In this document: positions 1-64,000 of the stretch, piece by piece
How positions within the stretch are numbered: the stretch's first letter is position 1
Layout of the letters: each line of letters opens with the position of its first letter
The notes under the pieces: generated by a model
The model's database searches: none
The model's input: only the letters and a program-made list of their open reading frames with translations
Told to the model about the DNA's origin: nothing
Source of the DNA: Buxus sempervirens
Taxonomy: Eukaryota; Streptophyta; Magnoliopsida; Buxales; Buxaceae
Reading direction: 5' to 3'
Assembly: GCA_947561395.2 (NCBI GenBank)
Contig: OX387192.1
Span: forward strand, 5,456,001-5,520,000
Length of the DNA: 64,000 nt
Translations under genes and position numbers: made by a program

Positions 1-520
1 CATGTTTCCCATGAATAATGCTTTTTGTGCTTAATGGTTGTTTTATGCCATGATTTGAACTTGGGGGTATAGAATGACATAAGTTGAGCATGAAAACAAA
101 AAAAAAAATCTGAAATGCTTAGTGGGAATTTTGGGGATTTTCAAGCATATGTTTCCCAAGCTAAAAGCTTTTTATGTCATATTGTTAGCTTCTGGGTTTT
201 AGGCTTGGATTTGGGCATAAAACCATGTCACTTGAGCATCCAATTGAAGAAAAAAAATCTGGAAATTTCAGTGTATATTTGGGGGATTTCAAGCATGTTT
301 TACCTCATTGAAACACTTTTGAACCATGTCAAGTAGTGCAAAAATTTTAGGCTTCAAGTTGGGTAGAAATGGTACACTTTGAGCATGAAAAAGAGCATGA
401 AATCTGGAATTCTAGAAATACTTTTGGGTTTCAAGCATGCTTACATGAGTTGATTGTTGTTTGCACAAATAACATGTTTTGTATACCACTTTTTGGGCAT
501 GTAATATTTTTGTGCATATT
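1..520. repeat. Degenerate tandem repeat in retrotransposon leader
   Basis: Three diverged copies of a block of about 150 bp can be read near 60-155, 204-303 and 357-447. Each copy runs through TTGAGCATG-like, A-run, AATCTG and GGGATTTTCAAGCATG-like words in the same order. The block is AT-rich and non-coding. It belongs to the leader between the off-window 5' LTR and gag. Confidence 0.55.
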
Positions 521-1194
521 TGGTGCTTGCTTGCTTGTATTTAGCTTCATTATTTTGTCATATATGCCTTCGCTTGAAATTGAATGCATGGATACGAAAA
601 AGAGTGGCAAGGGGCTGGGACGTTGTGAATGTTACCACAATTTAAAATTGCACTTGAGCACTTGAAACAATTTGCACAGCCTACCCTTTACCTATTAAGA
701 AGTTGAACCATGAATGTGTGTAGCTTGGCGCACCGAGGTCGTGACTTCGGAAAGCGAAAGTGAAAACATTTACCTTAGAATTTGAGTCAATGATGTGATG
801 ACAATGGGATCTGTGATTCGATTCCGGGCATCACTAGACTTGAGTTCTAAGTTGCCAATTAAGCCAAAACCCAAAAACCATACGCTTGAAGGTGGAGAAA
901 CACGTTTTCGGCTAAAAGCACACAATTGCGTTTGGGGGAATTGGGTGTAAATGTGGGAAGGCCGTTTGCATGTTTTACAGGCCAAGGTATAATGTGAATA
1001 CCATATTGAATGAAGGTAATACAAGGTGGCAAGGTAAAACCATGTTCTTTTCATGAATTTGGGGATTTTGCAAATATAATGTCCAAGCCCAATTTGGGGC
1101 AAGTTTTGAAGGTCAAATTAAGGTGAACATCAATTGGGAATGAAAAAAAATCAAATCTGGTGAAAAAATGAGTCAAAAAGGGCCATTTCGGCAA
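521..1194 (+). other. Retrotransposon leader, no gene seen
   Basis: This is AT-rich untranslated leader of the Tat element. The short open frames on both strands here have no recognisable domains and are taken as chance. No tRNA-like sequence or primer-binding site is visible, as expected if the 5' LTR junction is outside the window. Confidence 0.5.
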
Positions 1195-1334
1195 TAACCG
1201 GCTACTCAGGCCGGTTAATAACAACCCTGTTCATATCCGGTATATATTTCCGGATAAAAAGGCATATGCGTGAATCCGGTTATGGTAACCGGATACAATA
1301 AGGCATATTATTATCCGGAATGTTATACCGGATA
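1195..1334. repeat. Four-copy palindrome array (leader), 39-bp period
   Basis: Four 23-bp interrupted palindromes start at 1195, 1234, 1273 and 1312, exactly 39 bp apart. Each has the form TATCCGG-N9-CCGGATA, with TAACCGG arms in the first copy and an AATCCGG left arm in the third. Spacers of 16 bp differ in sequence. The same architecture recurs at 12984-13122 and 17994-18133. It probably serves as a protein-binding platform (inference). Confidence 0.85.
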
Positions 1335-1639
1335 CGTTCAAAAATGCACAAATTGGCTTTTCAGCCCAAGTTTTCAGAATAAAATGCCTAAAACACTGTG
1401 GATAATCCTTAGGCACCCCGAAAAGAACATAAGAAATGTTCCCAAAAATACAAAAAAAAGAAAAGAAAGAAAAACAAAAAAAGAATAAAATAAAATATTC
1501 TTTCAGGATTTAACCTAAGTTTGAAAATCAAAGAGGAAACCAAGGAGTCATATTTTTTGACACCAACTCAACTCAAACATGTGTCAGTCAAACTCTGGAA
1601 CTTGAAAACTGAGAAAATTCAGCAAATTTGAAGAAGAAA

Positions 1640-2700
1640 AAAAAACCTTTGGTTGGGTATTTTTATCAATCAAATCAAAAAAAAAAATGAAAACCTCGGT
1701 TGGTTATTTTTATCAATCAAATCAAAAAAAAGTGGGACACTTGGAAGCCCTAGAATATTCCAAGAAAACCTTGGTTGGTTATTTTTATCAATCAAATCAA
1801 AAAAAAATGAAAACCTCGGTTGGTTATTTTTATCAATCAAATCAAAAAAAAATGGGACACTTGGAAGCCCTAGAATATTCCATGAAAACCTTGGTTGGTT
1901 ATTTTTATAAAAAAAAATGAAAACCTTTGATTGGTTATTTTTATCAATCAAATCAAAACATTTGTGGGATACTTGGATAGAGTAGTCCAAGACACCTTTG
2001 GTTGGTTATTTTTATCAATCAAATCAAAACATTTGTGGGATACTTGGAAGCCCTAGAATATTCCAAGACACCTTTGATTGGTTATTTTTATCAATCAAAT
2101 CAAAACATTTGTGGGATACTTGGATATAGTAGTCCAAGACACCTTTGGTTGGTTATTTTTATCAATCAAATCAAAACATTTGTGGGATACTTGGAAGCCC
2201 TAGAATATTCCAAGACACCTTTGATTGGTTATTTTTATCAATCAAATCAAAACATTTGTGGGATACTTGGATAGAGTAGTCCAAGACACCTTTGGTTGGT
2301 TATTTTTATCAATCAAATCAAAACATTTGTGGGATACTTGGAAGCCCTAGAATATTCCAAGACACCTTTGATTGGTTATTTTTATCAATCAAATCAAAAC
2401 ATTTGGGGGATACTTGGATAGAGTAGTCCAAGACACCTTTGGTTGGTTATTTTTATCAATCAAATCAAAACATTTGTGGGATACTTGGATAGAATATTCC
2501 AAGATACCTTTGGTTGGTTATTTTTATCAATCAAATCAAAAAAAAATGAAAACCTTGGTTGGTTATTTTTATCAATCAAATCAAAAAAATTGGGACCCTT
2601 GGAAGCCCTAGAATATTCCATGAAAACCTTGGTTGGTTATTTTTATCAATCAAATAAAAAAAAAATTGGGACCCTTGGAAGCCCTAGAATATTCCAACTC
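1640..2700. repeat. Minisatellite of hairpin-forming units upstream of gag
   Basis: About 16 copies of a core that reads TTGGTTATTTTTATCAATC followed by AAATCAAAA are spaced 45-75 bp apart. Linkers are of two types: one contains GAAGCCCTAGAATATTCCA, the other GATACTTGGATAGAGTAGTCC. Where the unit begins TTGATTGG it can pair with the following ATCAATCAA to form a short hairpin. The array stays open in several frames, which explains the small ORFs here. It is leader repeat, not coding sequence. Confidence 0.9.
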
Positions 2701-2859
2701 AAAACAAAAAAAACAAAAAACAAAAAATTTTTTCTGGCTGGTGTTCACCTAACCTACTGGTTTACATATATAGGGGTGTGACTCAAGTTAAGTGGAAGCT
2801 AACATGTTCTATTCATTTTTTTCCCTCAGGTACATTCAACCCAGGTACATTTACACTTA

Positions 2860-5800
2860 TTGGCAATCATTGCTCCCGTGACCAGATCCAAAGCAAGAAC
2901 AATGAATACTGAAGAGAACCAAGCCCAAGCTACCGTCCCTGCTCAGGACTTTACTCAACTGCAGGAGCAAGTGGCCGGTCTGGCCAAAATGCTGGGGGAC
3001 CTACTGGCGGCTCAGGCCCAACAGGCCCAAGCCCCGAACCAGGCATCTACTTCCCATCAGGCACCACCACCTCAGGCCTACATTCCGCCTCCGGTTCAGC
3101 CCATGCCTGAGCCCATTTCTGAACCAGTCCCTGAACCCATTCTGATCAGGGAAAATATGGCGGAGTCTGAGAAAGAGCTGGAGAAAGAAAAGGCCCGAGA
3201 TGAGATGGAAAAGAAAATGCTGCTGAGGATAGAAAGAATCCAGGCAGAGCTGAAAGAGGTGAAGGGGGGAGGCAGCCATGCAGGCACCACCTTCGAGGAC
3301 CTGTGCATGTACCCGGACGTCTGTCTACCGGCTAAGTTCAGGTGCCCGGATTTTGACAAGTTTGATGGCACGGGCTGCCCATTAAGCCATCTGAAACTAT
3401 ACTGCGGGGCCCTGTGCCAGTTTGGCCGGGACGATGGAATACTAATCCAGCTCTTCCAGAGGAGTCTGACCGGGTCAGCCCTTCGGTGGTTCGCTACAGT
3501 GGACCATGGAAGGATCAAGAGGTGGAAGGACCTAGCAGACGCTTTCTTGGACCAATACAAGTTCAACTCTGAGATCGTGCCGGACCGGTACGACATGATG
3601 AGGATGACCAAGGGCAAAGATGAGCCAGTACGGCAGTACGCCAAGAGATGGAGAGAGGCCGCCTCCCAGGTCAGGCCATCTATGCAAGAGCCGGAGATGA
3701 TCTCCACATTTATGGGCACACTGGGGCAGCCCTTTTACAACCATCTGGTGGGCCAGATCACCACCAACTTTGCAGCCCTGGTACAGGTAGCGGACCGGAT
3801 CGAGGAAGGGGTCAGGTCAGGACGGCTGATAGACTACTCTACTCTGACTGGGCAGTCTGATTCCTCGGCCTCCATGGCCCAAAAGAAAGGGGCTGGGTTT
3901 AAAAAGACAGGGGCCCGAAAAGAAGGGGAGGTGAACCTAGTCCAGGCTCCTCCAGCCAAGAAGCCACTGCACGTGAACATCTCGGCACCCCAACAGGCCC
4001 AGCAGGCCCAGCAGTCGTACCAGACCCCGCTGAATGTCAACTTCCCTCCCTCTGTGCCAGCTAACACAAGGAGGACTTTTTCTAAGGAGGAGCGGGATGC
4101 CTGGTTCGCAGCAAGAAAGAACCGGGTTTTCACCCCTCTACCCATATCTCTGTCCCAACTACTGCCAACCCTGCTGAAAGGGGAATACTTGACTCTGAAG
4201 GAGCCTAACCCGAATGCCACCAGGGGAAGAAATTTTGACACATCGGTCACCTGTGATTTCCACATGGGTGCACCAGGGCATTCTACTGATAACTGCTGGG
4301 TGCTGAAGCATGCGGTCCAGGACCTGTTGGACCAGAAGGCCTTGGTATTCAACACTGCTGCACCGGCCCCGTCCGGGAATGATATTGGGCAGAACCCTCT
4401 GCCGTACCACAATGGGGCAGGCCCATCCAACTCCATCACGGCCATATCCACCACCAGAAGGGCCTTTGACCCATCACAGCTGATAGCCCCTATGGGGACC
4501 ACAGTCCAGGTCCGATTTTTCCCAGAGGAGGAAGAGGAGGAGATCAACATGGTTTCCCAAAAAAATAATAATCTTGCTGCTGAGGACATAAGTTCCTCTC
4601 TAAACCGGGTCTCTTCACTCATGGCCCAGATGAATACTGCAAGACCCCCATTGGTCTTCAATTGCAGTCCACCCACTTATTCCCCATCCAAGCCGTCTAA
4701 GGCTCCACTGGTCATCAATCTTGACCCCACCACTGCTTCCATCACTTCTTCTGTCCCCACAAAATCCAAACTTCAACCCCTGGTTGTAAATGTGCAACCA
4801 GCCCAAACTATCCCTAAACCGGCCCATACATCCCGGTCCAAACTCCAGCCACTAGTGGTTGACATCCCTAAATTAGCCTATTCAGAGGCCGCTGTACCAT
4901 GGAACTACAGCGAGGGAATCACGGCTACGGTTCCAATGGTCAGGAACCAGAACCAGGAGGAGGTGAACCTCATGACGAGGTCGGGGAGATGTGCAGGGGG
5001 TGAAGAGAAAGAAAAAGAGACAGAAGTGGAGAAAGAAGAAAAAGAAAATGAAGAAAAAAGAAAACAAAAAGGAAAAAATAAAGTGGGAGAAGACAACCCC
5101 CAGGGTGCAGAAAATGAGGCAGCAGACCTCATAAAAATAATAAAGAAAAGTGAATTCAATCTTGTGGATCAGCTGCACAAGGTCCCGGCCCAGATTTCAA
5201 TACTGGGCCTTTTGCTGAATTCTGAAAAGCATAGGGATGCATTGTTAAGGGTGCTACAGAGTGCACATGTATCCCAGACCATTGATCCCGACCAGCTTGG
5301 TAAAATGGTTGGTCAAATCTTGTCACATAATGTGATAAGTTTCTCAGAGGGTGAGATCAGCCCAGGTGGGTGTTATCATGTGGACCCTTTGCACATCACT
5401 GTGCTTTGTAAGGGCTGCATGGTTGCACGGGTTTTAATTGACAACGGGTCAGCGTTAAACGTTTGCCCGTTAATCACTTTTACCAAGCTGGGTCTGGACC
5501 AGTCAAGGATCAAAAGAAATGGGCGGATAGTGAGGGCTTTTGATAGCTCCAAGACCCACTCCCTAGGGGAGATTGAACTGCCGGTCACAATTGGGCCGAA
5601 TATCTTTAACATCACATTTGAGGTGATGGATATACCCGCAGCATTCAATCTGCTCCTAGGAAGGCCGTGGATACATTCGGCTAGGGCAATACCATCCACG
5701 CTCCACCAGAGGGTGAAATATATAAGAGGGCAAAGGGTGATAACAGTCCTAGCCGAAAACTTGGTGCCGCCCATTGTGTCACCTGATGTACCCCTAATCA

Positions 5801-6609
5801 ATGTGGACCTAACTGTCGACAAGATTGCATTCCACTCATTCCAATTTGAGGCGGTCAATTACATACCTGGGGGGTGTGAGAAAAAGAAGGAAAAGGGGAC
5901 CACTGCAGAAAATATGGTCAAGAAAGTGATGGAAAAATACCACTTTCACCCAGGGAAAGGCCTGGGGATCAATCTGCAGGGGATGGTGGAGCCAATCATG
6001 GCTAAGAAACTAGTCCCAAGGGTAGGGTTGGGCTTCAAGCCCAGAGGCTGGAGAAGAATGAAACACGAAGAAGGGGAGAGCAGAAGCAAAGGAAAACTCC
6101 CTCATTTAAGGGAAAGTTTCCCTAAACCCTCCTATATAATCCAAATTTCCCCTCCCATGGACCAGTCCAAGCCTCCATACCGAAACATTAACCCATTCCA
6201 AAAGCCTTTTGTTTCGGCCCTACAACCCTATAACCCATCTCCAATACTGGGAGCCGTGGATGGGCCTGGACCACAGCCCGAGCAGCAGGTGGACTTTTCT
6301 GAAGATGTTGGTGCATTCTTCGCCATGATTGAAGGCGAAAAGACAGGGGCAGACATGGAACTGCCATTTATTGACTGGGCCGCAGTAAAGGTTCCAGACA
6401 AGGTCATCTCTGGATTGGGCCCCGTAGCAGAAAAGGGCAGTACCCACCCGGTGATGATGGCATCGGATTCTGGGCTTGAGGAGCAGGCTTTCCCTATTTC
6501 CCCTGCTCCCCAAAATTTTGTACTGAACAATTGGGAGGAAACTCCCCTTACCTTTGAAGCAGCGTTAGTTCGGCAAACTGACGCGGCTTCCAAAAAAAAA
6601 CTCCAATAG
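2860..6609 (+). CDS. Retrotransposon Gag and aspartic protease region (fossil part)
   Basis: The product starts with a coiled, Q/P-rich segment. A retrotransposon Gag domain follows (about residues 148-330, with the ALRWF and DLADAFLDQYKF landmarks). A CDFHMGAPGHSTDNCW knuckle-like motif sits where a CCHC finger is expected. Further on are a basic, E/K-rich linker and a retropepsin-like domain with VLIDNGSALNVCP (active-site D near residue 861) and LLGRPWIH. After the protease lies a G-patch-like stretch (about nt 5905-6010: FHPGKGLGINLQG and GLGFKPRG). In Ogre elements the protease-to-RT passage is known to use splicing, and this region abuts the RT region in another frame. The ATG shortly after the last leader repeat was taken as the start. 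Confidence 0.9.
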   Translation: MAIIAPVTRSKARTMNTEENQAQATVPAQDFTQLQEQVAGLAKMLGDLLAAQAQQAQAPNQASTSHQAPPPQAYIPPPVQPMPEPISEPVPEPILIRENMAESEKELEKEKARDEMEKKMLLRIERIQAELKEVKGGGSHAGTTFEDLCMYPDVCLPAKFRCPDFDKFDGTGCPLSHLKLYCGALCQFGRDDGILIQLFQRSLTGSALRWFATVDHGRIKRWKDLADAFLDQYKFNSEIVPDRYDMMRMTKGKDEPVRQYAKRWREAASQVRPSMQEPEMISTFMGTLGQPFYNHLVGQITTNFAALVQVADRIEEGVRSGRLIDYSTLTGQSDSSASMAQKKGAGFKKTGARKEGEVNLVQAPPAKKPLHVNISAPQQAQQAQQSYQTPLNVNFPPSVPANTRRTFSKEERDAWFAARKNRVFTPLPISLSQLLPTLLKGEYLTLKEPNPNATRGRNFDTSVTCDFHMGAPGHSTDNCWVLKHAVQDLLDQKALVFNTAAPAPSGNDIGQNPLPYHNGAGPSNSITAISTTRRAFDPSQLIAPMGTTVQVRFFPEEEEEEINMVSQKNNNLAAEDISSSLNRVSSLMAQMNTARPPLVFNCSPPTYSPSKPSKAPLVINLDPTTASITSSVPTKSKLQPLVVNVQPAQTIPKPAHTSRSKLQPLVVDIPKLAYSEAAVPWNYSEGITATVPMVRNQNQEEVNLMTRSGRCAGGEEKEKETEVEKEEKENEEKRKQKGKNKVGEDNPQGAENEAADLIKIIKKSEFNLVDQLHKVPAQISILGLLLNSEKHRDALLRVLQSAHVSQTIDPDQLGKMVGQILSHNVISFSEGEISPGGCYHVDPLHITVLCKGCMVARVLIDNGSALNVCPLITFTKLGLDQSRIKRNGRIVRAFDSSKTHSLGEIELPVTIGPNIFNITFEVMDIPAAFNLLLGRPWIHSARAIPSTLHQRVKYIRGQRVITVLAENLVPPIVSPDVPLINVDLTVDKIAFHSFQFEAVNYIPGGCEKKKEKGTTAENMVKKVMEKYHFHPGKGLGINLQGMVEPIMAKKLVPRVGLGFKPRGWRRMKHEEGESRSKGKLPHLRESFPKPSYIIQISPPMDQSKPPYRNINPFQKPFVSALQPYNPSPILGAVDGPGPQPEQQVDFSEDVGAFFAMIEGEKTGADMELPFIDWAAVKVPDKVISGLGPVAEKGSTHPVMMASDSGLEEQAFPISPAPQNFVLNNWEETPLTFEAALVRQTDAASKKKLQ

Positions 6610-9130
6610 TGGATTGCCATTTCCCTGAAGGTTCTAATGGGCCTTCGTCTTCAGGGGAATTATGTTTAGAAGGCCCACAAAAAAATCAAAAAGATTTTTC
6701 TATTTTTTCTAGAAAATTTAATTTTTTCAAAAAGGTCCAAACCACTTATGAACCATATAATCAAACCGAATTGGACCAGGTTGAATATGACTTCGACCTT
6801 GAGCTCGACTTTGATCTCATGGGGGTCGAAGAAGAGACCGAGGTCGAAGAAGAAGTCGTTCCAAAAGAAATTGAATACCAATTGGAACGTCATGAAAAGG
6901 GGGTCCAACCTAATATTGAGGAGACCATATCCATAAACCTTGGGACCAAAGAGGACCCAAAAATTGTAAAAATCGGGTCATGCTTGTCTGATGTGCAGAA
7001 AAACGAAATGTCACAATTCTTGGCAGATTACAAGGATGTGTTCGCTTGGTCGTATCGGGACATGCCGGGGTTGGACACGGACATGGTGGTGCATAAGTTG
7101 CCAATTTTACCAGGGGTTAAGCCGATTAAGCAGAAGCTGAGAAGATTGAAGCCGGAATGGACCTTGAAGGTTAAGGATGAAGTGGTCAAACAGTTCCAAG
7201 CTGGATTTTTGGCAGTCTCTACGTACCCGGAGTGGCTCGCAAACATAGTGCCAGTACCAAAGAAGGACGGGAAAGTCCGAATGTGTGTGGACTATAGAGA
7301 CTTGAACAGGGCAAGCCCAAAGGACGATTTTCCGCTTCCACACATCGACATTCTGGTCGATAATACTGCGGTACATAGCCTGTTCTCTTTCATGGATGGT
7401 TTCTCAGGATATAATCAGATCAAGATGGCTAAGGAGGATCAAGAGAAAACAGCATTTATCACACCTTGGGGCACATTCCACTATACAGTCATGCCATTCG
7501 GACTCAAGAATGCCGGGGCAACATATCAGCGGGCAATGACTGCACTATTCCATGACATGATCCACAAGGAGATGGAGGTCTATGTGGACGATATGATTGC
7601 CAAATCATGCAAAGAGGAGGACCACTTGATCAATCTGAAGAAAGTGTTTGATCGTCTCAGGAAGTACAGTTTACGGCTTAACCCGGCTAAGTGCGTCTTT
7701 GGGGCTACATCAGGGAAATTACTGGGGTTTATAGTGAGCCGAAGAGGAATTGAAATTGACCCGGCTAAAGCCAAGGCCATAATTGAAATGCCAGCACCCA
7801 GAACTGAGAAAGAGGTCAGGGGCTTTCTTGGAAGGATTCAATACATAAGCCGGTTCATAGCACAGCTCACTGCTATCTGTGAACCAATTTTCAAACTTTT
7901 GAGGAAAGATAACCCGACGGTCTGGAATGAGGACTGCCAGCAGGCATTTGACACAATAAAGAGGTATTTGCTGAACCCGCCGGTACTAGTGCCACCAACT
8001 CCAGGAAGACCACTGATCCTGTACTTGTCAGTGTTGGAAACGTCGATGGGATGTGTCTTGGGGCAGCATGATGAGACTGGTAGAAAAGAAAGGGCAATTT
8101 ACTATCTGAGTAAAAAATTCACAGAACATGAAGCTAAGTACTCATCATTGGAGAAGACTTGCTGCGCTCTAGTGTGGGCCACTCAGAGGCTAAGACATTA
8201 TTTCCTTAGTCACTCCACACTATTGATATCCCGGATGGACCCACTGAAGTATTTATTTGAGAAACCGGCCTTGACTGGCAGAACGGCTAAGTGGCAACTG
8301 CTACTGTCCGAATTTGATCTCACATACATCACCCAGAAGGCAATCAAGGGTCAAGCCATAGCTGATCACCTGGCTGCACATCCTTTGCCAGAATATCAAC
8401 CCTTGAAGACCAACTTCCCTGATGAGGCAATTCTGTACACTGAAGAGGAGGACAATGAGAGTTCTTGGCAGATGTTCTTCGATGGGGCCGCCAATATGAA
8501 TGGGAACGGAATAGGGGCAGTCTTGGTCAAACCGGATGGTTCTCACATCCCGATTGCAGTAAAGCTGAGATTCCAGTGCACCAATAACATAGCAGAATAT
8601 GAAGCATGCATAATTGGATTGCAAGCAGCCATGGATCATGGAGTAGAGGAACTTGACGTATACGGGGATTCGAGTCTTATCATCTTCCAAACAACTGGTG
8701 AGTGGAAAACCAAGGATCACAAATTGATCCCCTATCACCAGTATTTGGAAGAAATAAGCACAAATTTCACTCGAATTTCCTTCAACTATATGCCAAGGGC
8801 CAAGAATCAGTTTGCAGACGCTCTAGCAACCTTGGCTTCAATGGTCAGCATATCAGAAGGAGTAGACATCAAACCGCTGGAAATTGAGGTCCGAGATGAA
8901 CCGGCTTACTGTCTCGTTCTAGAGGGAGCACCAGAAGAAGAAACACCATGGTTTCAAGATATCAAGAATTTCTTGAACAATCGGAGTCTGCCAGAAAATG
9001 CCACTGCTACTGAGAAGAGGACAATACAGAGATTGGCTGGTCAATTTCTGCTAAGTGGTGGACATGTGTACAAGAGGTCACATAACGACATTCTGCTAAG
9101 ATGTGTTGCCAAGGCTGAATCGGAAAGGCT
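6609..9130 (+). CDS. Reverse transcriptase, RNase H and second RNase H (fossil part)
   Basis: The Ty3-type RT core is seen as VPVPKKDGKVRMCVDYRDLN, FMDGFSGYNQI, FGLKNAGATYQ and the catalytic YVDDM (nt about 7581-7595). The first RNase H follows (YLSVLETSMGCVL, YYLSKKFTEHEAKYS, about nt 8000-8380). A second, archaeal-like RNase H comes next: MFFDGAANMNGNGIGAVLV, AEYEACIIGLQAA, VYGDSSLII and ADALATLAS supply the D-E-D-D residues (about nt 8465-8840). This dual RNase H order marks the plant Tat lineage. The N-terminal 150 residues are acidic (EVEEEVVPKEIE) and unassigned. Confidence 0.93.
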
Positions 9131-9139
9131 GATTGAGAC

Positions 9140-10196
9140 TGTACATGGAGGAGTCTGTGGGCCCCATATGAGTGGACACATGCTGGCTAAGAAGATCCTG
9201 AGGCTGGGATACTACTGGACAACCATGGAGCACGATTGCTGTGTACATGTCAGGAGGTGCCACCAATGTCAGATATATGCAGATAATAAGCATGCACCCC
9301 CAGGTGAGCTACACAACATGACATCACCCTGACCCTTCTCTATGTGGGGCATAGATGTCATCGGCATGATCTCCCCTAAGGCATCGAACGGACACAGATT
9401 CATCCTGGTGGCGATTGACTACTTCACTAAGTGGGTGGAAGCAGCATCATATGCAAATATCACAAGCAACCATGTGATCAAATTTGTGAAGCACAATATC
9501 ATTTGTCGCTATGGACTGCCAAATGCCATAGTATCAGACAATGCTTCAAATATTAAGAACAAGGACATGAAGAAAATGTGTGAGCAGTTTCAGATCACCC
9601 ACCATAAGTCAGCTCCGTACAGGCCAAAGATGAATGGGGCAGTGGAAGCAGCCAACAAGAATATAAAGAAAATCATTCAGAAGATGGTAGTAAGCTACAC
9701 AGATTGGCATGAAATGCTACCACTTGCTCTACATGCCTACAGAACTTCGATCCGAACTTCAACTGGGGCAACCCCATACTCCCTAGTCTATGGGATGGAA
9801 GCAGTCTTGCCCATGGAAGTAGAGATCCCCTCACTCCGAGTGCTCATGGAAGCAGAACTAGAAGAAGCCGAATGGGTCCAGTCAAGACATGATCAACTCA
9901 ACCTGATAGAAGAAAAGCGGTTGAAAGCGCTTTGCCATGGACAGTTGTACCAGAAGAGAATGGCCCGGGCCTACAATAAGAAAGTGAGGCCCAGAACTTT
10001 CCAAGAAGGAAACTTAGTGCTAAAGAAAATTCTACCATTTTTGGAAGACCCTCGTGGTAAGTTCAAGCCCAATTGGGAAGGCCCATATGTCGTCAAGAAA
10101 GTCCTATCAGGGGGAGCACTCATCTTAGCAGAAATGGATGGGGCAGATTTTCCTGAGCCCATTAACTCTGATGCGGTAAAAAGGTATTTTCCTTGA
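9140..10196 (+). CDS. Retrotransposon integrase region (fossil part)
   Basis: An HHCC zinc-binding part is visible first (HGGVCGPHMSGH and then RRCHQCQIYA). The DDE catalytic core follows with GIDVIG (first D), IVSDNAS (second D) and GAVEAANKNIKK (E). A C-terminal region contains RPRTFQEGNLVLKK and FKPNWEGPYVVKK, a GPY-like module. The core ends just before AT-rich non-coding DNA. Order and spacing match Ty3/Gypsy Tat elements. There is no chromodomain after the GPY-like module, which argues against a chromovirus. Confidence 0.92.
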
Positions 10197-11136
10197 GTGA
10201 ATATTTCTAGGAAAGGATCCGAGGCCATTTTTCTTTATTTCCTTCAAAAATTTTAATCCCTAGTCTAGCCAAGTTGAGCCGGTTCGTTTCTTTGATAAAC
10301 CCAAACCGGATTTACAGTCAAATTGGGGCAAAAACAAATTAGGGCAAAGTAAGGAAAGAAAAAGAAAAAAGAGAGGAGAAGCAATGGAAATGGCAAATGA
10401 AAGCCAAGTGTGAAAAAAGATGCAAAAAATGCAATTTAGGGAAAAATGGGTAAATTTATCATGACTGTAAATCCGGTTAACCTATTTCCACACTTGAAAA
10501 TTTTTTGGGCCTTTAATACCCTTTCTTTCATAAACTGAGCCTAGCCTTTATTTCGTCCTATTGATAAGCCCTCGGTGATCTTAGTTTGTTCATTCAAATA
10601 TCAGAGTAAGATGGGTAATGACGGAATTCAGAAGCCGGCCCTAGTGAAAACCGTAACTGGCGCTAGGGGCAATATTGGCAAAAGGGCAAAAAGAAAAAAT
10701 AAGAGAAATGAAAGAAAATCAGAGGTTGAGTTGATCATGGAAATCTGAGATTGAAGCAAAATCGGCATGAGCAGAATGGGGCAGTTTTGGCAGTTGGGGA
10801 TGACTCTAAAGGTCCTCAGATGGACGGTTCTGATCCCTCAGTATTTTCTGGACTACCCTTTTCATTATTTAACCTGGTTCTAATTCCTTTAATCATAGGT
10901 GATTAAGTGCATGGACCAAATTTCAAAAAAAATACTAAAAAAATATAAAAAGGAAAAAATTATACTTTGGCCAGTGATGAGAAATCAAATACTTTTCATA
11001 AAACCTTTGTTTTTACAAGCATCTGAGCATTCTGAGGCCAATAATATAAAAACTTTATTTTGAATTAAATCCTTTGTATTTCCACTATTGGAGTTCAATT
11101 TTGTGCAAAGGTAAGAAAAATGTGCAGGAAATAAAG
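10197..11136. other. Non-coding spacer between integrase and antisense gene B
   Basis: This spacer is AT-rich with no supported open frame. It holds the 3' flank of the sense genes and, on the other strand, the 3' flank of the antisense DUF7745-like gene, so the two transcription units converge here. CCGGTT and AACCGG words occur near 10279-10312 and 10472-10480, but not as a regular array. Confidence 0.6.
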
Positions 11137-12851
11137 CTAATCCCTATCTCCTAGCCGCTCCTCAAGCTCCCGAATCCGAGCTGCCTGAGCTGCAATAACT
11201 CCAGAAGCCCCCTCTGCAGCGGGATCACTAAGGAAGGAAATGACCTCATCTGAAAGGGCCTGCTTGATCCTCATACTCCTAAGGCTGGCCAAAGTAGCCT
11301 GGTACTTCTGCCGGATCATACGGACCTCGAAGCAACGGGCCTGCCTCTGCTCCTCCAGCTTCTCTTCCATGGCAATACGGCGTGAGATCTGCTCCTCAAG
11401 CTGCCTCTCCAGATATGTGCCCTGTATCCTGAGCTCCTGGGCCTCCCGTACCCATATCTGCTGAAGCCGCTTATGAGAAGCCCGCTCAGACTCTAGAATG
11501 TCCTCATAAGTAGGAGCCAAGACTACAGGAGGATCTTCGGGTACTGGGGCCTGAGTCTGTATCTATTCCTTGATCCAGAAGAGATAATCCTTTACATGGG
11601 CTTCTGAGAAGACTGGACCATGCATAAAGCGTACATAGGACCACTCCTTCATCAACCAGGCATTCAGCTTCATAGAAAGGGGCCCAAGACGATCCTCATA
11701 TCCACATGGGATGATAATCCCCTAGGTCGCTCGGAACTGACGAAGGACCCGCAGAGGAAGATACAGCACTGCATGCTTCAGGCCCGCCAGAATCAAAAAG
11801 TTGCGGTCTCGGAAGCTAATCACTGTCTCCGCATTAGGCTGATAAGTACCAGGCCATCTGACCTGGTCATCCTGAAGCGAGCCCAAGAAAGTGAACCAGC
11901 CCTGTTTGCCCCCTGGAATATCGGGGCACCCCCTGTTGCTCATCAAGAGAGGGACTTTCAGACTCGGGAAGAAGTGTCGATTGATTTCGTCGATCTGGCT
12001 CAAATGATCAAGTAGCCAAAGCTGCAAAGGAAGGAAGATATGTCAGCACATTGTATAAAAAAAAAAAAAGAAAAAAAAAAGTGGAAAAGGCAAAAAGAAA
12101 GCCAAAAAGCAAGAAAAAATAAACATAAAAATATTTTTTTCACCTGCAGGATCTGGGCACATGCTAGGAAGCGTTTCGACTTCCTATTGTAGCAGTCGGT
12201 TAAGGCCTGATACATCTCAGCTAAAATCATAGGGGCCAACCTCTCTCTCTCCCTAACCTGGCATATCACTGAGATCAAGGCCAAGTCCACCTCGTCATCC
12301 TCCCGTGGGAAAAGCAACTGGTTGACCACTATCAGGGTCAACGCATTGAATCGGGCCTCCTTATCTTCCCCCCTCAAAAGCTTCTCAGTCAAAAAAGCCT
12401 TAGATAGGGTCAAAAGGGTGTCAGAATCCCCCAAGTCCTTCTTCCCTATGCCCAAAAAAGTAGAAGCTTCCTTCTTGTAACTGGGCCTAAGAGGTGGATT
12501 CACCACCTTCTCATCAAACCTCAGGCCCAGGGTAGTTTCCACCTCCTCAATAGTTGGGGTCATCTCATGGGTCCCAAAACGGAACAAGTTGAGATCAGGA
12601 ACCCAATGACCAATCATGGCCTCTATAATCTCCCACTTGAAGGGAACCTTGGGAATGAGCAGGGTATGGCCTAGGTTGGTAGTACCCCATCTCCTCTCCT
12701 CATCTAGGGTCATAGAGTTAACCCACCTTGTGTAAAAGGAATCCGCAGGGTTGTACCTAGTGAGATTTGGGGGTTTTGATCTAAAAGGCTGTTTTGCAGG
12801 GGAGGCAGTGTGGACAGACAATAATGGGGCAGAAGATGATCCAGATTCCAT
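11137..12851 (-). CDS. Antisense gene B: DUF7745-like protein with coiled-coil C-terminus
   Basis: This gene runs opposite to the retrotransposon. Exon 1 (12851-12144, 236 codons) has FRFGTHEMTPTIEEVETTLGL, LTLIVVNQLLFPREDDEVDLA and FLACAQILQ. Exon 2 (12021-11137) opens with LWLLDHL, carries SFRDRNFLILAGL, and ends in a heptad-rich helix (ESERASHKRLQQI to RIRELEERL). The LLFP and CAQLLQLWLL-type landmarks are those of the plant DUF7745 family, a relative of PMD proteins. I infer the phase-0 intron 12143-12022 from a CAG/GTGAA donor and a TTTGCAG acceptor after a T-rich tract. The start at 12851 is chosen because a TATA box lies near 12965, so the more upstream ATG there is unlikely to be used. 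The molecular role is unknown; PMD proteins act in silencing and genome stability. About two breaks lie in exon 2. Confidence 0.72.
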
Positions 12852-12962
12852 TGGATTTGACGGGAGCAAGCTAGAACTCAAGAGAAGGAAGAAAAAGGCA
12901 AAAAAGGGGGTTTCTAAACTCAAAAACTCGTAAAAAAAATGCTCAAATCCCGAGGCAGGTTG

Positions 12963-12971
12963 CATTTATAG
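12963..12971 (-). promoter_or_regulatory. TATA box of antisense gene B
   Basis: The minus strand reads GCTATAAATGC here, 112 bp upstream of the chosen start codon and 13 bp from the nearest palindrome of the 12984-13122 array. A start site about 30 bp downstream (near 12935) would give an 80-nt leader. Confidence 0.6.
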
Positions 12972-12983
12972 CATCTTTTAACA

Positions 12984-13122
12984 TATCCGGTAACTCAGAC
13001 CGGATACAAAGGCTTTGGTAATATCCGGATAAGTATACCGGATACAAAGGATTCCATGAATATCCGGTATGACATACCGGATACAAAGACCAATCAATGT
13101 ATCCGGTATGTCAGACCGGATA
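12984..13122. repeat. Four-copy palindrome array upstream of antisense gene B
   Basis: Four 23-bp palindromes, TATCCGG-N9-CCGGATA, start at 12984, 13022, 13061 and 13100. Every copy has intact outer arms, and after most of them comes CAAAG. The array sits directly upstream of the antisense TATA box, where activator sites would be expected. Confidence 0.9.
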
Positions 13123-13342
13123 CCGAGAAAAATGCAAAAAAAGAGCTAAGGATGAAAAAATCCGAATTTTTTACCTGTTTTACCTACTTACATGTCATAA
13201 TTGCATAAAATTGAGAACAAAAGATGTGCAAGACATGATAGAATGAATAAAAAGTTTTTTCATATATATCTGGAAGTTGTGTACAGGGATGATGATATAA
13301 ATACATGAAAATGAAAAAATCCTAATCTACTCCTATGCAGGA
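13123..13342. other. Spacer between antisense genes A and B
   Basis: A short AT-rich spacer lies between the upstream array of gene B and the stop codon of gene A. It should hold the 3' end of gene A on the minus strand. I see no open frame. Confidence 0.5.
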
Positions 13343-16010
13343 TCATCCCCTGCGCCCTCGGCCGCGTCCACCTCTACGGCCTCGCCCCCAAAGTCCTCGA
13401 CCTCTAGAGTAGGCAAGGATCCGCTCGGCTGCATGGCGAGGATGCCGACCTACCACCTGCTGAAGATGATACTCCAAGCAATAATCCTCGAGATCTGGGG
13501 GAGGAGCAGGAGTAGAATCTGGGGAAGAAGCCTCGGGCTCAGTAGCAACCGGCCCAACTGGGCCCTCATCCAAAACATCCTCTGCTCCCGCAGCTCCAGA
13601 AGGCCCAGCATCAGCAGCAGAGGGGCCGGGATCAGAAGTAGCTGAGTCCACAGAAAAGAGAAAAATCAGAAGACTCAAATATAAGGAAGAATAAAAGAGG
13701 AAAATTAAAAGAAGATCATACCAGGAATGTCTGCAGAAGGAGCAAGAGGATCCGGCTCATCAAGACCAGCCGCTGGGGCATCCTCGGGATCAGCAGCCCG
13801 AGCCGGAGATGGGTCAGGAATCAGGAAATCATGCTCAAAGAAGGCGTCCTGATCAGGGACCGGGCCCTGCACAAGTCAAACAAGCATATCAGAATAGCAG
13901 AAACAAGAAAATGAAAGAAAAGAAAATATAAGAAGACCAGATACCTGTCTAGCCTGGAGCTCAGCAACTAAGGCCTCCAGCTCCCTGATCCGGGCATCCC
14001 GCTGGGCCACGACCGCATCGTGCTCCGCGATCATATCATCGATCGCAGCCCGCTGGCTCTCGAACCGGTCCCTGATGGTGTTCAGCTCGTGTACCTGTCA
14101 ACAAAAACCGAAGAGGATCAGAAATGCATACAGAAAGGCAGATAAAAACAGGAAGAGTACAAGACTTACAGTGTCGTCATGGATCCGGATACGAATCCCG
14201 CCGATCTCAGTCACCCCGGCACGAGTGGGTCGATCCATCAAGCATCCAATAGATACCCTCTGGAACCACTCGTCATAATCTCCGGCTACTGTGAGCCCCT
14301 CTGCATCCAGGAAGTGATCGAACTGATCAACATCAAAGCCAGGAAGGAGTGTGTCGGGACCCACAGGAGGAGGAGGGACGGGGATGCGAAGTGCGCCAGT
14401 GTGCTGGAAGTACAGGCGCTCTCCCAAGTACATCACCCTACCAAGCCTCCCAAGGAAGCACTGGTAGGGCTGACGTCGTCGATCTCTATCGAAGGCGTCC
14501 TGTACCGCCATCTCACGGGCCACTCCGACGTCCACGTCATCAAATCGGGACAGGAGGAGCTGCAAAAAAGGAAAAATAATCAGGTACAGTCAAGATACAG
14601 GAAAAGAAATAAAAAGGAAAAAGGATAAAGGGTTTACATCAGGTCGGCGGGCACGGTCCAAGTGCACCCGGGCAGTGCGAGGCTGGCTCCTATCAGCATC
14701 TCAAACCTGGGCCGACCATCGCAGGGCCACAGGGAAATCCGCAACCTCAGGAACCGGAGAGGGGCGAAAGAAGGTCATATAGGTGTACATGAACACCTGG
14801 CAAAAGGAAAATCATTCAAGAAAAGATAAAGCCTAATGAATTAAGCCAGACAGATGAATGCAATACCTGTAGAATCTGCCAGAAAAACCGGCTGCTAACT
14901 CCATCGCCTCTCGGGGATGCCAGACCTCGAACTGCACGGCACAACCCGGCCAAGATGGTCCCATAAATGAGCCGACCCCATGCTAGCTGGCGGGTCTGAT
15001 GGAGATCTCTCAAAGCGTCCAGGAAAAGTGGGCTGACGCCGGTCGTATCCTCCGAGAAAAAGCAGCTCCCAAGCATCAGCAGGAATACGTGACGGAAGAT
15101 AGTAACAAAAGCAGCATCATCCACAGCCACAGTCCTGTGTCTCCCCTCAAAATGTCGAGCCAGACTCTCCCGCAGCCAGCTAATGGAGAGCCGGCCGCTC
15201 CGCCCATCCCAAGCAGTAGGTGGCAGGGCCTGATATCCCAGGAGAAGTCCCATATCCTCCGCAGAAGGCCGCTCCAAGACGATGGTCCGCCCCGTCAGAG
15301 GGATGCCAGTAATCATCACAAAATCGGAGGGGTGGATCCCCAGCTCCACGTCCGGCAGGTGGAACGACTGTGTCTCTGGAAAGTATCTCTCCATCATGGC
15401 AAAGATGAGTGGACGGTCGGCTCTGAATGATGGAATGCTGAGGAAGTGATCCAGGTGGCACCTCCCAAACTCCCGCCTGAGCGCTAGAGAAAGTGACTGT
15501 GCCAACTCACTGAATCTCCCCCAGCTGCCTCGCAGATGAGAGGAGTGGTATGGAAGCGGCACGTCTGCCCTGATGCACATGGAGGGGTGGCTATCCAAGC
15601 CACGGAGGAGCTCTGTGTCATGCACAGAGGCTCTCAACTCCTCAGGAACTCCTGCAAGAGCTACAGCAACCCCCTCCGGAGCCGTATCTCTGGCTCTGCC
15701 TCGGCCTCTACCACGGCCTCTCTCGCCCTCAGGGGCCTGATCCTGAACTCTGCCTCTGCCTCTGCCTCGACCCCGAGCCGGTGCAACCACGGGCTAAAAT
15801 TCAAGAGAAAGGTGTGAAGGTTGTGTGGGAAGGAGAATGGAAGAAAGAAAGAAAGCAGAACTTGAAACCTACCTCAGCAGAGCTCTCCCTAGAGCCACCT
15901 AATGGCTCAGACAAGGTGGCACTGGAACTCGCCTCCGTACGAGCCCGCGAAGAGGAGGGCTGATCAGCTGGGTCAGCCTCCTCTCTAACTCGAGAACGAC
16001 TCCTAGCCAT
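13343..16010 (-). CDS. Antisense gene A: plant mobile domain (PMD) protein, seven exons
   Basis: This gene is also antisense to the element. The predicted coding exons, each bounded by GT/AG on the minus strand, are 16010-15873, 15793-14867, 14796-14638, 14559-14170, 14094-13945, 13866-13722 and 13641-13343. Exon 1 starts MARSRSRVREEADPADQPSS. Exon 2 begins with an RG-rich basic run, then the PMD (PF10536 type): FHLPDVELGIHPSDFVMITG, IPLTGRTIV, WLRESLARHF, FLLMLGSCFF and LAWGRLIYGTILAGLCRA. Exon 5 encodes a coiled coil (ELNTIRDRFESQRAAIDD to RIRELEALVAELQ). The last exon is acidic/proline-rich and ends in an RGRGRRG tail. Exon 2 ends in WQILQ, matching the intron site of gene B. MAIN/MAIL1-type host PMD proteins act in nuclear silencing and gene expression; any role for this copy is inference. 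About one break is present. Confidence 0.75.
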
Positions 16011-17250
16011 CTACACAGGGAAGTATTTTATGAATTTCAAAGTTGGCTTTAATTACAGTTCACATCCAATTTTACATGATTATTCTTCAAAATTATCATG
16101 AATTATGAATTTTACTTCACCTGGGTTATCTACAAAGTTGGGAAGTGAGGAATACTTCTGTTTCTAATCCTGAAACATTTCCTAAAGGATTCCTACAGTA
16201 CTTAACATTTCCTGTATATTATGTTTCCAGGATATAAGAAGAGGGAAGGCCCAGGTATCAAAGGCAAGCCGAATTACAGAAATCCAGATTGGACAGTCAA
16301 TTAAGAAAAATTCACAGCAAAATGGAAAGGGGGCAGAAGCTTTTAATCCCGGCAATACTGAAAACATGCAAGTGGCAGATTACCACCAGCATGCAAATCA
16401 GGATTCAAGCCAAAATTTTTTGTAAACATGGTATCATCACTTGCAAGCATCTCAAAGAAATGCAGAAATTCAGAATGGCAAATGGGCAGCCAATCAAGAA
16501 GTTGACAGGCTAAATTGAAAAAAAAGAACAGCATGGCATTTGCATTTCAAAAGTAGTCTGAGGCATGGGAAGTCAGAATTCATCACCAATCAAAAACAGA
16601 AAAATCCCAAATCAGCAATTCAACATCCAAAAAGCATGCAAGCAGCAGCTCTATCAACAGTCGACCCAAGGTCTTGAAACCATCCAATAAACAATGCAGC
16701 AAATTGCAGGATAAAAGAAAAAAAAAAAACAGCCTATCCAAAATTAGAGCATGGCAATGGCATGGATCAGCAACTACAAATTTCGGCTTGAACTCGGCAA
16801 TGAATAGGAACAAATTTGCCATTCAAATTTTCGGCAAGACCAGTGGGGTGATGAGCAATGGTTTACCAATGAACTAAATTCCACCAACAGTCAAATAAAA
16901 AAGATCATGTGGAATTCGGCAATCAAGATAAACAGTAAATCTTTCGTTGGAAGCTGCCATGCCACAGTTACTGTTTGATTAAAGAAGAAAGAAAAAAAAA
17001 ACCTGTCTGCAAGAAGAGGAGTCGGACTGATTGACTGGAACTCGGGTGGAACAGTCGAAAATCAATCACCAGGAAGCTAGGGCTCGGCCACCACAGCAAA
17101 TGAACAAGGTGTATTCGATCCTCGCCGGAGCCAATGCCAGTCGCCGGAGCTGTCGGAGATGATCGGAGAAGGAAAGGGATCGTCGGTCGTCGAAGAAGGA
17201 AAGAGGAGGGTCCGGTCTGAGTTATCGGAGACTGAAGAAAAGAAACGAAA
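16011..17250 (-). other. Likely 5' leader and leader intron of antisense gene A
   Basis: On the minus strand a CCTGTGTAG acceptor sits exactly before the gene A start codon. A GCAGACAG/GTTTTTT donor lies at 17003/17002, so a leader intron of about 990 bp is likely. The segment 17003-17250 on the minus strand has the C/T- and CCGG-rich look of a plant 5' leader. The intron itself is AT-rich and has no supported ORF. Confidence 0.5.
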
Positions 17251-17285
17251 AGTCGCGGTCGCGCGCGACTTAAGTAAACATGCGG

Positions 17286-17347
17286 GATCCAGATACACAG
17301 GCCGGATACCCGCAGACCCTTTATTATCCGGATACCCTTACCGGATA
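17286..17347. repeat. Palindrome pair upstream of antisense gene A
   Basis: One clean TATCCGG-N9-CCGGATA palindrome lies at 17325-17347. A copy with a decayed left arm lies at 17286-17308, again 39 bp away. They are just upstream of the inferred start of the antisense gene A transcript and next to a CGCGCGCGAC stretch. Confidence 0.7.
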
Positions 17348-17495
17348 CCAAAGAAAAAAAATAGAAAAAAGAAGAAAAAAATAGAAAAGAGAAAAAAAAA
17401 GAGGGAAAAATAGGAAAAAGAAGAAAAGAAAAAAGAAAAGAAAAAAGGAAAGAAAAAAAAAAGAAAGAAAAAAAAAGAAAAGAAAAAAAAGAGCA
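17348..17495. repeat. Long polypurine (A/G) stretch
   Basis: About 150 bp on the + strand consists almost only of A and G (runs of AAAAAAGAAAAG). It lies before the pre-LTR direct repeat. It is simple-sequence DNA and not the priming polypurine tract, which is at 17890-17902. Confidence 0.85.
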
Positions 17496-17509
17496 AAATT
17501 GTGCTACAA

Positions 17510-17758
17510 CTTACTATTTTCTCAAAAATCCTATTCTGGTCTCGAAATCCACCTCACAGCCACGAGAGCTCTGTGGAATTTGGGACAACTTTGGGAAATG
17601 TGCCTGGTCAAAAGGATGATATCCACTCAATTTTCAACTTGGTTTGATAAAAAATCAGTTTTTCAAAAAATCCTATTTTTGGGCTTAAAATCCCCTTCAC
17701 AGCCACAAAGGGCTCAATGGAATTTAAGAACTCTTGGAGAGATGCCCCCCTTAAAGTG
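17510..17758. repeat. Two diverged direct repeats before the 3' LTR
   Basis: The segments 17510-17614 and 17655-17758 share TCAAAAATCCTATT-like, AAATCC, TTCACAGCCAC and CAATGGAATTT-like words in the same order, about 146 bp apart. They are non-coding 3' internal sequence of the element. Confidence 0.65.
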
Positions 17759-17889
17759 AGGGCTTTTTGGCAAATCTCCACTCAAAAATGGTTTTCTACA
17801 GAAATTGAATTGAACCGAGCAAATCATGCTCAAGGGAATGCAATTTGGGCTTGTCTACTCTTTGCAGCTTACTGCTTCGCAGCTCCCAC

Positions 17890-17902
17890 AAAGAGGGGCA
17901 GT
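17890..17902 (+). promoter_or_regulatory. Polypurine tract (plus-strand priming site)
   Basis: AAAGAGGGGCAG ends one base before the TG that opens the 3' LTR. Its position and purine content are as expected for plus-strand primer formation in an LTR element, and it fixes both the LTR start and the + orientation. Confidence 0.85.
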
Positions 17903-17993
17903 TGTAGACACCCCAAATTGCACAAACAATCATCAAAAATCATTATCTCCTGGAAAGCCAGCACAGAATTTGAAGAAAATAAACTTTTATCTG

Positions 17994-18133
17994 TATCCGG
18001 ATACTCAATCCGGATACAAATACCCTTTCCCGTATCCGGATACTCATACCGGATACATGTGAGCCTTAGCGTATCCGGTACCATGTACCGGATACCTTAA
18101 GGCCCTTTGTTATCCGGTCTGATATACCGGATA
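17994..18133. repeat. Four-copy palindrome array in the LTR
   Basis: Four 23-bp palindromes start at 17994, 18033, 18072 and 18111, with an exact 39-bp period. All have TATCCGG and CCGGATA outer arms (the first has ATCCGG internally as well). They end about 158 bp upstream of the LTR TATA box, in U3. Confidence 0.92.
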
Positions 18134-18290
18134 CCTTAAGTTTGCTCAAAATTAGGGTTTTCCGAGAGCTTTTCACTTTTACCATCATGTCCCTCATTAA
18201 ATGAGGGGAAATCGCGGAAATGACCTTAGGGTTTAGGTTGGAGGGGTTCTAGACATTAATTTGTGTCTACCAATGACCTTAGCCCTTGCC

Positions 18291-18298
18291 TATAAATA
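18291..18298 (+). promoter_or_regulatory. LTR TATA box
   Basis: CCTATAAATAGG lies in U3, with a matching CTATAAATAAAGG in the related solo LTR. RNA of the element probably starts about 30 bp downstream, near the CACACAACTC stretch. Confidence 0.75.
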
Positions 18299-20175
18299 GG
18301 AGCCTCCTCCTTGAGCAAAGGACACACAACTCTTGTTTTGAATTCTCGCAAAGAAGAACTCCAAGAGAAGAAGAAAACCGCTGTGGAATCGCCTCCAGCA
18401 CTCAGGTAAGCCTCAACTTTTCTTTTTATTTTCTGTCTTTACATTCCTAGATCTAGATCTCTTCTTCTACCTTTCTGTAGTGTAAAGCCTGGTTTGCATG
18501 TGTGGAAATCCTTCCCCGGCTCAAAGTATCTCAAGACTCCCCTAGCCGTAAAACGTGAAGGCGGATCTAGGAGAAACGAGACTGGGGATTGACCCTAGTG
18601 CTAGAACCTATGTAGCATAAGGCCTTTTTGATTGATTGTAAACCGTTCCATATTCAAAGTACCCTTGATTATCTTAAAGAGAACAGAGGGAAACGATAAT
18701 GGAACGGAACCCTAGGCTATGCTAGAACCTATTTTATTGAATCTATATGCATGTGTATGGATCTTGCTAGGTTTTTTTCACTTTTGCACACATATCACTA
18801 TTTTGGCGGGATAGGCTCATATTTGGGGTTTATTGCATTTATTGTGATAAATCTCAAATAAATGGCCTCAATCAATTCTGGAATGCCTTTCGGATGATTT
18901 TAAAGTATTTGTGTTCATCTTGCACGAATTTCATTTTTGTCAATTTTCGGACTTGGTTTTACTCAAAAATGGCTTAGCTTGACAGCACCTGTACCTTTAC
19001 TTCGGACGCCCATAACTTCATCATCCGGATGAATTTTGGGGTGATTCCAGAACCATGGGAAAGGTGAGGCTGTCTAGTTTATGTCCACCAAATTTCATGA
19101 ATTTCTATCTAGCCGATTTTTGACACCTCTCTGTCGAAGTTGAGTGGACAGTTCAGGTCCAAGTACAGAACTTGTCACTTCGACGGACCGCCATGTGTTC
19201 GTTTTAAGTCCGATTCGAGTGGTTTTTATTTCTGAGTACTCCTTTATGAGTCTATTTTCAAATCCAGTTGGTTTCATAATTTTTGGATCCCATTTGAATT
19301 ATTGGTAGCCGATTTACTCAGAACTGCTCATTTGCACTTTTCTGGGTAAATCTGTGATCTTCGGGGCCTGTTCGGGAGACCACCCAAGGCACACCCGAAA
19401 GGATTTTTGTATGAGGCTAGTTTCTGTTGAAAGATGGCCATACAGACTTCAATCACACCAAATTTTACGGATTTCTATGTAGTGGATTTTTCTAGACAAT
19501 TTTCCAAAGTTGCCCACTTATCACTTTTAAAAATCCCCAACAGCAACTTCAAAGGAGCATAACTCCTAGATTGTTCATCGGAATGAAGTGAAATTTTGCA
19601 TGAAACTCTTATTTACCTTAATCTTTCAAATGGATTTGGTTTGGTTCAATTTAGAATTGGATTTGAATGATTTTAAGGCAAATGACATACTTTTTACCAA
19701 ATTTCCCGGATTTGATTTAACTTGGTTTTGAGCAACTTGTGCTTTGATTTCCACCTTTTTAATGTTCCAGAAATGATATTGACATAAAATGGGAACCCAA
19801 AATTCATTTGGATTCTCATGTGAAGATATCATACATTTGACCTTTTTCAAGGTTTTTCATGATTTTTAGCAAGCTTTCTTACTTTGTTTTTAGCATGAGC
19901 ATACACTTGGCAACCACTTCGTGTGGATGAATGGGGGTGCCTAACACCTTCCCCCGTTCATAATCTAATCCCCTTACCCATCTCTGGATTTGATTTTCAA
20001 GTAGGGTTATTTTTATCCTAGAATGTTTCTTTTGGCTATTTTTGCTTATTTTTAAACTTTTGGTGCCCATTCTCACCCCAAAATCATGAATGGTGGCGAC
20101 TCTCCCAATTTTTGCGTTGAGCCCGTGTGTTGACGGAGGGACGATCACTCCGGTGATTTTTTCCCATGTCTCACA

Positions 20176-20486
20176 GGTGCGGGTTGGGGTTTTCCTAACC
20201 CGCCTGTAATCGGGTCAAACCCAATTATGACCCGCCAACCCGATTAAAAAAAAGTGTAAAAAATGGCATGAATCAACCCGATTACTCCATAATCCTATTT
20301 TAATAATATTTTTTGAAAAAATAAAAAATAAAAAATATATATAATCGGGTTGGCAGGTTGAACCCGTTTATTGGCGGGTTGGGTTCGGTTTGGGATTTTC
20401 CCAACCCGCCATTAATCAGGCCAACCTGAACCCGACCCGTTCAACCTTGACCCGATTATGACCCGACCCGTTTCCAGCTCTAAATA
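20176..20486. mobile_element. Part of an AACCCG-rich hAT-like MITE
   Basis: Dense GGGTTGGG / AACCCGCC / GACCCGACCCG words flank an AT-rich centre. The right end reads GACCCGTTTCCAGCTCTA, the inverted form of TAGAGCTGG-type ends seen in plant hAT-like MITEs. The left part begins abruptly at the 3' LTR boundary, so the Tat element probably inserted into it. The missing left end would then lie before the off-window 5' LTR. Confidence 0.45.
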
Positions 20487-22967
20487 ATACATAAAACATT
20501 TACGATTCCAAACCCAAATGTGCTATGTTTTCGAAAAGGGTTGCTACTTACACTTTTCACGTAATCCTAATATTATCTCTTTATTCTCCACTGATTCAAT
20601 TTCTTAGTCAATTCTAGCAACACTGAAAATCCAGTACTACAGATCCTCTAAAGTCTACAACTTCCAGAAGGACAAGGGGGAAACTAAAATCGGGCATGAG
20701 TCTCCTTCTTTCGTTCAGCAAAGCAAAAACCCCAAAATTAGCACAATTGCACATGCTAACTTGATTATAAATTATTTAAACCTATTATAACTACACGATC
20801 CAATGTAACGCCCTCCTACAATACATCAACATAAGAGCCCATGAAATATTAAAATTACACAAGTTTTCTTACCTCAATAAATTATCTTATAACCATTAGA
20901 TTTCAACCAAACTTCAAATATTAGATCTCTAAATCATTTACAAAATATAAATAACATTGGATTCAATAACATGACTCCTAAAGTGCCTCAAAAATCAAAA
21001 ATAGAATCAAGAAAATTTCATGGCATTACAAGTTTCTTCTTTAGATATATTACATGTCTCACATTATTCAAAGTTCTCATAACACCATCAATCATTTTAA
21101 TCTTATTTGTGCACATAATGATGGCCTTATATTAAGCATCATTACCTATCAAAATACTATCATAATTTAATAATATATAGATGTTAAACCAATCCTTATG
21201 TGGGTACCTGTAGAAGAACATTCATACTCTAAAATTCATGAGTCTATGAATCAGCACCTGATGAAACTAAGAGTATATCATTTTCAATAGCATTTGAGCC
21301 ATTCCCGCTGGTTTTATTTAGTTTTTTATCTTTGGATTCACCACTACCTATTGAGTTTTTGAAGACTATATGACCCATTAAAGCTAGTCTATTCTACAGT
21401 TTTAGCTAAGCGGTCTAGTTGTAGTCTAGGGAAGTCTTTGAACACCCAAGACTACCCACCCAATGTGGGTTCTCTTAGATTAGTTGAATTGATTATTTGA
21501 TATATGTGAGAGGGCTTTTAATGATTTTGGCTCGCAATCCGAAGTTGCCCTAAGTCTCAAGTCTCTTATTTTGGGTACTGGCCTTGGACCAATTTGGAGG
21601 TCCATATGGGTTTTGGGTCCACAAAGTTAGTTCCTAAATCCATCTTGGCCCAGATTAGTCATGTGGGCCTTAGGATTCGAGCATATGCTGGTGGGTCAAG
21701 GCTGATGGACCAGCTTGGGTCTTACTCCATTTTCTAAGTGTTGATCTGCTTGGCAACACGATCCCCAAGCATTTCTCTTCAGACCTTTATGCGAGATCGG
21801 GCTTCCTTCCTCTCTTTTTTCTTTATCAGTTTTGTTGGTCTTTTTGGGCACTTCTGTGGCATAGGCCCCCAGCCCTATATTTCTATTGTTTGGCAGACCT
21901 GTGTGGGTTTTCCAAGGTGTGTGAAAACCAGGGGATGGGCTGGAAAGGCCCAGAATCATATCCATGGAATCTACCATCCTGGCAGAATAGGCCTGTGTAG
22001 ATTGTGTTCAGACCATTTGGGAAGACGATCCCAGAGCAGCAAAGTTCTATGTGATTTCTAAACCATTTTTAAGCACATGTGAGAATCCTCAGGTGTTCAT
22101 GGACCCTCTGCCATGATGTTTGGGTGTATGTATGTCTAAGAATGTTGAGAAAGTGGCGAGTTTCTGTCTATTCATGTATATGAATCGACGATCTCACATT
22201 TATCTCAGGTACTTGAAAATATAAATAAAATATGTAAAACTCTTATCATCGGCTTTACAATGTGTTGGAGGGGGTAAAGGAGAACCTCAAACTACACAAA
22301 TATAAGCAACCATTCGCAGGGCATGCTTCAGTATGCATCATGCATGTTATGTTGGAATGAGATGATCACTTGGACTCTTCGACAACCCTCCATATGCCAC
22401 TCCTCGTCCCATATTCAAATCACAGACTAAAAGCAGAGGTGAATTGAAGGGAGCACAAAGCAAGAAATAAGGATGGAAGAAAAGAACTTTCATTAAATAT
22501 TAAATTCAATTCAATAGCAAAACATACATACCTAATTACAAAGTAAGAATGAGAGACTAGGCTTGTTGATGGAGCCCCTTTGTGATTTTAGGCCCTCTTT
22601 TTATACATGACCAAAGTTTCACCTCTCTAATGGTTTTGATTTCTAGATGATGGTTTAAGTTGGCTAGAGGTTAGAAAAGGGGAAAGAGACTCCTTAAGCT
22701 GGAGTGGTGAAGATGGGTCTTTAGGTGCTCAATGTGTAAAACATGCCAAAAGTCCTTAAACTAACTGATTGGTTCTATTTTTTGTAGTATTTCTTTCAAG
22801 TTGGCCATCTTGGGAAGACGATTATGGTTAAAATTGTGCTTGCCATCTTGGCAAGAGGGTCAAGGTAAAATTTAGATTGGCATGGTTGGCCCACTTTACT
22901 TTGCCAAAGTCTTAAATAATCCGATAGTTCACTTTTCTAGATTGATGCATGGTTGCCACGTGATAAC
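20487..22967. other. Unassigned intergenic DNA, probably decayed repeats
   Basis: No supported gene is present. The small open frames (for instance near 21738-22061) lack recognisable domains. A TGTAACGCCCTCC word at 20815 resembles an LTR end (compare the rc end of the solo LTR at 23736-26029), but no partner end was found. I could not assign the remaining sequence to a family. Confidence 0.5.
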
Positions 22968-23735
22968 CATGTCAAGAGGTGTACCACATGGCATGTTGCA
23001 AGGCCGCCATGTGGTGAGTGTGTGCCACTAAAATTTTGGACTTACAATATGATTACATGGGAGATCGTCCAAGCAAAAATAAGGACAAGCCTTAATCTAG
23101 CTTGTTCTTTGTTTGAACTATCCAACAAAAAGGCGGTCCTTTTTGCGAGCTTGGAGGCGGAGGTTGGTGAGTTTATGCGCTTGAAAGAACTACAGATGGG
23201 AGGTCGATCCAAGATTCAATTTTATCGTTTAGTGCTGCATGGTGGGCAAAGTGTGGGGTTATATTCTTCTAACAGATGGTGGATCTCCATTTCAAGTGTT
23301 CCTCTGCATCTATTAGCTCCCTCCACTCTAAAAATGGTGGGAGTGATTTGCGGGGGTGCGTCTAAAATTGGGGAGATTGAGTTCCTTCAAAATGATTTGT
23401 GTAAGATAACTATGCTAGTTAAGGAGAGACTAGCAAGAAGAATCCCCTCTTTTTAGTTTGTCTCTAGGATGGTGATGTGTACTTTGAGACAACGATTTCA
23501 ATTTTACTAGAATGTCACTTGCATCCAGATCGGAAACTGAGCACTTTCCTGTTGGAAGAAGATGATGACATGGCATTGAATGGGGCTCTTTTTGGAGTGT
23601 CTGGTGGGGCACAGCAGCAGAGGGGGCCTAGCAATGAAAGAGGGCAGGTGGATGCTAGGTCTGTCAGAGATATTAATGACAGATCAGAAGTCGTTGGGGA
23701 AAGAATTCAAATTCAAGATTGTTGGGCTCATAGGT

Positions 23736-26029
23736 TGTAAAACCCCGATATTTTCTAAGGATTATTTTTTTTTTATTATTTATATGGGCGAATAAACTTA
23801 AGGAGCTGTGTGTATATGTAGGAATTTCAGTGGGCGAGCACACACCAAATCAAGGTTTTTCAAAAGTTCGTCAAGCGGCAATGTAATTATGGAAGGTATA
23901 AATACTTAAGGAAAATTATGTTTGAGGTTCTCAGAACACTCGTATACTCGTACTGAAGGCGATTGCGACTGCGCGATTGATCTAGGTTTTCTTTGGGGAG
24001 AGAAGAAGAACTGTGAGAGTTCCTGCTGATTGGTGTGTTCGTAATCAAGGGTTTTAAGAAGAAAGGCAGACTGAAAAGCAGACTCTTGCGAACAGAGGAT
24101 CAGCCGGGTGTCGATTTCGAACAGACGAACGACTGTTGGTGATCGGCCGTGGTTCAACTAGTTGCTGTTGCAGGGATTTAAGCGTGCAAGAGGTGAGTAG
24201 CATCGTTTTAAAACTGGGTTTCGGTTTTGATTCGTGAGTTGGTCTTGATGCATATGTTTTCTGGAAAAAGACAATCCGAGCATGAGTTTTTTTTAGGATT
24301 GTTAGAGATAAATAAAAAGGTGTTTAGAATAATTTCAAAACTGGTTTAAACATCTTCTGGGGATAGTAGGAGACTAAGAAAATTGTTACAGAGAGAAAAA
24401 TTTCAGTCAGTCGTGGAGATCTCGAAATAACAGAGACTTGAAAATCCGAGGTAGCATCCGCCGGGTTGGCGCCTACCTAGCGCCAACTGGTTTGAGTCGG
24501 CGCAAGACCGAATTTTCTTACCGCCGAGCTCGTGCTCATCTCGCGCCGAGCGGATTTCTTAACGCCAAGCTCGCGCTTATCGTGCACCTAGTTCGCGCCA
24601 GTCTATTTTAAGTAAGCGCGAAGTGTAGTTTAACTAATGACCTATCGCCGACCTCGCGCCAAGCGCCAGAGGTCAACGCAAGCCCCTATACTTTGCCGAA
24701 ATATGATATTTGACAAAATCAAGCTACAGTGGATACTTTGAGGGTTTAAGCACTTAGATATTGACTTGTTTAGAACCTTAGAAATTCTTTTGCCTGTTTC
24801 AAAATACACTGTGACTATTAAGTGGGATTTCTGGTAATCCTTAGGAGTTTCCAAGGTTAATTTTAAGGGCTATCGGTAGGTGATCTTACTGTACCTAATA
24901 CTAGGAGTTCTTGAATTATTTCTTTTGTCATACACTTGTACTTGATTGAGAATTGATTTACCTGGTTTTCCTTGATTAAAAGTTCTTAAATGTATTTACC
25001 ATGATTCTCTTGGTGTGAGTAAATGAATTATACCAACTGGTCTTGTGTTATGAGCTTTGATTTAATATTGAAAGTACATGATGTACTGTTCTGGTCCAGA
25101 GGGACATGTGGTGAGTTGTATTAAGTTATACATGATGTGGAACGTATTGTTTTATTGTGATGTCAGAGTTGTGATTTTACGATGGTTTGCTGTTTTGGTT
25201 TAGCTTGTCCTGGATCCATGCTTAAGCTTAGCAATGTAATATTATTGTTGGTTGTTGAAATTGCATGGCCTTGTGTGTTGCCACGACCAGTGTAGAGCAG
25301 CCAGAAACCCTAAGTAGGCCTGGTTGTCAATGCCGAAACCTGAGGAGTAGGCCGGCATTGGATGACGAAACCCTAAGTAGGCCGTAATTTCAGAGTTTCC
25401 GAAACCTTGAGTAGGCCAGAACTGTGTACATGGAGGTGTGGAGTGTCTACTTAGCATGTTTAATTTATCAACTTAACAATACTCATGACATTGACCAATC
25501 GATTTGTTGTCAGTATTAAATTGAATTGTGATTGGACACAATTATTGGTTTTGGTTTTAAACTTGGAGATTTTATTGGTTTCTTATTCGTACTGGTTATT
25601 TATCGATGCATGATTTGAACTGTGTTAACTATTTCCTACATGCATATGCTATTCGCTGAGATATTCGTATCTCACTCTTTTGTTTTTGTTTTGTTTTTCA
25701 GATACTCGAGGTGAGGCAACTACTGGGGTAGATCCGACTGAGACATATAGGGAGGAAGACTATTATTACATTCCTTAGACCTGTAGGTTATTTTTGAATT
25801 GAACTTTGAATTAATTGAATCTTTGAGGTGTAATAAAGTAGATTGAGGTTGAACCACTTGAATCTTAGTTAAGTTTGAATATTGAATTCTTAGATAAAGT
25901 ATGATTGTGCACTCTGATATGATTTAGTTTAGGTGATTATCCAACGATCACAAATGATTAAAATCCTTACCTAACACTCCGTAAGATGTGTTATATCTTT
26001 ATTGAACAATACGGATCCGGGGCGTTACA
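23736..26029 (+). mobile_element. Solo LTR, Ty3-like, target duplication TAGGT
   Basis: The insert is 2294 bp, opens TGTAAAACCCCG and closes CGGGGCGTTACA (near-perfect terminal inverted repeats). It is flanked on both sides by TAGGT (23731-23735 and 26030-26034). A TATA box (TATAAATA, about 23896) lies 160 bp in. No internal coding region, PBS or PPT is present, so it is a solo LTR left by LTR-LTR recombination. Its length and TGTAA...TTACA ends suggest a Ty3/Gypsy chromovirus of Tekay/Del type, but that assignment is inference. Confidence 0.85.
24455..24685. repeat. CG-rich GGCGC/CGCCGAGC cluster in the solo LTR
   Basis: Within an AT-rich LTR, about 230 bp carry many GGCGC, GCGCC, CGCCGAGC and AGCTCGCGC words, often as inverted pairs. 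This is irregular repetition without a fixed period. It could be a CpG-dense regulatory segment or a structured RNA leader. Confidence 0.55.
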
Positions 26030-27016
26030 TAGGTCGAACCCGAATAATACCATGATTTGGAGGCTTGTTAGTAGTGGAAATGTAACAGACCTTGCTGTAC
26101 ATGGGTCCGACTGTTTGGGTCCTACTAGGTTCAGAGACCCAGGCTCTATTCCTTTAGTGGTCAATCAATTCAATGGAGTCCAGGGGGTAGAGGTAGATTA
26201 TAGTCACATGGATGAACTACAGGAAGGTGGCAAAGAGGTTCTTCCTCATTTGGCATCTCCAAGTGCTTCTTCTATTTCTCAAACCGCTTCCTGTGGTGCT
26301 ACAGTGGAGAATGGAGACTATCCTTCTTTAGTGAGAAATCCTTCAGAGGACCTGGTGTTGGAGTATGAGGTTGCCGAAGTTTCTGTAAGTGGTTGCCTAA
26401 ACAGGGAGAGTCTTATACAAGAGGATGTAGCTGAAGCTATGAACGGAATTTGTCCATTAATTCCTAACTTGGATCCTCTTGTCTTTGTCGGAGTATCAAT
26501 TGGAACTCAAGTGGGGAAGTTAGAGTCCGAAATTCAGGAAGAAGATGGGACAAAATCAAGTGTATTTTATTAGGAGGATGTAGACACCCCAAAATTGCAC
26601 GTTTTTTGATAAATCTTGAAGGAGAGAAATATTTTATTGGAATTTTCAATTCTTAGCATTGGGTTTGAGATCCTTAACCCATTTGAATCCAAAACCACAA
26701 AGGAAAAAGCCCAAATTCAATCTTTTGCGCAAAGTCAAACTTTTCCAGTTGAACTTTGTTGACTTTTGACCCCAAAAAAATGAAATATTTTTTTAAGGTA
26801 AGATTTCAAGATAACTTTTCCCGGTAATCAGGTTTTTAGCAATGTTATTGTATAAATGAATTTTTTGAGCCTTTAAATCTTGACAAATACCTTAGTATTA
26901 ACATGTTGAATCTTTTTACAAGACCTTAAAAATCGGAATTTAGCCTTGAACTGGAAAGTTGACTTTTTATTCACTTGGAATTTGGGTTTTGAACTATTTT
27001 TAATGGATTCAAATTT

Positions 27017-27116
27017 GGGGGGGGGGGGGGTTTGCTTATTTACATGTAATATCTTAAGTAAATGGAGATTAAAAAATACGAGGACATTTACTTAAATGAT
27101 ATTACATGTAAATAAG
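27017..27116. repeat. G14 run and ~31-bp inverted repeat in the solo LTR
   Basis: Fourteen G lie at 27017-27030. Arms 27034-27064 (GCTTATTTACATGTAATATC...) and 27085-27116 (its near-perfect reverse complement) enclose a loop of about 20 bp. The arms differ only by about one base change and an inserted base. A stable hairpin could form in U3 of this LTR. Confidence 0.8.
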
Positions 27117-27181
27117 TATTGCCTGTGCAGGTAAGGGTCAAGGCTGTGCATAATTTGTGCAGACAGGCCATTTTGGTCTTG

Positions 27182-27260
27182 TCCGCATATAGTATGCGGT
27201 TTGGGCAAAACCGCATAATATATGCGAATACGCACAAATTTGCGCAATTTCGCAAATACT
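27182..27260. repeat. CCGCATA/TATGCGG palindromes in the solo LTR
   Basis: CCGCATATAGTATGCGG (27182-27198) is a palindrome. It is followed by ACCGCATAATATATGCG and a GCGCAATTTCGC stretch. They end about 175 bp before the TATA box (27434), the same place as the TATCCGG array in the 17903-20175 LTR, but with another core sequence. Confidence 0.65.
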
Positions 27261-27433
27261 CGGTTTCTGAGCCATATTTACCACTCCTACCTCTCTCTAG
27301 GAGACTCAGTTTCCCCTTTTGTACCCTCTGTAATTCATAGATTTACTCCAACTCATGTTTTAAAACTGAGTTGGAAGAATCTAGAACCAAATTTTGGCAT
27401 ACCCTTGTGACCTCCCATACCCTTGGCTTTGTC

Positions 27434-27440
27434 TATAAAT
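27434..27440 (+). promoter_or_regulatory. TATA box of the Tat-group solo LTR
   Basis: TATAAAT in the context TTGTCTATAAATAAAGGATC matches the TATA position in the full element's LTR. Confidence 0.65.
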
Positions 27441-29365
27441 AAAGGATCTCTCCTCAAGCAAAGGTCTGAGAATTGAAACTTGGAGAGCTCCAGGAGAAGA
27501 AGGGAACCCCTGCCTCTTTGCTTTCTCAAACAACCAAGGTAAGCCTCTCCTCTCCTTTTTTTTTTCTTTTTTTAATCTTAAGATAGTCAGATCTTCTACC
27601 TTTCTGTAGTGTAGAGACCTGATTGTGCTTGTAGCCCCAAACCTACCTCTGAGTACTTTAAGCACCCTCTCTAGCCGTAAAACGTGAAGGAGCTAGGGGA
27701 AACGAGAACAGGAATGGATCCCTAGGATAGAACCCCTTTTTTATGATGATTCTTTGTATGTTTTTTAATATTCTATGTGTGGTTGTATTGTTATGATTTT
27801 ATTTCAAATATGGAGGAATCACATGGATCTATGCTGTTCATAGCATTAGATCCTCTTTTTCCTCCTAAAAATCTGATTTCTCACACAACTACACCCACTT
27901 CATTAGTTTATGTCTTTTGGTTAATATAGGCTTAGATTTTAGATTTACCATATTCAATATGGTAGATTTGAGATCTAAAGCCTTAGAATAATCTCTAGGG
28001 TTTTGTGAGTTGATTTCGAATGGATTTAATCTCTGAGAGAAGACCTTATGGTCTAATCTCTTTTATTTTGATGGTTTTTATCAACGTGGGTGGATTTGGC
28101 TTCCCTCTCTGATTAATGAGAGATCTAGGCTAGATCTGTACCCTAAATGATTAGGAGTTTGTTCTTCAACATATTTCAAGTGATCTCAATTCATATTACA
28201 TGGTCACTCTTTGTTTGGATGGTTTTATAATGGTGAATTTCAACAAAAGGTATTTTCTTCAGTTTTATCAAATTTGATTGAGATTTCTACTACATTTTCT
28301 ATTTCATGAAAACCTCCAAATGGCTTTGGTATTAGTTAGCTAGGGTTTTGGATTGAAAGACTTTTAATTGAGTTTTTTAAAGCTTTAACCTTAAGTTGAT
28401 TTTCCAAAGTTTGGCTTTAAACTTAGTTTTGTTGAGTTTCTTTTAATTTTTCATGAAACCCTAGAAATGGTATATTCATATAGAGAGTCCAAAACCAATT
28501 GGACCACTCATATGAAGAACCCATGCATATCCTTGTGTTTTTCATAATTACTTTTATTTGATTTTCATTTGCAAGCAACCATTTAAAACATGAACGACAT
28601 TTGGCAACCACCTTGTGTGGATAAATAGGGGTGCCTAATACCTTCTCCTATTCATAACCTAATCTCCTTATCCAATCTCTAGATTTAACCATAAAGTAGA
28701 GCTACTTTTTGGCTCTATGTTCATTTTTCATGATCACTTTGGTGTCCATTCACACCTTAAATTGAATGGTGGCGACTCTAATCTTTTTGTAAACCCCGTG
28801 TGATGATAAGGAAGTCAGTTAGCTAATTTTCCATGTCTCACAGAGGAGTTCATCAATTCTATAATGCCAAGTCCTGAAATAGTAGCCCCATTATTAGAGG
28901 ACGAGGTCTTGAGTGAAACTATATCTGAGTACAGCCCACCAGATAAGGAAGCTGCTGGGCAGTTAATTGTGGCTCTGGAGTCACCCGATGGCGAGTTCAT
29001 AATCCCATTGAAGATGCTAAAGCCAAATTTGATCATAGATGTTGATGTCGATTTAGTGGATGGGGAAGTACAGAGGCCTGAAATGCATACGAATTCATGC
29101 AGGGAGGTGGAAGACCCAGATGGAGGAATCCTGGATAAAATAATGGTGATGAGTAAAGCATTGGGCTTATCATTTGAGGGATTTGAGATGGAGGTGATGG
29201 CTTTATTCACAACTATAGAGGCACAACATGCGAAGGAGTCAGAGGGAAATAAGAAGATGGCTAGATAGCTGTAGAGATTGACATGGTCTGTGAACGACCC
29301 TATAAAATCAGCCAATTCTTGGAACAGCCACAGGAAGAGTGCAAAGAGGGGTCTGGAAATTCATA

Positions 29366-32300
29366 ATGAAGGTTAAAATTTTGTCGTGGAATGTCAGAGC
29401 CCTAAATGCAAGGGACAAAAGGGACTCTATGAAAACACTCCTAAGAATTTGGAAACCTGACATTGTAATTCTTCAAAAATCGAAACTGGAAGTAGTAGAT
29501 AAAAAAATCATTAGAGATATCAAGGATTGCAGAAATCTGAAGTGGGTTTGTTTGCCATCTAAAGGGAGGTCGAGGGGAGTCATCCTAGCTTGGAAAGAGT
29601 TCTCATTCCAGCTTAAGCAAGCTTGGATTAAGGATTACTCTGTTTCAGCTGAACTTCTGCATCTCACCTCTTCTAAATCCCTTTTAATTAGTGGAGTCTA
29701 TGGTCTAAATGTGGACTCCCTATCATTAAAATTGTGGGAAGAGTTGGAAGAAGTGAGACAAGGAGTTCAGATTCCATGGTGTGTAGGGGGGATTTTAATG
29801 TAATTCGGTTTCCATCTGAAAGGAAAAGGTGCTGCCATTTGTCATCTACAATGCTAAAGTTCTCAGAATTCATCCACAAGTTTGCTTTGTTAGATATACC
29901 CATAAAAGGCTCAAAGTTCACTTGGTCCAATAACCATTCAGCATCAAAGTTGGACAGAATTTTAGTATCGCTAGATTTGGAATCCTGTTTTCCGAATATG
30001 GAGGTAGAAGCCTTGACAAGACCTGTTTCAGATCACACGCCGTTGCTGTTAAGATGTGAAGACTTTAGGTAGAAGGCTGCCCCATTCCGTTTTGAGAATA
30101 TGTGGCTCGAAGACCCAGAGTTCATCAAGAAGGTGGAGTTGTGGTGGGAAGAGATGAAGGTTGTAGGGAAACCCAGCTATGTCCTTTGTCATAAGCTTAG
30201 GTTGCTAAAAACCAAAATAAAGAAGTGGAATAGTGAGGAATTCGGGAAGATTGATGAACACTTGTCGAATACTTTAGATAAAATCAAGGAGATTGATGAT
30301 AAAGCAGAAGATGAGAAACTCAGTTCGAGGGAGTGGGTTAAGGAGGGAGAATCTGAAATCTAAATTTAGGAAATGGTCCTACTTGGAAGAAGTGAGTTGG
30401 CGCCAAAAGTCTAGAGCTCTTTGGTTAAAAGCAGGGGATAAGAATACTAAGTTCTTTCATAGAGTGGCTAAGGCAAGGGGGTCGGGTTAACTCTTTAAAC
30501 AAGGTGGAGATTGAGGGTAAGATATTTGAAGGTGAGGAAAACATTAAAAAGAATATTTCGGACTTCTATGCCATGCATGTTAGAGAAGAAGAACAATGCA
30601 GACCACTTCTTAATGGGTTGGGGTTTGAGACAATATCTCTCGAGTAAAGAGACGACATGGAAAAGTCCTTCTCGGAGGAGGAAATTAAAGGGGTGGTAGA
30701 CCAACTAAATGGAGAAAAGGCGCCGGGCCTGGATGGATTCTCATTAGCCTTCTTCAAATCTTGTTGGCATATTATAAAAGACGACCTGAAGGCAACTATG
30801 GAAGAATTCCACAACAATTGCAGCTTTGAGAAAAGTATTAATGCAACCTTCATTGTGTTAATTCCTAAGAAGGAGGGTTCAATCAAGGTTCAAGATTTCA
30901 AACCAATTAGTCTAGTTGGAAGTGTATACAAGATACTAGCTAAGCTCCTTGCCAATAGATTAAAGCTGGTGATCAATCCATTGATTTCACAAGCTCAAGG
31001 TGCATTTGTGGGTGGGAGACAATTGCATGATGGTATTCTTGTGGCAAGTGAATGTATTGACTCATGCAAAAGGAGAAAGATGGACATGGTAATGTGCAAA
31101 TTGGACATTCAAAAAGTTTATGATAACGTAAATTGGGAATTTTTACTATACTTATTAAGGCAAATGGGATTTGGGGAACAATGGAGGAGATGGATACAAT
31201 TTTGCATATCAACAGTGCACATTTCCATGTTGATTAACAGTTCAGCAACACATTTTTTTAACTCTTACAAAGGCCTTCGACAGGGAGACCCCCTATCACC
31301 TCTACTATTCACATTGGTAATGGAGTCTTTTAGTAGAAAGATGGCTAAAGCAACAGAAATGAGCAGATTGGAGGGAGTGACTTTTGGCGAAAATATTTCT
31401 ATAAATCATCTTCTTTTTGCAGATGACATATTGACTTTTTGTGAAGCCATAGTTCAGCAAATTATGTGGCTAAAAGGTATCCTATATTGTTTACAAGCAT
31501 GTTTAGGATTGAATGTTAGCTTGGGTAAGAGCAAAATGTTCAGTATGAAAGATGTGGAAAATATATCTCAGCAAAGTAGTCTCATGGGCTACAAAATTAG
31601 TTCACTTCCCACAATTTATCTTGGAATACCCCTTGGTGCGGGGTTCAAGAAGGCTTCAGTTTGGAATCCGATTGTGGAAAGAATGGAGAAGAGACTTTCT
31701 TCATGGAAGGGTTGTGTCCTATCAAAAGGGGGGAAATTAACTTTAATTTTAAGTGTGTTAGTGAGCTTGCCTACATTTTACATGTCTATCTTGAAAATTC
31801 CAATCTCCATTGCTAAAAGATTGGAACAAATCCAAAGGAAGTTCCTTTGGGAAGGTCCAGAAGAGGAAGCTAAGTTTTACTTGGTAACGTGGGAATCTAT
31901 TTGCAAAAAAAAAAGAGGAGGGGGTCTTGGGCTGAGGCCACTAAAGTTATTCAACAAAGCTTTAATGTAGAAGTGGATTTGGAGATATGGAATTGAAAAG
32001 GAGAATCTTTGGAGGAAGGTCATTCACTTGAAGTATGGCTCATCATTTGGGGGTTGGTTCCCGAGGCAATCAAAAAACACTTACGGGGTAAGTTTGTGGA
32101 AACCTATTGCAAAGATGAGCGCTTCAATTGCAAAAAATTGTAGATTTGTAGTTGGTGAGGGTTCTAAAGTTCGGTTTTGGTCGAACATTTGGTGTGGAAA
32201 CCGGAGCTTAATGGATAAGTTTCCCACTCTTTTTAATATATGTAGGGACAAAGAAGCTACCGTCAAGGACTACTTGGTTAGCACCGGGACTGATATAGTG

Positions 32301-33092
32301 TGGAACATTACTCTAAGGAGAAATCTCGTAGACTGAGAGGTTTGTAACTATGAAGATTTACTTATTGAAAGAACTTTACAGTACTAAGCTGAATCAAGCG
32401 GAAGACGTGTGTTTGTGGATAAAAGGAGAAAATGGAAGATTCTATGTTAAATCAGCGTTTGAAGCTTTGAATTCTACTGGACTTAGGTTTATGGAAAGCA
32501 AGTTGATTTGGGTTAAGGCTGTTCCAAGCAAAGTGGCTTTCTTCATGTGGGTTGCTTCCTTGGACAAGATCCTAACAATAAATCACTTGAAAAGTAGGGG
32601 ATGGCAGCTTCCGAACCGTTGTATAATGTGTAAACTTGACGAAGAATCGGTGGAGCACCTTTTAGTCCATTGCAAGGTTGCAAGCAATATGTGGAATAGA
32701 GTTATAACCAGCTTTGATCTGAAATGGGTTCAGGTAGAAAAATTTGACAAAGTGTTGCAGACATGGGGGAAGAAGTTTGGGAAGTCTAGGAAGGTCTCGA
32801 TGTGGAACTTGATCCCAGCGGCAATTTCCTTGGTGATTTAGAATGAAAGGAATAATAGAATTTTCAAAAACCTTGAGAAGAATGTGGAATTCTTGGAGAA
32901 GAAAGTCCTAATACTGATCTATAATTGGTTAGAATCAGAAAAGTTGATGGTCACTGTGTCCTTGGAAGAGTTTTTACATGCGATAGGTTCCCAGATTAGT
33001 GAGGGAGGGGTGTGCTTTGTTTCTAATTTCCCTGTTCTTAGTCTTAGATACACAGATTATGTACCTACAAAAAAAATGTCTTTCTCTATCTA
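29366..33092 (+). pseudogene. LINE ORF2: endonuclease, reverse transcriptase, zinc-binding end
   Basis: The AP-endonuclease starts at ILSWNVRALN (29366) and continues with GDFNVIRFPSERKR, KFTWSNN and SDHTPLLL. The RT has EIKGVVDQLNGEKAPGLDGF, FIVLIPKKEG, FKPISLVGSVYKILAKLLANRL, QGAFVGGRQLHDG, GLRQGDPLSPLLF and the catalytic HLLFADD (near 31415). The C-terminal part has KVAFFMWVASLDKILTINHL and CIMCKLDEESVEHLLVHC (zf-RVT), then an NERNNRIF-type segment. Breaks: frameshifts near 29790, 30350, 30480 and 32340, and stops near 30070, 30646, 31968 and 32839. This is an L1-clade plant LINE and is not functional. Confidence 0.9.
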
Positions 33093-33099
33093 AGTTCAT

Positions 33100-33122
33100 A
33101 ATATATATATATATATATATAT
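33100..33122. repeat. (TA)n microsatellite at LINE 3' end
   Basis: About eleven TA units lie just before the short A-run that ends the LINE. Confidence 0.9.
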
Positions 33123-33156
33123 CATCTGGATTACTGATAAAAAAACACATGTCAAG

Positions 33157-34417
33157 CATGTGTATCTGTCCTACCATGATTGTGCCATATGGTGCTTTTC
33201 AGTTAATCCAACATCAAAAGCTTATAACTTGATCATTTAATTTCGATTGTGAAGCAATGTTTGTCATTTCGCTCCATTTTCCAAACTTTATCTAATGGAC
33301 CTAAAATTTGTAAGAAATGAGACTTTTGAAATTGCATTTTCCTTTAGACTTCATTTAGCTTAGTTTTATGGTTTTGGTGTATACAAATTCCCTGCACTTT
33401 TTGGACGCAAAATTAGGGTGGCTACGGTACGCCTTTGCCCCTTGCCCTTGCTTTCAATCAAAAGTTTCTCTTCTTAAATCTATCATTCTCCTTCCTGATT
33501 TCAAGGTTCTATTACCCTTACCCACAAGCCTTTTATCTTAAAAAATTCTTATCGCTATCTTACTTCCTTTGATTATAGGTCAAGAAAGTTGTAGTAGTGT
33601 CATTTGTTTCTAGAATCTCCTTCGCTTAAGTAATGTCATAATTAAATGTTTATAAAAAAAAGGTAGAGACGTTAGAAGCATTAGTTCTTTATGTTCTTCG
33701 TCAAACTTCACAAAATCCTCAATAGATAACTAATGATCTAATTGTACATATTGATGTGCAGTACCATGTTTAACCTTTTGCTATCTGAAGCGCATACAAC
33801 TTGATCTCAAGATATGGTTTGTCTGTCAAAGATTAGGCATATATTGGCTCTCCAACTATGCACAGATGCTTGCAATAGACCCTTCATTCATGACATGGTA
33901 CTAGACTTTGTAAAGCACAATGTAACGGTACTCGCCATCCTCATATCAAGTTCTTTGCGTTCATCATCACTCATCTTCTTTGGTTTAATTTCCTGTTCTT
34001 AGCAATTGAAGCATTCACTGCCATCACAACACTATTAACTCAGTTTGATACTAGTTGGATATTTATGCCAACGATATAAAAGCAAAATAAAGATCAGAGA
34101 ACTTTGCACATAGATTTTATGTGCTTTGACATATATCTAATTCTCTTATAAAGAAATATTGATCTTTATTTATACTATATGATAAAATGTATTTCTTTAG
34201 TTACCCCTCTAGCTTTACACTTTCCATCATTTCACTTAATTGAGAGTGATCAGCATGCCTATTAACACCATGCAATAGAGGAAAAAGGAAAAGTAAAAGA
34301 AAACAAAAGAGAGAGAAAAAGCAAAACCTAGAATTTATAAAATACACAACATTACATTTTGATCATAGGAATTAAAATATTGGAATTGGAATTTGCAAGT
34401 GTGAATTTCAATTATTG
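33157..34417. other. Intergenic, no gene seen
   Basis: This AT-rich DNA lies between the LINE and the FPA upstream region. Open frames are short and lack known domains. No RNA gene was recognised. Confidence 0.6.
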
Positions 34418-34645
34418 TCTATACTATATATAACACGAGGCACCCCCTTGGTAATCACACCAAGTAAAATGTGAGACTATCCAAAACAACCCTTATACGT
34501 TATTGTGAAGATTTGTTAATAAAAAGGGTACAATAGTTAAAACTACCTCAATTTCTTTAAAAACTTAATAATCATTTGCAAAACCATTTCCTCTCTCGTT
34601 TACCTCTTTATTCACACATGCAGTATTGCATGTGCACCTGGCTAG
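34418..34645 (+). mobile_element. Possible small non-autonomous Helitron
   Basis: It begins TCTATACTATATATAAC and ends with a hairpin CACATGCA-GTAT-TGCATGTG (34615-34634), then seven bases and CTAG, followed by T. TC start, 3' hairpin about 10 bp from a CTRR end and a following T are Helitron signatures. The base before the start is G instead of the usual A, which lowers confidence. At 228 bp it would be a deletion derivative. Confidence 0.42.
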
Positions 34646-35262
34646 TGCTAGTAATGGCATGTGCAATATTGCGTGTCTACAAACCAAAAATGATTAAGTA
34701 GATGTGCACATAGAATAAGTTGTAGGATAGGATGTCAGTTGTTGGTAAAAGACATTAAATTCTTCACGTTTCAAAGGATATTATGATACATAAATAAATA
34801 AATTTCGTTGACTACAAAAACCATAGAATTTTCAGAAATTGTTTTAAACCTCCCAAGGAAGAGGTTCATCTTATTTTTGAGGAAACCATATCTAAAATCT
34901 TTTCAAATGAATAAAATCTGGAGGAATGTCCAACAACCAAGTAATTATATCATATGTGGAGGATTTTACTTAGCTATATAAGCCATTTCATAGCTAGTCA
35001 TGTATCATGTTTGAATCTGTGTACTACATTTATCTTGTGTCATACCTTTTGGCTTTAGGTGTAGGCTCAAATCTGTGTTTTGTTTTTGAATATAAATGAA
35101 ACTCCTACTTATACTTCCTTAAAAAAAAAATTTCGTTGACCTAATTTTATTAATTATTAAAATTAATAAAAGAAAATTATCGGAACCCACCGGCCGTGTA
35201 CCGACCGTTTGAGAAAGGACCTTAAATACGGTCTATAATGAGCAGGCAGTGTTTAGGAACCC
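34646..35262. other. FPA upstream intergenic DNA
   Basis: This is AT-rich sequence without an open frame. A second GCATGTGCAATATTGCGTGT stretch near 34657 resembles the Helitron-like hairpin just before it. The proximal part (35170-35262) probably belongs to the FPA promoter. Confidence 0.5.
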
Positions 35263-35584
35263 TATATTTATAGTTCGTTATTCTCCTCTTTATTCCGTAT
35301 CCCTAGTTCGCTTCGTTTCAGAGCTCTTCACGTCTCTTTCCGTTCTCGATCAATCCGTTCTAGGGTTTTCGTTTTTTCCAATTTATTCTTTCTTTTGTTT
35401 CTTCTCGATCTGAATGTTCGTGTCTCTCTTCGCCATTCTCTCGTTATCCTCTGTATAACCTTCGATTTCTCCTGTAATTATCTTTGCTTATAGTTTTTAA
35501 TTCATTCGGTGATCTAGTTCTCCTCTTTAAATCAGATCTGCAACTTTTGTTGCTCTGGTTTTCTAAGATTTATTTGCGTCAACG
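35263..35584 (+). promoter_or_regulatory. FPA: FPA core promoter and 5' UTR
   Basis: A TATA-like TATATTTATAG at 35263 is followed by a C/T-rich leader (CTCCTCTTTATTCC, CTCTTCACGTCTC, TTCTCGATC), typical of plant 5' UTRs. The first ATG in good context is the FPA start at 35585. The exact start site and any leader intron cannot be read from sequence alone. Confidence 0.55.
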
Positions 35585-38500
35585 ATGCCGCCTCCGAGCA
35601 AATCAAACATGCATTCGGAACAAAACCCTAGGTCGAGCCGCGGAGCGAAGGATGGGGACGAAGACGAAACGCCTTCGCACAACCTCTGGGTTGGCAATCT
35701 CGCGAGCGATATCAGCGATGAGGATTTGATGGATGTTTTCGCCAAGTACGGTGCTCTTGACAGCGTGACCACATATTCGTCCAGAAGTTATGCGTTCGTG
35801 TACTTTAAGCGCCTCGAAGATGCGAAAGCCGCGAAGGACGCCCTCCAGGGCACTGTCATCCGTGGCAACCCGATTAAGATCGAGTTTGCTCGACCGGTTC
35901 GTTCTACCCTTTCAAGCGTTACATTAGGTTTTCCTGAGTGTAATATATGTGACTGGTTTATTATTAATTTGAAATCGAGGTTTTGTAATTTTTGTATGAT
36001 GACAATGTTAGATCGCCGTACAGAAATTTTGAGAAGTGTTAAAACTGTGTTTTTGTTTACATAATAGGAGCAAACGTTTCCCTTAGTACGATAGTATAAG
36101 CCGATCTGTAAACCCGTCCAACAATGCCCTCATTACTGTCAGATTTTGATTTAGGGCGTTTCTCACTTAGGGTGAAAGCTTTTTAGATAATAAAGAAACA
36201 TTTGAAGTAGGAAACAAAGATTAAAGAAATAGATAACGTTGGACACAGGTGCGAGACTAACTTCTGCAGCAGATGCTAGGATAGAAGTGGTGACTTAAAT
36301 AAATTGTAGTTTCTGAAAAGTTACGCTGGAATTCCATTTGTTAAAAGTTCAATCTGCTGTTGAAAATATTATGTTGTACGCGATGGTACTTGATATCTCA
36401 TCTCAAGCTGGGGGTCCTCAATGAGTGTGCACGCTAATTGGCAAATAATATGTGGTGATACCACTGTTTCGCCACACATTTGTGGGAATGTATATTTTAC
36501 ACATTATTATTTTAATTCAATGATTTGAGATTGTCCTCTCAACCAACAAAAAAAAGATGGTGATTGAGAATTTTCATTTTTTAGGATCATTTTGTTGGTC
36601 AGTAAAATGGAAGAACTTTCTGAATGCTTGAAACATTTGATCATTTAATTGTTCCAATTACCAATTAATCAACTGAACTTGTGATGAATTTCTGAAGAAA
36701 TCATGCACTACGAATCAGAATATTCATGCGTTATCATTACAACATTTGAAGACTTCTAATAGCACGCTATCAAGAAAAATTAATTTGCTGAAAGCCAATG
36801 CTTAAGCACATTACTAACGAGGGAAACATATTTACTTAGTTTAATTTTTTTTATAATTTATTGTGCAACCAACACATGACCTGGCTACATAGGTGAAAAA
36901 CCAAATTTGGGCAGAAAAAAAAAAGGATTAAACTCTATCATCGAAATGATCTAATAAATTGCATTATGCCTCTTGGGCTTGAAGTTTAGAAAAATAATGG
37001 CAAAATCTTGTTAATTATTTTTTGCTTGCAAAGAAGGGACATCAAGAAAGTTGAACACAGATGCCAAATATCTGACAATTAAGCTAAATTAAGACACTTA
37101 AGCAAATGAGAGGGTCAACTCAGATTCCAAATATCTGACAATTAAGACTGAATGGGTGGCCTCAAAGTGCAACTATGGGAGTTCAAGTAGTGTAGGTGGC
37201 TAAGTCCTCAATATGAAAAAGAATATTCTAGAAGCAGACAATTAACATAGGGCCATGAGAAAAAAAAAACCTGTTATAAATTTCTTTCTTCATTGAAGGC
37301 AGAGAAATCAAGGACAGTGTTGTTGAGTTTGTTTTAAAGTTGCCTCCAGTCATGAATGATTGGGGATTCCCTCTCAATCAATAATATGATTGACTGAAAC
37401 AGATAAGTTATGTCATACTGAAGAAGTTAATGTATTTTTACTGAAATTCGGGGATTCAAAAATATAAACATAGACTGGAGAGCAAGTTGAGGCAGTTCAA
37501 CTTATGTTTGTAGTGTTAGGAGTTGTTTTGTGGCTAATAGAGTGGGAAAAGTTGCAACGCGTATTTTTTTTTTTTTTGGTTTTTGATCAGGAAGTTGCAA
37601 CGAATGTTCGATTAGATACAATTGTTTTCTCATTTTTATTAGAAGCAGTTGGTTTATAGGTTTTCCTCACATTCAAATTGGAACCATTGAACAAAAGGAA
37701 TCTTGATTCATGATGCTCAGTAATAGCATGCTGTCAATATGGTTAAACTTACTTGAAAGAATAATAGGACAATCATGTTATGCAATGTGAAACTTCTTAT
37801 GGTTCTTATGTTTGATCTGGAACTGGTGGTAATTGATTGGAGAGGTTGAGAGGTTGCTCGCTTTTTGTTTTTTTCTCTAATGGTGGATCCACTTATTATC
37901 AATTTTTTAATGATAAATCAGATCAGGAATTTGCCGTTTCCTGAAAATTTGAATGGTTAAGCAAAGTGTTTCATCGCCTTAAGAATGATGGTGACCAAAG
38001 GATGAGGGGCAGGGCTTGTATTATCCCTTTTACAACTTGGGCCCCCCACTGCCTTTTCTTAGAACATCTTTTGGTACTGATGATCACTTATATTTGTATT
38101 CTCTACAGGCATAGCGATAGGCAGGTTAAAATGGCATTTCACAATGGCCTGATCCTATGGGAGCTCCCCTGCTACAGGACAAAGGAGACTGACATCAGGT
38201 TTGGGTTTTTCCAAAACCTGCACCAAACATACCCTGTCGGGCATGAAGTGTGATTATTTACATCTATGTTACATGGACTTAGGTGTGGGTATTAGGTGAA
38301 ATTGTGTATCTAGATGTTATGCTTCATCTAATCCCTATATCATAGGACTTGGGAACTCAGCCAAATATACTATATATTTTGAATGTATTTATGTTGAGCA
38401 GTAAAAACAATATTTGGTAGTATCTGTACACGGTTTCAATGTCTAAACATTTAGAAGTTGATAATTAAGTAGTACTGAGTTGGTTGAACCAATGGTATTT

Positions 38501-41500
38501 TTAGTGATTCCATGCCATCTCTTGGATGTTCCACAGCAGTGTAGTGTGCTGCTGAAATTCCGTTCTAGAAATCCCTTGTGAGAAACTTTGTACAGGGTGT
38601 TTCTCTCTATTACAAATTGAGTGAAATTTCCTACGAAACAGGGAAACATAGCGAAATTTCAAGCACAACGGGACAAAACACATTTTTTTTAAAATATTTT
38701 TTTGCCATTTAAATAGGAGAGACACTTGAAATTTTGCCCAAATCCAAAAAAAAAAAAAAACCCAATTTTCACATTTAAAAATTTCACGTGAATCACGGCG
38801 TGCCTTTGAAATTTTGTTTCAATCACTGGGAGAAACGCTCGGCAAAACCAAAATGTAAAACCATATTTCACAAAGAGTGCTCTTGAAGATTGTCCACTTA
38901 TTACATATGGCTAGATATTTCTAGTGGGTTTGAAGTCTTGTTCTTTCTTTCGCATAAATTGGCGAATGAGCTAGATGATGGCTTGGCTAAAGGGGAGTTT
39001 ATTGGAGAAGTTATACTTGGGTGGTGTTCCTTGAGGATGTGCTGGTGGGGTATTGATGTTATATTCATACGACAGCGATTGCAGATATTGTTCTGTTTTG
39101 TACTTTTGCTTTGTCTTTGCACTCGTAAAATTTGAATTTATATATTCTCCCCTCGTATAAAATTTTTTTAATCAGGAAAAATAGAAAAATTAAGTATATA
39201 GTGAAGGTAAAGGTTAAAAAATTCTAGAATAGAGTGAAAATATGTTAAAAGAAAATCTGGAAAGAGTTGTGAAGGATCCGAAGCGGGGTATAGATGTTAT
39301 ATTCACAGGACAGTGAATGCAGGTCTTGTTCAATTTTGTACTTTTTCTTTGTCTTTGCCCTCCCGCCATTGTGATTTTCTATATTCTCCCCACTTAATAA
39401 AATTTTGTTATCTATGAAAAATAGAAAATTTAAATGTAGAAGGTAAAGCTTTCATATTTCTAGAATAGAGTGAAAATATGTTAAAAGAAAATCTGGATGC
39501 AGTTGCGAAGGATCCGACATGGATGCCATATTCATGTCATACCTACTAATGTAGGTGCTATTGAGTAAAATAATCTTTACCCAAAAAAAGAAAAAAAGAG
39601 TGAGTAAAAGAATGCTCAAATCTTACTGAGAGTTAGCATAGATTCGCATATATATTTTTCTGATGAATTAGATTCACATATATTTTGCATTAAAAAAAAA
39701 CAATATATAATCTATATGTTGAGGTGGGGTTGCCCTACATGGTCTTATCCAATCTTCTAGGCGGGAGTAGGCTTGGACCTTGGAGTAGGATGGGCCAAGT
39801 TTGGTATGGATTTGCCACCATCATGTGGTTACATATGACAAATTTTCCTGAAATCTCGGTGATTCGCCTTCCAAAATGAAAAATAGTCGGCTTTTAGGAG
39901 GTATTTATGTGGTATAACAATTTCAATTTTTTCTTTTGCTGGATAATATGGAGTTGTCAAAGATTCCCCTCTGTTGATCCTTGATGTAGAACATTTAATG
40001 CCCTGCATTTCAAGAGTTTTTGCGTTGATTGTAATTTCACAATTTTAATATGTAATCAGTTAATCCATTATTAAGTTATATATGCTCAAGTCTGATGGTT
40101 GGAGTATTTTTTTCACTTTTCATGATACTATGAATGTACTTGTTAATATGATACCATAAACTTTTTTATTTTCTTTAAGAGAAAAATTGAGCTTCATTTT
40201 TCAACAGTTCTGCGATATTGGTATTGCCCTAGGCCTCCTTTATGGATCTTTGTGAGGAAATTGATGTGAGTGAAAACTAGATTTTCTTTGCAGTGTATTC
40301 TTATCATTTGATTGATGCTTGGTTGTTAGATTTCTCTGATCATTTGATACAGTTGGTCCATTTTATTCCAGTCTAAAACAATATTTGGACTACATTATGG
40401 AAGAAAACATTAAAAGTTGTGTGAGCACTTACTGGCATCTATGTGTTGTCTGTGTCTGTTTGACGAAGAGACAATTGCCTTTTGTTGATCCTTCTATGGG
40501 TAGTTCTAAACTGATTTTTCATCTTTTATGACCTTTTTATTGTTACCATCAGTTTTTGGCTGTTGTGAACTGCTAAATCCTTCATGTGTGAATTTGGAGC
40601 AGACAAGCCATTCTGTTAATATTGATTGCTCATATAATCATTCTCTTAATTAAATGACCATAAAAAACATAGTGTTTTGGTGATATTGTGTTGCACTTCT
40701 AAAAATCAAACTACATGTTTTCTGTTAGTAATTTTTGGATCTGATTTTCATGCTTTCAATAGGTTTTCTATGTTTTTTATGTTGATAGTTTTGGTTAGAC
40801 TGTGGGGATGTGGAAGTAAAAGGGCTAGGATGGGATGCATGATGCTTTGCAATTCTAATGAAATCATGTGCATGAGTCAGTTTGTGTAAGTGTCCAGGTG
40901 TGAAATTTGGTGAACCTCCATATTGGGAGGAAGGGACTCGGTACTTTAGTAGTTAAATTTGATCAATTTTTTACCATCTTAAAGTACCTGAACATTAATT
41001 ATATGTAGAGGCTTGGGTGTTTATCTAAACAACAAGCACTGTTTGAAGTGGGCCAGGTGATGCTCAGCGATCCAGCCTGCATTAGGCTGTAGCCTGCCCA
41101 AGATTCTTTCAAGGACCTTTTGGGTGCAAGCCTATGATTTGATAATGGGGTTGAGCCAAGCTTGATTAGCTCTATCAAATTAAATGGGTTTGACACGTCC
41201 AACTTGCAAACAATATTTGTCATTTAGAACCGCAAAACAGTAACCATATTTCTCCATTGCAATTTTTTTTAATAACAAAATGATTTTATGAGTGAGAAAG
41301 ATCGAGTGTGATGCGTGACTTTTAAACTTCATTCAGTTAATCATGGTTTAGAATTTTGAAATTGAAGAGAAGCATCATATTGAAAACCCTAATTGGATTT
41401 GAAGCTTTTTTGATATAACATCAAGTGATTTGAAAAGAAATTTTTTCATGCTTGAAAACCCATAAATTGTTGGGAAGAAGTAGAAGTTGGAAGAACCTTT

Positions 41501-44500
41501 TGCTTTCTTGATTTAAGAAAGAAGATACACATACACACTAGGTATATCAATCTATAGGTTTAAAGATACATGTGTGCACACGCACACACATGTGCCTATT
41601 TTTTCTGTGATCAGGCCGTGATGAAGGCCCCAACATGGCCCGAAATATGAATGGGCTTAAAACTTATGTCAGGCTCGCTCCCAGTCGCAGCCCCGTCCCC
41701 AGCCTGAAAAGCTACTGCACTGAGCAGTCAATGGGCTGGCCTATGCCTATGCCCAATTTGGGTCTTTCCAACATTGATATGGTGAGAAAGGTGAAGGGTG
41801 AAGGGTCTGCGTTGCTTTCAATCTAAACATCACTAGCATTACCTGTACAAGTAACTTTTTCTTTTGATTGAAACAGCTCATATATCTTTCTTATTGACTA
41901 GAATTACAAACATGAATTGTGAATTGTTTTGTTTGCCATATATATATATTTTGGGTAATGTGGGAACCTACCCTAGGCAAGGCCTCTATTGGACCCACCC
42001 TAGGAAAGTAAACCCCTAGATACATGAATCCACCCACAAGGCCCATCTATATTTAGTTACAGAGCACCGGCAGGAGGTTTTGTATCCAAGATGTCTGGGT
42101 TTACAGTTCATACCAAGGTTTTTCCCTTACCAACTGGGCAACCCTAGTGGGTTAAAGACATTTAGATTGTACTTTTTTTTTTCCTTTGCAATTGATGTCT
42201 GTTTATTATAATTTAGTGCGCTTTATCCCGAAAGAAAAATATTAAAGTGATCAAATAATTTTCTCTTGGGGAAAATGTCCGAGGATTTATTTAGTAGGAA
42301 AGCCTCGAAGACTAGTAGCTTTTTGGTCTTAAAATGAACTTGTTATACGAATTATGCATTAGTCCAACCATCTCAAACCACTAGTAGTTTAGCCATTTGG
42401 GTACTTCTGGAAGGCTAAGATAAGTTTAAATTACTTGCATTACCACCCAGATGCCAACTTTTTCTTCACTATTGGTTTTATTTTTGGCTGTCTTAGCGCT
42501 GGCCTGACATTGATGATTGTATTGTTAAAGATTGATTTGTGATTTTCAGAATATTGATAGACTGGAATTTAGAAATTTGTAATTCTTTCTGTGCTGAATT
42601 ATTGATGAACATGGTAGGTATTCTTAGTTTGATGTTTAGCTTATGCGTTATTCTATATGTGGTTTTCCTTATTGAGAAGTTTGGATTTATTGTGGATTTC
42701 TAAACTTTATTTAATTGTGAGCACTTTGATCCATTTTAGATAGACTTCTTTTTCCTTAGATTTTTTATTTTGAGTTTAGAATAGCTAGGGGTTATGGTTC
42801 ATTGAGGATTTTGGCTATCATCTCCCAAGGATCTGGGTTTTGGTTTTGGAGATTTTTGCATGCTCTCTGTAATGAGAAGGGCTATTGTTCAATTCAGATT
42901 TTTGAACTCACCTTGTGTTAAGGTTATAATTTTGGTTTACAGACCATATGCTGATGAGCAACGGAAGCCTGGGAGAAGATGACTTGTTGATAGGCATTAA
43001 AGCATATAAGCAACCTATTTAAAACATCTAAAAGCCAACTAATACAGGATGATAAAGCCATAATATCCATGGCTATAAGCTGTCAAATACTATATAGTCA
43101 ACCATTTAATGTAAAATTTTATTTGAGATTTAATGTAATGCTATAGGTTTTAAATCTCCTTTGAATGTCCTAACTTCCAATTTTTATATTAATACATGAA
43201 TGTTAAAGAGTTGAATAATTGAAATTTCTGTAAGTTCACATGGTTTACTAGCTTAGTTCTGAATGTAATTTATGCTGATATCTATTATCATTCTGATGGC
43301 TTGTAAAAGATTTTTTTTATTTTAGTTAATAATCTGAAAGAAATTGGTCATTGATATTTTTCCATATATCTTGTCTGGATTGCATAGATACTCTGCTACT
43401 GAGGCTCTTAAAATTAGAGTTCTAGTTATCCACATTTTATTTTTATGGAATCATGTTTTTTAATGAAATAGAATATTGATCAATAACTTGAAATAAAGTG
43501 AACAGTTGGTAATTGATAGTTCACAAATTTCAAAGGACTGTTAAGCTCCATATTCCGAATCGGTATATCAAATCTTGTTATGCTCCTAAAGGGGAAAAAG
43601 GGTAATTTAGTAGAATTTTCCAAAACTTTTAGACAGTGAGTTCTTTGTTACATATAACACTCTCTTGAATTAAAATTAGGGGAATCGGTGTTTTTTACTG
43701 GGGCATGAAATAAACTTACCATGATGTGTAGATAAAATTTGGTTTAAGTTCCCATGTATTTGAATTGCTCATATAGATCATTTTTGGTTAATTAATTGTT
43801 CTCTTTGTTAGAATGGTTTTATGTGGATCTCGTATGTCGTTGCCCATAAACATTTGAGTCCCTTAGATATTTAGGTCTTAATAATTTCAAAATTTTAGAA
43901 TTGGAACAAAATCCTATTGAAAGATCTTTCAAGGAGGGGGTAAGAGCAAAGAGAACATAGATGGAATCAGTTAGAAAGCATCCGGATACTTATATTCTGA
44001 TTTAAGGTAATGTATTTTGACAGGTTCGGAGGGAGCAACAGGATTCATGCTTGCTGACCCTTACTAGTTGGGATAATGCATTTGGCTATTGGTTCATATG
44101 GATTTGTTGGTAGAATTAGGCCTTCTTGATGGATGACCTGATGACTTCTAATGGGTGGTAAAATTTGGTCCAAGGGCAAATATCAAACTCTGTGTAGGTG
44201 GGGTTAGATATTTAACTTTACCAAATGGCAAGCCTTAATTCGATTATTTATGTGAAAGTTCTGCAGGGTTTTGAATTTTTCCCCTTATAGTTTGGTTATT
44301 CTAATTTGTAGACTTGATTTTTCTTTCATGACCCAAGGCACATCAAATACATGCATTAATGTTAAGTTGATATCCCCTATGATTAGAACATGGATGTAAA
44401 ATAACTATGTTGATACTAAGTGAAATGTTCATCCATGTAAGATCCGTTCTTTTTGATTGATGTGATGTGCCTGATGATTAATTTGCTTCTTATCTTTCAA

Positions 44501-47500
44501 ATATGATGTTATGGATGTTTGTTGCTCATGCTGATTTAGGAACAGGGCTTTGAAATTGCAATAGTATGTTATTTGCTTTATTGTTCTTATTCATTATTCT
44601 TTTGCAGGCTAAGCCTGGCAAACACTTGTGGGTAGGTGGAATTGGTCCATCTATTGCAAAGGAGCAGCTGGAAGATGAGTTTCTGAAATTTGGAAAAATT
44701 GAGGACTTCAAATTTCTTCCAGATCGTAATTCCGCTCTTGTTGACTATTATAGATTAGAAGACGCTGCAGCAGCATTGAAAAATATGAATGGGAAGCGTC
44801 TAGGTGGTGAACAAATTCGTGTTGATTATCTGAGATCTCAACCTTTAAGAAGAGTAAGTAAATTATTCAAGAGTTTGGAATTTTTTTAAAGCTTCTATAG
44901 ATTTAGATGCAATAAATAAATCTAGTTGTTATCAGGTAGACAAGATTCTGGTCTGCAATGTGAAGTGGAAACTACAATTCTTTCGTGTGTTTTGGTGGCC
45001 GCTAGCCACCACATAGTAATTAGTATCATTTTTAATGTGTTATATCCTCAGTTGAAATGATTCTGGCCATCAATCATTTGAATGACATCTCAATGCTTTT
45101 GGCCATTTTCAAACTTTTTATCCTAAAAATAGAGATGTTAGAGATGCAAGGTTTAACAATCTGCTATATTGATCTTGGTATGATAATTTAGTCTTGAAGC
45201 ATTGTCAGTCTGTTTTATTCTTGTTTGCAATATGAAACTTTTTACAATAAAGCCAACTTTAGATCTTGGATTTTTGTCAGGTTGAGAACTGTTATTGTTT
45301 TATTAGTTGGTGTATGTTTTATTAATGTGTAGTCGGTTGACTCGGTTCCAATATTTAGATCATGGTGAAGCATGTGATAGATGTAGTTTTCCTTATCCCG
45401 TATCCCTTATCCCTTATCTTACCATTTTTGGCTTTGCCTTACTTCTTCAATTGTGTCAGCAAGAAAATTGGTCTGACTTCCATGAATCGAGGGATGGACA
45501 TTTAAACAATAGGAGGGGCATGGGAACTGGAGAACCGCTATGGATGCCACCAGACTCGGCAAGAAATTTCCCTGAGGCATCACAATTTGGGCTTAAAAGG
45601 CATATGGTAAATTCTCGTGCCAACTTCTTGTTTCACAAAAATTGAATGTAACTTGTTTTCTTAGTTTTTCCCCATGTGTGAAAGACATTATGTGAAGCAG
45701 GTGGCTGCATCATGTATGTGCAGCTTGCTAGTATGTACTATATCCATGTGGGTGTCCAATCACTTGTTGGGTATGATCCTCTGAAGAATTTGAGGTCTGT
45801 GAATTTTTTTGGACATCTTTGTGGTACAGGTGGTCTTTTGCATTCAATATAGCCAGTGCAGCTTACTGAATCTGATATTTTCTTCACATTCGAAAGGAAT
45901 TTGTCGTAGATACATTTTTCAACCGGGTTTAACTATCTGACATTATCCTTGTTTCAATGTTGCTACAGCCACCTCAACCGGTTGGAGGGCGAAGAGGAGA
46001 AGGACAACCAAGTAATATTTTGTGGATAGGATATCCTCCATCAGTTCAGATTGATGAGCAGATGCTTCATAATGCAATGATCCTGTTTGGTGAAATAGAA
46101 AGAATCAAGAGTTTTCCGTCACGGCATTATTCATTTGTAGAGTTCAGAAGCATTGATGAAGCTCGGCGAGCCAAGGAAGGCCTGCAGGGACGTCTTTTTA
46201 ATGATCCTAGAATACAGATATTGTTTTCAAGTAGTGAACTTGCCCCAGGGAAAGAGAGCCCAGTATTTTATCCAGGGATTAAAGGACCAAGACCCGAAAT
46301 GTTCTTTAACGAACCTCCTTTTGGACTTGGACCTGTAGACTTCAGTCACAGTCGTCCAATGGCACCAAGCAACTTTACTGGACCTTTACCTCCCAATGCC
46401 ATGGCTGGTAATATGATGATGAGGCCTTTTGGCCCTCAAGGTGTTTTTGATCCACTTATCTCGGCTGCAGAGTTGAATGATTTGGCTGGACGCAATAATT
46501 TCCCTGATGCTAATCTTAACAATCCAATGGGTCCAAATTGGAGAAGGTTGTCACCATCTGCACCTGGTATGGTTTCTTCGCCTTCATCAGGCATGCGACC
46601 ACCGATCGGGTCGATGCCCAATACATGGGATGGATTTGACAACCAATTTCAGAGGGAATCTAAGCGATCAAGGATTGATGGCCCTTCAACAATTGATGAT
46701 GCACCCTTTCCTCTGAGAAAGATGGATAATCAGGGGATCATGGGAGAACAACTATATGGGTATGGCCCACAACATGACAGAGGTGCTCCAGGTCCTTTTG
46801 CTGGTGCACATGGTCAGGGTCGCCACAGTCCAGGAGGTTCAAGGGTCTCAAGTGGGGGACCAACTGGTCAGGGTATTCCTGATAATGATTATTGTTGGCG
46901 TGGTGTTATTGCTAAAGGTGGAACTCCAGTTTGTCATGCTCGCTGTGTACCCATAGGAAAGGGGATCGAGGCTCAGCTGTAAGCAAACTTTTCTATTCAT
47001 GCTATTGCATCTGTGATTTTGATTGTCTGTTACTTTACTGTGATGAAATACTGAAAATCTGTGTCTAGACACTTCGATGCATTTGATATACATATGTTTG
47101 GTTTGAAGTATAGCATCTGATGTGTCCAATCTAAAAGATATCTTAGGAGGAGATACTTTTCCAGTAGTCCTCACAGTATAATTATATATGGTCAACATTT
47201 TATGCAGAAGATTTTCTTGGTTCAACCTTTTTCTCTCTCTCCTCCCTGTTTATGTTGATGTTGACTTACTGTTTTGCAGTCCTCAAGTTGTAAATTGCTC
47301 AGCAAGAACAGGATTGGATATGCTAACGAAACACTATGCGGAGGCCAATGGTTTTGATATTGCATTCTTCTTGCCAGATAGTGAAGATGATTTTGCTTCA
47401 TACACAGAGTTTCTTCGCTACTTAGGTGCAAAGAATCGTGCTGGTGTAGCAAAGTTTGAAGATGGAACCACACTATTTTTGGTGCCACCATCTGATTTTT

Positions 47501-48690
47501 TAACGAAGGTTTTGAATGTTTCGGGTCCTGAACGTCTGTATGGTGTTGTTCTCAAGTTGCCACAACATATCCCAAGTAGTGCATCTGTCCAGCAACAGCA
47601 ACCACAGTACATTGATAGGCAGCAGCTGCCTTCTTTGCAAACTGATTATGGTTTAATTTCCCAGAAGGAGGATTCAGTTTACAATAGGGCAATGCATGAG
47701 GAGTCAATGCATCAAACCCAGAAACTGCTCTTGCCACCTTCTGATGAGTCCCACTCCCTGCAATCTGTTCCTCAAGATTATGCAAATAATCCTGCTGCAC
47801 CACCCCAGGCTGGAGTGTCTCTGACACCTGAACTTATTGCTACCCTTGCTGCTTTAATACCAGGCAACATGCAGTCTTCTACTCCATCCAGTGGCCAATT
47901 ATCATTAGGGTCTTCTTCTGTAAGGCCATCATTTCCTGCTTCTGTAACACCAGATAAAGTAACATCATCACTTGGATGGAGACAAGAACATCAAGGCATC
48001 GCTAGTAGTTCTCTCCAGCATTTAAGGGATGATCAAGCAGGTCATCCATCCCAACAATTGGGCCACCAAATGAATACTCAGGCACCAGTTTTATCCCAAT
48101 TTCAGGCTTATACTGGTTTATCACATGCAGATCACTCTGCACAAACACCCCTCAGTGGTGTACAAATTCAAGACCCATCTTTCAACCTGTCACAGCATGG
48201 TTCATCTGCTAGACCATTGAATACCTTTGTAATGCCTTCCCAAAGTGGACAGTTTACAGTTCCACAGCAAGCCAACCAGCAATATCAACTTGAAAATTCT
48301 CAGAGTGCTCAGAATGGCTATGCAATGGTAACAACAAGTGATGCAACTGGATTATTGCATTCACCTGCTTTTCAGCAAAATAAGTCCCCTGTTACCTCAT
48401 CTACTCAGGTTCAGGGGCTTCAGGGAGTGAATCTATCGCAATCTGGAACGCAATTAGGAGCTGATAAGTTGAATGCAGAGCTTCCAAATCAGGTACAACA
48501 ACTGCAGACTGCTCTAGCCAGTGCTGGAGCCAGTGCTGGTCAGGGAACATCAGAAGGAGAGGTAGATAAGAACCAGCGCTATCAATCAACTCTGCAGTTT
48601 GCAGCTAGCCTTCTGCTTCAGATACAACAGCAGCAGCAGCAGCAGCAAACAAATGCACAAGCAATGCAAGGTGCTGGTAATCAGCAATAG
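35585..48690 (+). CDS. FPA: Flowering-time RNA-binding protein FPA (three RRMs, SPOC)
   Basis: Coding exons are 35585-35896, 44608-44853, 45460-45606, 45969-46978 and 47280-48690 (3126 nt, 1041 aa plus stop), all with GT/AG borders and consistent phase. RRM1 lies at about residues 30-103 ([14 protein letters not shown]). RRM2 is at 108-180 ([14 protein letters not shown]). RRM3 is at 250-322 ([14 protein letters not shown]). The SPOC domain, about 545-670, spans the last junction ([19 protein letters not shown], then [27 protein letters not shown] and [10 protein letters not shown]). The C-terminal part is Q/S-rich and ends in [19 protein letters not shown]. In Arabidopsis FPA is a nuclear spen-family protein that promotes flowering by lowering FLC and directs alternative polyadenylation. 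Arabidopsis FPA is about 900 aa, so this one has a longer Q-rich tail. No breaks are seen. Confidence 0.96.
36189..36194 (+). promoter_or_regulatory. FPA: Candidate intronic polyadenylation signal
   Basis: AATAAA, about 290 nt inside intron 1, is followed by T-rich and A-rich DNA. Reading exon 1 straight into the intron stays open until a TAA at 36062, giving a 159-aa product with RRM1 only. This position suits the known FPA autoregulatory short transcript. It is inference, because plant signals are loose. Confidence 0.4.
38890..39200 (+). pseudogene. L1 LINE 3' fragment in FPA intron 1
   Basis: The encoded [15 protein letters not shown] stretch matches the end of a plant LINE RNase H (ANELADGLAKEG-type motif). 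It is followed by the LINE-like 3' tail with TTTTGTACTTTTGCTTTGTC and TATTCTCCCC words. This is a 5'-truncated dead copy. Confidence 0.6.
39047..39540. repeat. 238-bp tandem duplication of a LINE tail
   Basis: Unit 1 (39047-39284) and unit 2 (39285-39519) share TCTAGAATAGAGTGAAAATA, TTAAAAGAAAATCTGGA and GAAGGATCCGA words at equal spacing. A start of a third unit (GGATGCCATATTCATG) follows at about 39520. The copies have diverged moderately. Confidence 0.8.
41945..42160 (-). mobile_element. SINE-like element in FPA intron 1
   Basis: On the minus strand, CACTAGGGTTGCCCAGTTGG at the start resembles a tRNA A box. About 30 bp on is a weak B-box-like GGTATGAACTGTAAACCC. The body then has GTGGGTGGATTCATGTATC and GGGTTTACTTTCC words like plant Au-type SINEs. 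No target duplication was confirmed. Confidence 0.35.
43930..44080 (+). pseudogene. RTE-type LINE tail fragment in FPA intron 1
   Basis: ATGGAATCAGTTAGAAAG, then TATTTTGACAGG and GCTGACCCTTACTAGTTGGG match the order of the RTE C-terminal end (W.E..RKD, FDR, ADPT..GWD) at nucleotide level. It is heavily decayed. Confidence 0.45.
48625..48648 (+). repeat. FPA: CAG repeat near the FPA C-terminus
   Basis: A CAA/CAG run encodes eight glutamines in [13 protein letters not shown]. It is a likely length polymorphism between alleles. Confidence 0.85.
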
Positions 48691-51150
48691 AACTGCATTA
48701 TACCAGGTAACTTTTCTCCCTGATATCTTTGTTTCTTAAGTTTATTTTCTAGAAGAAAGTCTGAATTTTTTTTTCAGAAGTGGGAAATTTACTTGAATTA
48801 TTTGTGTGGCAAGGTTTTTTCTTATTTAAATTTTTTTTTTTAAACTTTTAATAGATGCTTGCAGATAAGATAACGTACTTATATTTGTTCTTATTTGTGT
48901 TCTGATGATTGCTCATGTAAATCTAATGGAGTGCCATGTCTAAGAGATTGCTCATGTTTTTTTATGTACCTTAGGTACCTGTAGAAGAGCTATGTATAAA
49001 AATAGATACTCAGATTAAAAAATTATAGAGCTACATTTCCTTTCATGGTTCCTTTGATTATTGTAACAATTGGTTGGGAATGTGGTTTTAAATACAATTT
49101 CAAGGAAAGTATCAAACCTTTGGAATAAGAAAACTTCTGTTGAGAGAAATTTTACTATTTCATGACATTCTCTATAAAAAATATTAAAAAAAAAAATTTT
49201 CAGGATAAATGAAATATCTATACAAAGAAAATTTTGTTAAATTGTGGGAAAAATTAACAATCATGGTTGTAGGTATCAGAGAGATGAATGATTAGATGTT
49301 GTTTTGTAGTGTTTGGAAGGGAAGAATATAGAATTTTGGCTGTATGTGCGAGAAGGGATAAGATGGACAGGTGGCTACAGAGGTATTATGGCATAGGCAA
49401 AGAAATAATACTGAACTATTATGGCATAAGAAAAAAACTAGTAGTACATATTGAAAAGAGAACAAGAAGTGACAATCGAATAAAATTTGTTGTGTTGGAA
49501 TAAGCGAATCACAGTCCACCACTTCCCAGCGACTCTGTCAACCATCATATTGGTATATCTGAGTGGAAAAAATTTCATCTGCTAGTATGTATTCCCAACC
49601 TAACAGATTGCACAAGCTTCAAATAGAGTGACTGATGACCAGTAGCCATGATAGATGGCTGATCTACATTTCTTTTAATCTTGTCACAATGGTCAAAATC
49701 TCTGCTCTCACTTCATTCAATTTCCAAATGGAACGAGAAAGGCAAGCATAAAATATCCTGAAGAGTCCCTAAAAACACCTTACGTAAATAAATTCAGTCA
49801 AAACTAAGCTTCTTAAACCCTTTGTTGGGAACTGCCAGCTTACTAGACAAAAATCATTCTCCAAGTTCTAGAAGACAATTTACTTCCAAAATTTAGATCT
49901 CTTCTTGCATTTTCCAGACCCAATTGACTTCGAACTTCATGGTTGAGATAATTTTGGCAAGTAAACACTTATGGGGTATTTGAAGCAAGTCGTCATTTGG
50001 GTTTTAAAGATGATGGCTTACTGAGAAAGAAGTGAACTGTTGGAATATAATATAATCACCGTGTTTACTTGTAGTGTTATACAATTTTTGTGTATCATTA
50101 TTGTAAAATATGGTAATTTCAATCCTCAAAATATTTAGTTGGATCCTTCCCCAAGTATTTACTGGAATTTCAAGGAAAAAGTCAATTTAGCTGACAAGAT
50201 TGAACAAGTCTTTGACTTCTGATTTTGATCCATAGTTACAAGTTTTATTCATAGTAACTTGGTGATTGATCTATGACTTGCATGATTGCATCTACTTTCA
50301 TCATGTCTTATGTGAAGCAAATGATTTGAATGTTAGGTCACAAGTACTCTTTGACTTTTTAACTAGTGATCATCCAAACCTGCTTGCTTTTGTGCATTCT
50401 GTTTATGTTGTGCTCTCATCCTCTCTAGAAAAACCGTTCAGAAAATAGTTCATTCAATATAATCAAACTCTAAAGTCATTTTATGGAGCAAACATTTTTT
50501 CTCCATTTATGAGTGTGATACCACAAAAGGCTTGTGAACTAATGTGTTTTAGGATTGATGAGTCCATGTTAAGACACTTTTTTGCCAATTAGAAGGAATT
50601 CATGTTATCTGGGCATCATTGAATATAATGTGAAAGCCTTCTGCTAGATGAAGTTCTAGCAGATTAATTTTGATGTTATAGTATCAAGACTTTGTAATTT
50701 ATCCATCAATACGATGGATTAAAGTGTTCGATGATTTGGAGTTGGATCATCAGGCCCAGGTTGTGATTGAACCCTTTCTGGACACGAGACATATTTGGTG
50801 ATCCAGGAGCTCTTTTTACAGGGTTATGTCTGCCCTGAGTAGATTGGTGAAAAGTAGATTTGGAGTTTCCATGATTTGTAACTGAAAAGTAGCTGATGAT
50901 TGCTACTTATTTAATCTACCAGACTTTTATGGGCTTTAAGTAACCCATATTTCTTGATAGAAGGTGTTGTATTCTTGGGGGACTGTTGAGCCAAATTTTG
51001 TGTAGAAACTGAAATATTATAAGGTTATTGATATCCATTATGATATTGATGGATCTTGAGTACTGTATGGTAGAGTAGATAACCGCACTGAATATCTCAG
51101 GGTCTTATGTGGCTTATTCCTAGGATCTTATTTGGCTGATCAATTTGAGA
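48691..51150 (+). other. FPA 3' flank: short 3' UTR piece and a possible 3' UTR intron
   Basis: After the stop, 16 nt of 3' UTR lead to a good donor ATACCAG/GTAACTTTTC (48706/48707), so the 3' UTR may be spliced. One candidate downstream acceptor is TTCATAG at 53647. If no splicing occurs, polyadenylation could follow in the next few hundred bases. I see no other gene in this stretch. Confidence 0.4.
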
Positions 51151-51179
51151 AATTCTTTCAATGAAAACTGAGTTCCATG

Positions 51180-51700
51180 CAGAAGATGAGCTTGTTCTAA
51201 GGTTTTGTGTGATAAGCGTGTTCCACTTAAATTAAAGGGTAAATTTTATAAGATAACAATTAGACCGGCTATGTTTTATGGTGTAGAATGTTGGACGGCA
51301 AAAAATCAACGTATTCAGAAGATGAGTGTTACAGAGATGAGGATGTTAAGATGGACTGGTGGCAAAACTAAGAAAGACAAAATAAGAAATGAAGACATTT
51401 GAAAGTTGTTAGGCATAACATACATTAGAGATAAAATGGAAGAAAGTAGGTTAAGGTGGTTTGGTCATATAAGGCGAAGACCTAAAGATGCACTTGTTAG
51501 GTGTGGGAGTATGCAGATTGAAGGGCCTAAGCAAGCAAGAGGGAGACCTAAAAAGACATGGATAGAGTCTATAAAACAGGATTTACAGAAAAATAAATTA
51601 CTGGAAAATATGATTTTTGATAGAGTAGGATTGAGAGACAAGATTCGTGTCATCGACCCCACTTAGATGGGAACTGGCTTATGATGAAGCTGATGATATT
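51180..51700 (+). pseudogene. RTE-clade LINE, C-terminal fragment
   Basis: It encodes CDKRVPLKLKGKFYKITIRP, FYGVECWTAKNQRIQKMSV, MRMLRWTGG and then SRLRWFGHIRRRP, KQARGRPKKTW and RVIDPT, the typical C-terminal end of plant RTE LINEs. A TGA near 51400 separates two open parts in the same frame. The 5' part (endonuclease, RT core) is missing. The end TGATGAAGCTGATGAT resembles the short 3' repeats of RTE elements. Confidence 0.85.
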
Positions 51701-53134
51701 CCTCCTTATGAAATAAGTGGAGAGGTGATTTGGGTGCAAAATCTGAAGAATGTATGAGTGGATGCTACATTTGTTTTTATGGAGAAATAACAGTTGTTAT
51801 TTTGGCAAAAAAATTTTTGATTCAAATGTCAAGATCATTGTTTTGTTGTTATGTTATGCTGTTCTTTGATGGCTTGCTTTGTTTTCAAATAAAATTATAG
51901 GATCCTTTTTCAAGATTTCTAGATGATTTGATCTCTAGTGGTTTAAATCATAGGATTCTTTTTGTGATTAGAAGTGATGATCAGTGAGAGGTTTTTGGTC
52001 TGTCATAAAGTAGAATGTCAGGGGGAAAAAAAGGGTGCCTTCTCAGTGACGTATTAGTGCTGTTTAAACTTCAATGTTTATGAGATCTCCCTCTGAGCAA
52101 TTATTATTCTGACAGTGGTAAAATGGTGCCAAAGTGTGGAGGTTTTCAGGGTCCAGTGTCATTAAAAAGAGAAGCCAAGTCCAGTAATTTTGTTGTTTAG
52201 ATTCAGGTTAATGAAATGCATAAAAAATAAACAAAGGACTGAAGTTTTGGATTTCTAATGTTGCTCAAAGGCCAAAGGTCATCCAAGTTAACTTATTGGC
52301 CCGTACGGCCGGAGCAACTCATATGAAAGTCCTTAAATTAAAAACTGTGTGAGATTAGCTAGCTCTCTTTAGCTTATTAAGTTTTGATTTTTGTACTTGT
52401 CTCTGTCATTTCTAGTGTTCTATGAATTTAATGTCCTTGGATTGTTGGTTTCCTTATTTTTGCCCTTTTTTATTTTTATTTTGGGTTATTTGTTGTTGAT
52501 GCAAGAATGAATGTTCACACACCCTGCTATTAACAGGCATTATTTATAGGATCTGTTGCTGATAATTTTTTTATGGCACCTCTTGTTGGATATTTTCTGC
52601 TAATATGCTTCAACTATTTTTCATATCAAAAAAATATGCTTCAACTATTTTTGCATAGAATGTTATGAATCTTGTACGTTATTCTGTTTAGCTCACTCTT
52701 GCATGGTATATGCATTTATTTTTATCGTTATAATGGACATATACATCTACTTGTTACATAAGATGGTCTTTATGTCAACTTCATGTAATGAGGAACTGTA
52801 ATTACATTATATGCTGGAAGAATGTGTTCTATGTTTTTGAATAAACATGTTGGGAGTTAAATAACTTGTATATCTAATTATAATGATAACAATTAGGTTC
52901 ACAAGTGTATGGACTTCCATAGCCTGTGGTATACAAACAAAATATCAATAAAAAAAATAACCCTTGATTGACATTATGACTATTGTAAGGCTGAGTTATC
53001 GAAATAACTTGTTCACTACAACGTTAGTACCCCCGTATCTGAGATATTAGGATTATTATGTGAGAGCTTCGTATTGGCTTGGACTAGTTCACCTTACTGT
53101 CGCTAAATTAAGCCCAAAAATTGGAGCAAATAGA
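51701..53134. other. Intergenic or intronic, no gene seen
   Basis: The sequence is AT-rich with only chance frames. It would be intron if the FPA 3' UTR is spliced to 53648. Confidence 0.5.
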
Positions 53135-53440
53135 AAACACGATACATGTTTTCAGTATAAAAATTACAGCTAGTATAAAAAATGACAGAAAAGAAACCTA
53201 AATTTGAGTGTTAGTTTTATACCTTCTTCATGTTGCATTTTGGTGTTAAAATCAAGTCGATTCTGTGTGTCTATCCAGTTCTGCTCATGCAAAAACATGA
53301 TATATATTTTCAGTATAAAAATTACCACTAGTATAAAAAATGATGCCAAAGAAACCTAAATTTTTGTTACTTCGATGCCTTCATGCCGCATGTTGGTGTT
53401 AAAGCAAGTCAATTCTGTGTGTGTATCCAGTTCTGCACTC
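53135..53440. repeat. Tandem duplication of about 155 bp
   Basis: Copies at about 53135-53290 and 53291-53440 share TTTTCAGTATAAAAATTAC, CTAGTATAAAAAATGA, AAGAAACCTAAATTT, TTGGTGTTAAA, AATTCTGTGTG or GATTCTGTGTG, and TATCCAGTTCTGC, in the same order. Confidence 0.85.
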
Positions 53441-53647
53441 ATTCGCCCTGTAATAAATTTGAAGGGGTTTTCTTGGATCATTCAATTCTTCGTTTTCCTC
53501 AGAATCCAGTAAAAGCTTCTTCCAAAACTCAGCCCTTTCGTTCCGCGTGTCTTATTAAGTCCTTCCTTTAAATCAATGTCCTAGTTGCAAATTTTTTAGA
53601 ACCCTGTTGTGCTTATTCAAGTTACAACAGATCATCTTCTTTCATAG

Positions 53648-53842
53648 GTCAGTTCCCACCAAAGTGGGGAGTCACAGAGACCATATCGCCTGGACCCTCT
53701 CGCTGGAAGATCTGCTGGTCCAACGGCAATGCATGTGTCCACATCAGCCTCACATACCTATGTGGACAAATACATTGCAGTTGGACCAGCAGATCTTCCA
53801 GCCTACGGCTCCAGCAGATTTCAAGTCGGAGTCACATTACAA
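53648..53842 (+). other. Possible 3'-terminal exon with a 64-codon open frame
   Basis: A TTCTTTCATAG acceptor precedes 53648, and from there an open frame (VSSHQSGESQRPYRLDPLAG..., ending VGVTLQQ) runs to a TAA at 53840. The segment is more GC-rich than its surroundings. I do not recognise the peptide, and a 64-codon open frame can arise by chance. It may be the spliced 3' UTR exon of FPA, the last exon of an unknown gene, or non-coding. It contains the foldback at 53704-53800. Confidence 0.3.
53704..53800. ncRNA. 97-nt near-perfect foldback, candidate small-RNA precursor
   Basis: Arms 53704-53744 and 53760-53800 are 41 nt each and pair at 38 positions around a 15-nt loop. The outer 21 nt pair perfectly: TGGAAGATCTGCTGGTCCAA plus C against G plus TTGGACCAGCAGATCTTCCA. 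Size, loop and pairing resemble a young plant miRNA hairpin. I do not recognise the arm as a known miRNA family. Other explanations are a recent inverted duplication or a structured mRNA element. Confidence 0.5.
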
Positions 53843-56800
53843 CAGTAATTTCTTAAAATGGAAAGTAGACAGCATGTCTTTTTCAGTGTTTTTTGTAAAC
53901 AATTTCCCTGGGAAAATTATCAGATTCCAGGCTCCTAACTGGGATTTGAGGAGTGCAGTGTTTCGATGTGATTACACAACAGGGACAATCTCTCACTGCA
54001 AGGGTTGATCCTAGTTTCGCCATGGAATTCAACCTTCTGTAATGGTGGTACCCTTACTGTGAAGATTAATAACAAAGGAAATCTAAATTAGCTATTCCAA
54101 GGTCTTCATAACAACATAATGTGCCTTCTATATAGCTTTCTATGCGTTTTGTATGGAAAATGACAAAGCGTTTTCACAACAGAATGCAACTCAAAATTGA
54201 CCGTATACAACTTTCTAAATTTTACTTTGGTTTTGCAGGACTCTCTTTTCGAATTTGAATCCTTGCCTTAGTATTGAAAAACCTCATAGTTTTTTCAAAC
54301 GCAATAAAAACAAACTTCTATCAAGAAACGTTCGAAGATGTGTAAGAAAGTGATAATATGGACAGACACAGCCTTCCAATGCTCCAAATGGATGCCGCAA
54401 TTTTTAATTTCTCCTCCTAGACTTTGAACGAATGAAGCATCCTTTGACAAACTGCGTAACCAAAAGGTTCCACCATTCTGAATTTGGTTATATATCCATA
54501 AATTGCAGGTGTGGAACAGTAATGAAACAGCTTGTATCTACTTGTTCGCTAAAACTAAAGTTCCCAGGAGGGCCTTGAGCAATTGAGAAAGTTGTTCGCT
54601 TAACGCCATTACAGCCATAAAATGTTTTTGGTTTTTCCTTTGTTAGGGTTTACTGTTATAGGCGATCAGTTCATGTTTTATCTGGCCCAACACATTTGAG
54701 TGAGTGAAACTGGCTGTTGAGAATCATATGGTTTAGATACAAACTGGGTGATCCTTTGCATTAATGTTAGCATGTTATAAGAAAACAAATTTTTGGTATG
54801 TAGCGTTTTAAAATGCTTAGGATCACAGAAAAAGGAAATTACAGCCGAAATTGATGCTGCTAGATTAATTTCAGCCCACCACTTCAATACAGGAAGAATA
54901 TAACTTGAATCTGGCACCACAAAAGCACATCATCACCTTGGTGATTTTATATTATTAAGGAAGAATCTTACGATCTGATTGTCAACCTCTAAGATGGTAA
55001 TCACCGTTATATCTGAATTGGGTTCTTTGTCCGTAGTTTCGCTGATGCTTCAATCTTTTAAGATTCGCAAACCTTAGGCGTCATTTCCTGTCGTGCTGAA
55101 GGTAAATATTTCCATTTTTCTGGGTAACTGATGTAACCCTTAATGACGTTAAGACTACCCTACAATAATGTGGAATCTCGTGCTTTTGTTTTCTGGGTCT
55201 AATGAGGCTGTGTCTCTCAATTGATGGCGGTAGTAGCAACCAATCTATCTGCGTTGAACTGGAACGTATTGGTTCAAAGAGATACGTGAAACTTTAAACT
55301 GTAGTTGTTAACAGCAATTCTTGGGTTTGAATGAGTTTACTGCCTTCTTGAGTCGGAGTCTTGCAATTGTTTGTCAAATTGTCAATGCCAAGTTGTTCCG
55401 TTCGATGATGCCATCCAATTCACATGACCCATGATATCTATTGATTCTACGCAGATGATTGGTCGTGTTATGGGTCCTTAGGATAATAACAAAGGGATAA
55501 GAGTAACAGGATACATAGATGCAATGAAGCGGTCCCATGTAGATTTTACCTGATAGTTCAAAGGTGGGAATTGGGTGTATAAACCCTTTAGCGCTGTGAA
55601 TTGCTGTTGGGTTCATTGATTGCGCTTGATATTTCTCCAATTTGATAATTAAGTTGGGCTGCTGCTGATGTTCATAATTGAGTACCAAAATGGAAATGGG
55701 TGTCATATGTCTGTAAATTTGGAATGTTTCACCGATTCTGCATGTACGTGACGAAATGTTATCGTCACAAGACTCACAACCTCTTATTGTCGAGCTCACA
55801 AATGACCTGTGAAAAAGGCTTTTTGGCTCTCTCTATATCTAATATTACAAAGCATACGAATTTGTTCAAAGTCTTTAACGTTGCGCTTGCTCTAATGGTT
55901 CTCTTTTCCATCGTCTCGAATGTGTGTAGGTTTGTTCGAGTGACGTGACTCAACAAAAGACGCCGCTTTAGCTCTTTCTCAATTCGAGACCTGATGGGAT
56001 ACTCCCTTTTCTGTATCTGCTTCTGCTTCTTATCCGTCTTGGCTGGAATACTTTCGACGTGTTTTTTTCCCGTTTATCTTCCAGCACCTTTTTTTTTTTT
56101 TTTTTTTCTATTTTGGTAGATGGATCTTTTGGATCATCTGTAAGCCATTAACTTTGTTTCACATTTGTGTTCGAATGTGATCTGTATATAGACTTGTATG
56201 CTTGTTATGTCAGTTTTGGATTATTGTAACGAGAACCATTTGTGTAAGGTTGGATGATCATGATTCAAATGAACCAATCAATATAAGCAGTATACCTAAC
56301 CATGGACGATTTGACTAGTAAAATTAATGAAGTAACCATTAGAATCTTCATTCACAACCTGGTAAGCTTGATTCGGAGATCAGCTCAATGGATTTTTACA
56401 AACAAACAAACAAAAAAAAAAAAAAAAGAAGAAGAAGAAAGGAGAAGCTCGATGGACCTGCTAAAAGACGGAGAAAGCGTACGCACAATGCCATAAGGAT
56501 GTTAGAACATGTCATTTTGTTACGGCCATAAGCCTTTATAACATCCGCATTGTTTGTGCACTTCAATGGCCCTCATTTTGCTTGTGTGCCCCAACGTGCC
56601 TTTTCAAGTCACCCGGAGACTATTTGGTAACGTTTAACAAAAATCTTTTCAATTTTTCGTTAGTTTTTTTTTAAATGAGCAAAGATAAAACCCATTTGTT
56701 GATATCTCCGTTTTAAATCAGCAAAAGGCGTTTGGTATTTGGTAAGTCTAATGATCATAATTGGTTTGTGTTGATGGCAGTCGTGAACTTCTATATAATA

Positions 56801-58075
56801 GCGGTGTCGGTTATAGCAGTGTTGTGATGGTGGTTTTGTAATGGTGGTGGCGGTGGTAACAGTGTTAAGTGATAAAAATTGTGTTAATGGTGTAGTGATG
56901 GTGTTGAAATGACAGTAACGGTGTAGTGGTGGGAGTGGTAATATTATTGATTGTATGGTGAAAGTAGTGGTGTTGGTGGTGGTGGTGGTGGAAAATGTAA
57001 ATGAAGCTAAGTGTTTTGATTAATCAAACAAGCAAGTGAAGCAACTATAAAAAATTCCAAAAAAATTAGAAAATGATTTTATGTTTCTTAAATTTGAAAC
57101 TTTCAGCTTGGGCTATTTTTGTTGTTTCATAGTGAAGCTGGGTTATCATGCAATAATAATTTGAGATACGCTCTTTTACCAAAGTTCCTTTGAAGAACTT
57201 CCCACTTCACTGTAAGTAGTTTGTGAATGCTCTAAAATCTAAGAGGGTGTTTGGTAATGCTTTCTATAAAAGCAATTTGTTTTACCTATAAACTAACCCA
57301 AAATCTCCAAAACTTATCAGTTGGAGTAATAACAGAGCTGCAGTTTCTATTGTTTACAGGCCTTCAGATCAACCCCTTGGTGTTCCAAACTCATGTTGCA
57401 TGGTTTCAATCATCTATCAATGGCGAAAATTAGCCTTTTGTAAGGTGGGAGACTAAGTTTGGACAATTCTCTGTACCTTTAATCTAGATTTTCAATCGTT
57501 GCCATTAAAACCCCAAACCAGGCTCTGAGCATTGGATCCCAACTTTACTTAAAAACCGAAGACCGCCTTGGATTTCTGCTTTGCTTGTGAGGAAGAGAGA
57601 GCGTTGTGAAGAAGATATCTACTGGAAGTATCAAGGAAATAAGCTACAAATAATTACAAAAATGCCATCGAAAATGGTAAAATTTGATTTGCTGTTTAAA
57701 ACTGAAATTTTCCGTTTTCAAGAAACTATTTTCCAAAACGTTTCCAAACAGCCTCTAAATATTTCTATTTATTTTGCAAAAGATCTTACGGTTCCATCAT
57801 CTATTATTATCCTTTATTTGAATTCTGAAATTAAAAAAAAAAAATCTTCAACATATTTCTTTACATCATTAATATAAAAAATTTATGATTTTTTTGAATT
57901 GAGTTTGCCATTGGTCTCATGGATATCCAAGGTGAGATCAATGAAAGAATCGAAATCCTTAATGCACTTAAATAGTCAATGGGAAGACACAAAGTGGGTG
58001 TGCAATCCCAATAATGAAAAGGACCTTTGCCAACCATTAAAAATTTATTCTACAGTTAACTTGTTGGCCAAGGGA
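53843..58075. other. Intergenic, no certain gene; GTG-rich stretch near 56770-56995
   Basis: Short frames on both strands (for instance around 55374-55799) lack known domains. A T-run lies near 56089-56108. The region 56770-56995 is rich in GGTGGTG words and carries a (GGT)n microsatellite near 56965-56990. AATAAA words such as the one at 54303 could end an FPA transcript if the 3' UTR extends this far. Confidence 0.5.
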
Positions 58076-58588
58076 TAATTACAATTTACCCCTTAAGGTT
58101 TTAGACAATTCCAATTTTTTGAAACACTAGTCTACCACCTTCAGGTTTCTTGTAGGTAAGAGTCTCCCCATTTAAAGGTTTGATCATTCTGTGTTGATTA
58201 GATGGCAAGAGATAAAATATATACTAACAAATTTGCCCCTTTTATCATAGATTATTGAAAATTAAACACCAAGAATACCTTGCACTGCGTTGGTTTTATG
58301 TTCACAACATTGGCTCAAATGAAAGAGTATATATATATATATATGCATGTATGACCTAAGGGCATTATTGGTACTCAAGGTATAAATAAAGCCTTTTTCA
58401 CTTTTAAATGCAAATAATGAGAGGGTAAATTTGCCAATTAACATGTTCTTTGTCATAATTTTAAGGTCAAACCTCTAAAAGGGTAGATTGTTACATGCAA
58501 AAAACCTCAAGGTGGTAGATTGGTATTTTAGAAACCTCAGGCAAGGAAACTAGGACTATTGAAAACCACAACGGGTAAATGGTAAGTA
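58076..58588. mobile_element. MITE with ~115-bp terminal inverted repeats
   Basis: The left arm 58076-58194 (AATTTACCCCTTAAGG, GTCTACCACCTTCAGGTTTC, AAAGGTTTGA) is the imperfect reverse complement of 58465-58588 (TCAAACCTCTAAAAGGG, GAGGTTTTTTGC-type inverse, GGTAAATGGTAAG). Between them are about 270 bp of AT-rich DNA with a (TA)n run at 58328-58345. There is no coding capacity. Family not assigned; target duplication not resolved. Confidence 0.7.
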
Positions 58589-60929
58589 TACCTTAAAAAA
58601 AGGGTACACAGTAAAGATCAAAGAGTTGGACTGGTCCACATGCCTTTTACACACTCGCATGGACCAAACATATCAACTTGGTTTTAGTCATAGCCATGGG
58701 CTTGTGGGTTGTGGGTTATACATGCATTAATGTCTTTTGGACATTTTAATATTTTTATTTCAAGCCCAAATTTGAATCATGAAAAGTTGTGATTGTTGAA
58801 CAAAAAGATGAAACAAGAAGTTTCTTTAAAAACAATCACCATCTTCTCCCTCTTATGCTCCTCCCTCGGCTTGCCATGTCCAATCTTTGAGATCAAAATG
58901 CTAACATTCCCTTGCTACTACAAGATACTTTGGATTAGGCAAATGAAGTAACATAATTTAAACCTCAAAGAAGCTACCTGTCGTGGTCCGAGGTTTGTAA
59001 AATCGCTGCATCCATTTCAGCAAATGAAATAAAAATGCCCTAAAAATAAGGATGAGCTCTCATATATTAGGAATACCAGAGAAGGGGCGCTAACGGTAAT
59101 TAACTTGCTGATAGCTTCTAATGAATATCAACAGCCTGACTCAGCTCCAGCTTCCAATGTGCTAAGGAATATCCTGCTGATTTGAGGGAAACTATAAATC
59201 TCTTGATTTTATCTCCAGCTTCTTGCAAAATCAGTTTGAGCAGATAGATCTGTTATTAGCCAAGGAAAATCCTGTTTACAACATCAACAGGCAAAGCATA
59301 TGCTGGGTCTATGGCTTTCAGTCCAGGATATTCAAGAAGTGAAAGGCCTGCATGAACACCAAACAAGAAATTAGAAAAGAAATAATGAAACAAAAAGAAG
59401 AAGAAGAAAACCAAACCCCCATCAAGCAATCACACTCATCTCGACCTGTAAACAAACATTCCCAGAACCTCACTCACTCCCCGGTCAATCCATCTCCATA
59501 GACTTGATCACTTATCACCCTTAGACATCGTCTTTAAGAGTTTGAATCTTCAACCCTCTTCCTTAAACGCAGCCATCTATCTGTACAAAGATATCGCTAC
59601 AGTAATTACCAGTCGCAAACCCATATCCAGTATCTCCCTTGACCCACCTTGTTGTGCATAGGAAGGGATCAATTCTTACTGGAGAAAATCAATGCAATAG
59701 AAATGATGACACTGCAGTTTCTAGTGGAGAATGGCAACAGGTTCGGCATCAAATACAGTTCATTGAATCGTGTTTATGGAATCAAGAAACCATTGAGTGG
59801 ATTGGAACTACTACCAATTTGGGGTGAAAAGTGGATGATTTTCAAGAAACTATCAAACCAAAATGGATGTACCTGATTGAGGAAAAAAAAAACAAGAAAG
59901 CAGAACATTCATTCATCCTAGAGTTTTCTCTATCCAAAGTCTATTGATGAGGCCACATCTGCCAGAGAGCAAGAAACATATCGCCATTGAGAATTTTCTT
60001 AACCAAAATGACTGAATCTGCTACCTAGAGATCAGATCTTTTTCAACTCTGATGACAGGAGTCATCATCTTATTGTATCGAAAAAGTGATACAGGCAAAT
60101 TATCATTTAGAGATGGTCATTACCAAAAATTATAATCCACTCACTTGAAAAAGCAATCAGGGAGAAGGAGAGTTTGGCAGTGCCTGCTCTGACTATAGAT
60201 GACAGCCAGTTTATTCACAGCTAAAGGGTGGGCAAGAAGTTGTGGCAGATTATTTCACAGCCCATTCTCCTGCCTATCCCTGCAGAAGAATCAATATTTT
60301 TGCCTTCAACCCAGAGAGTGATGGACCACTTTGGAGTTATGAGGTCCTTCCCATTAGGAAACAAAGAATATGCTCAACTCAGGTAATTGTCAGAAGTAAA
60401 ATTTACTATGTTGTACCAAGGTACATAGGTTCACATGAAAAGACTGCCACCTATGTGGTCAACCAGGTATTGGAGCGATTGGAGATACTTGCAGAGGATT
60501 GTTGATAGGGAAGTACAAGGGAGGAGGGTTTATCGCTAGAAATGGCAAGCCTCAAGGTGCTAAAACAAATCCCATGAGAATTCCACAAGTGGTCACAACA
60601 AGCTTCAAGGAATTTACAAGTGTGCAGAAATTTAAGGTGCTGGTATTATATCTCCAACGAGAGAAGCACATGAATCAGGTCGTTTGGAGATTGAAATTGA
60701 TCAATTAATATAACAGGACCTGATCAAAGCAGTCCTGATAGAGTTTATTAGGTGGCTTCCTCCTCAGGATTTATTTCTCTATGAAGGACACATATAATTA
60801 AATTAGGGTGACTTTTCCCAAGGTCTCTTAGAAAAGTCTGGTAAGGTTTACACAGCATATCCCCGTGCTTGCCTTCACTCTTAGGATGACACGAAAGGCT
60901 CCTCACCTAAGATAGATTAGTGCGACTCA
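58589..60929. other. Intergenic, no recognised gene
   Basis: Open frames at 59649-59876 and 60242-60505 have no domain I recognise and no splice context that supports them. The 60242 frame (ADYFTAHSPAYPCRRIN...) could be a TE remnant. Confidence 0.45.
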
Positions 60930-61260
60930 ACATATTAAACAGATCAAGGAGCGTTTCTGCCAATCAAATCCGGAAAGCCTTTTTTTTGTTTTTTATAATA
61001 GCAAATCCGGAAAGCCTAGATCACATATTTTTTCAATGCCCTTTCAATTGCAAAATTTGGAAAACCATTCTTAGAATTCACTGCATCTCAAGAAGCATCG
61101 GTGACTGGTCTACTGAACTTACTTGGCGCACCAGAATTTCAAAGGAAAAGATCTATGTTCAAAGCTTAAAAAAAATGCTTTGCAGAAACTATATATCATA
61201 CTTGGCATGAGAGAAATAACAGAATTTTTTAAACCAATTTTTTCCTTTTTGGTTGAATTT
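60930..61260 (+). pseudogene. L1 LINE zf-RVT fragment
   Basis: The encoded NPESLDHIFFQCPFNCKIWK matches the zinc-binding C-terminal part of plant LINE ORF2. It is followed at 61200 by a TWHERNNRIF-type stretch. The copy is a short remnant with interruptions, unlike the longer LINE at 22977-33147. Confidence 0.65.
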
Positions 61261-61436
61261 TCAAATCAAGTTTACTCCACATGAAGTGCTGGTTCAACTG
61301 ATAGTCATGGATACCCAATTCAAGCTCCAATACTTTGAAGGAAAGGTGAAGAATACTCTCCTCAACAGAGACATTTGTCATAAAATTGGCGATTATATCC
61401 CAACTTTATCTAGTATTTGATGTACTTGTGATAGAG

Positions 61437-62398
61437 CTAGGATGTATACCTACTACCTAGCTGGTCTCTTTTCATTTTGGCCGATTTAGCTATAGATTCC
61501 TTTTGAATGATCCAAGTCAAAATCATGTATACCCAGTCTGGGGATAAGAATCTGTGTGTGCTCAGACTGCTATATATGTGCGTTATCTGTTACCAATTTA
61601 CGTTCCCATCACTTATTCCACTTGTCATTCATAGCTTGGCCCCCTACCATTGCTGTTACCTTCTGATGGGTGAGACCTGGATGGCTGAGCCTTCGAGATA
61701 GCTCTATAGGCATCTCTGGTTGGGCTCCACAGTATGGGAATTTGAATTTAAATTGGTAGGAAATAGTCTAACTGCATAGGCTTGGGTGATTGACATCTGT
61801 CAGCCCTCACCTAGCCTCCTGGCCCATCAAAGATTGATGCTGTTCATTAATTTTGATACATGGCACCTTTTGCACCATCTTAGAATGAATGTGAGGGAAG
61901 AGTAGAAAGATCACCATTGAAGATATTCTAGTGTGATCAGTTGTTGCCAAAATAAGTGAAAAGATAAAAAGATAATAGGCTAGGATGGTTTAGGCATGTA
62001 AAGCAAATACTTTGATAGGCAGCCGTGAGAAGGTGGGGGAATGTAATTGTTGAAAGATATAAAAAGGGCAAGGGGAAGACCAAAAGAAAAAACACAAATG
62101 GAGTCAGTGAGAAAGGATTTGAAAGTTTATAAGCTGACTAAAGATATGGATTTTGATAGACTGAGGATCAGGACACATGTTGCCAACCATTTAGTTGGGA
62201 CAAGGCTTTTTGTTTTTGGAAGGTAAGCAAAATGCATTGGCATGATGGAATTTACAAGTGATACAAAGATCAGTAAACAAATTACGAAGCCAAAATAGCT
62301 AAATCGGCCAAAATGAAAAGAGACCAGCTAGGTAGTAGGTTTACATCCTACTAGATTCCTTTTGAATGATCTAAGTCAAAATCATGTATACCCAGTCT
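61437..62398. repeat. Perfect 44-bp inverted repeat next to a 46-bp direct repeat
   Basis: Arm 61450-61493 and arm 62295-62338 are exact reverse complements (44 of 44), with weaker pairing continuing about 13 bp outward. Directly after each arm on the right side comes AGATTCCTTTTGAATGAT and CAAAATCATGTATACCCAGT, in the SAME orientation (61494-61539 and 62353-62398, one mismatch). The enclosed DNA contains an RTE LINE tail. Confidence 0.92.
61960..62215 (+). pseudogene. RTE-type LINE tail fragment
   Basis: GGCTAGGATGGTTTAGGCATG (L.WF.HV), then GGCAAGGGGAAGACCAAAAG (G.G.PK), GATTTTGATAGACTGAGGAT and CATTTAGTTGGGACAAGGC follow the RTE C-terminal order seen at 51440-51680. Frameshifts are present and the copy is dead. 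Confidence 0.6.
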
Positions 62399-64000
62399 AG
62401 GCATCATCAAACAACTTCTAGAGAGTCTGATCAGATCTGCAAAGGAAAATTTATGAATGAGATCAAGATCAGCTGATTCCCCAGAATAAAGGATTCAGAA
62501 TATTGTTGAAGCAGCCCTAGGACTTGATAGAAACAGATTCTTAAATCAAGAAATAGCAGAGTTTGCAGGGGAAGGGCAGAGAACTACAAACAAGCTTAGA
62601 GAAGAAGAACATGTCAGGCTGGTTAGCCATTATCTTGATATGGAAATCTCAACAAAATCTTCAGATGGTTAGGTTGGAAATTAAGATAAGCAAAATAAGC
62701 CAAAAAATGCAATCAATATGACTGAAAAAGATAATTACTTTGGGTAACAGAAGCATGAACCCAAAACTCATTGAACTTATTTCAAGCCTCTGCTACATAC
62801 AAACCAGCCACAGAAAGCACAAAGGTTTCTTCAGATGTGAGAGAGGCGTTCGGCAATTAAGTAAAACTATTGCAAACCATAGAGGCAGAGACGCCTTCAA
62901 AAAACGCAGAGGATGTTCACACAACCGCTGTTCAGCAATAGTCGGTCAAGAGAACATGGAGAATCAACAGTCATTAAAACCAGTGGCCACTAATGATCTG
63001 TCTATAATAATAGAAAAAAAAATTAGACCACATTGCAGAATTGGTCACTGATCAAGGTATTGAGGCTTCGGAATGGATGAAGGAGAAATCTTTACATTTC
63101 GTTAATTTTGGCTTTGAACAAATAAATTCTGGATTTATTTGCAGCAACTGAAGGAAGGTAGGTAAGACCAAGTGGGAAGGGGAACCAGCATAAATAAAAG
63201 ATAAACAGTGAGCTAGAGAACCTAATTACTGATATAAATCATTGCCGGTCAAAACTTTATGAAGATGACAATTGAGTTTTTGTCTAAAGCGGCTTTTGAG
63301 AATCGAGCACACTCTCCTTTTCTAGTATCAAAACCAGAGAAGCATGGACCTAAAGATAGTCTGGATTTAGATCCCTGAGTCTAACTGGTATTATATACAA
63401 ATCAATCTCCATAGTTCTTACATTAAGACTCGAACCAGTTATTCATGGTACCATCCGCAAGCATAAAAATGCATTGATTTGACAGTAGAAATAAGAAACA
63501 AGGTATCGTGGGCATAGTTAAAATAGGGAAAGCATATTACCACATGAACTGGAAGTTTCTTACATACCTGTTATAGAAAGTGAGTTTCAGCTTGAAGTAG
63601 AGAATATGGATAGAGACAAGCATCTCTACAGTGTCATTTTCCTAATCCAGTGAATGGTACCTGCTCAAAATTCTTAGTTTCTACGGAATTTGTTAAAAGA
63701 ATCCTGTATCTTGATTACTTTTCATTATAGTAGCCAAGACAACGATGCAGTGGACTTGCTCATATAAGTGATGTTACACTCACGATATGTGATGCTATCT
63801 GGCAACAAAAAAGGATTCTGAGATACATCTTTCATTGCTTTGAAGTAGAATCTTTTTGTGAGTAAACCTGAGAAAAAAGATATTTACAAGTTTGGGGAGA
63901 TACAAGGCCTGTGGAAATCAGCAGAGAACATAGGGATTTAGAACTAGGAGCCTTCACACTACATATTTAGGATGCCACTAGGTTCAAGTTACAAGCCAAA
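62399..64000. other. Intergenic, no gene seen
   Basis: No frame with a recognisable domain appears on either strand. The 62740-63051 frame is unsupported. No tRNA or other RNA gene was found. Confidence 0.5.

Follow-up and report, generated by a model that had tools for sequence, protein, structure and literature searches.

Putative operator arrays of a 23-bp palindrome at sense and antisense promoters of Tat-type retrotransposons in Buxus sempervirens

Introduction

The closest described counterpart of the arrays reported here is found in Arabidopsis VANDAL transposons, which combine VANC proteins with motif arrays and for which the sections of the reports drawn on here present both the factor and its effect on methylation as demonstrated (PMC5735166, PMC10398659). 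The cited part of the latter report also describes TnpA of maize Spm and MURA of MuDR as transposon-encoded proteins linked to demethylation of their own element (PMC10398659). The plant mobile domain (PMD) proteins MAIN and MAIL1 are tied, in the cited part of PMC7156037, to transposon silencing and to promoter activity in genes that carry a short DOWN motif. For plant LTR retrotransposons, the cited passages of PMC7264820 and PMC11963269 report that Grande gene23 has its own promoter, with tandem repeats in the same region, and describe antisense accessory genes as being of unknown function.

The locus described here resembles the VANC system in that short motifs are tandemly repeated in non-coding parts of a transposon, differ among related families and would be recognised by a specific trans-acting factor, putative in our case. 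It differs in that VANDAL elements are DNA transposons (MULE), whereas the carrier is an LTR retrotransposon by its gag, RT and integrase; the gap and spacing of its dyad motif are rigid, and its factor is only postulated. Spm TnpA and MuDR MURA belong to transposase-type systems, whereas the corresponding protein here is only a candidate. MAIN and MAIL1 are host proteins whose direct binding is not shown in the cited part of PMC7156037, and the DOWN motif is presented there as a figure only. The antisense accessory genes of Grande, RIRE2 and Retand carry a TRP28 domain instead of the PMD found here, and the cited parts of their descriptions mention no palindrome common to LTR and antisense promoter (PMC7264820, PMC11963269).

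Results

The window, the whole 64-kb stretch of DNA analysed, contains the 3′ LTR of the carrier element (17904..20175, + strand), delimited by LTR pair alignment; the 5′ LTR lies outside the window at C15:5453446-5455717, with a 5-bp duplication (GGTGC), and the two LTRs differ by 2 mismatches in 2,270 aligned bases. In the domain search, RVT_1 (216-376) is followed by RT_RNaseH (465-569), RVT_3 (624-742) and then the integrase parts. RVT_3 probably represents the additional RNase H (aRH), which would give the carrier the arrangement that defines the Tat clade (Ogre/Retand) of Ty3/gypsy, an aRH between RNase H and integrase (PMC6317226). A PMD extra ORF is present in 57% of Ogre elements (PMC6317226), and in the carrier PMDs occur in antisense genes A and B. 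The 5′ LTR is followed by TGGCGACTCTGCTGGGGAC, at the place where an Ogre element would have a tRNA-Arg primer binding site. An antisense TRP28 (PF04195) ORF, reported for 97% of clusters of the Retand lineage in the cited part of PMC11963269, is absent from the antisense ORFs scanned, which include some of the small ones.

The first part of gene B (12003..12860, − strand) encodes DUF7745 and a PMD in the domain search, and an antisense ORF at 11140..11520, taken as the end of the gene, is predicted from its single sequence to form a 93-residue helix. The likely main exon of gene A (14868..15793, − strand) encodes a PMD by the same search, and the gene shows a dN/dS of 0.04-0.09 among six copies. 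Genome-wide, 136 gene-B matches were scored out of 7,916 candidates. The homologue search found none for gene B and one match for gene A (Camellia MAIN-LIKE 1-like, E 2.2e-5), and gene A compared by sequence with the PDB gave no match.

A scan of the whole window for TATCCGG-N9-CCGGATA with up to two mismatches found 14 units, all of them in the palindrome arrays that an earlier note on this DNA had described, compared with a mean of 0.04 and a maximum of 2 matches in 100 window shuffles. The 5′UTR array (1195..1334, + strand) consists of four dyads at 39 bp (1195, 1234, 1273 and 1312), the gene-B promoter array (12984..13122, − strand) of four dyads (12984, 13022, 13061 and 13100), the array upstream of gene A (17286..17347, − strand) of two units, and the U3 array of the 3′ LTR (17994..18133, + strand) of four dyads (17994, 18033, 18072 and 18111). 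Arms are exact in 11 of the 14 units; unit 1273 has one arm mismatch, unit 17286 two, and unit 1195 two that are symmetric (TAACCGG..CCGGTTA). Pairwise identity among the units is 95% in the arms, 40% in the middles and 35% in the spacers (counted for 9 of the 14), which bears out the earlier description of kept outer arms with varying middles and spacers. The middle of unit 1 is alike in all four window arrays, pointing to their common ancestry. The arrays of the two LTRs are identical except for one base.

The module had been assigned to a single retrotransposon, but this does not hold. The 5′UTR array is present in all seven copies with the 5′UTR in view (the window, L005, L007, L009, L011, L013 and L015), the two-unit array in all six fetched copies with the gene-A region in view, and the gene-B array in 20/20 gene-B loci, which were chosen by protein similarity alone. 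At every one of these 20 loci a TATA box lies 12-13 bp from the array; in the window it stands at 12965..12970 (− strand), 13 bp away. The TATA scan places the LTR TATA box at 18291..18296 (+ strand), 157 bp after the U3 array, the distance found in family-1 LTRs, whereas it is 12 bp in family-2 LTRs. Inspection of the surroundings of the 5′UTR and gene-A arrays showed no TATA box. Of the three placements upstream of promoters put forward in the earlier note, those at the sense LTR promoter and the antisense gene-B promoter are supported by these motif positions, while that at gene A is not; a promoter at every array place is not supported.

The B. sempervirens genome (676 Mb) contains 28,399 exact matches to TATCCGG-N9-CCGGATA, compared with 5 matches to a reversed-pattern control. 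Other gaps between the arms are rare, with 39 matches at N0-8 and 54 at N10-20; a count over gaps 10-38 gave 2,397 matches and was misleading, because the first listed places pair an arm with a half-site copy (middle plus ATA/TAT), and counting was therefore limited to gaps 10-20. Neighbouring units are separated by N16 in 17,900 of 18,374 pairs (spacers N0-21 counted), the units coming from kindred copies so that unit counts are not independent. The resulting 39-bp period amounts to about 3.7 helical turns, not a whole number, so the period gives no ground for placing the units on one face of DNA. We sampled 32 sites by altered gap; 30 of them fall clearly within two Tat-type LTR-retrotransposon families, one belongs there weakly and one is ambiguous. 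The two-unit pattern has 0 matches in viral contigs and 0 in prokaryote contigs, and a text search of the literature for CCGGATA gave no relevant report among the matches listed.

Between family-2 subfamilies (19 pairs), the arms are identical at 66-70 of 70 positions (94-100%), compared with identities of 0.49-0.69 in the middles, 0.60-0.78 in the spacers and 0.58-0.79 in the flanks; all family-2 LTRs except L020 and L022 were found via one exact-armed unit each, and that unit is therefore conditioned on. Family 1 shows a similar contrast. Changes after insertion, counted in LTR pairs, affect 4/462 arm positions and 63/14,692 of the rest (Fisher P 0.15); the pair L013/L014 had 782 mismatches owing to an interrupted 3′ copy, and only its first 0.9 kb was kept. 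Once inserted, the arms acquire mutations as the remaining sequence does, so a low mutation rate is no explanation and selection acts between lineages; we accordingly rejected standing protection of the arrays from mutation. In 21 gene-B promoters, C-to-T change is 0.012 at arm CpGs versus 0.088 outside, a reduction that we likewise read as selection between lineages.

Two symmetric double changes occur, TAACCGG..CCGGTTA in 7/7 5′UTR arrays and, in one family-2 element, GATCCGG..CCGGATC in each LTR. The bases adjoining the arms are also restricted (123 unique units, both directions), the first middle base being G in 1/246 and the base before the arm C in 0/246. A neutral tandem repeat would drift evenly over the whole unit, which is not the pattern seen. 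With arms, N9 and N16 held, the evidence supports the suggestion that the units are putative operators which selection maintains for a dimeric protein.

A second palindrome, CCGCATA-N3-TATGCGG with a 28-bp period, occupies the place of the TATCCGG arrays in related LTRs, in one case joined to a family-1 core promoter. One such LTR, old and free of the TATCCGG palindrome, lies within the window near 27.0-28.8 kb and has two units 28 bp apart in its U3 (27183..27227, + strand; the second with one mismatch), with a TATA at 27434. The flanks of three LTRs of this type have no match to family-1, family-2 or PMD protein queries. It had been stated beforehand that related copies without arrays would count against the idea; the TATCCGG palindrome is indeed absent from these LTRs, but a different palindrome stands at the corresponding place.

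Discussion

The arrays are probably DNA-level operators through which a dimeric factor acts in trans on the LTR and on an antisense promoter. Each 23-bp dyad would be the docking site of a putative dimeric sequence-specific DNA-binding protein, with preferences extending one base outside and about three bases inside the arms, and usually four dyads at 39 bp, about 140 bp overall, would act as a single platform. Such arrays lie upstream of the TATA box in the sense LTR and immediately upstream of that of antisense gene B, with extra copies in the 5′UTR and upstream of antisense gene A, so that the trans factor could reach both the genome promoter and the accessory-gene promoter of the element. 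Beyond the observed fixed geometry, positions, arm selection, use by two families and different palindrome in related LTRs, we infer protein binding and cooperativity at the arrays; the likeliest effect of the factor would be activation or relief of silencing. HTLV-1 likewise has sites for a trans-acting factor repeated in its U3, together with antisense gene expression. Its antisense promoter lies in the 3′ LTR, according to the cited part of PMC7264820, and it is an animal retrovirus with unrelated sites and proteins.

A selected operator common to LTR and antisense promoter means that one short DNA probe could identify the binding factor. Should the elements themselves encode that factor, LTR retrotransposons would rank with VANDAL and Spm among elements that control their own silencing in a sequence-specific way, and operator exchange would be the mark left by an arms race; should the host supply it, a single regulator would face tens of thousands of strong sites in one genome. 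The antisense PMD proteins are candidates, and a host factor is about as likely, because family-2 arrays occur without PMD matches.

It is quite conceivable that a host transcription factor binds the arrays and that the elements have evolved optimal sites for it in multiple copies. Sites for host factors in LTRs are a known pattern, and the arrays are common to families with and without PMD genes. However, no host-gene site was found among the 32 sites sampled by altered gap, and a second host factor would be needed to explain the palindrome switch in related LTRs.

Tentatively, the factor may instead be the element-encoded antisense PMD protein, which would bind the arrays, relieve silencing or activate, and autoregulate gene B, like VANC in VANDAL, and serve PMD-less families in trans. 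The array directly at the gene-B promoter, the strong constraint on gene A and the predicted helix at the putative gene-B end, which would suit dimerisation, speak for it, and a switched operator type in related LTRs is expected under a co-evolving factor. Against it, family 2 has arrays, yet the region from the integrase to the 3′ LTR gave no PMD match in two of its elements, the PMD genes of family 3 (L040) have no array at their own promoters, three other PMD loci (L041-L043) have none within about 2.4 kb upstream, and the PMD is only putative as a DNA-binding domain. A fuller Tat/Ogre circuit, which we consider rather unlikely as a whole, would have the antisense PMD protein bind the dyad arrays at the LTR and its own promoter and lift silencing in trans, with families exchanging operator cassettes (TATCCGG at 39 bp, TATGCGG at 28 bp) and so escaping each other or the host, while PMD-less families use the factor.

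That the palindromes act as RNA hairpins in element transcripts is very improbable. The three arrays of four units score much better in folding than shuffled sequences do (z -7.1 to -9.1), but such scores are expected of any palindrome and an Rfam search gave no match, and on these grounds we rejected the reading; moreover, the arm core is conserved in its actual bases, beyond what pairing asks for, the symmetric double changes being confined to outer arm bases in the units seen, and at gene B the array is located upstream of the TATA box. Functionless, ordinary tandem-repeat drift, raised beforehand as a possible refutation, could draw on the frequent tandem repeats of related Retand elements (cited part of PMC11963269), the similar unit-1 middles and a recently expanded array of the CCGCATA-N3-TATGCGG type in L085, but it is largely refuted and scarcely credible, as divergence affects the middles and spacers and leaves arms, gap and spacing unchanged, and arm mutation after insertion is normal; it would require a mode of copying that retains the arms and not the middles.

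Dyad arrays in the window element and across the genome

The window element is a Ty3/gypsy retrotransposon of the Tat type, with plus-strand gag and pol, an additional RNase H-like domain ahead of integrase, and two antisense genes, A and B, containing plant mobile domains (PMD). Its 3′ LTR spans 17904-20175 and its 5′ LTR lies just beyond the window edge; the two LTRs differ by 2 mismatches in 2,270 aligned bases and GGTGC is present at both flanks, so the element inserted recently. All 14 palindromes (TATCCGG-N9-CCGGATA, hereafter dyads) that the earlier note had placed at 1195-1334 (5′UTR), 12984-13122 (gene-B promoter), 17286-17347 (upstream of gene A) and 17994-18133 (3′ LTR) were confirmed, against a mean of 0.04 in shuffled sequence, and 11 of the 14 have exact arms. 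The 5′UTR also contains a separate tandem array of 71/76-bp and 120-bp units (1642-2697), which is unrelated to the dyads.

The genome-wide search proposed in that note returned 28,399 exact dyads in the window's own genome (reversed-pattern control, 5), while identical arms occur only 39 times at gaps 0-8 (control 5) and 54 times at gaps 10-20 (control 11). The outward pair of adjacent dyads, CCGGATA-N16-TATCCGG, accounts for 17,900 (control 0) of the 18,374 outward pairs at all spacings 0-21 (control 92). Both the dyad gap and the inter-dyad spacing are fixed.

In 16 regions fetched around listed sites, the LTR, 5′UTR, gene-B and gene-A arrays reappear at corresponding places. Among 20 gene-B loci taken from 136 scored, without motif-based choice, inspection of ~340 bp upstream revealed an array in every locus (four units in 18, three in two), followed after 12-13 bp by a TATA in all 20. 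The altered-gap sites served as a genome-wide sample: all 12 drawn from the 39 (gaps 0-8) fall within LTRs of two families, and 18 of 20 drawn from the 54 (gaps 10-20) clearly belong to the same two families, with region L080 assigned weakly and L084 ambiguous. All assigned sites are in LTRs except L071, which is found upstream of gene A.

The family-2 element (regions L020-L023) shares 68.5% amino-acid identity with the window element in the RT part, 71% in integrase and 40-41% in gag parts, and has no LTR match longer than 80 bases to the window LTR. In the family-2 LTR, a group of five dyads ends 12 bp short of TATA, and another four follow at a distance of ~0.9 kb. Since the order of dyad, CATTAA-like run and TATA is common to this LTR and the gene-B promoter, the antisense promoter appears to be an LTR promoter module that was copied, a descent that we infer.

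Selection on the arms

Between family-2 subfamilies (19 pairs, without the near-identical L027/L030 or the comparison of one element's own two LTRs), 66-70 of 70 arm positions are identical, whereas identity is 0.49-0.69 in middles, 0.60-0.78 in spacers and 0.58-0.79 in flanks. Comparison of the window with L018, L019, L029, L034, L035, L037 and L038 gives 53-56/56 for arms and 0.51-0.81 for flanks. Unselected change was gauged by differences between both LTRs of one insertion: in seven such pairs, change affected 4 of the 462 positions in arms and 63 of the 14,692 elsewhere (P 0.15). Arms thus change like other positions after insertion, and are preserved in lineages that replicate without being shielded from mutation.

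Changed arms occur in 53 of 193 array units; 13 units are altered in both arms, 9 of them with the same change in both. Bases avoided beside the arms form a symmetric pattern when units are read both ways. Together, these sequence features point to a putative protein dimer on double-stranded DNA.

Candidate binding factors

One candidate for the factor is the PMD protein itself, as suggested by the gene-B layout, a long predicted helix in an antisense ORF, operator switching (below) and constraint on gene A (dN/dS 0.04-0.09 and dS 0.22-0.52 among six copies, of which one contains a stop). Against it, PMD queries find no match in the family-2 element or in its relative L027/L064 (LTR 76% identical), the promoters of three other PMD loci and of family-3 PMD genes are without arrays, and DNA binding by PMD is not established. 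The alternative, a host factor, likewise concerns only the identity of the factor, and both are compatible with the arrays being docking sites for a dimeric trans-acting factor. Searches of freely accessible article text gave no description of such dyad-array operators in Tat elements; background papers were PMC11963269, PMC7156037, PMC5735166, PMC9289625, PMC7264820, PMC10398659 and PMC6317226.

A second proposed operator type and apparent exchange of element parts

An old LTR relic at 26951-28842 matches the family-1 LTR piecewise at ~71% identity. It contains no TATCCGG dyads and has its own palindrome type, CCGCATA-N3-TATGCGG, of which two units with a 28-bp period lie ~0.2 kb upstream of the relic's TATA box. 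The exact unit occurs 223 times genome-wide (control 0); the alternative reading TATGCGG-N11-CCGCATA occurs 193 times (control 0), some belonging to a different long palindrome. Of eight fetched second-type loci, L085-L089 and L091 (six in all) match the relic LTR group; units number up to eight in L085 but are only scattered in L089. L090 has no match, and the sole match of L092 is a family-2 LTR piece. L087 is composite, its upstream part (to ~position 600) being 86-89% identical to second-type LTRs and its core promoter and downstream LTR being family 1 (from position 656 onward, 89.7% identical to the LTR of the window element). The two half-sites (TATCCGG versus TATGCGG) are distinguished by a single base, and the overall pattern looks like operator exchange. 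A recurrent longer palindrome, TATGCGGTTGCTTCGCAACCGCATA, found at many listed genome places (e.g. C1:17334351-17334375), is probably another repeat family.

The relic's U3 start (27048-27127) is 97-99% identical to the U3 start in the LTR slices of L018/L019, compared with ~71% for the remainder, so U3 parts seem to be exchanged. The family-3 element (L040, C14:24506000-24514000) has a family-1-like LTR (92%) beside two different antisense PMD genes, which suggests reshuffling of LTRs and accessory genes. Antisense PMD pairs ~3.4 kb apart, as in L040, occur at several genome places. Gene A (14868-15793) differs from its counterparts in L006-L014 by a dS far above the LTR divergence of those copies (~4-12% for most), so LTRs and internal parts seem to differ in history. 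At C1:8464558-8556539, seven same-orientation LTR matches at a ~15.32-kb period suggest complete elements arrayed in tandem with shared LTRs.
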